A DNA stretch of 64,000 nucleotides from NCBI RefSeq assembly GCF_020921035.1, contig NC_063154.1, positions 7,130,001-7,194,000 on the forward strand, written 5' to 3'. Below the pieces are notes generated by a model that saw only the letters and a program-made list of their open reading frames with translations, had not been told where the DNA came from and made no database searches. The translations under genes and the position numbers were made by a program. Positions within the stretch are counted from its first letter, which is position 1, and each line of letters opens with the position of its first letter. This document shows, piece after piece, positions 1 to 64,000 of this stretch. Source of the DNA: Rhodamnia argentea (lineage: Eukaryota > Streptophyta > Magnoliopsida > Myrtales > Myrtaceae).

Positions 1-380
1 AGCTTTTCGGACATCAGATCAAACAGAACCATAATCAATACTGCTCGAATACATCCGCGTCATCATCTAACAGCTTTATCTTCCGTGTTGCAGATCGGAA
101 GTCAGGCACGAGCCCCACTTAGCCCGTCGTTTGATTATTCTACGGCCAAACTTGAATTTGCAGCAAGCATACTCATATCACACTTAACCTTGGTCTGTAT
201 CCTACAGTTCGTTCCATGGACCTTGATCCTCCATCAATCATGATTTTAACTGGACAACCTCATCTCTCTTTTAGACCTCCAAGTAGCCGACAGGTACTTG
301 CTGTTCTCGCTCTGATCCACTTGCCTGTAAATTTTTTTCCTCTCGTAGCTTGCGCTCTGATCTGCAATCACACCCGCCAT

Positions 381-839
381 TCACCATGTCAATCTATATC
401 CTAAACATAAACAAAGATCAATGAAAGCTCGAGGAAGACAAAAGTTAAGTACACTCCCAAGAGCAATAAACCGTCGCCCGTGATTACCCGACGCATGCCT
501 TGTTCTTGACTTGACGATGTTAGGAATGAAAACACCGGTTCCGTTGCTCTTCTGCCACGAGCTCCAAATGCAACTCGGAACGGAAGAATCGGGGTTCCTC
601 TTCTCCCACGAATTAAAATGGCCCAAACCCTTCGCACAAGCCGAAGGACTGGCCTTCATCGCATCATTATAAGCTCTCGCGACGTGCCTGGTCTCGAGAG
701 AACCCTCGTCCTGGTCTTCCTCAGCCGTTAGCTCGAGGATCTGCCTCTTGAGCTCGGCGTAGTAAACATCCTCGTCTTCATGCCGATCGAGGTCGATAGT
801 GGCCATGCTGGATTGAAGAGACGTGTGGTGGGAGACCAT
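381..839 (-). CDS. Small plant-specific protein of unknown function
   Basis: I do not recognise a named family. The open frame from the ATG at 839 encodes 152 residues. The N-terminal half is acidic (DEDVYYAELKRQILELTAEE) and would form a charged helix; a later stretch reads NGTGVFIPNIVKSR. The overall style, with a short acidic N-terminal helix and a basic tail, resembles small uncharacterised plant proteins. A good intron can be placed at 401-487: donor GTAATC, then a pyrimidine-rich tract and TTTAG. It is 87 nt long and keeps the frame open, so either a 152-residue unspliced or a 123-residue spliced product (ending in SGYRLTW) is possible. The spliced form is more likely because the intron translates into a hydrophobic segment unlike the rest. 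A TATA box lies about 95 bp upstream. The reading frame is well supported; the function is unknown. Confidence 0.6.
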   Translation of the reverse strand: MVSHHTSLQSSMATIDLDRHEDEDVYYAELKRQILELTAEEDQDEGSLETRHVARAYNDAMKASPSACAKGLGHFNSWEKRNPDSSVPSCIWSSWQKSNGTGVFIPNIVKSRTRHASGNHGRRFIALGSVLNFCLPRAFIDLCLCLGYRLTW

Positions 840-931
840 TTTTTCCTTCGGTTGTAAATCTCGAACCTGATTAGATGGGTAGAGATGGGAAAAGAGATAT
901 GGACTGCTTATTTGTTGTTGAGAAATTTAGA

Positions 932-945
932 TGGGAGTATATATA
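932..945 (-). promoter_or_regulatory. TATA box of the 381-839 gene
   Basis: A CTATATATACTCC sequence reads on the minus strand about 95 bp upstream of the ATG at 839. That spacing fits a TATA box with a leader of roughly 60 nt. The motif is visible; its use is inferred. Confidence 0.5.
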
Positions 946-999
946 GATGGAGTTGTTGAAGAAGGTGGAGTGTTTGGGGTCAACCAAACACACATTTGA

Positions 1000-2720
1000 T
1001 TAAACATAAGCAGCAACTAATTAGGTTAACTCGAACCAATATAGATCCAAGTTGGGAGAATATTGTCCACTTTGTTGTAGGTTATTGCATGTCTCGTGTA
1101 CCCGAGTTTCCCATTCAGTAGTTAGTCGCCCATTGACTGCTAACTTTCTTTCACTTATACAATTAAATAGAATAATCGATCGTGACGTGCTGACTAACAT
1201 AAGCAGAAAATATGCTCCCGAGTTGTCGCTTTCGACGCGAAAAAAGGATAGGGAGGAAGCTCTTCGAAACGTCAGTTCTGTCAACAAAACCATGTTTATG
1301 TTTGTGGGCCTGGCTGAACCGCCATCCTAGGCCACGACAGCAATAGTGATAATGGTGATAATTTATAAAAGCAAAACCAGAGCAAATCGTGACATCTGTT
1401 TATTGTTTTCGCTGGGAGGAGATAGGTTAACGTTAGTTAAGAGCATCAGTAGTGCAGGTGTACCACCGCAACTGTAAAAGCCAAGATAGAAATGCCTTGG
1501 CTTAGTCAAAGTACGGTTCATCGGCCAACGTCGTGTACTGTCTCTGCTTTCGTTTGCTGTTCTTTTTTCAGGTTCCAACGATTAATTTACTTCGATGCAT
1601 TATCCATCTGCATGCTCTAACACCCACGGATCGTGATGGCTACGACTAATTCAATCGATAATGAAAGATTAATCTGCTAAGTACTTTGGATTGGAATATC
1701 TTTTCACTAACTGTCTTGCTTATGGTCGCACGGTTGATTAAATAAATATAATTAGGCTCCGGAAAAAAATATTGCATCTTTAATGAAAAATTTTTAAAAC
1801 ATAAATTGTTGTTGACTATTGGTTAATTATTTAAGCAATACAAACAATATTTTCACGAAAATATTTTCCAAATAATCCAATTTTCGCGAAACAAACGAAA
1901 CATTAGGGTGCGTTTGTTTAAGTGAAAGTGTTTTTCGGGAATTGATTTTCTGAACTTTTACTCGTTTGGTTTGTCAAAAATGATTTAATTAACGGAAAAC
2001 ACCTTCCGATCTGCAAAAAATTCATGCATAAAATTGAAAAAGTGAATTCTTAAATCTAAAAAGGCGAAAACACTTTTTGGAATTGCTCATCTTAAATTGT
2101 TTAATATTTATTAATTTATTTTATATTTCTTTAAATTTTATGTTTTATTTTTTATTTTCGTTATTTTCGTTATTTTCTTTTTTTTTTCCCCTTCTTTCTC
2201 GGTCGGAAGCCAGCACGACAATAGGCCATAGGCTAGGACGACTTCGCCCAAGGCCGGCAAGGCTCGGCCTAGCCAAATTTCTGCGAGGTTGTGCTTGCTC
2301 AAGGCTGCGAGCTCGAGACCTTGCCAAAGGTCGGCGAGTCACGGCGAGCTAGCTCTACCTCGTTGGATCTAGCAAGGACGAGCTCGCCTCACCGACCTCG
2401 GGCGAGCTCGTCCCGGCCTGAGGCCATCCGTTGGCCAATAAAGAAGGAAAAAAATAATAAAAAATAAAAACATTTGAAATTATTTGAAAATTTAATTTTA
2501 TTTGCCTTAGATGAAGTCATGAAATTAAAATTATTTTTTAAATGAGATCCAATACCAAAAAAACGTTTTCGGTCAGTTATCACCAAATATAGATAAATTA
2601 ACTATTTTTCTAAAAAATGATTTTCAGAAAGTACTTTTCTTTATCACGTAATTTTTCCCCAGCCAAACGCATGCATAGTTTACTAGACTTCCGCTGCCCC
2701 TTCGCATTTCCCAACATCGA
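1000..2720. mobile_element. MITE-like AT-rich block with a GC-rich core
   Basis: No gene is visible here. From about 1905 the text begins with a TGCGTTTGTTT-type end and closes near 2672 with CCAAACGCATGC, its approximate inverse, so a foldback element of about 770 bp is likely. Its flanks are AT-rich, but the middle (about 2190-2430) is sharply GC-rich and reads repeatedly as GGCGAGCTCG-like text. A similar tail (GCGAAACAAACG) ends just before it near 1895. I could not find a convincing target-site duplication. Confidence 0.45.
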
Positions 2721-2729
2721 GGCGAATAT

Positions 2730-3665
2730 GGATGAAAGAACTGTCAACGTGTCAACCCCTTTCAAATCTTAGCCTCTTGAGAATATCTCTCCCAATAAAG
2801 ATAGGTCTGTCGGGCGATGATGACCTAAATGATTTTGGTAGCAATGGAGCATTGAGAAAAAAAAAAGGGAGCCTCTTCTGGATCATTAGCGCTGGTTACA
2901 TGGTAACCTCACCAGAAGAGGGAAGCCTAAGCTTCTGTAAGGGCCTACAGTGCTTGCTCAGAAAATTTTGACAAGCAACATCGATGCGTTCCTTATTTGA
3001 ATGTGCCGGTGCCCTGAACGCACCCCTAATTGCCTTCATATTATTTTTTCTTTCCCTGGGGAAAGGAAAATACTAGAAAGTCTTAGGGAAGCATTTCTCC
3101 TCCTTGCTTTTCGTTGAGCCTTTTGAGGACTTGCCCAGGTCTGATCCTATTTCAAATCTTAGCCTATTGAGAATATCCCACCCAATAAAGAAAAGTCTAT
3201 CGGGGGGGAGGATGACCTAAATGATTTTGGTAGAGCACTGAGAAAAAATGGGCGGGCCTCTTCTGGATCATTGGCGTTAGTTACATGGTAACCTTACCGG
3301 AAGAGAAAAGCCCAAGCTTTTATAAGGGCCTCCGGTGTTTGTTCAAAATTTTTTGGCTAGTTACCTAGATACATTCATTATTTTAACGTGTCGATATCTG
3401 CACACCTTATACCTCTCAATTTCTTACATATTATTTTTTCTTTCCTTGGAAAGAGGGAAATACCAGAAAGTCTTACGAAAGGATTTCTCATTCCTTCTTT
3501 CCGTTAAGCCTTTTAAGAACATGCCTACGTCTAACTGCCTTTCAAATTTTAGCCTATTGAGAATATCCCACACAATAAGGATATTAATGTTCGAGGATGA
3601 TGACCCAAATGATTTTGGTAGTAACAGAGCATTGAGAAAAAAATCTGGCAACATTACCGTTCCTC
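2730..3665. repeat. 390-bp direct tandem array (about 2.4 copies)
   Basis: The phrase TTCAAATCTTAGCC recurs at 2761, 3151 and (as TTCAAATTTTAGCC) 3541, spaced exactly 390 bp each time. The similarity runs through the whole unit. It includes GACCTAAATGATTTTGGTAG, the CTTCTGGATCATT and TACATGGTAACCT phrases, and a CATATTATTTTTTCTTTCC segment. The copies differ by scattered substitutions and small indels, so the array is not recent. The open frames inside it are broken, and I do not recognise a product. Confidence 0.8.
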
Positions 3666-3723
3666 TTTAATATAATACTCTCTAGAAACCCTAGCCCTTA
3701 AAATTAGGCCGTGTTTGTTTGGA

Positions 3724-4475
3724 TGAGAAAATTATTCAAAAAGTCCTAAACTTTTTTATTTGACCAATTGAGTCCTAAACCTTTTCAGATTTTGTCAATT
3801 GAATCCATTCGACCAATTTTAAATGGAAATGGATAATATGGATCTTTGCGTGCTTTCTCGTACGGCTGGCGTTGACGTGATTTTTTTTTTTTAATTTTCC
3901 TTTCTTCTTTCTTTTGTTAGTGTACATATGGCCATCGGCCACAAGTGATGGCTGGACAGGCTGGCCTTGCCTGGGTGAAGGTGAGGCGCCTAACGAGGCT
4001 GTCTTGGCTTGGGGCGAGACCCATCCACTCTCGGTCGCAACCTCCACCAAACGACACCATGTCGCCGCCATCGGAACCCCCTCTTAGGAGCTTAACCCTC
4101 CTCCTCTTCCATGCTTGTTGAGGTTGTGGCTGTTCATATCTTGGTGAACTCAACAGCCATTGCCAAGCCTCCAGATCTCAGTGAGATCGGCGACTCATCC
4201 TCCAATCAGCTTTCATAAGCAACCCGTCATTGAGCCTTCAAAAAAGCTTAGCCATGGCCAACCTTCGTGGGCCCTCGCCCAGGTGAGGCTAGCCATCCCG
4301 CTTGGCCATTGCCTGCGGCCAGTGGTAGGTCCGTCCACCAGCAAAAGAAAGAAGAAAGAAAAAAAAAAGAAAAAAATTTAAAAATCGTTTAACATTGTTC
4401 ATGGCAAAGCCGACCGTGTCATGTATGATGGCCGGCGTCCACATTAGCGATTCTTCGTCAATCATCTCTCTCTAT
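3724..4475. mobile_element. Left part of a Mutator-like 'gtcctaaac' MITE
   Basis: The left arm (GAGAAAATTATTCAAAAAGTCC, then repeated 'gtcctaaacc ... gtcaattgaatcc') matches the arms of the elements at 10165, 46015 and 56655. It is followed by a GC-rich core (about 3930-4370). The reverse-oriented right arm expected after the core is absent: the sequence runs into a hAT element at 4476 and does not resume the family beyond it. The element is therefore truncated. Confidence 0.6.
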
Positions 4476-5237
4476 TAGGGGTGAGCATGGGCCGGGTGGG
4501 CCGGGTCCAGGCCTAGACCCCGAAACCGACCCTGTTATAACCGGTTCCTAGTTTTTAAAACCGAGAACCGACCCTGTTTATCTTGGAACCTGTTTTGGAA
4601 CCGACCCTGTTTTTCGGTCCGGTTTCGTGGTCTACCCGAGAACCTGTTTTCCTTTTTTTTTTCATCAAAATAATATGAGCATTGATGAAATGAGCAAAAA
4701 AAATTATAATACACCAAAAGCAACAATCCAAAAAATAATAATAAATAATAGTATGATTCACCAAAAGCAACAAACTTTGATATAAAAAATAAAAGTTGCA
4801 ATCCATCAAAAGCAACAATGATCCTCCATAACGCTGAATTAACATAGTGTAAATCTTTCTATCACACTTCAATTTTCGTTGTACCCATTAAAAAAGAACT
4901 GAAATTGTAAGATCCAAATAACATGCTAAAAGACACCACATTTAACGCGCATGAACCAACACTAGAAAAACTCAAACACCACGAGCATAAAACCAAAATC
5001 ATAGTTATTTGGATACTACATTATGGTGTCTTTTTTTTTTTTAAGTAACTAAAAACCGGTTCTAAAACCGGTCCGGGTGGGTCTTCACCTAGAACCGGAA
5101 ACCGGACCGGTTTCAACCGGTTCCCAAAAATTGGAACCGAAACCCGGACCGGTTTGAGCAAGAACCGATTCCCGACCCTGTTTTTCGGGTGGGCCGATCC
5201 GGGTTCCGGGTAAACCCGGTCCGGTTGCTCACCCCTA
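4476..5237. mobile_element. hAT-type non-autonomous transposon, 762 bp
   Basis: The ends are TAGGGGTGAGCA on the left and TTGCTCACCCCTA on the right, which are inverted copies. The 8-bp CTCTCTAT is present on both sides (4468-4475 and 5238-5245). An 8-bp target duplication with TAGGGGTG ends is the signature of hAT transposons. Subterminal DNA is crowded with ACCGGTCC/GGACCGG-type motifs in both orientations, as expected for transposase-binding sites. There is no transposase gene. Confidence 0.9.
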
Positions 5238-6507
5238 CTCTCTATTGACACTTCACGAGGTGTTCTTCGACATAATACAACCGTTTGCACTTGCATGCGC
5301 AATTAATATGTGAAAAGAAAATATAATAGATCGAGAGCCACTTAAAAAAGAAAAACTTTGAGTTATTTTTGGAGTTGCGGAAATGATTGAGGGTAGTTAT
5401 TCTTTAAGTGAAGCAAGTGGGTGCATGGGTTGTAGTTAGAACTTAATTGTTAATTTTTTTTAGGATTTTATTAATGGTAGTTTTGGAAGGAAAATTGAGT
5501 TTTTTGCCTCGATGTTTGGATGATATAAATCTAGATTAGCTGGCCTATTTGGCAAGTTGATAGACTTTTCTGTACCGATTGATGCAGTAAGCAAAAACAT
5601 AAAAATAAATTGTATAGTTAGAAGAGTAAAAGTACGATGAAGATGAACAAGTTAAAATTGGCATGGTCGTCCGCACAGAAAATATGGACATCACCACACA
5701 TATGTATCGCCGGAAGGTCCGGCGCCATTTTGAATAGCATTTGTAAGCGTTCATATTTGCAAAGTCTAAGGTTAAGTTAGAGCTAAGATTGATTAATGAC
5801 ATTAGAGTTGACTCTGAAACCTTCAGTGATGCCGGCTGTAGAAGATTTCGGGATTCGGCCGTAAACAGTTAAGCCTAGTTTATTTACTTGTGTATCATCA
5901 CCATAAACAAAATTATCCCGTGAATCAAGAGGATGAGGCTCTATCCGAAAGCAAATTCCTCTTTTCTCGCTTGTCGAAAGAGGAAAGAACTGCCAAGATT
6001 TCAGCTTGAGCTTAACGAGAGCAACATTCGAATCCATTTGCCTTATCATATACTTGGTGAATTTCAGTATGCCCACTGTGACACATTTATCTAAACTTTT
6101 TTTATAACACAAAAAACATCAAAATTGCACTCAAATTTTGAGGTAAATGCTTCACATGGATAAAAAAAAAAAAATAGTTTGGGGCAAATATATCATACGT
6201 GTATAAGTTTGGGATTTTTGATGTCACAAGAAAAAGTTTGAGGTAAATGTGTTATACTGGTACGAGTTTAGGGTTTTTGGTGTCACAACAAAAATAGAGT
6301 TGAATATGTTATAGTGGGTATAGTTTAGGGTTTTTGATAATTTTTCCCTTACATATTTTACGAGCAATTTATGAAGATGTCATTTGGGTATTTATTTTTG
6401 TTTCCATTTATAAACAATACAATTATCCAATATATTTTTTAGTTTAGTTGAACATTACTTAATTATCATCAATATGCGGTTACATCTAAATAGACAAAAT
6501 ATGTTTC

Positions 6508-6512
<5 letters not shown>

Positions 6513-6549
<37 letters not shown>
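6513..6549. repeat. (TA)n microsatellite
   Basis: About 18 uninterrupted TA dinucleotides. Confidence 0.95.
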
Positions 6550-6550
<1 letters not shown>

Positions 6551-6881
6551 TTGCTTGATACTTGATATAAAATTATAGATAGACAAAGTCCTTTTTCTGA
6601 TCATGAAAAACAGTCATTTTTTGTTTTCAAGATAATAGACGCATATTAGCTTTTTGTTTTAGGGATAATCTTGTGAAATTTTATGGGACTCAAATGTTTA
6701 AAAGCTTAAGCTATTAGATGAATGTATGATTTAATAATTAACTACTCTAATAAACTGATAACGGTGTGTTGATGCGAAAAGCTATCTTTTCTTCTTCTTC
6801 TTTCCTCGTTTTCAAAAGTAAAAGAAATTGTTTATACAAACTTAACCAAACGGTCACACATTTGCACAGAAGCTCAAAGCG

Positions 6882-7038
6882 TTGACTATATACAGAGACC
6901 GGGCTTAGCCTTTGGCAAAGTCAAAGTCTACGGCCCCGTCACATGCCAAAGTCAACTCCAGCTGGAGTGGCGCGGACAAACAAGCTATGCCCCGAAAGCC
7001 AGCCCGAAAACAGAACCCAGAATTTGAAACGAAGTCAA
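6882..7038 (+). promoter_or_regulatory. Cluster of four W-boxes upstream of the PLAC8-type gene
   Basis: TTGACT occurs at 6882-6887 (+) and, as its complement AGTCAA, at 6919-6924, 6950-6955 and 7033-7038. TTGAC[C/T] is the core site of WRKY factors. Four copies within 157 bp, about 320 bp ahead of the start codon, suggest defence- or stress-responsive expression. The sites are seen; the regulation is inferred. Confidence 0.5.
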
Positions 7039-7354
7039 CAATGGAGGCAAGAAAATATAACATTCACATAACATGCGTATAACACATCTCTCTCTCTCTT
7101 CTTTTTTCTGTTTTTAATATTTAACATATTTTTAATTTAAAGATTGCGAATTGCATCATCACAATTAATTAAAAATAAGATAAGTATGATTGCTCGTACT
7201 AATGCTTTTAGGATCTCACTAAATATGCAATAGTGAGGCGAATCGCTCTTGTACATTCAAAACATTTGCCCAACAGGTCGATATGTGCATAAGTACATTT
7301 TAAAGGGCGAAGACTTTGAAGGGAGAGAGAGAGAGAGAGAGAGGTGGGGGAAAA

Positions 7355-8821
7355 ATGGCCAGACTCCCATCTGAAGCACCTCGTCCTCCTCCCTCACCGG
7401 GCCACCAATTCCCAGGCGAAAACCAGCCTTATCCACCGGTATCGCAGCCGATGCCGGCATTGCAAGTGCCGTATGCTCCACCATTGCCTTACACGGTCCA
7501 CCAGACTGGCCAACAGCAGGTGAATATGCCCACATTCAACCTGCCACAGCAAGGCAACACTAATACCGGAACAGCCGTGGCCTACCATCAGTTCAACCAG
7601 CCACAAGCTAACAGCGGTAATGTCGCCGGCATGCAATATCATCAGGATCAGTTCCGGCAACAAGCGAGCCACGTGGTGGCTGCGCAGAGTTACAATCCTG
7701 CTCCCGCCTCAGTGTATACCTCCCCAGCAATGTCCCAAAATGTTGGTCCTGCAAGTGCAACATCCACCTACGGGAGTAGTGCTCCTAACAGTTTGATCAA
7801 TCTTAGCAACGGGTCCGTGAATAATTACATGAACATGGAGCAATGGACCACCGGCCTCTTTGACTGCATGCAAGATCCCTCCAACGGTATGTTGTTCTTG
7901 TGCTTTTCTTCTTGAAACATGAAAGCAAACATGTTGATCTGTTCACTTTAAATGTAAATGTAAAGAGGTTTCGTTTGCGTTGTCTTCGCGATTAGGGCGA
8001 AGGAAAAAGAGAACATATTTATGTTCAAAATTCAATTCTTGTTTTTCCTTTCTAGGTTATTATTATGTAATAGCAAGTGTTCGAATACTTTATTTTGCAG
8101 CCTTCATCACGGCACTGTTTCCGTGCATAACTTTCGGGCAGATCGCAGATGTGCTCGACAATGGCCACACGAGTAAGCATACTTGTTTACAAAGTTATAC
8201 GCCATTTGTTTCTTATTATAAGCTAAACCGGAGGTTCGTCTTGTCTTCTATTTTGTTTGACATGAAAATGCAGATTGTGTTACCAGCGGAATCATCTACG
8301 CCTTCTCGCCTTGTATACTGTCCCGGCCATACCGTGCGAAACTGAGGCGGAGGTTCCGGTTGCTCGAGATCCCGACCTCGGATTACATCGCCCATTCGTT
8401 ATTTGAGCCTTGTGCTCTCTGTCAAGAATACCGCGAGCTTAAAAACCGTGGCATTGACCCGGCGCTTGGTATGTAGCACGCTAATGGCGAACTTAATTGT
8501 TACAAGCATATAAGTTATCGATAGTACTGTTACAAGATATCCTAATCAATGAGTATTTTATGCAAAACAAGTGGTGACGGTGTGTGGATCTACGGTTAAG
8601 ATTGTACCTAGGAAGCATTTCCCTATAGTTTAACTATCACGCCATTCTTAGATTTTTTTTTTTTGTAAAATCTTTAGGATATGTATGGCATTCAGGGTAT
8701 TGAGTATTCATATATTGCTGGGTTCATGGCAGGATATCATGGTAATCTGGAGAAACTCCAAAACCAACAAGGTGGTTCTCCGGCAATGATGCCGCCCAAG
8801 AACCAGGCGATGACTACCTAG
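7355..8821 (+). CDS. Divergent PLAC8-domain (PCR/CNR-type) protein with Pro/Gln-rich N-terminus
   Basis: Four exons, 7355-7886, 8101-8172, 8274-8468 and 8733-8821, join in phase to give 295 residues. The family (PLANT CADMIUM RESISTANCE / CELL NUMBER REGULATOR) comprises small Cys-rich membrane proteins involved in metal efflux or organ size. Residues 1 to about 175 are a low-complexity Pro/Gln/Ser/Asn region. The PLAC8 domain follows: FPCITFGQIADVLDNGHT, then YAFSPCILSRPYRAKLRRRF, then [19 protein letters not shown]. Compared with the neighbour at 11557, the CCLTCWCPC signature has become AFITALFPC, and most of the later cysteines ([21 protein letters not shown]) are gone. The two share intron positions and the C-terminal G-[YW]-HGN, so they are duplicates. 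The start was placed at 7355 because the upstream in-frame ATG at 7316 would translate a (GA)n tract. Metal or pore function may be altered. Confidence 0.85.
8535..8640 (+). mobile_element. Short dispersed element (copy 1 of 5), inside an intron
   Basis: It shares 'caatgagtattttatgcaaaac ... gtgtggatctacggttaagattgtacc' with copies at 13793, 47622, 49845 and 51165. This copy lies in intron 3 of the PLAC8-type gene and is shortened at its left end. Confidence 0.7.
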
Positions 8822-9601
8822 TTAGGAGTTTTCGTCGAACGAAGATCATGTAATATTGGAAGTTTATCATGCCCAAGGCAATCTGCTCCGGTTCTCTGTA
8901 CTCATCGTTCCAGCTTTTTCTTTTATTTTGCGATATGTGAGGGAGCAATCCTGCTTCACGCTCATGAGTTGCACAAGTTATCATGCCAGCTTTTATTTGT
9001 GTTCTTTACTTGATTGTGCTTGAGGCATTCTATAATTTAGTCTGTGAAAAACCAGCTAATGCTTTATTGAGAAGTACGAATCAGATGGTCCATTGCTCCA
9101 TTGCTAAATATTATACGAAATTGCCACAATAAATTAGAGTGAATTATCAATTTAACCAACTAGTTTTGGGTTTATCAACTCTCATTTGAATTAACTATCA
9201 ACTTATATTATTATTTTTTTATAATTTACAGACTTTCCTACGAAGTTGCCGACTTTTAGTTGCCTTTGTTAGCAACACTTACATTTACTGACTCTTGTTT
9301 AAGAGATAAGCGATCTTAGTTAGCATGACTGGTAGAAATTTCTTCCATTGAATTACCACAAAGTATTATGGGTTCCTAATCCCCGGTTGAGTTACTTAGC
9401 GATATTTTGTTCTTCTAATTTGCCGACTTGTTCTATCATTTACAGGCTTTCATTTGCAATCTTAGCAACGCCTTAAATTTACCAACTCTTTTCAGTAATT
9501 ACCAAACTCAATTAGGATGTCTTACCAACTTTTCTCCAATTAAGTTATCCACTAGTTTTGAGTAACCCACTCTCATTTGAATTACTCACCAAGTTTTTTT
9601 T

Positions 9602-10028
9602 GGGAAAAGGCCACAGTTAGTCTTTGAACTTTGATCTAATGTGTAATGTGGTCTCTAAACTTCTAATTTGTCCAATGTGGTCCATGAATTTTAACCCAAT
9701 GTGCAATATCGTTTCATGAACTTATAAATTGTTTAATACGATCCATGAACTTTTGGTTCATATTCAAACTAGTTCCCGGACTATATAAATGTATTCAATA
9801 TTTTTCCTTGACTTAAATTAACGGAAGGACCGCATTGGATATTTTAATATAGTCCAATGACTAGTTTGAACATTTACCAAAAGTTCATGGAACACTTTGA
9901 ACAAATTAAATGTTTAGGGATGTCATTGTATATTGGGCTAAAATTCAAGGACCGCATCGAACAAATTAAAAGTTCATGAGTCACGTTTCACACTGGATCA
10001 AAGTTCAAGAACCATTTGTGGCATTATG
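9602..10028. mobile_element. Foldback MITE, about 427 bp
   Basis: The left end GGGAAAAGGCCACAGTTAGT reappears inverted at the right end (ACCATTTGTGGCATTATGCC). The inner arms ('gaactttgatct', 'ccaatgtggtcc') are also mirrored. Runs of T flank both sides, so a target duplication cannot be read with certainty. Confidence 0.65.
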
Positions 10029-10164
10029 CCTTTTTTTCGATTACCAACTTTTCTTTACCTTTCTTAACTATGCCTTGATTTATAAACTCTTTTATGAAAT
10101 TACTAACTTTAGTTCAAGTGATTTATGAACTTTTCTCCTATTTAGTTGCCGTTTATTTTTAGGC

Positions 10165-10864
10165 GGGAAAAGTGTCAAAAAAGTCATAAACCTATTGCAT
10201 TAGTGCCAATTCAATCCTAAATCTTTTTTTGGTGTCAATTCAGTCCTAAACCTTTTGTATTGGTGTCAATTAAGTCCTAAACCTTTTACAATAGTGTCAA
10301 TTTAGTCCTAAAAATTTTACACTTATGCTAATTGAGTCAATTCGGCCAATTTTGATTGGAAATCACTGTCATGGATGTCAATTATCCTACGTGGCATGGT
10401 TGGCGCTAACGTGGATATTTTTTTAATTTTTTTATATTTTAAATAATTTTTAAAAATAATTTTGAAAAAACCAAAAAAATGATTACAAAATTATTTAAAA
10501 TATTAAAATAATATTAAAAAATATCCAAGTTAGCGCTAGCCATCCCATGTAGGACAATTGATGTCCACGTCAGCGATTTTCATGTCAAAATTGGCCGGAT
10601 TAACTCAATTGGTATAAATATAAAAGATTTAGGACTGAATTGGCAACAATACATAAGGTTTAGGACTAAATTAGCACCAATAAAAAGTTTAGAACTTAAT
10701 TTGCACCAATACAAAAGGTTTATGACTGAATTGGCACCAAAAAAAGGTTTAGGACTGAATTGACACTAATACAAAAGGTGTAAGACTGAATTGACATCAA
10801 AAAAAGATTGAGGACTGAATTGGCACTAATGCAATAGGTTTATGACTTTTTTTACACTTCTCCC
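10165..10864. mobile_element. Mutator-type MITE, 700 bp, with 10-bp target duplication
   Basis: The ends are GGGAAAAGTGTCAAAAAAGT and, inverted, ACTTTTTTTACACTTCTCCC. The 10-mer ATTTTTAGGC occurs immediately left (10155-10164) and right (10865-10874). A 9-11 bp duplication is typical of Mutator-like elements. Each arm of about 150 bp is built of near-repeats of 'gtcctaaaccttttgtattggtgtcaatt'. There is no GC-rich core in this copy and no protein. Confidence 0.88.
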
Positions 10865-11556
10865 ATTTTTAGGCTGTTAACTCTCATTTGAGTTACCAAA
10901 TTTTTTCAGTTGTATTGGTTAATTGGAGAACGGTTAGTTAGCCACTGCTAGTAAATTTAAGGTGCCATTAAGAAAGGTAAATAAAACGTGGTAAACCATA
11001 AGAGAAGTTGGTGGAAGACTCGTTTGTTTGTAAACGCAAAACTAATTGGTATTTTTATCAGATATTAGAGTAGGTAAGTGATACAAATAAAAGTGGTAAT
11101 TCAATTAAAAAAATTAGTGAATTTTCTTAGGAATAAATAATTAAAAGTGAGTAAGTCAAACCTAATTGACAACTTAACCAGGAAAAAAAAAAAAACGATA
11201 AGGCGTACTCAAATAAAGATCCGTAGGAGGTCCATAACCTTTTGAGTGATAAAATTAAAAACAAAATGAAGAAAAGGAGAAGACACATCACCCTACTATC
11301 ATAACCAGATTGTTTTTGTAATTACGTAGTAAAAAAATGAAAAAACAACCTTTTTTTAATACGACCAAAAAAAAAAAAAAGAACAAATCAGGTCCGCCAC
11401 GTCAGTCAATGGCGGTTCTTCTTTTTTTTATCCTCAAAGAGACACGATCCTTCGCAAGACCCGCACGTTGCTTCTCCCTACTCTCAAACTTTCACGTTAA
11501 AACCGCCATCCCAGAAATTATTCTCTCTCAGACATCTTCAGTTTAGGCACCGAACC

Positions 11557-12973
11557 ATGTATAATCACCATCCACAAGAGCAGGAGATGGATTCGCCATC
11601 TCCCGCACCATCGGCGCCGCCGGAACCACCAACGCCACCTTCACCGTTTCGTCAGCGGCCACCACACTCCGGCCAATTGGCCAGTGATTATTTCGCCGAT
11701 GGCATTGATCCGTACATGGAGTTGTATGAACTAAAGAAGGCACGCGAGGACCTGGAGGAAGAACCGGCCCCGATCAGTTCCGGCGGCAACGGCGGCGGGG
11801 CCGGCTTATCGGCCAAACCCTCACCATCTCCAGCCCCTTGGTCCACTGGTCTTTGCAACTGTTGCGACGACTTCAGCAGTTGTACGTACTTTATTCAACG
11901 CCATTCTAAAAATTTTGAAGTTTGAACACCTACTTCTGGTGTTCTATAACTTGCATTCGATTTACCAATAGCCCCATGCACTTGGCTGGAATTACGAACC
12001 AGGGATGGGGGTCAAGGGAAAGGAAGTAGATTGTCTGCGATTACGAGTGGATTAATTAATCCTATGTTGTCTCAATGATCCGATGCAGGTTGCTTAACAT
12101 GTTGGTGTCCGTGCATTACATTTGGGCGAATCGCGGAAATGGTCGATAGGGGATCAACTTGTAAGTCGCCGAGAAACCAGATTCTCATTTTGCACACTAA
12201 CCTAAATGTCATGCTTTGGTCACCCAAAGCTTTCTCTCCACAGCGACATCCATTTTTGCTGTAGAAAAATGTCCTTTAAACTACGCATGGCATTGGCCAA
12301 TGCGAACTAAAATTTATACACAGGCTGATGTAATGTATTAAACAAAGCAATTAAATGAAATTACGGCAGCGTGAGGTGATCTGAATCAAGATAACTGTAT
12401 GGTCCTCACACATGCAGCGTGCGGGGTGAGCGGCGCAATGTATGCGCTGGTAATGTGCGTGACGGGGTGTCCGTGCCTGTATTCGTGCTTCTACCGGTCC
12501 AAGCTGCGGGGACAATACTTCTTGCGAGAGAGGCCGTGCACCGATTGCTGCGTCCACTGTTGCTGCGAGGAATGCGCCCTTTGCCAAGAGTACAGAGAGC
12601 TCAAGAGCCTTGGCTTTGATCCTTCCATAGGTCCCCTCTCTCTCTCTCTCTCTCTCTTGACCGCTCAAGTGTTATTTTGTTGTGGTTCACGAATTAACAG
12701 CAATACGAATACAACGAAATCCTTATTACGACGAGCAACGGTTCTGGAGGAAAATAGGCAGATGTCTTGTATGCACATTTTGATACGTCGAACATGGCAT
12801 GACGATATTGCTTGTTTTTGAAATCTGAAACTTTGCTGTGAAAATTTGATGTTCTCGTATGTCGACTGAGCTTGTGATGGGTTCAAATGCGAATAGGTTG
12901 GCACGGTAACATGGAAAGGCAGAGACGGCTTGGTGCGGCGCCTCCCGGTGTGGAGAAGGGTATGAAGCGGTAG
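11557..12973 (+). CDS. PLAC8-domain protein (PLANT CADMIUM RESISTANCE / cell number regulator type)
   Basis: Exons 11557-11881, 12089-12160, 12418-12630 and 12897-12973 give 228 residues in a closed frame. The first 105 or so residues are Pro-rich and acidic ([19 protein letters not shown]). The PLAC8 domain is canonical: [20 protein letters not shown] starts at residue 109, then a hydrophobic [19 protein letters not shown] segment, [11 protein letters not shown], a Cys cluster ([18 protein letters not shown]), [12 protein letters not shown], and GWHGNMER. The family sits in the plasma membrane as oligomers and affects cadmium or zinc efflux, calcium fluxes or cell number. The exon layout is the same as in the gene 2.7 kb upstream, so this is the conserved member of a local pair. 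The first ATG after the leader is used as start. Confidence 0.92.
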
Positions 12974-14173
12974 GACATGTTAGAAATAAAAGGACTGAGT
13001 AGGCTTTGGATTGTTTCAGGACCAATGTGCACTAAGTTTTGTTTCGTGAAAAGATGGCTAGTTCGGTTCATTGCTCGACCATCATGGTTATCGGTAGCTA
13101 TCTTTCTCAAATTAACAATGGTTTGTTTTCTCTTTACTGTTTCAATATGTATAGAAGAATATCAGATTCTTCAAATTCATAAAACATTTGATTCTACAAT
13201 TGTATGATTCAGTGGTGAAACAACAATTTAAACCCAAAAAATAGACCGTCGTATACCTAAGTTTTTTTTTTTTTTTGTTGCTAACATAGGAAGTTACTTT
13301 CTTTTACATGGAAACTCATGCACGAAAATCGCCTTTTGAAAAATCATCGTTACCATATATTAGCGATGGCTTTCGGAGCTCGTTTCTTCACATTCTAATG
13401 GGGCTGCTTTTCAATGAAAAGCAGCCATAGCTCGTCAATATGCCACTTGAGATCCACCAACCCTTTTAGACAGCATGAAGGTCCAAGGTCGAGGTCCTTC
13501 ACAACATAATGTTGTTGGTCCATTAAATACGGAAATGGCTATATATTTCTTGCTCAAATGAGTGTTCCAGATGCGGGGGCAAAGTTCCTCCTGCAAATAT
13601 AAGAAGATTAAGTAAAACAAGGGTGTTTTTATTATATGTCATGTGGTTATGCATATAAAATATTTTCATCTACTTGTGGACCGTGAAGGCAGCGAAGAAG
13701 ATATGAAGTTATGAAGAGAGAGCCAAAATTTTTAAGGATGTGTCCATGCATGTAGGGAAAAGGATATGATGATGGATCTTAAGTTTTTTTCTTTTTAGGG
13801 AAATGCTTTCCTAACAGTCTTGTCGGGATGGTACAATCTCATCCGTAGATCCACATATCATCACCTCGTGTTTTGCATAAAACACTCATTAATTGAAAAA
13901 TCATGTGATCAGAAATAACCGACAATACTATTAGGTTAATAGCTCTCGTTTTAACCAGTAATAAGATCAAAAAGGAAAGGATGAAAGGATCTACACACGC
14001 AAACACAAGATCCAGAAAAGGTATTCACAAACAAAAATACAGATTTGATAGCACAACAATTAAGAACTACTCGAATCATCACTGCTCCTCCATGATTATC
14101 TCAAGCGAGGTTCAATAACGTTTTCTGGTAGATTAGGGTTGCTCATACACAGTACCATCTCCGGTTTTTCTTT
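12974..14173. other. Intergenic DNA downstream of the second PLAC8 gene
   Basis: No gene is supported. Short open frames on both strands lack recognisable motifs. A reverse-oriented copy of the five-copy dispersed element occupies about 13793-13950. Confidence 0.4.
13793..13950 (-). mobile_element. Short dispersed element (copy 2 of 5)
   Basis: 'GGGAAATGCTTTCCTAACAG ... ggtacaatctcatccgtagatccacat ... gttttgcataaaacactcattaattg' is the reverse complement of the copies at 8535, 47622, 49845 and 51165. Confidence 0.75.
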
Positions 14174-14335
14174 CTACCATTCAATTCTCTTCCGCACACC
14201 TGAAACTCAAGTCACATATGCTGGTGGAAAAACAAAATAGAAACCTACAGCTACAAAGAAATTAACAATTCCATTACCTCGACTAGGACTGGGCGATAGG
14301 TTTGGTTCCTCTTCTTCTTCGAGCGAAGCTTCCAT
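14174..14335 (-). CDS. Possible very short spliced ORF or non-coding transcript
   Basis: An ATG at 14335 opens a frame (MEASLEEEEEPNLSPSPSR) that ends at a good donor (CGAG|GTAATG at 14278). The acceptor TTTCAG leads to an exon at 14174-14199 coding GVRKRIEW and a stop, for 27 residues in all. An upstream ATG on the same transcript, about 14417, opens a separate 43- to 44-codon frame. The promoter evidence (TATA box and two telo-boxes) is better than the coding evidence. It may be a non-coding RNA, the remnant of a longer gene, or a micropeptide. Confidence 0.3.
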
Positions 14336-14382
14336 GTCTTCCTGGGATCAAGACTTCTTCAGTGTGTAGAAGGGAAGGAAAA

Positions 14383-14470
14383 AAGTTAGGGTTTCGAATG
14401 GAGAAGATGATGAACATGCGAAAGGGCTTTGGTATGTAGGGTTTGCGAAGGGAAAGTTGGTATTTATAGG
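14383..14470 (-). promoter_or_regulatory. TATA box plus two telo-boxes
   Basis: On the minus strand, CCTATAAATA lies at 14461-14470. It is followed downstream by AAACCCTA near 14440 and AAACCCTAA near 14390. Telo-boxes close to the start site are typical of plant genes for translation and cell growth. A transcript beginning near 14430 is predicted. Confidence 0.5.
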
Positions 14471-14999
14471 GGTTGGAGAGCGATACGAACCGCCATCACC
14501 ATGCGTGGAAGTTCCCCCGCCCCCAAAGAAAAAAGAGGGACACTGGTTAATTTTGTGGTGGTTGAGAGTCTGTGAGCGCGAGCCACCAGTCCGATGTAAG
14601 AATGCCGCAACCCCCATATTTATCAACTTGCTGCTATTGCTGAAGGTCCCAGAGACATTATACATACAATACAAACACATATTGGCTTAAGTTCAAGATG
14701 ACTCCCAAGGGCCAAGTCAACCGATCATCAACAAATGGATGCATCTACATTGAATTCTGCAAGAATACATACAGACAGAGAGAGAGAGAGAGACTTCAGT
14801 CGACACAGTTTGGCCTTATTTGTCAACAAGTTTGGTGACCTTATTTTTCAGCTTTCTACTAATTTGGTTGCATCTCCGAAAATACATGCAGAAATGGAGT
14901 CCCAAAAAAATTCTGGTGTGGCACTTTACCATGTAAATTTTAGAATAGGTGGGCATTTCCATATCAATACGAGAAAAGGGATTTGAATCACGAGTGTTC

Positions 15000-16290
15000 T
15001 TAAGACATATGTTAAGCATACTCTGAAAGATCTTTTTCATGAAACCAGCTACAAACAGTTCCGCATAAAAACCGTAATAATTTCTTACTTAGTCACTTGA
15101 AAAGTGCCACGGAAGCACTTGCGTGCTTACGAGTACATGCATATGTCAATTATTGACAAGATACATGTCTGGCTAGTGTACATTAGAACATGGAAAACAT
15201 GTGCGCGTAGTAGCCATTAGGATTAGGAAGACAACAATTAATTGAAGGGAATCGGTCGGCCAGAAACTTCGTCCATGGCTACCATAAAAATGTTACTTAC
15301 ATGGGTAACTTATACATATAGTTAAACTCTAAAATCCTTCTCTCTCTCTCTCTCTCTCTCTCGGCAAGTCATACAAGGACGACAGTTTCAATGACAACAA
15401 TGTTGCTGTTGAATAATAGGCGGGAAGAGAGAGAGATTGGGTCAATGCAACCGGGAAACTCAGGGAACTCTTACAAGCTCCACAAATCGATTATATTTGA
15501 ACATTCGATTGGTACATGTGATCCTAACTGATAGCAATTTTCCTTTTATTTGTGGAATTTGACCTTGTGACCTCCAGATCCGGAGCTGGAAATTCCCCCT
15601 GATCGGGGCAATATGTTTCCCTCCGATAGATTCGGTTTGGTACAACCTCACGTTGCCGATTGGTAGTACTCGCGATCGATCAGCACGTATCCTAACGGAA
15701 GCAAAATACTGTCCAAAAGACACCACCAAAGGCATTACTCCGGGGGGTTTCTGGCCCCGCTTGGCTTTTGGGCGGTGATGGGTAAGATCGCAGGTATACA
15801 GTCGAGTAGGCGGCGTCCCAACAGAAGAGGAACTGTGCCGTGTTCTGTCGATCGAGCTTGAACGAGCGAGGGGGTTGGCGATTGTGATCTAAGGAAGGCA
15901 CCCATCGTCATCTGAACATGTTGTCTCCTATCTCTCTTTCAAACCCCACTGACCGACAAATCGAAAGTTATTCCACGTGAAAGGTGGGCGGGTAGCTCAT
16001 GCACCTAACGACTTTCCATCATTATGCTTGCTATTTTGTGATTAAAAGTCAGTGGCAGAAGTTAAAATAAAGAAAACGAAGCTCCATCATGCAGTGATTG
16101 GATTGCCGTTCAGAAAAAAAAATTAGTACCTTCCATAAGATTTATTAATCCAAAAGGTTATCGTTATAGTTTACAGTATGAGATTTGTGAGGTAGATAGT
16201 TACTTTTGTTTAATGTGAATAGTTTAAACTAACAACTAAACTAATTTTCAAAGTAGATTAGTTATAGCTCCTAAACATATGCAAGGACAT
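15000..16290. other. Intergenic DNA with a CT microsatellite
   Basis: I see no supportable gene. A (CT)n tract lies at about 15340-15362. Minus-strand frames of up to 91 residues (15460-15735) have no motif I can recognise. Confidence 0.4.
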
Positions 16291-16304
16291 TATGATCATA
16301 AGTC

Positions 16305-17485
16305 CTACTTTTCAAAAGAGACGCTTTTTTCACTCCTCATTTGACTTAGACACTCCTCTTCTTTGTGTTTTGACAATATTGACCTTTGTTTGGCCCACCA
16401 CTTCAATTATAACTCTCACTTCTTTTTTATGTTTTTCTTTTCTTTTCTTTTCTTGTGGGTCCCACATTCCTCCTCCTTCGAACTTCTCTATTCTCTCTCT
16501 TGTAGGGAATTCTTTTACGGATCCAACCTTCAACACAATTTTTTTCACAATTCAGAACATTGTATTGCTTCTATGAATTTCAATTTTACAATCCTATGAA
16601 CTCCCACGGCCTTGCATTCATACTAGTGAAGATAGAATACACAAAGACTAGGTAAACATATAATGACAACCTCGACAAGTCCCATAAAAAGATCATCCTC
16701 TTTGTCGGCGCCGGCCCTCGCCTCAAACTATCAAGTTCTTGAGATGAACATACAGCCGCATCATCATCAGCATATCCAGCAGAGATGATGAGCTGGACAT
16801 ATTTGGCAAGTTCTTTGGCCAAAACAGTTCTCATGCCACCCACACCGGACAACCAGCCGATGGCGGAGTCAATAGGGCCGAGCACATCCTCGAACTCCAA
16901 AGGATTCTTTGAGGGGGTACAAATCAATCCAGTTGTGCTCTGAAATGCAGCGATCAAGCGACAAGGGTGGCAGTGGGACCGGTGGGTCGAAGATGGACCA
17001 CGGTTTGGCCTTGATGAAGGCAGACGAGTTAATTCTCTTAGGGAGCCAAGTTGGGGACTTCGACCACACGCAGTGGTTGTGGAAAGAAGACTAGGAGGAT
17101 GCTTATGATGGTAGAATGAGCATGGAAGATTTCATGGACAAATCTTGGAAGCCTATCACTAGGAAGATCAAGGATCCATCGTGTGTTCTTAGACCTGACA
17201 GGTTCATATGCTTAATTGAAACTCTTTGACATGAACTCAAATTCATGAACAACAGGACGAGAATAGGGACACAAAAAAGACGGAAAGAAAGAATTGTCTC
17301 TAACAGAGAAGTAAGAAGAAAAAGGATGGTGGGACCAGCAAAGAAAGAAAAAGAAGAAACAAAACAAAAAAAAAGTGAGAGATGTTGTGAGCCACACAAG
17401 GGTTAATATGATCAGAACATAAAAGTAAGGAGGGTCAAAAGAAGAGTGGAAAAAGCGTGACCCTTTCAAAATCGTGCGCTCCATT
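16305..17485. mobile_element. Inverted-repeat element carrying captured CSLD gene pieces (Pack-MULE-like)
   Basis: Two arms of about 240 bp face each other, 16305-16545 and 17235-17485. Read outward-in, both contain CACTC[CT]TC[AT]TTTGAC, a TTTTTTA/CTTTTT-rich stretch, 'ccca(c)attcc', 'acttctct' and 'ttctttt.cg'. Between them lie plus-strand fragments of a cellulose synthase-like D gene (see the pseudogene entry). Inverted arms around a piece of a host gene is the layout of a Pack-MULE or similar gene-capturing element. I could not fix the outermost base or a target duplication, so the superfamily is inferred. Confidence 0.6.
16755..17215 (+). pseudogene. Fragment of cellulose synthase-like D (CSLD), N-terminal region
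   Basis: CSLD proteins make cell-wall glucan or mannan in tip-growing cells. Two blocks of their characteristic N-terminus can be read on the plus strand in shifting frames. First, SSRDDELD near 16755-16785 and, after a shift, PPTPDNQPM at 16836-16862. Second, GGSKMDHGLALMK and GSQVGDFDHTQWLW at about 16980-17085, then FMDKSWKPITRKIKDPSCVL at about 17130-17190, just before the first membrane segment would begin. The zinc-finger part that normally lies between these blocks is missing. A stop codon interrupts WKED*EDAYD. The family assignment rests on remembered conserved CSLD motifs and is strong because five blocks occur in the right order. Confidence 0.75.
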
Positions 17486-19230
17486 AGTTAGGGTATTGAT
17501 AACGAGTTCAGCTTAGATTATGATTAAAATACTTGGAATTGATTTATTTTATGTTATTAATCATAAGTTACATTTTTTTGGTTTTTTCGTATGATATGAA
17601 CTGATAAGCCATTATATAGATATATGATATACATAGATATCAACTACAATGAATTCAACCCTTTTTATCTATACTTTTGGTAGCTTATTTATCATCTTAA
17701 GATATAAAATCAACGATTTATGTGATTACTGCTAGTTTTAACCCACTAATTGATTACTAAAATTTACTATAGATAAAGCTTATATTTTGAGTCCTAGTTT
17801 ACTTTAAATTCAGAAAAATGAAAATTAATCCGCGGAATATAAAAACTAAAGCTCTTCCCAGTTCATGAAATAGTTGTTCTTTTTTTTTTTTTATGGGGAA
17901 AAAAAAATTGTTCCTTAAACCTAGGGATTCCCTTTGCTTCAGTTGGGAATCCAACGAACAAAAATAACCCTTTCCATCAAGAATGGACAGAGAATGGAAC
18001 AACTACTATTACTACGTACGAACCGAACATGCAGCAGATGTTCTTGTGGTGGCTTGAGTTTTGTCCCCACAAGCCATATTGACCTCGATTCTGTTCGGTG
18101 AATCATGTAACACGGATCCGCTTTGTGTTTCCAACGTTGATGCCCATGCTAAAGGACCTACTAACCATCTCTTTATCTCATATCATTGTTACTCCACCGC
18201 CAGGTAGGCGCCACCCCCATTAGCCTTGGCTGTCAAAACTGACATGGTTTGCGAGAGGGTTGTTTATCAGAGGACCCTTGTTCTTGTGATCTCCGATCAG
18301 TTCTAGGGATGTTAGTTGGTCTAATCCCCCCAACCCGTGTATCGCTGCAGCTGGGGACGGTAAGCTCAGGTTCTTATCGGCACAACTGTTTGATCTCCCA
18401 ATGTTCCTATGGATGTGTTTGTTTTTGGACCTCTTACGGGGCCAGAGGTTCCAAGCTAGCTCATTTCGTAATATAAAAGCAAGCTTCTTTTTGGCTTGCA
18501 TGACCAAGAGCTCATCCTGCTTCTTTGAAGATCTAGGAATTGTAAAAAACAAATAGGAGGAATCAAGCCATTTGAGCGTGTCTAGCATCATTTATCCTGT
18601 TGCAAGAAACTTGTTAAGTCAAAACTTCCCGAGTGTGTATCTCATCACCCCTTCAAATAATCCAAAACCAATGTAGGGGCGCAAGTCTCTGTAAAATTCT
18701 GTAGTAAAGCGCCTATGAACATCAGCAATTTTGTACCCAGTCCCACAACTCGGTTTATATAGTCTGGATGCTGACGGTCTGAAAGAAATTCAGAGTATTA
18801 TGGAGGTTTTTTCCTGCTTGGACCAGTAGAGCATTGTGAAGGCTAGTTCACATGAATTCACCAACGTACAAAAAGAAGAGTCCATTGGAATGATGCTTCA
18901 TGAAATGCTATGTCATATGTGTGCTTAGATGTCGGAGAAACAAGATGATAATTTAGGTAAAAGTTTCTTGCTCTTGTAAATACTACAAGAAGATGGGACT
19001 TAAAGGAACTTCATTGAAAAGAAAGTGTGCCAAAAAAATCAATGGCAAGAGCAGGGTAAGGTAGGCATCTCCAACACCAGACAGTAGGCCATTGGATAAG
19101 CAGTGTTTCGTCATCATGATTGAGAACTTATGATGTTGAATCAACTAGAAAGAAAACTCCCTAAAAGTTCTTGACCACAAGATTCTGAACTACGGGTGGA
19201 CTCTTGGTATGTATATCCTTCGCGGTACAG
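17486..19230. other. Intergenic DNA, no gene recognised
   Basis: AT-rich DNA followed by mixed sequence. The longest minus-strand frame (18220-18591, 123 residues) has no motif I know. The distal part is probably the 3' untranslated region of the gene ending at 19231. Confidence 0.35.
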
Positions 19231-21493
19231 TTAGGCATAATTCTTGTCTTGATCCAAACAGAGAAGGTAGGCAATCAAACCGATGACCGGAACGAATCTA
19301 AGATAATTCACAATTTCAATCTTGCTATCTTGAATGTTTTGTAGGTTGTCACCAATTAGCCAAGGCTGGAAGACTGTGTAAAGTACTATATCCCATATGA
19401 AGGCATATGCCAGCCTCTCAGAACCAAGGTAGCCTACCAAGAAGTCCAATCTGTCTGCTATGTTACCGAAATCACCATCACTTCTGCCAAAGAGGGCCCA
19501 CAAAACCGAAATCAGACAGACTCCTCCACCTATCAGTCCCACAACGGGTGCCCCATTCGTCATCACCGAGCCTAGCTGAGAGAGCTTGCCTGGAGTTTTA
19601 TCCCGCTCAGCCTCATTTAGTCGGATGGCCATGTACGGAATTAGGAACGCTGCATCATGATGGAGGAAAGAATTACTTGAAGGGAAGTGGGACCACCAAT
19701 AGGAATGTTGAGAAGATCATCGGTAACAAAAAGGAGAACAAAAAGTGGCAAGTAAGAGATATTGTGGTTTCTCCTGTTGATTTGTTTGTTCATACAGCTT
19801 GCAATTCCCTAACAAAAGTTATGAGAATCTGTCTCAAATGTTGATTGGCCCAAAGGACAAATCTTAAATTGGAAGCCGACATTCATATCGCTCATTCAAT
19901 TGAATTTAGTAGAGAAGCATACTGTTTGTGAGGAACATCTGCAGGCCCCATAAAATGTCCACGGAGCCTTTGTATCTGTCCTTTCTGAGATCGGTGAATA
20001 GCAGAGGAGCAAACATGAACGTCCAACCAATGATGAAATTAAAGAGGCCTTCAGACATCTGATGGGGGAGCAAATGGCCAATAAAAACAACAAGGGAGAC
20101 TACATCAGCTAGCATCGAGCGAGATAACAAGAGATGACGATGTAATGTAAAACTGTTCCTACAAGAATCCTTACCGGGTGGAGGACTGGGGCATTAATCA
20201 CATTAATCCCAACTACCCTGCCAAAAATTTTACTGCACAAATCAAGTTCACTTTTCCAGGAGGAATATACAACTGTGAAGATGTCTCCAGTCACAGAAGT
20301 AGGAGGTTTGTTCCCTCATTCAGCGATTAAAATGCAGAGAGGGCATATGAGGAGCATATACTTATAGAGTTGACAGTTTCTAAAATTCAAAAGCCTGTGT
20401 GCATGCATCCATGAATGCAACTAGCACAGACTGAAATGACGACAGCAACTCTAGAGATTAAAGTCCAAATGGGGTTCCAGCTCCGCACTATGAATACGTC
20501 CCAAATATCCACTCGCATTATGAGGAGAATTCTATCTTTCATGCAATAGACAGTGATAAAACTTTTCACCTCCTTAAGTAATAACTTATATTAATGTCCC
20601 TCAAAGGCGGCCATGCCCGCAATGTGAACTCAAACAATCCTGTCAACTATCAAGTATCAACCAACTCATTGAGATGCCCCTCTTATTAGCCCAAAAATGG
20701 AAACACAATTTAACTAATCAAGAACTCGTGCCTAACTAAATAAGCATCTAATCCCTCCAAAAGTTGCTCAAACCAACGGACCACGAATGCGAACAGCACA
20801 ACTGGAGTTACCCAAGACATATCACGTATCTTGGACACTGGAAAGCTCAACATGAAAACCATTATGAATTGAAATCACTAAGAAAAGCTGAGCTTACCAG
20901 AGCTCATCAGGGGCAGTATGAAGAAGAAATTCAGAGAGAGCCCAACAAGAGAATTCACTGTTTCAGAACTGATCGCCCACACAGGATCTCCCTATTCACA
21001 TATTTCCAAGGAGAAAAATCTTATTCCACATTCGATTGACAACTTTGCCATATTGACGGGAAAGGCACATAACTAATTTAATATGAGCTCAAAACTCGAA
21101 ATGTCGTCAATATACCGGGGCATAAGGGAGGAGAAAGAGCCACAGGATGTAGACCGCCTCGGCTACCCACAGGATAATCTGAAGCGCTCGTCGCGAATTA
21201 CCGTCGCCGCTCTCTACGGCGTCGGAAGCCACGTCCGCTTTCCGGCGGGAAGCGCGGCGGACGGAAGCGAGAGAGCGGGAGGGACGCAGAGGGTTGGACG
21301 CGGCCGGCGGTTCCAGAAGCCTCGTTTTGGTGCTTAAGCGTGGCAGAACTTGTTCTCCGCTTGGCGAGTGCCAGTGGTGGCGAGCGGCTGAAGCTGAAGG
21401 TCCGGAGATGGAGGACGGAGAGTTCGGAAGGCGAGTAACATTTCGCGCGACCGGCGGAGGCGCACGATGTGTCGCCGCCACCGGAGTCATCAT
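19231..21493 (-). CDS. Seven-helix membrane protein, probably plastid-targeted, function unknown
   Basis: Five exons on the minus strand (21116-21493, 20898-20991, 20175-20212, 19923-20058 and 19231-19649) join in phase to 354 residues. The first 90 or so residues are rich in Ser, Arg, Ala and Pro with few acids, like a chloroplast transit peptide. About seven hydrophobic segments follow, including ILWVAEAVYILWLFLLPYA, LVGLSLNFFFILPLM, FNFIIGWTFMFAPLLF, WGLQMFLTNTFLIPYMAI, VVGLIGGGVCLISVLWALF, LAYAFIWDIVLYTVFQPWLI and FVPVIGLIAYLLCL. I recognise the pattern of a conserved plant membrane protein, but not a named function. The third exon is only 38 nt and was required to keep the frame; its acceptor is the second of two AGs, because the first would bring in a stop. 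The start at 21493 is the first in-frame ATG; the frame extends upstream only from a GTG. Confidence 0.82.
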
Positions 21494-21599
21494 CCCGACC
21501 TTTGTGGCTCTTCCGTGGGGGGATAAGGATATGCGGAGACACGCGTTGACCACCACACCAGTACCGCATTGCTGAATCTCGGAGTTACCATTGACGTGG

Positions 21600-22463
21600 A
21601 GAAGTCATGATCTTTTCATAGAAATGTCGTCTTTTTTTTTTTTTTTCTCACTTGGGGCCAGATCCTTTTGATTTGTTGAATTTTTTTTTTTTTTTTGGGT
21701 CAGATTTGTTGAATTCGTTCGTGTTGTTTTGTCAAACAAATGTGCTTTTGTATATTATCATGTCGTGTTGATTATAGAGATTACCGTCACTTAGACAAAT
21801 CTGAATGACAGGAGGGACACGCCTTACATTAAGCCAAAAAAAAATCAATCTTTGCCAATGCCACTTTATTTATAAAAAAAAAAGATGTCTTACTAATTCG
21901 ACCCGTAAATTAACTCCATACACATCCTAAAAAAGTATATGGCGAAAGTGTTATTATATATCCAACGCTCATTTATCAATCGCTCAGCCTATTCGGACTT
22001 TCGATCTAAAAAAAAAAAACAAACAAACATATTCATATTTACCTCTTAGGTGCACCATGCCGCCATTGCTGCCCTTTGCACACTACCGTCGTTGCGCATC
22101 GCTCATGCCTCGGGGATTGAAAGTTTGAAGGGGACTGAACGGTTTTTCGTGGATCTAAGATGAACCAAAAAGATTGGGTAAAAATGAATACAGTCTTGCA
22201 CGTAGATATCCTTGAAACGATTTAAGTCTCCCGTACCACAATTCACACACTCTGGCCATCATTAATTCTAACTCTACTTAGGATAGAAGAAATGACAAAA
22301 TGCATGTGCCAGAGTAAAACATAGCAGATAATTTTTGTTAACATTTACCCAAAAAAAAATTGAATAGAGGAGAAGCTAGAGAACGGGAGAAGAGATGAAC
22401 AGAATCGATGTGTGGGTATTTCTGTCATTTTACGTCATTAGGGTACGGTGGAGTCAATACATG
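21600..22463. other. Intergenic DNA, no gene recognised
   Basis: Poly-T and poly-A tracts and AT-rich sequence; no coding frame with family motifs. Confidence 0.4.
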
Positions 22464-23183
22464 TAGGGGTAAGTGGTTCCCAGTATGGTCCGGTTCTCAT
22501 AAAAAATCGGGAACCGGACCGGTGGTCCCGATTCCCATTTTTTTGAATCGCGGACCGGACCGGACACCCTAGGAACCGAGAACCGGACCAAACCGTCCGT
22601 CCGGTCCGGTTCTCGGGCGATTCCAAGGATTTTCGGTCTGTGGTTCCAAAAAGTGGATGCACACTTTAATAGAAGACGCGATTGAGCTCGAGGTCGAGGA
22701 AACAAGGTTGGTGTACCACGAGTTCGGCAGAGTCAAGGCCTCTTCAATTGGCGGCTACGGATCGGACTCGTCCACCGGCGACTTGGTTGCGGACAATGCC
22801 AATGAAGTCTAAGGCAAGACAAGCGATGGGATGACTCGGGACTCATCTGTGTAATGAGAGAAGTGGAGACTATATAGTGGAGAGGTAAGAAAAAATGTCT
22901 GCGGCACTACGCTGAAGTGAAGCAAAGAAACCTTAAATAACCTAAACCTAAACAACAAGTAAATGTTAAGTTTGTTTTTAAAAAAAAATTTAAAAAAAAA
23001 GGATCGGTCCGGTCCGGGAGGTCCGATCTAGGCCCTAGAACCGGGAACTGGATCACCTGGTCACCGGGCCCAATTTTAGGAACTGGAAACTTGACCGAAT
23101 CCCCCTAAAATCGAGAATCGAACCATCGGCCCCAGCCTAGTTCGGGCAATCTCGGTCCGGGCAGTCTTTTTTGCTCACCCCTA
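22464..23183. mobile_element. hAT-type element, older relative of the 4476 copy
   Basis: The ends are TAGGGGTAAGTGG and TTGCTCACCCCTA, with dense subterminal GGACCGG/CCGGTCC motifs as in the 4476-5237 element. The flanking 8-mers AATACATG and GATATAGG agree at only 5 of 8 bases, as expected for an old insertion. The interior has no transposase. Confidence 0.75.
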
Positions 23184-23224
23184 GATATAGGAGTGAAATT
23201 AGCGCGGCAAAAAAAAAAATCAAT

Positions 23225-23757
23225 TTTTAATAGAGTTCATATCACGAAAAACTCTAAACTAGTACATATGTGACAAATTTATCCAAACTATTTTTTTGAC
23301 CATCAACAATCCTAAACTGGTACACTTATGATAAATTTATCTCAAACTATTTTTTTTACCACCAAAAATCATAAACTGGTACAACTGTAATAAATTTACC
23401 CCAAACTAATTTTTTTACCACAAAAATCCAAAACCGGTACACATGTGACAAATTTGCCCTTAGTTAGTTTCCGTTAAATTGAGTTAATACCACAAAAAAT
23501 TCGAAATTGATACACATGTAACGTACAGATGGTAATACCCAACAATTGTCATATGTTATCAAACTCAAGAATTCGACGAAATTTAATGAAAATTAACGTA
23601 TGATAAATTTGTAACAACTATATATCGTTTGAGGTAAATTTGTCACAGATATATCAATTTGAAATTTTTGATGGTCAAAAAAATATTTTAGAGTAAATTT
23701 GTTATGGGTATACTAGTTTGGGTTTTTTTGGTAGTATTAACCCTTTTTAATATAAGT
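23225..23757. mobile_element. Foldback MITE, 'aaactagtacat' family
   Basis: The left arm ('taatagagttcatatcacgaaaaactctaaactagtac') is mirrored by the right arm ('gtatactagtttgggtttttttggtagtattaaccc'). Inside are three or four near-repeats of 'gataaatttatctcaaactattttttt'. The family is related to the element at 58963-60151. Confidence 0.65.
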
Positions 23758-23838
23758 TGCCCGAGCCTAACCAAGCTTGGAAAGGTCGGGTCTAAAACGG
23801 CTTGCCCATTTTGTCTTCGAGGCCAACCGGGCTTGGGA

Positions 23839-24035
23839 GGGGCCTATTGGGCCGAAGCCCAATGGTGAGGACTGTGGTCTAGTATTAATCTACGGATTAA
23901 CCACCGGCCTAACAAATAATTCATCGATTAATCTAGATCGAGGTTAGATGAATCTTGCATGTTGTTCGAGAACAGGGGACTACCTCCGGGCACACAAAAC
24001 AAGCCCGAGATTCAGGCCCGATGGGCCTGAACCGG
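23839..24035 (+). promoter_or_regulatory. Site II-type GGGCC motifs upstream of HOP2
   Basis: GGGGCCTATTGGGCCGAAGCCCAA (23839-23862) and GGCCCGATGGGCCTGA (24016-24031) contain several TGGGC[CT] motifs. These Site II elements bind TCP factors and mark promoters of genes active in dividing cells. They lie 110-300 bp ahead of the HOP2 start codon. Confidence 0.45.
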
Positions 24036-24144
24036 ATCCGAGCCTTCTGACGCAAGCTTCTCTCCCATCACTGCCATAAAGGAAACAAAAAGCTCTCTCT
24101 CCACTCTGAGAGGACTCCTTTCCCGCCCATTCCTCGTCGCAGCA

Positions 24145-25869
24145 ATGGCTCCCAAGTCCAACAGCACCGAAGGTAATCGATCGATCGAACTCAGAATTAC
24201 GTCCCTGCCCGTAGATAGATCTTCCTCGAGTTCTTGAACCATCGATTCTCTCGTCTTTTGTGTGTCTGATTCGGAGTTCTATTCGTCATTTCCATCTGCC
24301 TCACTGTTGATTTCAGTAGAATCGCGATCCTTGTTTTGTCATCTGCGATTACTGATGTAATGCTTCGCTCTTCGATGCATTTTTTTTTTTTGGTTGCAGA
24401 AATCGTTCTCAACTTCGTGAATGAGGTAATCTATGTTTTTCCTGCTCTGGCAGTGCTTGAATCCTTGCTCAATCGATGACGTCTACGCTGAAAACAGCGC
24501 CGGGGTACGATAAGGTTGTCACATAGAGCTGGTTAGGTTTCACTTCGAATCGTGGAAGATTGGGGTTTCTAATTGTTTTGGTGCATAGAGGTAGAATGCT
24601 TGTGCTCTAGGTTAGGCTGAGACTGGATTGTTGACGCGACTTTTACTCGAATTAGCGTGGCTCAGTTCAACTTGAGAGGTCATGGTCGCTTTTTTTGTTC
24701 TGTTCTCTAGATTAATTGTTCTTGATTCTCAACATGTTTTCAACCACAAACTGTTAAATGCTTATTGAAAGTTTATGATGGAAGTACGGATCGCAATGGT
24801 CTCGTCGGGGTACGCTATGTTCGACATTGATTTGACTCGTCGTCTTGCTGATGAGGATAAATCCTTTTTCCCCTCCCGAACCAGCAAAACAGGCCGTTAA
24901 ATTCCCAAAATGTGGCTGATTCTCTGCAAAAGTTTAACCTCAAGAAGGCGGCAGTCCAAAAGGCATTGGATACTCTTGCTGATAACGGGCGAATATCTTC
25001 TAAGGAGTATGGTAAGCAGAAGATATACCTCGCTCGGCAGGACCAGTTTGATATTCCAAACAGTGAGGAGCTCAATCAGATGAAGGAAAAAAATGCCGGT
25101 TTGCAGCAACAATTTGAAGAATATAGGAAGGCAATCAGTGAGCTTGATGGAGGTGTCACCTCTATTCCACTTGCTAGTCTTTGCTCAGTAGCAATTGTTG
25201 GTCTTTCCTTTTGTTTTTCGTTTAAAAGGACTTGTTCAATGGAAGTGATTTACCTCATATGGAGCAATAGTAAAGGTGGTCTACAAAAAGCCCTGGAGTA
25301 CTGGATCTCACTTGAATTATGTTCTTGCTGCAGAAATAAAAGCTTTGCAGTCAAATCTTACTCTCGAACGGATACTTGACAAGGAAACTGAACTCAGATC
25401 AGAAGTGAGACATTTGGAAGCACTCTTCTATTAAATTCTTCCACACAAAAGTTCTTTTAGTTGATACTGGGACTTTGTCTAAATAATTCCATTCCAGGTG
25501 AAGGCAATGGAGGAAAAATTGGAGAAGCTGCGTGGAGGTGTCATGCTTGTGAAACCGGAAGAGCGAAAGGCTGTACAGGATATGTTTGCAGAAAAGATAA
25601 GACAGTGGAGAAGGCGTAAGCGGATGTTCAAAGATCTATGGGACACAATAACTGAGAACTCACCCAAGGATCTGAAAGAATTTAAGGTTATCTGCTTTGA
25701 TTTATTCTCTAGAACATACTTTCGAGGGGGTAATCAAGTCCGAAGTCTAAACTTGCTAGTGTTCGTACAGGAGGAACTAGGACTTGAGTATGACGAAGAT
25801 GTCGGTGTCTGTTTGCAGTCTCTCTGCAACTTACAGCAAAGCGGCAAGAAGCGGCCTAGAAGCCAATAA
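24145..25869 (+). CDS. HOP2: Homologous-pairing protein 2 (HOP2/AHP2, TBPIP family)
   Basis: HOP2 forms a heterodimer with MND1 and stimulates RAD51/DMC1 strand invasion, so that homologous chromosomes pair in meiosis. Six exons (24145-24172, 24400-24425, 24885-25152, 25334-25404, 25498-25686 and 25771-25869) join to 226 residues, which as far as I remember is the length of Arabidopsis AHP2. Visible parts are an N-terminal winged helix (EIVLNFVNEQNRPLNSQNVA, LKKAAVQKALDTLADNGRIS, YGKQKIYLARQDQ), a coiled coil from about residue 85 to 160 (NSEELNQMKEKNAGLQQQFE, ERILDKETELRSEVKAMEEK), and the C-terminal block VKPEERKAVQDMF, WRRRKRMFKDLWDTITENSP and ELGLEYDEDVGV. Intron 5 (84 nt) has no in-frame stop, so its retention would add 28 residues without breaking the frame. 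The upstream promoter contains Site II motifs. Confidence 0.95.
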
Positions 25870-26540
25870 CCGGTTGGTGTCTTTCTCTGATGGCGACTTG
25901 GGGTATATATTGCTTTGCTTCTCATAGAAATATTGATGCCGATATGTGTAAACTATTCCATGCTTTAGCCATCCAAAGCTATTATCTTCTATGTTCGTGT
26001 ATATATTTTGAAAAATATTTCAATGAGCCTGTGACACTATAATCAGGGGAACATCATTGACTTAGAAAGACAAGGATTTTCTGTCTGTATCGTGTTTTAA
26101 TCATGAGAGAATAGTCAATGACCCTGTTCTGCAGTATTGATGTATACAGTAATAGCTATTCTCTTCAGGTGTAAATCCCTATAACAGCTTTCAGCCAAAG
26201 CTGCAACAGCTATTACATGGCCTCTCCCCCGGTGTAATAGCTTTTAAGCCTTTTACAACCTGCTAATAATAGCTATTTCCATAATGCTAGATTATTAATC
26301 CTAATTGACATTTATGTTAATTATAAGGATAACACCAATTATACTTATTCTTACATATAATCGCATTGTATTATCAACAATAGAATATTAGATAATAAGT
26401 AAGTAGTTCATGTAATAATAATCTTGATCATGCATAATTATTTATTATCTTAAAGTTTACTCATAATATGGTTATAATAGTAGTTGCTGAAATTTTTACA
26501 AGTAATATACCATAAAGTAATAATTATTTTAATAACTAAT
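25870..26540. other. HOP2 3' region and AT-rich spacer
   Basis: The HOP2 3' untranslated region is followed by AT-rich DNA (26270-26530) made of TAAT/ATTA-rich text. No gene is visible. Confidence 0.4.
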
Positions 26541-27880
26541 CATATTACTCGGTAGGGTAGGACGATTTTCTTCTCTGAGATTATGTTGCACTTTAAACTC
26601 AAAATGATATTTTGACAGTCTTCTCATATCTTTGAGTAGAACTCGGCCAGTGTTGTCCACCATAATCATTTTGCGAACAACTTTAGCGATCACTTTGAAT
26701 CCATCTCAATGATGAGCTTATGAAAACCTTGTTGCTTGTTGAAGTTGAGTCCCAATCACGGTGACCAAAGTTTTGCTTGAGAAGACGAACATAGTCCAAT
26801 GGAAGAGGCAAAACCTCCCGACCAATCAGCCACTTCATTTCCGAATAAGCCTCATGCACCTGCAAGTCCTGCGTTGCCTTTAGAGGCCCCCATTGGTGTT
26901 CAGTTTAATCCGCTCCGGAGATGGAGGGTCCCAGCCGACCAAAATGGGAGAACTACGTGGGCCATTTTTCATCAAAATGCGGATGGTCAAAGCCTTCGTG
27001 ATGTTTGACCCAAAAAAAAAAATTATGCTTTTGTGATGTCTTGCCTGAGTGACCGAATGGCTTACTGGGATTTGCAGGAAAAACAAAGCTATCGTGAAAA
27101 AATGTCTGTTTCTCCATTGCAAAAAACCGCGGAACTCTTCCCTCCAAATCTAATACTATATTCTTGATGGAATTTCGAAAATGCGCTTGACTAGAAATTT
27201 GTTTTGAATCATTGAGTCACGTTCATGGAGAAGAATTCATCAAAACATTGTTGCGGGACCAAGTTAGGCCACATCCGACGAACGATTGGGCAATTTCAAA
27301 GAACAAGTAATGTTAGTTCCATATAATCCTCGCATATTGCATAATAAAAGACGCGGTTCAAGCTGCGAGATGTCATCAATTCATTAGGTAATAACCGCTT
27401 GTGAGCTAGCCAAAGGAAAGTTCCAACACGGTGAGGTCCCTTGCACTTTCATTGGACCATACACTGCGATTCTGGATCATCTCCCCCGGTGATTATTACC
27501 TCACACGCTAAATCTACAGAGAATGACCAACTTCCAGTAGCCTCTTATTTGAATATTATATCTTCCCCGTCGCAAAGTAAAGGAGGTTTGACAGCACGCG
27601 TTCCAAGGTTCATCTATCTGTGCAAAACCTGATTTGTTGACCATGTCTCAGTTCGAGGTTCCACAAAGCCGTGTCGTGTAAAGCTGAGTCACTGGGTTTA
27701 GCATGGATCTGTTGTGAACAATATTTGGCATTCAAGACCTGTGCCCAGTTGGGTTGATTATTAAGTGCAGTTTTAGCTCTTGCTTGGAAGTTGGCCCGAG
27801 CATCCATGAATATGACAGAGCCCTTTTTCTGTGCAGAAGCAAAAGGAGAATTTACTAAAGCGGAATGCCGCGTGAGCACA
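26540..27880 (-). pseudogene. Decayed 3' end of a LINE (zf-RVT and RNase H)
   Basis: Reading down the minus strand in shifting frames, the order is that of the C-terminal half of a plant LINE polyprotein. NNQPNWAQVLNAKY comes first (about 27760-27720). Then come the zinc-binding segment VGTFLWLAHKRLLPNELMTS and CPIVRRMWPNLVPQQCFDEF (about 27440-27220), and the RNase H start VGWDPPSPERIKLNTNGG (about 26935-26880). GNAGLAGA and GNEVADWSGGFASS follow, then LIIEMDSK, and FKVQHNLREENR near 26550. Several stops and frameshifts make it non-functional. No poly(A) tail or target duplication was resolved. Confidence 0.8.
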
Positions 27881-28000
27881 GAAACATACTCACGATAAAA
27901 TCACGAGAATTGTTCATCCGTTGGCTTATTTCTACTACAAAGCCAATACGATCCAAAATTCAAATAACATGCAGTGCAAAAAAATTGCTTACATCCATTG

Positions 28001-28162
28001 CAATTCACGGACGAAAAGCGGACAGAAAGAACAGAAAACAAAAGAAAAAAACCATCCAATAGGAACAATTCTCACATCGACAATTCACGGACGAAAAACG
28101 GACAGTAAGAACAGAAAACAAAAGAAAAAAGCGCCATCCAATAGGAACAGTTCTCACATTGG
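28001..28162. repeat. 80-bp tandem duplication downstream of the IST1-like gene
   Basis: CAATTCACGGACGAAAA begins at 28001 and again at 28081. The two units agree except for a few substitutions and a 2-bp indel. They lie just beyond the stop of the minus-strand gene, so they are probably in its 3' untranslated region. Confidence 0.9.
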
Positions 28163-28202
28163 CTTCGCATACTCGCAACACGACACACCGCGTCGGATCT
28201 TC

Positions 28203-29983
28203 TCAGTAGCCACGAACTTGTCTGGTCCTGACTGAGAATGGTACATTTCGCACCTTAGATGCTTCCCCAGCATGTATCTTGGCGAGACCAGGGTCCGCAT
28301 CCATCTTAATACCAGCCTGAAACCTTGAAGGGATTTGCTTCTGAGGCGAGAGACGAGGCGTAGCTTCAACTTTGCCCCCGTCTTTGGACTTGCCATCATC
28401 CTGGTTTGGCAATCCTGTGTAAGCTCGCCCTTCGTCTTCTCTCTCATCTTCGCTCTCATCAAAGATCGCCTCCTTTGCCTTCTCCAAGGAAGTTGCATCA
28501 ATTTCCTCCGGCTTTGAACTTGAAGAAGAAATCGATTGCTTCGATTCTCCTGCATTTACGCCGAGAGGCTTGTCAGGGGCTTGATGCTCGCCGTCCTCTT
28601 CCCCTCCTTGCACTTCCAATTTATTTGCGGACTCAGCCTTGTGGAATGATTTTGCCTTTCGGGTATCAGGACCATCGCGATCGTCTGGACCATTGGATCC
28701 GGACCGAGAGAGTTCGACTGCTGCTCTTGCAGCGGCCGCTGCATAAGCAGCCGATTCAAAAGCAGCCTGAGCTGCATCAGCCACGTCCTTGTACTTCTTC
28801 TTCATTTGGAACGAATCAGAAGACGGCTCCTCTTTCCCTTCTGGAGATGAACTCTGCGATCCCTCCGCAAGCTCTGGCTTCTTGTCAAGACATGTTTTAT
28901 CCTGCATTAATCACATACACACACGGGAACACGTCAGCTATCTAGGAATCATATTTTGCATCGACTCTTTGCATGAGAGCACCTTCTCTCGAACATTTTC
29001 CTACCTCTGAAGTACTGGGAGGATCATCCTCCAGGTGCAGCGCAATGCCGTTCTCGGCTGCGATTTCTTTCAGCGCCTTCACTCTGCTCTCCCAGTTCGG
29101 CTGCCTCGTTGACAGCTTCGTTATCATCTGCAGGAACCCCACGTTTTTTTCTTATTCAGGAATGCAATAGATGTAGAGGTGTCGAAAATCACAGAGACTT
29201 AAAAGTATCATTTCCTACCATGATCAGATCATCAATGTGCAGTAGACTCAGAGTAGAAATCCAAAAAAGACCGTACCTTCAGATTCACGGCACAATGGTT
29301 CCGCAATTCGACGGCCCGAGCCACGAACTCCTTGCCGAAGTGCGAAGCGAAAACCGTGCGAATATCTTGGAGCTCCGGGAAGTCTCCGCACCTCGAAGAT
29401 GCGTAGATCAAGCTCGATATCGCCTCCTTCAACTCCTCAGGACATTCTCTGCGAGTTCCAGTAAATGATGAGAGAAGGGTAAGAAAAAAAACCGCCAAGA
29501 GCTTCGTAGACCGTAAACAAGGGGAAAGGCACGAAGGAAGAAAAGAGAAACGAATCAAGAGTCGTACTTTTCTTGTTCAATGAGGTCGGCCCTCTCCATC
29601 AAGAGATTGCAGTAGCTCTCCATCATGTCGTAGGCGTCCAACATGTTCTGCTCCTTGATCACTTGCTCCACCTGATATATATATACAGAAAAAAAAAGTG
29701 GGGGAATGAGCTTTTTAGACGATGCACAAAGTGGGAACACGAACCCACGATCAGATCACCAGAGCGGGCGTGGACAGAGCAAAGGAGGAGTGGTCACCCG
29801 GAGGAGAGCTCGCTCGTGGTGGCCGAGCTGGAGGAGCTGGACGACGTCGCGGCGGGACTGAGAGAGGCGAGGGTGACGCTGGGTCTTGAGGACGGCGAGG
29901 CGGGAGACGGCGAGGTTGACGAGGGGCTTGAACTTGGACACCCGGTGGGCTCGCCCTAGGAACCGATCGAGCTTTCTTCCCAT
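28203..29983 (-). CDS. IST1-like protein (regulator of Vps4, ESCRT pathway)
   Basis: IST1 proteins bind ESCRT-III subunits and the Vps4/SKD1 ATPase, and act in multivesicular-body sorting. Five exons on the minus strand (29798-29983, 29568-29671, 29277-29448, 29005-29127 and 28203-28901) give 427 residues. The N-terminal IST1 domain covers about residues 10-185, with FKPLVNLAVSRLAVLKTQR, RRDVVQLLQLGHHERALLRV, EQVIKEQNMLDAYDMMESYC, LIYASSRCGDFPELQDIRTV and HFGKEFVARAVELRNHCAVN. The following tail is acidic and low-complexity. It holds an Ala-rich helix (AAQAAFESAAYAAAAARAAV) of the kind seen in plant IST1-like proteins, and no obvious MIT-interacting motif at its end. The gene belongs to the expanded plant ISTL family; which paralog is not clear. 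The start is the first ATG before the domain. Confidence 0.93.
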
Positions 29984-30129
29984 CTGTCAGCTCCCGGGTG
30001 ACGTGACGCGCCCAAGAGCAGACAGAGAGAGAAAGAGAGAGAGACTGAGGTGGAATATGCAGGAAATGAACAAGCGAACAAGCAAGCGAAGGCTCGTTTT
30101 CGCCTTTTTTATGGGACGACGATGGAGAT

Positions 30130-32262
30130 GAGAGAGAGAAAGAGAGAGGGATTTTCTTAGGAGCTAAGTCTTCGGCCGTGGGCCAGATGAGAAACTGGTT
30201 TACGCGGCTGGGGTGGAACGCCTCCTTCGACGAAGCGAGGGCTTTGTTACATTTTAGTCCCCTAATTTGCAAACAGGTCCCTGTCACCCCCCTTAATTAC
30301 CCTAGAGCACGGAGACGCATCTGTGATTTTCCTTCCGTCCTTTCTCAAGCGCCCGAAGGTCGTTTCTCATACGGACTCTTCCAAACGTAGGTTGGGATTA
30401 ATTCACATTAGCATTTTCAAAGCCTTGCTCGCTTGGGGCCTTATCGTAATTCTATTTATTCAGGGGCCTTATTGCAATTGGGCCGAAGCTTCAATTTCAG
30501 CAAATTAGGCTCCGTTTATGTCAGAAAAAATAAATAAGTCGGAAATCATTTTCCTGAAAATGACCGCTTGTTATTATAATTGGTCGGAGAAAACCATTTC
30601 CATCATCAGCAATAGTTTATGTCTGAACACTTTCATATACAATGAATTTTTTTTTCTTTCATTTATTTTGGTAGGTGAGACAAGCAATTATTTTCAGGAA
30701 AATACTTCTCAAATCGTTCAATTTTTCGCGAAAAAACGAGCGCATCTTTAGTTATCTCGAACATTTATGGTTTTCAGAGGTTTGTGGTTAATATACGTTG
30801 CTGGCATCGATCCTCATCATAGTGCTCGGAACTTTTTGAGTTTCGTGGCTTATCAAAGTTAAGCACCCAATCATTGATTCTCGACAGCTTAAAACTTCCA
30901 GATCAATAATGGAGCGGTGCATGATTTTTCGCGCCTTGGCGATGTAGGTCTAAAACCAAACAATTCACTCAACTCGGGCCGGTGCTATTTGCTTGTTTTG
31001 AGAACATTCTGAAGTGAAAGGCAAAATAATAATAATAATAAGGAGTGTGCAAGAAGATGACTCGTTCGGTGGGCGTTGATGACACTCGAAATGCTGTCTC
31101 CAGGAAGTTTCGCGAGGGGCGTTTAGCGCCGGGATTGTTGAAAATGGAGGGCAGAGCGCAAGACCTCGAAGTTTTGTTGATTGGGACGGAAATTAAAACC
31201 GGTTCAATCTCGATGCTTGGCCTTCTTGACTATGCGCATCTGGATTTTAATAGCACCAAAATATAGGTTCCGGGGAGCAAAATCACACGCCGAATCTTTA
31301 CCTTCCAAAATCATTTGACGATTGGACGGACGGACGGACGGACGGACGCTTTGACGTTTGACACCACAGACTTATCTCATGCGTTCTCTAGCTGCAAAAG
31401 AAATAATCTCTTCGTCTGGCTCGGCTGATGGGCTGGTTTGAGCTGACCGGGCCGGGAGCTTAACCCCGTTTTGGTTATTCTTTCCGCCGAGCCATGGCCC
31501 ATACGGAGAGTGTCGTCGGCCCTGGCCAGGCTATGCATTTGAGCTTGCCGGGCCGACAGCTTAACCTTGTCCTGGTTAGAATTATCCTAATGTAGTCTAC
31601 ATTAATTGAAATTAAAGTATATGTTGGTCCATTAAAGTATGATACATATTTTTAATAAGTTATGATATGAGCTGGCTTAGTGTAAGCCAAAGAGACACGA
31701 CTCGTGATGAGATGGTCCGCGCCGAAACTCTATATAAAGGCTCAAGTCCCCTTTCTAATCCTCTCTCACAGAATTTCCAAACATACCATTTCATTTAGAC
31801 GGGTGGTTGTCTCATCAGCCAGCATTAATGAGAGGGAATAGAGGGGAAGCACTCGAGTCTCGATTCGTTGACATTCCGCATCGGTTTTCCGATAGATTCT
31901 CATAAAGGTGCAAACGTTCTTCTCCTTTATACTTATAGCATTTCTGATTCCAATTAGACGATTATTGGGCATGTCACATTCGTGGCCTAACAATTCTTTC
32001 AGTCGAGCCGGTTCTCATGCCCCGTCCAAGAGAGTGTCCTCGGCCCTGGCCAAGCTATGCATGTTCGACTTGGTCACCGTCTATAGGATCGAACGACCAT
32101 ATGTGGACTCATGTGTTGGGATCAATATTTTAAAAAAGGCGAAACTCCACTCACAAGAACAATAACACAATTTTTCTCGAACAAAATTGATCCTGTGATT
32201 CATGCATTTGCGTTTAATTCAATTACATAGGACATGGAGACAATTGATCTCGATCTGTACAT
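30130..32262. other. Intergenic DNA with a Tourist-like MITE and short repeats
   Basis: No gene is supported. About 30511-30751 is a foldback MITE: 'GGCTCCGTTTATGTC' on the left, 'ACGAGCGCATCT' on the right, and TTA on both outer sides, consistent with a PIF/Harbinger insertion. A GGAC tetranucleotide tract lies at about 31325-31347. The phrase GGGCCG..AGCTTAACC occurs at about 31450 and 31552, and a related segment lies near 32035. Confidence 0.45.
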
Positions 32263-33815
32263 TCAGCTGGAGGAGAGACGGAAAAGCCGCTTGATCGCGG
32301 CGACTTTGTTGAGCTTGAGAGGGTACCGGCAAACAACGGGGACCCGCGGTCCTCGAAGACCCTTAACGCCATTTTGGTTGTTGGGATATTTACAGGAGAG
32401 GGTCACCTTCTTCTCCAGCACATTCACCACAACGGACTCTGTTTCTGCACACACATGAATTTGACAAAAAACTTCCAACATGTCATATGATCTCCGGCCG
32501 ACGAGACAACACTGGATACGCAGGCATACACAACACAAATAATTCCTGCGAAGAGATTGAGGAGTGAATGGTCAAGAGGTCGAAAGGCAACGAGGCCAAT
32601 GATTCGAAACGGGACTCTGTTTTTTCCCAAAGTGCAAGGCACTGAAACTCCAATCGATGCCCCTTCAGGACCGCGAAAGATGCGGACTTGGGGGAGCCGG
32701 GGGTGGGGTTCATCATTAAAGATAAGCAGAATGGGCGGGGGCGGCCTCATAATCACGAGCAGGGAAAGATAGCGGATGCACTCAAGATTCGGAGGATATC
32801 ATTACTGCTAGGCGGATTAAATTAATGCATAAGATTGATATACTTAACGAAAAGTCTGACCGCAAAATAAGAGTTTAAAGAAGCGGATCGAATTTAACAC
32901 CCTATAAGAGTCTATCGGATCAAGTGGCGGCCTAACTATACTCGCCCGCAGGCGATCCAGAGGCACATGACTGAGGCAAGTACTTGCCTGGACCACGTCC
33001 ATCCGGGTCCATGTTGTCAAAAGAAAAACCAAAAGGCATATGCAGACATCAATACTTGGCCATACCCGATTTTAGTGTTTCCACGTTATAGCAGTACTTT
33101 TTTTGGGTCTGGTCTAGCAGTACTTTGAGCAGAGAGCTCTTCTGCAGATTTAGGGGTCGACGTAGGAGTTTGGAATTGGAAACTAAGGAATAAGGTTAAA
33201 GCATATGCTTCACAAACTGTTTGCGCCATCAGTGTTTGCGGAAGTTTGATACAAGGTTCACAAGGATATTTTTACCAGGTCAATGAAGAATATCTGCTTG
33301 CAATCTCAGGAAATCATTCCTGAGACTTTCCGTGTGGAAAAAAAGGCTTTCTTGAAAGTAACATTGTTTTAGTTCACGGAGTCAATTGCTTCGGTGGTTA
33401 CACTGATTCTGCTAGATCGTAAAGGATCACGCGGTAAGTCCAAGTTCCCACCTTGAACGAGTCAATACATGTAGCGATGGGCCATAGGATTTTCATCCCA
33501 AGGCAGGCAAGACCCCTGAAATTAGTTCATCAAAGAACCAGAGACAGAGACAGGACAAATTCTAAGCTCAACACGAAAAAGAGCACAGAAAGAAAGTCCT
33601 TTAATTTAAAAGAAGACAGAAAACAAGATCGTTCGAGGTAAAAGAGAGGATCTTTGTTGTTACCGGTCATGCGAGACATAACATCAGCAACTCGCTTCTG
33701 GCACTCTGCACATCGTATGTCAGCTGATAGAACCACCTCCTGCATCTGCAGTAGTCCCCCAAACAATTCACCCCATTTCTTTAATTAGCCTTCTTCGTAC
33801 AAACAACCCAACCAA

Positions 33816-33855
<40 letters not shown>

Positions 33856-33999
33856 AACAAGAGGCATGGTCAAGGACTCGATGGAGGCCAGGCTGGTCTC
33901 GGTGAAGTTGGGTGAGCCGATGCTCTGCTTTGAACGGTCGACCACCCTCTTTATTTGTACCACATCGCTGGGCAGATCATCTTCGCCCCCAAAAGCCAT
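32263..33999 (-). CDS. Heavy-metal-associated (HMA) domain protein
   Basis: Three exons on the minus strand (33859-33999, 33664-33745 and 32263-32444) give 134 residues. The N-terminus (MAFGGEDDLPSDVVQIKRVV, GSPNFTETSLASIESLTMPL) precedes an HMA fold of ferredoxin-like type. That fold starts QEVVLSADIRCAECQKRVAD, with the metal-binding CxxC at residues 59-62, and continues MSRMTETESVVVNVLEKKVTL and the strand SCKY. The C-terminal AAIKRLFRLSSS is basic. There is no CaaX isoprenylation box, so it is an HPP-like rather than a HIPP protein. Such proteins bind copper, zinc or cadmium and may act as metallochaperones. The frame extends upstream only by non-ATG codons, so the ATG at 33999 is the start. 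A five-codon upstream ORF (34042-34059) precedes it. Intron 2 is about 1.2 kb, and intron 1 holds a (GA)n tract. Confidence 0.9.
33822..33851. repeat. (GA)n microsatellite in intron 1 of the HMA gene
   Basis: About 15 GA dinucleotides lie just inside the donor side of intron 1. Confidence 0.95.
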
Positions 34000-34099
34000 G
34001 CCCCGTTTGGCTTTGGTTATTTTCAAACGGGCTTCGTCTAATTAACACCGAAAGGCCATCTTCTTCTTCCTCATAAAGAGAAAGAGGGAAGGTGAAGAG

Positions 34100-36248
34100 T
34101 TGATGACGGCATGACAGAGAGAGAGAAGCAAGTGAGAAGGGCTTTTCTGAAACAGGGAGTGAGAAGCAAGTGAAAACGATTCGGGACCAGCCCTTTCCCT
34201 GCCCCGCTGCTCTGATGGAACTCTTATCTTCTTCTTCTTGCCTCCTCCTTATTTAGTTGCTTCCTGTGTTGGAGAACAGGGGGAGAGAGAGAGAGATTAG
34301 GACATGCTTCGGAGTTTGGAGCACAGCATAGTGGGAAAGGCTTTTTGTGCTGAGGTTGACAAAGATGTTTGCTTTTTTACCTCTCCTAGCCCCCACCAAA
34401 CCCCTTTTTGTGGCCACAACATTACTATTTATCTCCTTGGAATTAGATCTTATACAACCGGGTGTTGTTATCTTATATTAATACCTAAATGAATTTTTTT
34501 TCCCATTATTCCCTGTACATTTTTTGTGTCATGATACGTATGTGAAAACGTCTTAGTGGTTAAATATTTTTCTATTAAGCATGCTTGATAAATCTCCCTG
34601 AGCACATGTGACCCCCCACAATAAAAAGTAAGTATAGAAAGCAATGTTGTGCAATTTTTATTTAGGTGTCTCAATGCCGGTCCACTTATTTAGGGGGATA
34701 ATGACAATATCAGTGCAAAAGCTATAATGCAACGGTCATTTTGATGTTGAACCATTCAAGCAATCATTTAAGTATCACTGCTTTTTAAAAGATAATTATT
34801 GAAGTGATTCCGATAGCCTAACTTTTTGGAAAATCCAACCAATACTATTTAAATAAAAGCTCATCAAAGTCATTTAGATAGAAATTTTGAAAAACATTTA
34901 GCACCGAAGCGATCCTTCATAAAATCTTGACACTAAATTGATTTTTTTTTATAAAGTTTCGACATGAAAAATTATAGAAATTGTGTGGCGCGGAATGTAT
35001 GTGCCCAATGTCTTTGAATGTATCAATTTTCCACAAGGTAGTCGGGTTAACATGGGTTGTCGAATTGCTCTAGCAATGCATTCTACTTTAACGGAGGATT
35101 CAAACTTCCGTGTTCAACATCAAAATAGACCAAGATCGAAGAAGAAGAAGAAGAAGAAGAAGCAAATGCGATGGTAGGTGAAGAAAAACGGAATTGTTGG
35201 AATCACTTGAATGTTTACTCTTAGAGTGTTGCAGCACTTGAACATCGGTTCAAAAAATTTTGGCACCAAAATAGGCGCCATACAATAATTTTAACACCGA
35301 CAATCATTTTTCCCTAATTCAAGTATTTGTTAATAATTTATTTCATCATTCCCTAATCGGATTCTTTATCTCGAACATTAATCTCGACGAATCATGGTTA
35401 CTGCTTTCCACAGGATCAGATTCCAGACCCAAAGTTTTCAGTGCGGCTAATCAACCCACGTAATCGCCTCAACCAAGGTTGCTAAAAAGATGCGGGCTTT
35501 CAAGCAAGCCACCAACGACAAAAGCAACAAACATCTTTTGGGGTTGGACGCGAACAGAGAGAGGCAGAGAGAGAGAGTGGTGAAATGATGCTTCGTCTTT
35601 GTAGTTTTGCGGCAGAATTTTCGCCGTTTGTTTCTTTGTCCTTTGTGCCATCTGCTGGACAGTGGTGATGGCCGGATGCGAAGCAGATGATGGATCAACC
35701 CAGCTAATCTTTGGATCATTAGCAGCAAAGGAGAGGAAATAAACTCATGATAAGTCGAATCTAGGCAAAAAGACTTTAAGGCCTAGCACTCACCATTGGA
35801 TCCTTATACACACACGGGTCCCATTGCGGAAGTCAAGTCGAGGATGATTTGCGCCTTGTACTTTTGCCCTAATTTTCTACCTCGGCAACATAGGATTCAT
35901 TATCCATTCACATCAACATATGACCCCTTCGCTTCTCCTGCGAGACTCTGAGGCCTGAGCCAAATGATGCTCAGCCCGGAATAGTCGAAACTGAAAACAG
36001 ACGAAACCCCTCAGCGTGGTTGGCCGGTTCCAACTCTCTTTTTAAACACCACCCCCTCACACGCATGATCCTTGACAGGCTACTCGCGATGCGGATTTGA
36101 TTACTCAATTCATTAATTAGCTGATGGGTCTTCTGGATAAGGTTTTTCAGTGTGATGCTTGTTGATGAAAAGCCTGATCATCATAAAGTTGGAGATGGAG
36201 CTTTTTTTTTCTCTGAAATTGCTTTGGTCACGCCGTGAAAGGTAGAGC
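34100..36248. other. Intergenic DNA, no gene recognised
   Basis: AT-rich sequence with a GAA tract at about 35139-35162. Short frames on both strands carry no family motif. Confidence 0.4.
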
Positions 36249-36934
36249 TAGACCTATCAAACGTGGTGAGTTGGGTCGGGTGGTCCGACTCAAATTGACC
36301 ATATTCATTGCAATGCGAATTTCTTGACTATGCCAAACCCAATCCGACACATGTTGCTAAAATACTAACATATTTAATCCAAACTAAGAAAAATTATTTA
36401 TCGGATTGAAAATATATATATTTATAAAACACCGTGGACAATTTTTATAATTAAAAATTTTAAAATATAGCTTCTATTTTCATTTTTTTTTCTTCGAGTC
36501 CGGCGAGGGCTATCCGACCCTAGCCAACCACAAGCGAGGGCCTCAAAGCCCTCACCAATCGTGGGCGAAGGTCACCACCCTTGCCCAGACTTGATGAGGA
36601 CTGCAAAGTCCTCTTTGGCCGCGGTTGAGGGTGGGTCAGCCCTCGTTGGACTTCGTAGGAAAAAAAAAAGTTAAAGAAAGACAAAAAAAGGAATAAAGGA
36701 AATGAAATAAAACATTATAAATAAGCAGAAAATTAAAAAAAAAATCAAGATTATGACATCTCATGAATGGGATTGACTCAACTAATAACCTTTATAAGTT
36801 AAATGGGTTTTAAGTAAGTTTAAGGATAAACCCATTTACAAGGCTTGCAACTCAAATTCAATTACAATCCATTTATTAAGTTTTGACTAACTCATATATG
36901 AACCATCTAATTGGATATAGGTTTGACACCTCGA
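36249..36934. mobile_element. hAT-type non-autonomous element, 686 bp, with GC-rich core
   Basis: GGTAGAGC is present on both flanks (36241-36248 and 36935-36942), an exact 8-bp target duplication. The ends are TAGACCTATCAAACG and, inverted, GGTTTGACACCTCGA. Subterminal arms mention 'ggttgagtcgg/ccgactc'-type text. The interior is AT-rich except for a GC-rich core at about 36495-36655, built of 'gcgagggc / ccctcgcc' phrases. No transposase is present. Confidence 0.85.
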
Positions 36935-36942
36935 GGTAGAGC

Positions 36943-37680
36943 CAAGTGCAACATGCAATTGCGAGTAAACCCCAATTGAATACGTGACAGGGCGGGACAG
37001 AGCACGAGGGGCATTTCAAATTTGGAGCCCAATGCCTGGACATGAGGCAACAGAGCGATATTGGCAGCATGCGACGAGCCGGCTATAGAAAGGGCAAATC
37101 GAACTATTAGATGGAGGAACTTTGCATAAACACGTGGTGCTGTGATTGTGATAGCTTAACAGAGCTGTCTTTGATCCTCAGTCTTTGCCTTGATATCCTA
37201 CTAACTTTTGTCTGGTCAAAGCTACTGATATACAGCTATCTGCGTGGGGAATGTGAAGAGCACTGTAGCAAGAACCTGAAGATGGACGGCACGAGTTGAA
37301 TAGAGACGGAGCCGTGAATGAGGAGCAAGAAATTGTTGGAGTAGGAGAAGTGATCCTCAGCTGTGGCGGAAACTGGGTGAAGGGTTTCCCTCGAGACATC
37401 GGAAAAAGCTTCGAGATGCTGCTAGCTAAAACTTATGCATCAGACTTAGAGTAGCGTTAGAGTGCTATATCAACTGTTTAGACTTTGAAACAGACTCATT
37501 TATTCTGTTTCGATGTTCTAATAGTCTGTGCCTATATCAACATTCTGTTTGTTGAATGTTGTTAGCACACTGCTTCGGATAATCGGGGGCGATGGAAGAC
37601 TCGTTCATGAAATAGTTGGGGAGTCCCTTGGGAGGAAAAATGTGGCTGGATAGGCTCACTAGGGTATTTCTACCGAATTC
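36943..37680. other. Intergenic DNA upstream of the plastid E2 gene
   Basis: I see no supportable gene. Short frames only. Confidence 0.35.
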
Positions 37681-37682
37681 GG

Positions 37683-37845
37683 GCTTAATAAGCCCAAACC
37701 AGCCCAGAAATTACGATGTTCATTTGGTCTGGGCTGCACAAGCCGGGCCAAGAGATATCGATCCGGCCCATGAACATCTCGAGCCTCAAGCATTTTGCAA
37801 GCTGGGGCAGTTGGACAGGGCCTAGCTCTGGTAAACATGGGCCTA
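37683..37845 (+). promoter_or_regulatory. Site II (TGGGCY) cluster in the E2 promoter
   Basis: AGCCCAA, AGCCCAG, TGGGCT, CGGGCC, GGCCCA, GGGCC and TGGGCC occur within 165 bp, ending about 230 bp ahead of the E2 start codon. Clusters of this kind are common in promoters of plant housekeeping and organelle genes and bind TCP factors. Confidence 0.5.
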
Positions 37846-37909
37846 CCCAAATCAGTCCAAATGAAAGTTGAAGCTCGCTCTCCTCTGACCCTGCGCGCAT
37901 AGCTCGTTA

Positions 37910-37930
37910 ATGGCGATGGAAACAGAGTGA
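37910..37930 (+). other. Upstream ORF in the E2 leader
   Basis: ATG GCG ATG GAA ACA GAG TGA: six codons and a stop, about 145 nt ahead of the main start. It is included in the mRNA only if transcription starts upstream of 37910. A (CT)n tract at 38038-38070 lies between the two. Confidence 0.4.
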
Positions 37931-38035
37931 GGCAGCTCCAATTCTCTGCTCACTTCCAGGTTCCAACCAACCTCCTCCTCGTCCTCTCCGCCCGTTTCTC
38001 TCTCTCCCTCCCTCTTCACCTCCACCCTTTCCTCC

Positions 38036-38072
<37 letters not shown>

Positions 38073-38075
38073 ACG

Positions 38076-41000
38076 ATGGCCTCTTCCCTTCTCTCTCCCT
38101 CCTCCGCCACCGCCAATCCCGCCAGCACCATCTCCTTCTCCTCCTCCCTCTCCACCCCGCTTCCCTGGCGTCCCTCCTCCGCATTCCCCCGCCGCTCCGG
38201 CGGCCGGAGATCCCTCTCCGTCCAATCCAAGATCCGCGAAATCTTCATGCCCGCCCTCAGCTCCACCATGACAGAGGGCAAGATCGTCTCCTGGGTCAAG
38301 TCCGAGGGCGACATCCTCTCCAAGGGCGAGAGCGTCGTGGTTGTCGAGTCCGACAAGGCTGACATGGACGTGGAGACCTTCTACGACGGCATCCTCGCCG
38401 CCATCGTCGTCCCCGAGGGCGAGAGCGCCCCCGTCGGCGCCCCCATTGGCCTCTTGGCCGAGACCGAGGATGAGGTCGCCGAGGCCAAGGCCAAGGCCGC
38501 CGCCAAATCGGGCTCTTCTTCATCTTCTCCTTCCAGTCCTCCCGCCTCCCTTGCGGCTGAGGCGCCCGCCGTCACTTCAAATCCCGCTCCGGCAATTGCT
38601 CAGCCTCCGCCGAAGCCAACTGCTCCGGCAGATGGACCGAGAAAGATTGTGGCGACTCCCTATGCCAAGAAGCTCGCCAAGCAGCACAAGGTGGACATTA
38701 ACAAGGTGGCAGGTAAGAATTTTGTTCGATACCAAATTATCATAACTCATGACATGATAGAATGTGCTACTTCACTATGCAGAGTGAGCCATTATTGGCT
38801 AGATTATCCATGGAATTGTCAGTTGTCATTGATATGGTATTTGGCACGATTGACTTTGGCTGATCATGTGTGCTGGCAGGTACTGGCCCGTACGGAAGGA
38901 TTACACCGGCAGATGTGGAAGCGGCTGCTGGAATACAGCCATCCAAGCCGGCTGTAACAGTTACTTCCGCTCCAGCGGTTGCAGCAGAGGCAGCCCCAGC
39001 TGCTGCAGGTCCAGCAAAATCTGCTGCCCCTGCTCCGCCTCCACTTCCAGGATCTACAGTGGTGCCATTCACCACAATGCAGGCTGCTGTGTCAAAGAAC
39101 ATGTTGGAGAGTCTCTCGGTACCATCTTTTAGAGTCGGATACCCAGTGACAACTGATGCGCTCGATGCTCTCTATGAGAAGGTAGATTCTGCTCTCCGCA
39201 CCCTGAGAATGCTACTTCTAGGTCATGATTTATAATGAGGAATATAGTTGGGGTGATTGATAACAAAGTGCATAAGCATGTATCTTTTGTTAGTGTGTGT
39301 CAATCTTGATCTAATTTTATATCCATTGGCATTTGGTAAGATAGGTCCACCTGTTCGATTGTTGCTTTTTATTGGTAAAAAGTCTCTTGTTCACTTTGGA
39401 TATTTAGGTGAAACCAAAGGGTGTGACCATGACCGCTTTATTGGCAAAGGCTGCCGCAATGGCACTTGTTCAACATCCAGTTGTGAATGCCAGTTGCAAA
39501 TACGGGAAGAGCTTTACTTACAATAGCAACATTAATATAGCTGTTGCAGTGGCCATTAATGGCGGGTTGATCACACCTGTGCTTCAGGATGCAGATAAGG
39601 TTTGATTTCACGACCGTGCTCTGCCTTTGTTCCTCTTGATAAAATGAAAAGCAAATGTATTGATTTGATGTATTCAATTTTCACATATCAATTTGGTTTT
39701 ACTTTGTAATATTTGGTGCAGTTGGATCTCTACTTGCTGTCTCAAAAATGGAAAGAGCTGGTGGAGAAAGCCCGCTCAAAGCAACTTCAGCCACATGAAT
39801 ATAACTCAGGTTTAGCCATTCAATATGTCTTTTGTTTCTCAGTTCTATGCATGCAACTGTGATAGTTGATAATGTCTATGTCATTATTCTTCAAGAATCA
39901 GGTTTATGGTTTTTCTGTCTGGTCGAATGTTTTAGGCACATTTACTCTTTCCAACCTGGGCATGTTTGGAGTGGACAGATTTGATGCAATTCTTCCTCCA
40001 GGCCAGGTGAGTCACACGGTCATGATTTCCAACTTTAGGGAACTGAGGACTTTATTAAAGTTGTGAGAAACTTCTTAGCTGTCTGGTGAATTTTTTTCTT
40101 ATATTTAGGGGGCCATCATGGCTGTGGGAGCATCGAAGCCAACTGTTTTAGCTGATGCAGATGGATTCTTCACTGTCAAAAGTAAAATGCTGGTAAGTGT
40201 TCGCATCTTACCTGCAATCTTCCAAATTATCCAGTGTATTATGTAATGAAGGCTCGATATTTGTGATTAATAAGCATTGCTATACCGCATGAGGCGTGAT
40301 TATACATCAGGCATTGAAAATTATTATTATTATTATTATTTTTAGTCAAAAAAGCATTGAAAATTAGTTTACAAGTGATATAGAATTGGGGTCCTCATTT
40401 ACTTGCTAATATACCTGTTGTTGTTGCCTTTGTAAGACTATTGGGACTTGATGGTTTCTTATCTCAAATTTTCAATTTTTACTCTTAAATTGAAAATTTT
40501 GGGAAAAAAAAATCATTGTTCGCAAATACCAAGATGAAAACTTAGTTTGAAGCCAATAGGAATGGGTCTAAAATTCCAATCCCTTTTTGGAGCCAAATAC
40601 CATGACAATAAGTCGGAGAGAAAAGAAGGGTATAGTTCAATGGATGATATTGAATAATAAACATGGGTTGCTTCTTGTCTCCAAGAAGCTTTGTTCCAAC
40701 CGGTGACGGGCAGTCTAGTGCCTGTGATAATCCTATATGTAAAGTCGTACCATAATTTTATCTTGTTCTGCATAATTCTTTGTAAATTTTATCTTTGTAT
40801 TGGATATCACACAGTATAGACTGGATATAGGTGCTGTCCTAATTTGTCGCGTCCAAACTGATTAATATTCACAGTTGGAGTTTCAATTTGATAACTACTT
40901 GTGTCATGTCTGTATTGTCACTATACTGTCAGAACTTAAATGTCCTTACTCTTGGAACCTAGATAAAATTGAAGATTAAGTGTTGAAAATGTATGTACTG

Positions 41001-41625
41001 AACTTTAAATGTTGATAATTTTAAGTGCTGAAAATGGAATTAAAAAGTTGTTTGATGATAAGTAAAAATTGGCAGCTGAATATAATTGATCTCTTATCAG
41101 ATATAAAAGAGATCAGCATTGGTAGGTTTTGTCTATATATTCGGCATGATTATAATTACATTTAATTATCTTTAATTAAATTAACTAAGTAACCCCTCCC
41201 TTACATTCTAGATGTAGTGGATATTTGACTTAACTGAATCAATTCTATTAAAGGTCATCAAACGAGCTTAATCTCATTGTGCTCCTTGCTAAGCTCTGTG
41301 AGGCTCAATTTGAGTTCCATGGACCTTCACCCTGTTGTTTGACTTTGCACTAAGTCATGATCTCAGCTTGCCATTTTGGACATTTGAAGTTGTTTTTCAC
41401 AATCTTGATCATGCGAACACGTAATTTTCATGACATTGGCTGCTGAGAAAGCTACCTTTGCGGAGCTTAACTAATTGAATCCGGTGCAGAAACTTCTAAC
41501 AATTGGGAAACAAATTTCAGGTGAATGTCACGGCAGATCACAGGATCGTCTATGGTGCTGACCTGGCCGCCTTCCTCCAGACCTTCTCAAAGATTGTCGA
41601 GAATCCCGAAAGCCTCACATTGTAA
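38076..41625 (+). CDS. LTA2: Dihydrolipoyl acetyltransferase (E2) of the plastidial pyruvate dehydrogenase complex
   Basis: E2 transfers acetyl groups from the lipoyl arm to CoA, supplying acetyl-CoA for plastid fatty-acid synthesis. Seven exons (38076-38712, 38880-39181, 39408-39599, 39722-39809, 39936-40006, 40109-40192 and 41521-41625) give 492 residues. In order they encode a Ser-rich transit peptide (about 1-50) and one lipoyl domain (about 52-128; lipoyl-lysine K94 in ESDKADMDVE). An Ala/Pro linker follows, then the E1/E3-binding domain (VATPYAKKLAKQHKVDINKV, GTGPYGRITPADVE), a second Ala/Pro linker and the catalytic domain. Active-site text is TADHRIVYGADLAAFLQTF, with H465. YG instead of the usual DG after DHRxx is what I remember for the plastid isoform and sets it apart from mitochondrial E2. 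Intron 6 is 1.3 kb. Site II motifs lie upstream. The length fits the single-lipoyl plastid enzyme. Confidence 0.96.
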
Positions 41626-43387
41626 TGAGGTTTGTTTCAGTTGGGATTGGGTCGTCCAAGTCACATTCTTTGGATGCAGCTCGCACTTGTGCTGTCACTT
41701 TTTGTCATGTATTTTCATTTTTTTTTCTCTGATTTGTGAGGAGCTCATACAGAACTTTGATAGATTTTGAAAGAGGTAATAAACTTCGCTGAAGTTTTGA
41801 GCTGAGAGGTGTTACATATCCTCTCCTCTGTTACGAAAATGTATATTACTTTTTCTCGTACGGTCGCAGCTGAGTGCTGCAGCCTAATGACCATTTACAT
41901 AATGGATAGGGGTCCATCCTTTATGGCTTAAATCGAGTCAACTTTTGATTTTCTAACGGAAGATTGTTCATTTAGCTAGACAAGAAAACGGCCAAAGAGG
42001 CCATCCTAACTGTTAAAATTACTCTCGCAGCTGGAATTTTGCAATTCCAGTAGATGTCGATGAAGTTAGAGATAACTAAAAAAAAGTGTGCATGACTTGT
42101 CAGTTTGCCCAAACCCTTCAAACCTGCGGAAACCTCTAGTAGAATTTTGGTTAGCAAAACTCATATTATAGAGCAATGTGTTTGCCTTTCGTCCTTAAGT
42201 AAACAGAAGACTGAAGAATGCAAACTCCAACTCCTTTTATTGGTCCAGTATAATGCAAGGCACTAATGGATTGGCAACATTTATGAAGATTTGTTGTGTG
42301 ATATCTCAAAATGGGCGTATCATCCGTCATTGTGCTAAGACTCTTTATTTCTTTTTGGTCTGTTTGGTGGTACATATATTGATCAATCATCCCTTTTCAT
42401 GAAGTGTTTGGAAACTACTTCATACTTTGTCTGAGAATTCCTTGAATATCCTTCTGCATGAAGCTTTGTGTCACAGTGCGTCCTAACGTAAGCAGAAGCT
42501 GCAGAACATTTGCGGTATTCGCTCCTAGATAAGGTGTTCCCACCATAAGCTATGTGTACATGAAGGGAGTGAAGAGAGACAGAGATCGTTCACAACAAAA
42601 TTGCCTGGACGGCCTTGTTCTGTACAAAGAGAGATTGGTCGAAGCTATCGACATGAATGATGCGAGGCGTATCAGTTCACCAGTCCAAGCTAATATTCCT
42701 GGATATGTATAACTTATCAATATACTGTATAACTGGGATCGAAGCCTTGATATACCTTCTCATCTTCTTCTCGGCCGTCTCCTCTGCAATGAGATTATTG
42801 GAAGTATGAGATCTCTAAAGGACAAATCGACCTGATTCAATAGTACATCCAAGACATGATGTTGTTTTACAAAAGCACCAGATAAAGGGTTTAAAATCTT
42901 CGAATTGCTTATGGAAGAACCTTGTCGTGACCCACTATTGCTGCATCTGACAAAAGGATTGACGCAATCGGTTCGTGCAATTATCTGGCGTAACACGAAC
43001 ACACGAAAGGTTTCCAGCAAGTATCTATGGAGTTTACGAGGTCTAATGACATCCTACAGTTTATGGATGTATAATGATATTCTGTAGTTTCTCTACAACC
43101 AATTCAATCCCCACCTTCTCGTTTTTGGGCCAACATCCTAAAGTTAGGATTTTTAACATGCTAGAAGTTATTCAGGCAATGCAGCTCTCCGACTTGGAAA
43201 CTAGCAATCATCAGCTTTCAAGAAAATACTTGAAAATCATTCATAGAAGTTGGAGAAAAAAGCTATCAAAATAGAAAATTGATTTACGGTCGGATGGAAA
43301 TCTCCTTAAAACTCTGGCATTTCGGCAATCTTACAGTTCATCAAAGTAAAAGATAACTCGCCAGGGTTTGCAAATAAGTCAGGAAAA
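41626..43387. other. Intergenic DNA between convergent genes
   Basis: It includes the E2 3' region and the DNA downstream of the ACD11-like gene. I found no coding frame with motifs. A missing last exon of the ACD11-like gene could lie here but was not recognised. Confidence 0.35.
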
Positions 43388-45195
43388 TTATTGAAAGTCA
43401 GGAGGAGGACCGGAAAGCATGCAGTGGCATCCCAACTCACCAGTTTCATTGAGCTTTAGCAGAAGTTGATCCCTATATGGAAGGGTATACATTCCAGCAT
43501 AAACAGCTGTCCTGATTCCCCACGTGTGGAATGGCGCACAAACTTGCATATAGGCTGTGGTAGCAGCATCCTTTAATGAGTAATCGCTGGAACACGAAGA
43601 AGAGAGGAAGCTATTAGTATGGAACAAAACCAATCTTATAATACGAGATTGCATTTGCAGGAGATAGTAACTTTGGACAAAGTGACTTTAGGGCAATGGA
43701 CTTCCTTAACTCAGATCACAAGTTATTATCAGCTACTCATCATCTTATACTCGTTCACTGTGAAAATCATAGCTCAATTGGGAAGAATCTTCGCAAACGC
43801 TACCAGCAAATGATTTCAACCCCAGTCTACCAGAGAGAGAGAGAGAGGGAGAGAGAGAGAGAGAACATACTCAGAAGACAAAAACTGCTCAAATAGAGCT
43901 CTGATGAGATCAAGACCCTGCCTAACTCGACGTAAATTACGTGTACGACTTCCTGGAGTTCTCACTGAGTTTTTAGCGACGTCGAGATCCAGCACGTTTT
44001 GTAATGTGCGATGTGTCCTCGATGCCTCCACAAGATCACGTACCTTGGAGAGTCAATTACCGGGTCAGTGGAAGGAAGGTCACAAGAATCGTACGTGGCA
44101 AAGATAATTCATATCATGATAGCACAGACACGCCATAGGTAGCCACTCCGAATACATCATTTCCAACTCACGCGACTGTCGATTCCCTATCTGCAAATTC
44201 TAGCTCCATGAAAAAAGTTGACAACAATTCTCAAAAAGTCGCGTCTTTGAAATACCATACAGTCCCTGGAAATCGTAATCATAGCATTTCAACTGGCAAG
44301 ACATTTCCCCTTTCACCTAGAAGACCTTAACTTTTAACTCCCGAGTTGAAGATCGACGAGAATCTACTCCGTAATGCTACTAAACTCATGCAGATTGTTG
44401 AATTATGTAAAACACTGACGTATCGCCCGAACAATCAAAAGCGCGATCCTGCATTAGCAACAGAGTACCCAACCCATGACAAAGCTGTGAATACGAGGGT
44501 ATAGTTATTACACTTTCCCTGCATAATTAATGCCAGTGATTTTAAGACCTGTATACAAGATTCATTTATGAAGTGTGGTGACAAGCCGTAGCGGAATCCG
44601 AGCAAATAGATGGCATTCGAACAACGGATGAGAATCCAAGATATCGTTGCGTAGTCCAATTTGGAATAGTTGCTGCTCCTCGTGAATTTCACTATTTACA
44701 TATATTCCATCACATACGCACATTAGTCACCAGAAACAACTCAAGATGAACAGCGGGGCAAATGAAGAGTTCGAACGATCGGTGATGCAACACCACCCAG
44801 TCACCAAACTTCCGTCCCACAACATTGCTCTACCAATTGATAATTGAAACAGAGGGGGGCAGAGTCGAATCAAAGCTCGAGAAATAAGAATTGCAACAAA
44901 GGGAGGCGACGCACACGAAACAGACCTTGGCGACGTACTCCATTTCAGCGAACTTGAAGGCGAGGCCGAGGCAACCGAAAAGAACGGAGACCAGGGAGCA
45001 GGCGTCGCAGAACTCGTCCAAGCGGAGCTCCACGCTCCCGCCCTCGTCGGACCGCAAGAGGGCGGCCATCTCCTCGAACGCCTCCGCGATCCCCGAGAGA
45101 GGCGTGTCGGCCTGCTGCGCGGCGGCCCCCGGCGGCTGATCTGGAAGGACGCCGCCCTGGCGGCTCCCTCCATCGGCTTTTTCTCCAGTCATCAT
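43388..45195 (-). CDS. ACD11: ACD11-like glycolipid-transfer-protein domain protein
   Basis: ACD11 moves ceramide-1-phosphate between membranes and restrains cell death. Three exons on the minus strand (44926-45195, 43871-44043 and 43388-43586) give 213 residues, close to the roughly 206 I recall for Arabidopsis ACD11. After a variable N-terminus come FCDACSLVSVLFGCLGLAFK, FAEMEYVAKVRDLVEASRTH, LQNVLDLDVAKNSVRTPGSR, TRNLRRVRQGLDLIRALFEQ, AYMQVCAPFHTWGIRTAVYA and GMYTLPYRDQLLLKLNE. These are the helices of the GLTP fold, with the family's basic head-group residues and conserved His. The C-terminus (ETGELGCHCMLSGPPPDFQ) departs from the family, and the codon before it (ACTG|GTGAGT) looks like a splice donor. 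A last exon may therefore exist downstream. Expression or paralog identity cannot be judged. Confidence 0.9.
43830..43863. repeat. (GA)n microsatellite in intron 2 of the ACD11-like gene
   Basis: A GA-dinucleotide tract with one GG interruption, ending just beyond the exon 2 donor. Confidence 0.9.
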
Positions 45196-46014
45196 CGCGA
45201 GCTATCGCGTTCGCGTTCGCATTCGCATATGCGCGTGGTTGACTGGTAGATTGAAGGGGAGATTGGAAATTGGGAAGAGGGGAAGGGGGATTTTCCGTGC
45301 GTTGGATCATTGGAGCTTTCCTAGAAAGGGGTACGAAACGGGAGGTTGATGGACGCGGAGGACCGCTACTCGTGCGGATTGCCGAAGGCGAGACTTCGTC
45401 TGCACGAACGCTCCTCGAGAAAATATTGCGCAGGTCAGCATTGCCAACTCGAAGATCGTCCACTCAAATATCGCCACGTGCTTCAATGGGTCCCATCAAT
45501 TTTAAAAAGTTTTGCAAGATGGGACCCGTTCGCACACGTGGTGAGATCTGATCAATTTCAGTCTTTTTGGCTTACGCGCGCCATCTGTGCTTACGTCACG
45601 AGTTTGTGTCCCGTCGTTGAAATGCACCCGCATCATTTAAATTACACGTATAAAAGTAATTTTTGGATAAATGTGTGGAATTATACTAAAATTATAGGTA
45701 GTTTATGACACGCTAGTTAATTTATTCCTCTTAATTATGAGGAAATTGAACCGAATACATAATTCCTGTTACTTTAACATTGCTGAAAAGAATGATTTTC
45801 ATCTAAAAAAAATTCGTAAGCAATTTACTCAAAACATAGCTTATTTCAAAGCTATGCACACTAAAAAGTCATTTTCATTATGAACATGTTTTGCGTGCTT
45901 AGGAAACGCAAAATCATAACGCCTTTTTCGCCCCATATTCATTTTAGACCTTTATAAAACATAATATTTCTCTAGAGAACTATATACATAATCAATAAAT
46001 TAAATCTTATTAGA

Positions 46015-46575
46015 AGAATTACCAAAAAAGGTCTTAAGTCTAATAAAATTGTATCAATTCAGTCCTAAATTTTTTACATTTATATTAATTTAGTCTTTTT
46101 GGCCAATTTTAGCATAAATCTCTGATGTGGATGCTGGTCGTGCCATGTAGGGTGGCTGACGCCGATGTGGATAAATTTCAATAATTGGTTGGAATTTTTT
46201 TATATCTTTTTTCTTTTTTTCTTTTTCTATTCTTTGCTTCTTCTTTTTTCCATGGACTTAGGTCGAGGACGGCGCGTGGCACGTTACGTGGATCCGGCGA
46301 GGGCCGCTACACCCTCGCCAAATCTGGCCAGGTGAGGGCGTTTCCCACCCTCGTCGGCCTAAGTTCGTGGGAAAAAAAGAAAAAAAAAGAAAAAAAGAAA
46401 AAAATTCAAATAGCATTAAATTTTATGCACGTCGGCACTCACTGTCCTACATGTCACGGCCGACGTCCATATCAACGATTTTCGATCAAATTAGTTGGAA
46501 TGACTAAATTAACACAAATGCAAAAGAATTAAGGCTAAATTGGCAAAAAAAAAAAAATGTTTGCAATAGATTCAA
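46015..46575. mobile_element. Mutator-type 'gtcctaaac' MITE with GC-rich core
   Basis: The left arm ('ttaccaaaaaaggtcttaag ... caattcagtcctaaattttt') is mirrored by the right arm ('gaattaaggctaaattggcaaaaaaa ... gcaatagattcaag'). The GC-rich core lies at about 46265-46370. The target duplication was not resolved. Confidence 0.6.
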
Positions 46576-46976
46576 GATATAATCTCATCTCCTCTCCGAC
46601 ATCACATCTCATATTATTTTATTACTAGCTAACAAAAACCTATGAGAATTGATATGTATAGTTTTTGAGTGACTGTAAGACTAACAGTCTATTTTGAGCC
46701 ACAAAAAGATAAATAACAACTAACTAAAATTATTGTGACGCCCATTCTTTTAAAAACTTGTAGCTCATAACATAATGTTATTCTCATGGTTACTCAAATA
46801 TTGTTATGCTAGCAAAATCCCAAACCTATTCAAATAGTCATGTCAGCACAAAGCGTAGGCTTGGAACTAGTTCGGGGAATCAAGCCAATTCAGTTTCAGA
46901 AAATAAGAAATTCATGTCGGCTACTATAAGAGACCATCCATGATGAAATACAAGAAAACGTATCAAAATTAATGCT

Positions 46977-47174
46977 CTGTTTGTTTCGCAAAAAGTAAAT
47001 GACTTGAAAAATATTTTTTATAAAAATGATCGCTTGTAATGCTTGAAATAATTAGTCAATCGAAGATATTTTCATTATCAACAATAATTTTTGTTTAAAT
47101 ATATATGTGAATGAATTAAATGTATTTCGTTTGTTCACACAAGTAATTATTTTTAAAAAAATATTTTTCAAATA

Positions 47175-47217
<43 letters not shown>

Positions 47218-47236
47218 GCAAAACAAACGTACCCTG
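46977..47236. mobile_element. Foldback MITE ending in 'ctctgtttgtttcgc'
   Basis: The left end CTCTGTTTGTTTCGCAAAA is mirrored by TTGCAAAACAAACGTACCC. Related partial copies occur near 1900, 30511 and 52738. It carries an (ATT)n tract at about 47176-47217. Confidence 0.6.
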
Positions 47237-47621
47237 AAATAAAATGGCTTATTTGGAGTCTGTATGGAACGGAGTCGGGGTGGAGCCCTCACCAGTGGCC
47301 CGAGGAAGGTGGGCGGTGGCTATTGTTCTCCAGCCGCGAATTGCATTTAAAAATATGCTCGATACAACTAATTTGTAGTGCTTTTTCCTCGCTTGTTGAT
47401 CGAAATTTTCAGCCAAACCCAATTCACTAGTCAAAATGAGCACAAAGAATGCTACCAAGTATAGTAGGATCGTTTAGATCTTTGACAAAAAAAAAAAAAA
47501 AATAGTAGGACCGTTTAGATAGCAAGAAACTATATATTATATATCTGTCTTTTTCAGAGAGTAGACACGTGGATGAAGGTTGTAGGCTGCAAGGTGGCAC
47601 GGCAAAAAAAAAAAAAAGAGT

Positions 47622-47790
47622 TATTAATATGACAGCCTAATAATACTGTCGGTTATTTTTTAACACACGATCTCTCAATTAATAAGTATTTTAGGCAAAC
47701 ACGCGATGATAGTACGTGGATCTCCGATTGAGATTGTACCCTTACTGATAATACTGTCAGTAAAGTATTTCCTTGAAAAAAATGGAGGCT
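47622..47790 (+). mobile_element. Short dispersed element (copy 3 of 5)
   Basis: 'GACAGCCTAATAATACTGTC ... acgatctctcaattaataagtattttaggcaaacacgcgatgatag ... gattgagattgtacccttactgataatactgtcag'. It lies about 190 bp beyond the stop of the NPF gene. Confidence 0.8.
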
Positions 47791-47976
47791 TTATTTTTCT
47801 ACTTCCATTAAGTGTCAAGGACTTGATAGGAACATAACTTGCAGCGAGCCGCCGGAGGATGCTTCTCCTTCTACGATTGTTAATACAATCCTAAAAGAGT
47901 ATTTACAGTCGCACCATTAAGTGACCCAAATAGAGAAACTGTGTCTACCGATAACCTCCTCAATAACTGGTATCAA

Positions 47977-50900
47977 CTAAACTTTTGCGAGCTCAACCGC
48001 GGCTTTATCTTTATCTTCTTCGTCTGTGACATCCACAGCTTCCACAGTGTGGACCTGGACCGGCTTCATCGTGTAGAACTTGGCCACACAAACGTAGTAC
48101 AACAGATTCAGAGCCTGCAACAACGTCAGCACCCAGTAGAAGTACTCCAGCTTCCCTCGGTTCAGGTTGCTGTCCGGAAGCCAATTGGACCCATCAGGCC
48201 CGGCGCTGTACTTGTGGACCAGCGAGACCATCAAGGTGCTCAAGTAGTTCCCGGCCGAGATCGACGTCCAGAACAGCGCTGTTGCCGTGCTCCTCATGCT
48301 CTCCGGGGCCTGGTCGTAGAAGAACTCAAGGTGCCCGATTGCCATGAACGCCTCTGCGATCCCGTGCAGCGCGTACTGGGGCATGAGCCAGAAAACCGAC
48401 ATGGGTATCATGGCATGCGGCAAGTCCAGCAGCCCGTGGGCCTTCGCGTAGTGCTTTCGCTTGACCTCGACGAAGCCTGCGACGAGGGTAGCCAGGATGG
48501 AGATGAAGTATCCGATTCCCATGCGCTTGAGGAAGCTGATCCCGCGGTCGAGGCCTGTGAAGCGGCGGGCCACCGGGACGAGGAGGCGGTCGTAGGCGGC
48601 TATAGTGAGCAGCATGGCAGTCATGGTGAAGACCGACATGGAGGCCGCAGGGATCTGGAAGGAGCGGCCGAGGTGGCGGTCCACCATCTTGGCCTGCTGG
48701 AGGGAGAAAGTGCTCTGCTGCGCGTAGGCGGTGTAGAGGATGATGCCGGAGGCCCATATCGGGCCCATCCGGATCATCGTCTTGAGTTCTTCCACTCGGT
48801 GGACCGTGTTCAACCTCCATACGTTAGGCGATTTCACATCATCCTCTGGAGTGACGATGGCCGCTTTGTCGAGGAACCTGGAAGTTTGATCAGCCAATTA
48901 GTGAAACAAATAAAAATAAAAAAAGGCCAGTTAGGAACATAATTATTACGTGGTAGAGCAACATTGTGAACTTGATGGTGTGCAAGGGCTTAGTCCTTTA
49001 ATTTGTCCCGGCTTAACCTATGTAGTTACTGTACTGTCTTCTTCGGAGATCTGCCCCTTGTCTGTCTGTTTATGCGAAAGCTACCGAACATTAGTTGAAA
49101 AATGATGGAGGAGCAAGCGTCCTTGTACAGTTCAGACCATCCATGCAAACGAAAAACGACAAGCGAGAACCGAGAGACAGAGACCCTTCATAATAACGAA
49201 GAGAGAGAGAGAGACCATATTGCTCTGGACCATCTTCGTACATTTCTCCAGAGGCCACATGCATTCACGTGTGCAAACGATTCAAGATTCGGTTCTTCCA
49301 AGTGGGATTTCCTAACGTGTGGTCGTGGAGGAACCCAGCATGAGCCAGTGGTCTCGCTCGCGTGGTCCGATGAGAGCCCACAAGCTTTCATCTTCACGCC
49401 ATGGACGACTCGTCAGAGACCAAACCGAGCCGAGACGTCCAAAATGAAATGCAGGACGCGCCCGGCCGATATAATCTCGGTGGGTGGGTTCCTGTCTTGA
49501 TTCATGGAATTTGTCCGGATTCCTTCTTTTCGAAATGAATTTAGACGCCATCTTCCTTCAGAAGAGAATTTCTTTTATCTGGACAGTCGTGATAAACTTT
49601 TTGACGCTGTATATCTCATGGATCATGAATTCAAGCTTCGGCTGCTTAGTTTTGTCGTGGAGTAATCGACTGTGTCAAGATACATCATCAGTGATTTCCT
49701 TCGCCCTTTGGCTTTTTCTGGGCTAATCCGATTGTCTTCTTCATTCAATAAGAGAGGTTAGATAACCTAAGTAGTTTTACGGGGCGTCCAATCATTAGGC
49801 TGTGGAAACTTCCACATCGAAAACTAAGGATTTCCTTAGGAAGGCTGCGATCTAACAGTCGACAAGATCTATTACTTATTTTTGATCACACGATCTCCCA
49901 ATCAATGAGTACTTTATGCAAAATACGCGGTGATAGTGTGTAGATTTACAATTGAGATTGTATTATACCTGATAATATTATCAAATAAGCATTTTCTATT
50001 TATCTATTTTACATGTCCATATATAAGGCCACATCTGTTATCATCTTAAATTAACATAAAATAAATTTCATCAATCATTGCTTATACTGTGAGGTCCGCG
50101 CGAGCCTTTAATGTCATCAATTGCGCGACTATGGATTTTCAAGTTCTTTGTCTAACCTAGTAGAGTTTGACTACTGGAACAACTAGGTTGGCTTATCATT
50201 GGTTTTGCCTAAGAAAGGTTACGAAAACCGTTTGAGCGTTGCATTGATCTAAAATATATCTTAGTATAACATGATTAAATTCGCAATAATTTGATGATTT
50301 TCTTCCTTCTTAGCAAGCACAAACATTGACATAGAAAGAGAGAGAGAGAACTTACTTGACATGGTTGGTGTGGACAAGCTTCCCATCGAGCGAAATTGAG
50401 GCATCGAGCTCCTCATTCTCGTACAACAATGTCGAATCCGTCACCATCGCTACCCTCCTCTTCCTGAACGAAGCCACGCACACCTGCAACAAACGGGTAA
50501 ACGGGCTGCCTGCTGGATCCATCATCCTGTACAGCCGGTACCCGCCGATCAAGGTGATGACCGAGAGGAACATCAAGAAGGTTGGAATCCCGAGACCCCA
50601 GCCCCATCCGATGTAGTCCTGAATATAAACGAGCACCGTCACTGCCAGCAGTATAGACACCCCCATCACGAAGTAGTACCAATTGAAGTATTTCCACGTC
50701 TTGGTGGACTGCTTCGGGTCGTTCGGATCGAATTGGTCCGCCCCGAAGGCGACCACGCAAGGGCGGATCCCTCCCGACCCGATGGCTCCGAGCAGGAGGG
50801 CTGTGTAGAGGACGGCAAGCTGGCCGCCGCTGGCCTCTTGGCACCTTTGGTCGCCCTCGCACGGGGGAGGCCTCAGCTGGGGGAGCACGGCGGATACGGT

Positions 50901-52077
50901 CAAAAGGGTCATTCCCTGTCCGCAAAACGAGGACAAATTATTGCTCAATAATGGAATGGACGGTGGTCCTACAGGGCGGTAAAGTGTTTATTCGATGATT
51001 GCGTGCGGTTTAATGAGTGGGTTTGACATAAACACCGAAAGACGTAAGGCTCATGTTTATTTACTCAAGGAAACCATGACGAATCCATCCATCTGCCCGG
51101 AGTGAACGATACCCATGGACTCCAATCATGCTCCCAAATCATTGAGAAATCAAATGAGAACTGTTAGTCTGTCAGTCTGATAGTAATATTAGTTATTTTT
51201 TACCATACGATTTCTCAATCAGTGATTATTTCATGCAAAACACGTGTGAATCTACGATTGAAATTGTTCCATCCCTAATAGTACTATCGAAAAAGCATTT
51301 TCATCAAATCGATGTTGCCTCCTTTTTTGTAACCTTATCGTCAAAATCTTCTCAGTTTTCTCCATTTTTTCCCCAGAAGCCCTGAGCTATCTTAAGGGTT
51401 AATCATATGTGGATCTCTTTCCTGCGAGTCGCTTTCATAAGTAGAGTGTATACAGTAGAAAAATGCAAACAAGTTAACAAGTTTTGCATACGGTCCTCGA
51501 ATCCGTCTTGTTTATGTCGCCATTATTATCGTAGCATTTCCTACAAAAAACAAAGGTCACTTCCCGAACAACTTCTACTTCTTCTCCAACTTTGTCTTAA
51601 GATGCTCGCGATCTCGTTTGTGTCGGCTCTCTCTATCACACGCGCAAATCATACACAGAGAGACAAAGAGTAGTTGAACTCACGACTACATAGATAATGG
51701 AGGCGACGCTGACGGTCCAGAAGCGCCCGGCGTAGGCGTCGGCGACGAAAGCGCCGATGAGTGGCGTGAGGCTGGCGGTGCCACCGAAGCTGGTGACGGT
51801 GTTGGCTGCTTTCGTCAATGGCATGTGGAGTTGGGCCGTCAAGTAGCTTAGCATGTTCGTGTTGAAACCCACCACCGCCAACTTATCGCATACCTCATTC
51901 GCTACACCAATCCATTCAACGTAATCAAACAAACATTCCAGAAGATTAAGAAGAAGTAGAAGATGAGGATGAGGATGAGGATGATGATGATGAGAGCTTG
52001 ATTGACTCACAGAAAATGAAGGGCATGGTGACCATCCCTCCCTTTTTCCTTCCTCTTCCATGGCTTCCTTCCTCCAT
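47977..52077 (-). CDS. NPF3.1: NRT1/PTR-family transporter, NPF3.1-like
   Basis: NPF proteins are 12-helix proton-coupled carriers; NPF3.1 members are reported to move nitrate/nitrite and gibberellin. Four exons on the minus strand (52011-52077, 51684-51901, 50356-50915 and 47977-48877) give 581 residues. Marks include MVTMPFIFSNEVCDKLAVVG, TPLIGAFVADAYAGRFWTVS, GAIGSGGIRPCVVAFGADQF, KTWKYFNWYYFVMGVSILLA, the cytosolic loop FLDKAAIVTPEDDV, YAQQSTFSLQQAKMVDRHLG, FYDQAPESMRSTATALFWTS and NWLPDSNLNRGKLEYFYWVL. The close fit to NPF3.1 as I remember it supports the subfamily. The usual ExxE[K/R] proton-coupling motif reads EVCDK (residues 25-29), so its second Glu is Asp. The start at 52077 was chosen because the nearer ATG at 52061 is out of frame with MVTMPFIF. 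Introns 2 and 3 each hold one copy of a dispersed element. Confidence 0.96.
49845..50003 (+). mobile_element. Short dispersed element (copy 4 of 5), in NPF intron 3
   Basis: 'cgatctcccaatcaatgagtactttatgcaaaatacgcggtgatagtgtg ... attgagattgtattatacctgataatattatc', aligned with the copies at 8535, 13793, 47622 and 51165. Confidence 0.8.
51165..51307 (+). mobile_element. Short dispersed element (copy 5 of 5), in NPF intron 2
   Basis: 'GTCTGATAGTAATATTAG ... acgatttctcaatcagtgattatttcatgcaaaacacgtgtg ... attgaaattgttccatccctaatagtactatcg'. The ends, GATAGTA and TACTATC, are inverted. Confidence 0.8.
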
Positions 52078-53110
52078 TTCTTTCTTTCTTTTTCAATTTC
52101 TCTCCTCCGTTGTTCTCTATTGTTTTTTCAGTGCTGAAAGTGTCTCTGATCTCATGCTATTTATAGTGCTCTTCATTTCTTCTTCTTCTTCTTTTCTTTT
52201 TTCGCCTAGCTTTTTGACATGGTAGAGACGTAGCCACAAGAGTAATCCAGTAGCGGTGATAAGAAAGGCTTTCATTTTTAATTTTTTGTGGTGCTTCGGG
52301 CAAGCACGGGGACGATGATGTTTTTGTCGTGTCAAAGAGAGACGAACATGCAAATGTGAATATATGACCATAGCTCCAATAATTGAAATCGCCGGCGACC
52401 TGAACAAAATAAAGGCGTCAGGACATTCGGGTTAAAATACGTTATATGAAACACGTTTATCACTTAGGAAATAAATATCAGCCAAAAACTTAGAACGTCT
52501 ACGTTCATTTTTAATAAAATTGGGGACGAGACAAAGTTTCTGTCAGCTTGGAAAATCTTGACATGGCAGCACAATCCAAGTGCAAAAAACGACTAGATTT
52601 ATAGGGGCCATAATAGGTTCACATGACATGTTTTGGTTTTGCCACATTTTGGCTTTCAAAGGGTTATTGAGAAACATGGATTGAGAAAGAGGCCGACGGG
52701 AGGTTGAGAGTTTCAGCCCCACACATATCATTATCTCTGAGCCTTTGTTTGTTTCACGAAAAACAACTTTCAGGAAAATATTTTTCGGATTTTGGTTCGC
52801 AAAAAATAAGTTAGTTTAGGAAAATATTTTCCACTTATGAAAAAAAACTCTTTCGAAAGTGGGAAAAATGTTTTCTCCTTTTTTGAGAAAAGGAAAATAT
52901 TTTCTCTCATCTTTGCTCCCTCAATTCATTTACATTCATTTTCTTTTCTACTATTTTTTTTTCTTTTCTCGTTCTTCCTCCTTCCTTCGCCTACAGCTCC
53001 TTCCTCCTTCTTCCTCCGTCGACCACGGGCCTCGGCAATGGCCGAAAATCAAAAGAAAAAGAAAAAAAGAAAAAAATAAAAATAAAATATTTTTTTTTTA
53101 TTTTTATATA
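52078..53110. other. Upstream region of the NPF gene and a MITE fragment
   Basis: It holds the NPF leader and promoter. From about 52738 there is a partial MITE ('TTTGTTTGTTTCACGAAAAAC', 'ggaaaatatttt') of the family at 46977. A purine/pyrimidine low-complexity stretch follows up to 53100. No gene is visible. Confidence 0.4.
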
Positions 53111-53111
53111 C

Positions 53112-53327
53112 CCACCCATGCATGACTGAGTTGGTTGAGAGCGTGCTATTTCTCGTCAGTCACTTGGTTCGAAACTCCCAACTCGATTTCGTGACTTAAG
53201 TGGGGGGCCATGGCTGGTGGGCCACTGTGCTAGCTCTCCCGAGGTGCTGACGCAAGCGCAAGCCGTTGCCTAAACTTGCGGATCCTCGGTTATAAAAAAA
53301 TAATAATAAATAAATAAAACAATGAAA
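53112..53327 (+). mobile_element. tRNA-derived SINE
   Basis: An A-box-like GACTGAGTTGGTTGAGAGCG at about 53124 is followed by a B box GGTTCGAAACTCC at about 53166. The spacing and order are those of an internal RNA polymerase III promoter. The surrounding text resembles a tRNA (ACTGAGTTGGTTGAGAGCGTG). A GC-rich body of about 110 bp follows, then an A-rich tail (about 53295-53325). That is the layout of a plant SINE. A clear target duplication was not found. Confidence 0.6.
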
Positions 53328-53551
53328 GGAAATACGCCACTAATTTATTAGAACGCGCGAGACACAAGCCAAAACACTCCATAGGAGGGATTGCTTTTAC
53401 TTGGTAACGGTAGGTTGGCAGGGAAAATCAAACCGGTGGCATACATCTAAGCCGCTTCGACAAGCCTGTTTCTTAATAATTGAGCCAAACCCTAGTTATG
53501 CTATGTAGGCTTGAAGACTTGTATATGTAAAAAGAGTCTAACGAAATATAT

Positions 53552-53898
53552 GGGAGAAAATTGTCTAAAAAGTCGTAAATCTATTGTACGGCAGCCAATT
53601 CGATCCTAAACATTTAAATTGTGCAATTTAATCCTAAACCTTTTGACGATTTGTCAATCTAATCCTAAATTTTTTAATTGTATCATTTCAATCACAAACA
53701 TTTTGACGGTTTTCCGATTTAATCCTATATATTTTGATAATTTATCAATATAATCATTTCGGTCAATAATCAAAACATTAAGTTTATGATTAAATTAATA
53801 AAATATCGAAAGATTTATGACTAAACAAACACAATTAAAAAATTTAGAATTCAATTGGCCTCCATATAATAAATTCGGGACTTTTCCGACAATTATAC
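53552..53898. mobile_element. Short 'gtcctaaac'-type MITE without core
   Basis: The left arm ('gggagaaaattgtctaaaaagtcgtaaatctattgta') is mirrored by 'ataataaattcgggacttttccgacaattat'. Inside are repeats of 'aatcctaaatatttt'. It is related to the Mutator-type MITEs in this window. Confidence 0.6.
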
Positions 53899-56650
53899 CG
53901 AATACATGGTGGAGATGAAATAATAGATTGCCCAAAAGAGGCGGACTCGCTCAAATTCGGTGGTTGTCACGTCAAGATGATCACTGGACCATGATTGTAT
54001 GTAAGGAAAACACTTGCCAGAAATTTCCAACGTCTCTTTTTTGTTGGGTTTAGAGAATCTTCCAACTCGGTACATCATGGTTCTAATTTAACTGCCATCA
54101 TCGTTCATCCTCTCATTTACGTGTCTTGTTGACCCAAATCATAATTCCATGGATTTTCCCGCCACCCTTGCTGACCAGTGACCAGGAGGAACCATCGATG
54201 AAGTACTAACAACATGCTTAAATGGATCAGCTTCTTTCTTTCGTATCGATCTTGAAGATATACTTCAATATTTGTTATGTTATCATGCAAATCCAGACAA
54301 GCATTTGTCCGTAGATGTGCTTGGCTTGGTGACTGTGAGCTCTCGCTGTCTCTACATGCATGGATAGCTCGCTCGTAAACCACTGAATATTTTTCCATCA
54401 CTCTCTTATTAGCGAAATATGAGTCAGTGAAGCTTTTTCTTGATAGATTTTAGAAACGACGAAACTGGAGCCATGCCCGACGGACTAAGTTCAGTACCAA
54501 ATGGACTACTTTTTGCTAATTATACATACATATGATTATTTGTAGCGTTAAACAGGAAAAAACGTGTGGGCTCAAGGGGAAAAATGAAAGAATTTACCGA
54601 GTAGCATGTTCTACTTCTGAAAAGCTGTTCATCCAGATTTTTGATGAATTCTTGTTCTACCTATCAAGTTTCTGCAAATAGGTCTTTTCAAGCAAATTCA
54701 CGTCAACGTGCTCCATAAATTTGTTCATCTCCTATCGGTCTATGCAAGCTTCAATGAACCCTTGGTTTACAACTTGTGCTTCTAGAAAGGTTATTCCAAA
54801 TTCACACACATTTCCCGTCCGATAGCTTGATCTCCTTCTGCAAAGCCAACACCTGGTTGTTCATACTAACCGCATATGGCTTGTGTCCATACAAATTGTT
54901 TGTTCTGCACACTCAAATACACATAATGGCGAATTATAATTATCTTGTAATCTTTGAAACATTATAAGGAGAAATTTCTCAACATTACGTGCACTGTTTC
55001 TTCTAATCCTCGACTTATTTTCTGGCAATTTACCAGCACAAGTTATTTCCCATTGTAGGTGAATACGTTCTTCAGCAGTCATTTATCGCTTCTCGTGGTA
55101 AAATTTATCCTTGGTAGCTTCTCTTGTCTGTTCACACAGGAAGCGTTGGCATCTTGTTCATCTTCTTTTTCTGGCAAACTCCTTAAGATGGCAGGGTCAA
55201 TCCTCAATATTTATACCAAAGATCATCCACACCGATCTCCCTATGCTCTGAAAGTCAGTACAGCCTTGTTTGTAAGGTGTATTAATCTCGATAACTTGCA
55301 TGGTTCAGCTCTTTCCCCCTGTATTTTCATTGTCTGATGCCAGAACAAGTGGACACGTTGAACCATCATCCTATATATGTCGGCTAGACTCGTAACTAGA
55401 GAGAACAAAACATCATCGTCCCGTTCATACACACATGCTTTTTCTGGAGTTCCATGAACTGTAGGCCTGCAAATTTGTGTGTCTGTCCGGTCACAGGTCG
55501 CTGTTCTTGAACAAACGGAAGGCAAAGAATAGAGAAACGCGAGGAGATGATCTCAGGGCATCGAAACAGTCGGTCTAGCCCTCGCTCTCCATCACCGAGG
55601 AATCTTTCATCATCCAATAATCAACAAAGTGACCACCTATCTAGTTGTGCTTGCTGAGCATAAACGGGACTCGGGAGAAACAGTTCCGTGGGTCCATTGA
55701 GTTCCGAAGCATCTTTGCAAGGCACGGTGGGGCAGATGATGCAAAGCACGATTAGAACAGCGAAAGCGCCGAGACCCCACGGACAGATCACGCAGCTCGA
55801 TAGCCCTTTTGTCTCGGCTCGAAAGGCGCTTTGTCTCCACCCCTATGTGATCATGCGCAAGCGCCACCGTCTATTATCATCCGTCTTTTGCTGGTGCGGA
55901 ATCTTCAAACCACGTGCCTTAACCTCTTTGATTTCTGTGAAGTTCCACTGAATGATGAGATCATGGTCAATGTGATCTCGACCAGTTTCGGGTCGCCCGC
56001 CTTGAATGGTAGACCTCAGTCACGGTTAGTCCATCTCCATCTCTGGGGTCTCACTGGTTTTGTCATTTGCTAGCAACAGCGAGTTGGCTTCGCCTGGCTG
56101 GATTTTTGGAACCATTTAGAGGACTGATCACTCCAAATCAAAGTGGGAATTGCGATGCATGGATTTTCTATCTATCGACAGAAAGAATCGTCTCACCCAT
56201 TTGTATCTATACCGTTATTAATATTCCATGAACCGTAGGCCTGCAAATTTTTCCTTTGTAGTTTTTGGCAAGAGAGGAGACAAATCACGCAATAGAGACG
56301 GGGATGATCCACCACTATGGAGGTGGCTATCCTGCCTCCTCACGTCGTTCTATTAAAGTAAGTATTGGGGACATCCAAACTTTGCAGAATATTAGGTGCG
56401 CCAGAATTGATCTGTAAAATGGTATATTAAATAACGGTATAGATACAAATCGTAATAAAATCATTAATCCGAAACGAACTGTCTTACAAATGAGACAATA
56501 GCGAATATAAACACCCTAATTTACTAAATAAAAAAACTATATAATCAGATAACTTCTAATTAATAAACTAACATCTAATAAATCGCAAAGATAAGTCCAA
56601 AATCTTATACTATCTAACATTCTAGCTCAAACCCTGGAGTCTTTATCGGA
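53899..56650. other. Unassigned region
   Basis: No gene can be supported. Base composition is more balanced than in the repeats, and there are several minus-strand frames (54117-54401, 55396-55617, 55637-55867). One minus-strand frame reads GLGAFAVLIVLCIICPTVPC near 55770, but no continuous family pattern emerges. It may be unrecognised transposon or decayed gene sequence. Confidence 0.3.
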
Positions 56651-56654
56651 GACA

Positions 56655-57272
56655 AAATTACCAAAAAAGTCTCAAACCTATTGCAGTTATGTCAATTCAA
56701 TCCTAAAACTTTTACTTTTATATCAATTCGGTCCTTTAGTTTAATTATGACCAGAAATCATTGACATAGTAATGCCGGCACGATCGACGTTAACGTGGTC
56801 ATTCTTAATAATATTTTTAAATTTTTATTTCTATTTATTTTCTTTTTCTTTTTTCTTTTCTTTTTTCTTCTTCCTCTAGTCAACCGCCAAGCCCCACGAC
56901 CGGCTAGAGGATAGAGCTGGAGGGGGCGACCCTCGCCCGACCATGGCAGGGGCGAGCCTCACCTGGCCATGCCAAGGGCACGCCTTGCCTCTGGCCGATC
57001 GCGAGCTCGGCAACATGCTGGAGGAAGTAGAAGAAAATAAAATAAAAAAATAAAAAATATATTATTAAAAATTGACCACCTCAACGCCGATCGCACCATG
57101 TCGGCGATTTTCGGTTAAAATTGGTCGGAAAAACTAATTAGGACAAATGTAAAATGTTAGGACTGAATTGTCACGAATGCTTAAGGTTATGACTGAATTA
57201 GCAAAAAAAAAAAAAGTTCAAGACTAAATTGGCATAATTGCAATATGTTTAGGATGTTTTTAGTAATTTTCC
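56655..57272. mobile_element. Mutator-type 'gtcctaaac' MITE with GC-rich core
   Basis: The left arm ('aaattaccaaaaaagtctcaaacctattgcagttatgtcaattc') is mirrored by the right arm ('ggcataattgcaatatgtttaggatgtttttagtaatttt'). Between them is a GC-rich core (about 56875-57010) of 'cgagcctcacctggcc'-type text. Confidence 0.7.
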
Positions 57273-57319
57273 CCTTCATCAGCAGCCATGGTTAAATCCC
57301 ATGCCCTTTTACAAGCCCT

Positions 57320-57530
57320 AATTCACTTTTCCCCTCAAAGACACGAAGCCATCTTAGTTGAGTCAGATAACTTAGGACTTGGTTAATGCTTCGAGGAGTC
57401 TAGATAAGTTCACTTGGGAAGCTCATGCTCATGTCATGAAATGCAAATATCTACTTCTAGATATTCGGGTAGTTCTTTGCTTTAGAGAGGCAAACTTTGT
57501 GGTGTGCTGGATTGCCAAAACCCATAAAAA
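57320..57530 (+). pseudogene. RNase H (RVT_3-type) remnant
   Basis: In two frames the plus strand reads EAILVESDNLGL (57337-57385), then VNASRSLDKFTWEAHAHVMK and FREANFVVCWIAKTHK (up to about 57527). ESDN, and H/FREAN..(A)DWIAK, are the C-terminal marks of the plant reverse-transcriptase-like RNase H domain. The N-terminal half is absent, probably because the neighbouring MITE replaced it or because of deletion. It is non-functional. Confidence 0.65.
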
Positions 57531-57539
57531 AAAAACTCT

Positions 57540-58962
57540 AAGAGAAGTACATCAAAAGTGCCAAAAGTTGCATACGGTGCTAATTTTAGTGCCAAAAGTT
57601 TTTTTTTATCACTTAAATGCCAAATTGAAGAAATTTCGGCCAAATTGATTATGTAACAATTACAATTAAATTTTGTATATAAAATGAATTTTTTTAAAAA
57701 AATTCAATCCACACGGACTCCAGATGGACTCCACATGGATTTCTAAACTTTAAAAAAAAAAATCAAGAAAAAAATAATTATAACAATTTAAACTAAAATA
57801 AGCAAAATCAAGCAAAAAAAATAAAATAATCTCAAGTCGTTAGAGGCCAGATTGACACCGATGGTCGCTGCCACAGTCATCACAAAGCTCGGCGACTCTC
57901 GCCAACCCCAGGCGAGGCCTCACCAATCCCTAGCGAGGGCTTGCTCACCAAGACCCGGGGTTAGGCGCAACCCTCACCCCAAATCCGAATGTGGGTCACC
58001 GGCCCTTGCTTGGAGCGGGCGTGGCCTCGCCCGGTGGCCTAGTCCACCACCACTACAAACCAGAATGACCTCCATTCCATCCATCGAAGGAAACTAAGGC
58101 AGATTTGGTTTAGGCATTACGTCAAATAGGTAGTACACAACTCAATCAGGGGAGAACAATCAACATTGAAGGCTTGAGGTCTCGTCCGGACTCACAACAA
58201 GCAACGATGAACACCTAAAATCAAATAACATAGCACAAACAAGCTTGAAATAAACGCAAACCGAGGCTAGTGAGCCTCAATCCATCCAGGCGAGGGTCGC
58301 GATCGACCCCGGTTCCGGGCAAGCAAGCCCTCGCCGAGTGCGGGCGATGCCTCACTCGAGGCCAATGATGGCCACTAGGCTTTGAGAAGTCGCGGGCGAC
58401 CTTTGTCGACCCTTCTTGGTAGCGGCTGTCGGCGTAGGCGTGGCCATAATCAACCTGAGTTGCTTTTTTTTTTTTTTTTTTTAAATTTTTAGCTTTTTTT
58501 AATCAAATTAAGTTTTTATTTTTTAAATTTTAAATATAAGTTGAAATTTTAGTTTTTTATTGTTGACTAGTCTTCCGGCGATCCACGTCGCCTTCAAGTA
58601 TTAATAAATAAATAAATAAGGCCACATTAGATTTCGAGCCAAGCATATAGAAGTCGGCACTTAAGTAATCGTTTTTAAAAAAATTTGATACTTAAGTGAT
58701 CATTTTCAAAAATTTTGGCACTAAAATGAGCATCATACATAACTTTTAGCACTTCTAATATACTTTTCCCAAAAAAACTCTTTATCTTTGAATTGGGTCT
58801 TATCATATTCCCGCTCTAAGCCCTTTGAAATCTTTTATGTACTAATCCCATTTATTGGGCCCGATTATCATTCTCTAGTTGAATGAAATATTTCTCTTTC
58901 AAACCCACCCACCCACCCCCTCCCCTCCCCCACAACCCCCTCCAAAAAAAAAAAAAAAAGAA
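57540..58962. other. Repeat-derived DNA with long GC-rich core
   Basis: AT-rich flanks surround a GC-rich block (57850-58440) built of 'gcgagggc / ccctcgcc' phrases like the cores of other elements here. Poly-T and poly-A tracts are frequent. No gene is visible. The phrases 'tggcactaaaatgagcatcatac' and 'gtgccaaaagtt' mirror one another across the block, so the whole may be one large foldback element. Confidence 0.45.
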
Positions 58963-60151
58963 GGAAAAATATCACCAAAAATCCTAAATTATATCGATAG
59001 TTATAAATGTTGGGGTTCGGGATTGTCAAAACGCAGCGGAATATAATTCTACACCCAAACCCTAGACAGGATCCATGCGTATATTGAAATCGATAGAAGC
59101 TCATGACGTACCTTTTTGCAGATCGAAGTTAAATTAACGATCGATTGTGTGTGGATTAGCGCCCTAAGTGTTGCGCCTCTACCGGTGTCCACACACACGA
59201 ACCGAAGTCTCCAAATCCAAGTGCTAACTTGCAGATCTTGGTACTTCTCCTCCTTGATTGCCTTCTTGATCACCGAGACTCTCTCAAAGATCTCTAAACA
59301 GAGAACGACTCTCTGCGTTTTTATTCTCATCAACCTCTCTAGGGTTTTTCCACGTCTTTATATACGCGTCAATATTTACGCGTAATAAAAGAAGTGGGGC
59401 CGGGCGGCTCGGGCCCGCCAAACCGACTATCTCCAATCGTGCGTTTCATCGTTATCTCATAACACGCACGATTGCATAGATATTTAGAATAAGAGAATAA
59501 ATTAAAATCTACTTCTTAAGTAGATCAAGGCACGGAGAAAATATAAACTCGGTTCGCTATAATGTGCAACCCCGTAGGTTCACTAGACATTAGCAGTGTA
59601 CCCAAAACCCTTTTGGCCCACAAGTCATAAGCGGTCTCTAACAACACATTATGACTACCTAAGTATAGTGAAGGTCGTTTTTCGACACAATCTAATCCAC
59701 AACTAATGTTAGAGCATCAACGTTGATTAGTTCCTAGGGCGGACCGCTAACAATAAATTTATCCCAAAATTTTTTTGTGACAAAAAAAAATCTCAAATTT
59801 GTACTTATGTAACACATTTGCCCCATACTTATATCATTGTGATATATTTATCCCAAATTTTTATTTGTGACACCAAAAGCCTCAAATTTGTATATGTGTG
59901 GCCATTTTTACATAAAAAATTGAGGTAAATGTGTCACATGTCTACAAGTTCGAGATTTTTAGTATCACAAATAAATAATTTAGGGTAAATGTGCCACAGT
60001 AGTATAAGTTTGAGGTTTTTGGTGTCACAAGAAAAAATTTAGGGTAAATATGTCATATGGGTACAAGTTTGGAGTTTTTTGTGTTACATAAAAAATTTAG
60101 AGTAAATGTGCCGCAGTGGGCATAGTTTAGGATTTTTGGTGACTTTTTTCC
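58963..60151. mobile_element. Foldback MITE split by a solo LTR
   Basis: The left end GGAAAAATATCACCAAAAAT and right end ATTTTTGGTGACTTTTTTCC are inverted copies. The inside consists of repeats of 'ggtaaatgtgtcacatgtctacaagttcgagatttttag' in both orientations. The element is interrupted at 59008-59752 by an LTR; without it the MITE would be about 440 bp. Confidence 0.75.
59008..59752 (-). mobile_element. Solo LTR of a retrotransposon, 745 bp
   Basis: It begins TGTTGGGGTTCGG and ends CGGACCGCTAACA (TG..CA; the termini TGTTAG/CCAACA are inverted). It is flanked by ATAAA on both sides (59003-59007 and 59753-59757), a 5-bp target duplication. On the minus strand it holds a TATA box (CGTATATAAAGAC, about 59355) followed by an R/U5-like stretch. 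There is no internal retrotransposon DNA, so the coding part was probably lost by recombination between LTRs. Confidence 0.85.
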
Positions 60152-63100
60152 AAAAGAGAAATGTGAGACTTGTTTAGCAGCCTGGATGGATGGAAACACA
60201 CGCCACAATCAGAATGGATTATTCGACCAAATAAAAAAAAAATCAGAATGGGCTAGACTACCCTTCATTTAGCTATTTAAACTCATGGATCCACGTGAAT
60301 AACTTTCCTTGGATATGTTCATAATAGTTACTAAAATGAGAGATAATTTCCTTTTGAAATTAATTTCAGTAAAATGGGAGTTTCTTTCTAGAGTTTGTTC
60401 TTATTTCAAGAGGCCTCATTGGAGTATGGATCTCCATCGGACCAATCATCGTATGTTCCTCTATTCTTTCTTTCTTTCTTTTTATCAAAGTAACATTTCA
60501 TTCACTTTCTCGATCAAAATACAAGAGAGAAACATGTCACTTTAAAGAGAACAACTTCAAATCTAGATAAATTTCAAACAACTTCAAAACAGAACAAGCT
60601 CAAAATAATAAGAGAAACCATCAGAATAATGACATAGGTCACACACTCAAAGAACACACCTATAATTTCTTCACACCGTTGACACTTAAATTTTGATTTT
60701 CAAAAAATCATTCATTTCCAGCATAAAAATGAGAACTAGTCATAATTCTCCCCAAAAATAAATTTATCATGCATTGCATATTTAATTTTTGTCAGTCATG
60801 CATTTACATTCATGTCAGAGTTAAGTCGATTGAGCTTAGTTTGACAAGCGGTTGGATCAAACTTAATTTGAAATTTTCGACCATGCACATGAGGGAGTGT
60901 CGAATTTACTAGAGCCAATTGGACCTATTCCCAAGCCACTTTTAGTCTGTTCAAGATTAATTTTACAATTAATATTTTTAATAAAATGTCTATTATTAAG
61001 AAAAAGCCTTAATCGAGCCCGAGAATGCAAGATGAGCCCATAATGTGATTGAAAAATTCAGCTATGGCAGGACATGGAGTGTGCCAAACTTATGTGGTGA
61101 TGTGAACCAAGTTTCAACTTCAAATTAGCCCATTCTGGTCATTTAATTGAGTGAAGCCCCTAGTTAGTTACCCATTTAATTAACTAGAACCTAATTAGGC
61201 CCAAAATTGCATTCTAAGCCCACAAAAGAGGCCATTTTTGGCTATCATTTTCATCATTATCCCCTTTGGCCGAAATTCATAGAGATCTAGGGGATTAGGA
61301 CTCTTAAATTTTCAAATTAAATCAAGAGTTTTATTAATTTGGGAGTCCTATCTTAGCTAGAGTTTTGATGGACGTGGATTCTAGAAATCTAACAGCTCGT
61401 AATTGATCCTACCCTAGCTAGGATCGACAATCCGACGGTCCAAGTTGACTCCTACTCCTACTAGGATTACTAGTCTAAGCTCTACATAAACACACTTACC
61501 TCTAGGGTTGTAGGGGGCATTCATTCAATACACGGCCATTGTGAGCTTCACAAGAGGACGACACCTTCTGGCCTTCGGAAAAAGAGAGAACAACAAAGAG
61601 AGGAAGTCGGCACACAATTTGTGTATGGGCATTCTTGGAGAGGACAACCACAAAAGGACAAGAGATGAGGATTCATAGGCTTTGCTCCATGGATAGCTCT
61701 ACCGTTGCAAAATTTACACGCACATAAGCCAAAGTGGGATGAATTGCAGCAGCGATTATTGACCACTGAGACCGTCGGCCACCAAGCCAGCATCCAACCA
61801 AAAGTCAGATCGCGTGCACCACCGCCGTCCATCCTCTCCTCCGTTGTGTACCAGCCACGTCTGCCACCGTCCCGCAGCTCCGTGGGTGTCCGTTGCTCAG
61901 CCCCGAAGTCTCCAATCTCGGCCGTCCATCCCCGACGCAACCTAGTAGTCCTGTTCGACCAGAATCAGCCAGACCGCGATTGCTGTTCAATTCGTTTATC
62001 TGCTGTCCAGCCTTGGTTTGGGGTCGATCAGCCTTTGTTTTACTATTATTTGAAGTTCTAATCTTGTATTAACTTATGTTAGATCATTCGGGAGTGTTTT
62101 CTTGGCGAATCGAGCTTAAAAGAGACTGTTTTGGGCGCAATATCAAAGCTGCAAGCGTGCTAAAATTCAGCTTGGAAAATGTAAATTTCTCAAAGTTTTG
62201 ATCGCTAATCGATGCTCGTTTACTTGGGAACTTGCATTATTGTTCTTAGGTTTCCTTTGAACATGTTTGATTTGTGATTGAAGTTGCAAAAAATTCTTTT
62301 TCTATTAATTCATGCAAGGACCGAAAGTTGCTATATGATGCACATAAAATTCTGATTTTTTCGGATAAAATCAATTTGTTCATGTGATTGGTTGAATTTT
62401 GTGATATTCTTGTGAATCGATCGAATTTGATCGAAACTGTATTTTTTCTCAAGTTAAACTTTGTTCAATCGTTTTCAAAGTGAAACATTTATGAAGTTAC
62501 TCCGATCTTATTCAAAACTGAACTTGTTTGTCAACGAAATCCAAAAAACACGAAACCCCGAGAATATACACTCAAAAAATCTCACATCTAGACTAGGTTG
62601 AGATAGAAATATCTCCGGGAAAAAGAAACTTTCAGATTTAAAGTAGATCGGGAGAGAAAAGTTTCCAAATAGGAGGAAATCAAGAAAAAGAGATAAAGAA
62701 GCAAAACAACTTAAAGAAAAAAGGAGAGGAGGAAGAGAGAGAGATAGAGAGAGAAAAGTCCCTTGCTCTCCCTCAGATTTGCTGGTGGCGGCTGGAAACC
62801 CTAGAGGGTGGAGAAGGGGAGAGAGAAAAAGGTTTTTTTATGTTACTCAGACTTTAGGGGTGAATAGATTGCAGCGTCTCGTGGAGCAAGGCTCGTTCTA
62901 GTTCAATCTCTTGTCCAATTTCCCCTCGCGACCAATTCGAGTAACTTTAGTTTCTACAGCACGTTTTCAGCTGAAGCCGCGACCAACGAAGGACTTCTCA
63001 AATTCATTATTGTCATCATGCATCACATCGGCTCCACCGACGCCACTACATGCTTTGATTTCTAATCGGGATGGGTTGATTGGACGTACTGCAATAATTA

Positions 63101-63180
63101 CGCAAATCTTGATTTTTGGCATGATTCCTGACCAAGAGTTTTTTTTTTTTTGGGTCAGAAACAACTATTTTTATTTATGC
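60152..63180. other. Non-coding, probably retrotransposon-derived DNA
   Basis: No gene is supported. 60.8-62.5 kb has the look of an LTR-retrotransposon LTR or leader: 'ctctacataaacacactta' as a TATA-like box at about 61478, followed by untranslated text. I could not define its ends. Open frames at 61548-61940 (-) and 61705-62061 (+) are unlike known proteins. Confidence 0.3.
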
Positions 63181-63186
63181 GTAAGA

Positions 63187-63700
63187 TTAGCCCATGGGCC
63201 TATCAAGAGGTGCATCCTCGCGGAGCAAATCAAAGAGTGAACGAGGGGGGATAACGCCCAGTTTTGTGGGATGCCCTTTTCTTAGATCGGCTTTTGCAAC
63301 GCAGCCAGCTGCCGAGTTTGAAACTCGTGCACAATCGGCTATCAACAGTGAAGAGAATTGAGAAATTAGCTCCACACAGGCGTTGATGAACGGTCGTACT
63401 TTCTCCACGGTAAGTGATTTATACTCTTTAAAGCGTTGAGTAGAAGTACATTGTCGGTCTCCACGATCAACGTCTCTTGTTTCATTGGGAGTAGAAAAAT
63501 TAAGGTTTCGGTCAGCGCTCTGGCCTCTGTTTGCAATGCCGAAAATGCCGGTACCGATTTCGTGAAACCATCGACAAGGATTCGAGCGGAGTCGCGACAT
63601 ACTGAAAGCTATCGCACCTTCCATGGAGCCTTCCGGAAAGGCACCGTCGATGTTGACTTTTAAAGTTCCATCCTTTAAAATCGACGAAGAGTTTAGACAA
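63187..63700 (-). pseudogene. RNase H (RVT_3-type) remnant
   Basis: Reading the minus strand, LKVNIDGAFPEGSMEGAIAF starts near 63660. In a second frame it continues GFTKSVPAFSALQTEARALT, ETLIFLLP, LIVETDN and LLNALKSINHLPW. Decayed 'isacVHEF' and 'PPRSLFDLL' text ends at about 63200. NIDGAF, the E of TEARAL and ETDN correspond to the acidic catalytic residues of the RNase H fold used by plant LINEs. At least one frameshift and several stops make it inactive. Confidence 0.7.
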
Positions 63701-64000
63701 AGCCAATAATTGATGGGATTAGAGACGGCTGTGGGGATCAGAAGAATTTGTGCTTCTTAAAATTGCAATCGTAATAAGGGAATGACATTTGAGGGCATAC
63801 GTTGTTTTCCTGTTACATAATGGAGATATCGATTTTAGCCTCTTAAGTTTAGGGTAATAAAGTCCGTTCCCACCCCAAAAAAAAAAAAAGATTGTCTGTG
63901 TAGCCTATTTGGGTATGAAAATAGCACAATCCCAATACTTTATGGGCTGAGATGGGTGTACCAAGTGGTGCCAAGATACGTATTCTTGTGTATTTCCAAG

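Follow-up and report, generated by a model that had tools for sequence, protein, structure and literature searches.

A decayed Pack-MULE of Rhodamnia argentea that very probably captured the 5' end of a CSLD gene lacking a zinc finger

Mu killer-type silencers are inverted-repeat silencers, and known hairpin silencers have an inverted copy of the target itself in the stem. KI-MULEs are Mutator-like elements (MULEs) that carry a ULP1-like protease gene. Long terminal inverted repeats (TIRs) and target-site duplications (TSDs) of 9–11 or 8–11 bp are features of MULEs (PMC3310237, PMC4858842), and KIU-carrying Vandal elements, which have a host-derived gene beside the transposase, are named in a review (PMC13317346). 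Pack-MULEs are described as carriers of gene fragments (PMC8903248), typically with TIRs of 100–500 bp and a TSD of 9–11 bp in which up to two mismatches are tolerated (PMC3310237). A full-text search for literature pairing Pack-MULE with cellulose synthase-like found nothing, and a search for Pack-MULE with Eucalyptus found only single passing mentions of the two words. For CSLD and transposons, nothing on a captured CSLD was present among the titles and the opening parts of the abstracts that were listed.

We analyzed a stretch of 64,000 nucleotides from Rhodamnia argentea (C5:7130001-7194000), referred to here as the window, together with the genome it comes from (346.7 Mb in 74 contigs). 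The genome matches lay on contigs numbered C1 to C11, nine of which are 25.7–37.3 Mb long, and positions without a contig are those of the window. The segment 16318–17462 is an old, non-autonomous Mutator-like element. It is a clear-cut Pack-MULE of a fairly common sort, very probably one that captured the 5' end of a CSLD gene without a zinc finger. In its long TIRs, 9-bp TSD, non-autonomous state and host fragment with a recognizable parent, the element resembles the Pack-MULEs described from rice and other plants, and it shares with them the mostly pseudogene fate of the captured sequence (PMC8903248, PMC3310237). It differs from them in having a relative that shares the capture and retains the remains of a transposase, and in that the donor-like gene is a zinc-finger-less CSLD. 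The arrangement is also similar to that of MULEs with a host-derived gene, as host sequence is found beside a transposase (here in the relative L071), but in this case what was captured is a 5' fragment that has decayed and shows no sign of constraint. The element is thus of a known kind, with the transposase-bearing relative as a modest twist. What it offers is a gene-fragment capture that is well documented within one genome, by a donor-like gene, a junction, early common deletions, a transposase-bearing relative and decay.

Table 1. Positions in the window of the element's parts and of the duplication at its ends.
Feature	Position	Strand	Basis
Left target-site duplication, TTTTCAAAA	16309–16317		8/9 match to 17463–17471
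Left terminal inverted repeat	16318–16492	+	Alignment to right arm; recurrence elsewhere in genome
Captured sequence upstream of CSLD start codon (start approximate)	16528–16662	+	blastn to C1 gene, multiple alignments
Captured CSLD exon 1, decayed, ATG at 16663	16663–17201	+	blastn, alignment, peptide landmarks
CSLD intron 1 start, GT donor side	17202–17243	+	Aligned to C1 gene intron; exon end from reading frames
Right terminal inverted repeat	17302–17462	-	Arm alignment
Right target-site duplication, CTTTCAAAA	17463–17471		8/9 match to left duplication

An earlier note on this DNA, made from the sequence alone, had described a transposon-like element with inverted arms of about 240 bp. The arms are real, since the alignment of 16321–16492 with the reverse complement of 17302–17458 scored 103 compared with 35 for the best of 200 dinucleotide-shuffled pairs, but they are about 160–175 bp long (left 175 bp, right 161 bp). 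The left TIR sequence recurs at other places in the genome. The two ends of the element are bordered by a 9-bp duplication with one mismatch, within the 8–11 bp that the earlier note had suggested looking for. Among random position pairs (3x3 offsets), 34 of 20000 equalled the window duplication, a frequency that applies to ends first chosen from a wider scan. A perfect 9-bp duplication, TTAGGACAA, flanks the copy at C3:17.83 Mb (L056), and duplications of at least 8/9 were found beside the TIR ends in four of the 16 sequences scanned: the window, L056, L058 (a copy on C2) and L063, which is a relative with the TIR and without a CSLD match. Because the wide scan also returned flank matches with at most one mismatch off the paired TIR ends in L059, L060, L066, L067 and L068, the evidence for a duplication comes mainly from the perfect 9 bp of L056 and from the position of the duplication in the window.

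Apart from ~90 bp of unassigned sequence beside the two TIRs, the interior of the element is mostly CSLD sequence. There was no match to PF10551, the MULE transposase domain, in C5:7146318-7147462 among the 150 scored of 474 candidates, in keeping with an element that has no transposase of its own. The other Pack-MULE features examined are also present, these being long TIRs, a TSD, TIRs in common with transposase-bearing MULEs, a host-gene fragment and several insertion sites.

The host-gene fragment was identified at both the DNA and the protein level. Comparison of 16586–17243 with the CSLD gene on C1 by blastn gave E=1e-95 with 512 of 738 columns identical (69%), and a tblastn search with the protein of C1 exon 1 recovered the element at E=7e-26. 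Five peptide landmarks of the CSLD N-terminus were located on the plus strand, spread over three different frames: SSRDDELD (16775–16798), PPTPDNQPM (16836–16862), GGSKMD (16981–16998), GSQVGDFDHTQWLW (17041–17082) and DKSWKPITRKIK (17137–17172). The capture spans ~0.8 kb, beginning ~145 bp ahead of the ATG of the C1 gene, taking in exon 1 and extending into intron 1. Its upstream part at 16528–16585 is defined solely by multiple alignments and by two other copies, L067 and L071, in which the blastn match to the C1 gene starts at gene position 2562; the direct blastn match of the window begins at 16586. As both intron and upstream sequence are present, the fragment was copied as DNA and not from spliced RNA, and a processed pseudogene is ruled out. 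The main claims of the earlier note, a transposon-like element and a captured piece of CSLD with its landmarks on the plus strand, are therefore borne out, the first by the TIRs, the target duplication, the genome family and the transposase-bearing relative described below, and the second by the match to the C1 gene in DNA and translated searches, the intron sequence and the existence of a donor-like gene.

The same note had interpreted the zinc-finger segment as deleted from the element. Five genes were read as CSLD based on a cellulose synthase domain search and their translations, one on each of C1, C3, C5, C7 and C9. A 119-residue zinc-finger stretch of the C7 gene matched the C3, C9 and C5 genes (tblastn, E up to 1), and the same search gave no match in the C1 gene or in the five elements supplied (the window, L056, L060, L071 and L072). 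The zinc finger is indeed absent from the element, but the C1 gene is also without it, so the absence was inherited, and loss during capture is ruled out. A missing domain, in other words, need not have been lost at capture. The C1 locus itself (L051, C1:2197500-2205500) is a CSLD gene with an exon 1 that does not have the zinc-finger stretch seen in the other four CSLD genes.

The C1 CSLD gene is the closest gene in the genome to the captured fragment. However, at an identity of ~69–71% to the copies, the C1 gene may itself be the donor, or the donor may have been a paralog since lost, with the C1 gene as its nearest relative still in the genome. The G+C content of the captured gene stretch is 56.8%, versus 47.6% for the whole C1 locus; the Pack-MULEs of rice and maize have been described as favouring GC-rich sequence (PMC3310237).

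A DNA search of the genome with the element gave 87 matches among the 40 scored of 107 candidates. Copies in which exon 1 is mostly kept (class A) occur at eight places: the window, C3:17.83 Mb, C10:13.26 Mb, C8:10.99 Mb and four places on C2 (21.02–21.27 Mb). The four C2 places (L058, L059, L061 and L062) are copies of one stretch, about 89–96% alike with neighbours about 50–115 kb apart, and represent a local segmental duplication in which the class A element is interrupted by about 490 bp. Their common flanks indicate one insertion that was later duplicated, and four separate insertions are ruled out by the mutual match of these flanks. This gives five independent class A insertions (window, C3, C10, C8 and one on C2). 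Relative to the C1 gene, deletions of 17 bp and 39 bp are common to all eight class A copies, and thus to the five independent insertions, which argues that all class A copies descend from one already damaged copy.

In a second class of copies (class B), the sequence jumps from gene position ~2687–2714 straight to ~3247 and then continues further into the intron. Three of these, L064, L065 and L068, have nearly identical left flanks and, for this reason, may be one insertion. When the captured part of L071 was used as the query (36 of 36 candidates scored), 37 rows were returned: one was the C1 gene, 12 fell in seven of the eight class A places, and 24 fell in 23 other places, including a fragment of uncertain class at C6:20.375 Mb. 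Overall, about 32 places outside CSLD genes carry pieces of the capture (eight class A, 23 others and L072), not all of which are independent insertions. L072 (C5:20.416 Mb) was found by protein search and has no left TIR within the fetched stretch; it retains the 17-bp stretch missing from class A and continues into a right end of the L071 type (68% over 456 columns).

The junction between TIR and CSLD sequence, together with about 13 extra columns without a counterpart in the gene, is common to four class A copies, seven class B copies and L071, so that all 12 of the element sequences aligned have it. This bears on another reading of the locus, in which a CSLD pseudogene, processed or duplicated, would by chance have unrelated inverted repeats on either side. 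The fragment has decayed as pseudogenes do, but its intron and upstream sequence argue against a processed copy, and TIRs of this family are found at many places in the genome. As the junction recurs, a chance arrangement is already contradicted, and we consider the likelihood of this explanation to be negligible.

Within the Pack-MULE family, L071 (C6:19405812-19409615, 19.41 Mb) has TIRs at both ends and a class B CSLD piece by its left TIR. Between the TIRs there is a match to the MULE transposase (PF10551, 68.7 bits, minus strand) that has decayed, with one internal stop. The 9 bases flanking L071 match at seven positions, as judged by eye. Five of the seven class B copies were compared with L071 and have right ends matching its right end, with internal breakpoints that differ; for the class B copies L069 and L070, which were not among the five, the right ends failed to align with other copies. 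In addition, three more TIR matches (C4:21.04, C7:6.39 and C9:19.42 Mb) are 1.35 kb from PF10551 matches, an association by coordinates only. With 41 TIR and 150 PF10551 matches, the chance expectation is about 0.07 such pairs within 2 kb, the TIR search having scored 40 of 83 candidates and the transposase search 150 of 474. The presence of a decayed transposase between the same TIRs in at least one of the ~32 places indicates that the capture was probably first carried by an element with a transposase, from which internally deleted forms then spread.

From these observations we infer the following order of events. A Mutator-like transposon, probably still with its own transposase, would have taken up, beside its left TIR, a copy of ~0.8 kb from the 5' end of a CSLD gene without a zinc finger. 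The element would then have multiplied by transposition, with a transposase of the L071 type acting on the TIRs, and its derivatives would have lost different internal parts in several deletion lines. In class A, the damaged exon 1 would have been kept and the transposase lost. In class B, most of exon 1 would have been lost, with the exon end and more of the intron being kept.

Relative to the frame of the gene, the window copy has four frameshifting indels and two stops, in addition to the 17-bp and 39-bp deletions. Frameshifts are present in all eight class A copies, and the ATG is still there in all eight. Class A copies differ from one another about equally at the three codon positions (chi2 p 0.22–0.97, for five of 10 possible pairs that are not mutually independent), whereas the comparison of class A copies with the gene shows a third-position excess (p 0.002–0.03, five pairs that are not mutually independent). 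With an excess relative to the gene and none between copies, there are signs of constraint on the gene but not on the copies. The captured fragment is a pseudogene that is under neutral drift and no longer yields a CSLD protein. The intact ATG of the class A copies and an open frame of 181 aa on the minus strand (16586–17131) could be taken to suggest a chimeric gene that is expressed and has gained a new function. However, no Pfam match was found for that frame at E 0.01, and the universal frameshifts of class A and the lack of codon-position bias in the CSLD frame when copies are compared also count against such a gene, which we regard as very unlikely.

The captured pseudogene and the elements around it also have a reduced CpG content. 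The CpG observed/expected ratio is 0.48–0.66 in the eight copies (whole elements) compared with 0.91 in the gene stretch, the compositions of the compared stretches being different. In the five independent copies, derived C-to-T or G-to-A changes were found at 14 of 108 CpG sites and 89 of 1294 other C/G sites, with A/T transitions at 73 of 2200 for comparison (all raw counts). This shortage of CpG is suggestive of past cytosine methylation of the copies, and hence of their silencing as transposons.

The earlier note had also proposed a silencing role for the element itself, in which read-through RNA would fold through the arms and give small RNAs against cell-wall synthase genes. The arms are predicted to pair well, as the arm duplex had an energy of -152.3 kcal/mol versus a mean of -72.8 and a lowest value of -92.1 for 100 shuffles, and when the fold of the whole element was predicted, 128 of the 175 bases of the left arm were paired with the right arm. 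However, the longest unbroken paired run is 15 bases (plus) or 18 bases (minus), and the best ungapped 21-mer of each arm is 3–5 mismatches from each of the five CSLD genes (raw counts). Like Mu killer-type silencers, the element has inverted repeats around an interior, but known silencers hold an inverted copy of their target, and the stem here is the TIR and not an inverted CSLD copy. Because the CSLD part would be in the loop, silencing of CSLD by an arm hairpin is not supported, and we consider a silencer of this type extremely unlikely. The arm hairpin as an agent against CSLD genes was ruled out on the grounds that the stem has no recognizable CSLD sequence, and this part of the earlier note is not upheld. 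The presence of inverted arms on either side of a gene piece does not in itself create a hairpin directed at that gene.

Small RNAs could possibly arise from the internal captured fragment of the Pack-MULE instead of its arms. According to a review, captured fragments in maize are sources of siRNAs that can silence donor genes (PMC13317346), and 24-nt small RNAs have been described on genic MULEs of rice (PMC4858842). By analogy, 24-nt siRNAs from the fragment in the element might act in trans to silence or methylate the CSLD gene on C1. A run of 26 nt is identical to the C1 gene, 75 of the 671 21-mers of 16560–17250 are within two mismatches of it (two of 671 for the C5 gene and none for the C3, C7 and C9 genes), and the decay of the copies is methylation-like. 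However, the copies are ~30% different from the gene, and the CpG ratio of the gene stretch gives no suggestion of long methylation, so that trans-silencing appears unlikely on the sequence evidence. We are more doubtful still of a wider scheme, in which a transposase-bearing MULE lineage would have acquired and propagated the upstream region, exon 1 and splice donor of CSLD, and ~30 copies would feed siRNAs or decoy transcripts acting on one CSLD paralog. If this scheme were correct, there would be an intragenomic conflict centred on the zinc-finger-less CSLD.

An Rfam scan of the window gave 0 matches at gathering thresholds. Elsewhere in the window, six separate tandem arrays were observed (6186–6338, 10171–10312, 10603–10847, 23243–23455, 53596–53755 and 59912–60141), with units of about 57–60 bp, some with a 31-bp half unit, and with words in common such as CCTAAA or its complement. 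In addition, 2760–3620 consists of 2.2 copies of a 390-bp unit in tandem. On the plus strand, TBPIP/Hop2 winged-helix and LZ3wCH domains in open frames at 24861–25869 mark a Hop2-like gene, and a segment with biotin/lipoyl and E3-binding domains at 37911–38957 looks like an acyltransferase E2-type exon. A PLAC8 domain is present at 12375–12821 (plus strand), as is a weak match, below the Pfam cut-off, at 7938–8345 (plus strand). A POT/PTR2 transporter gene with two open frames is located on the minus strand at 47977–50987.
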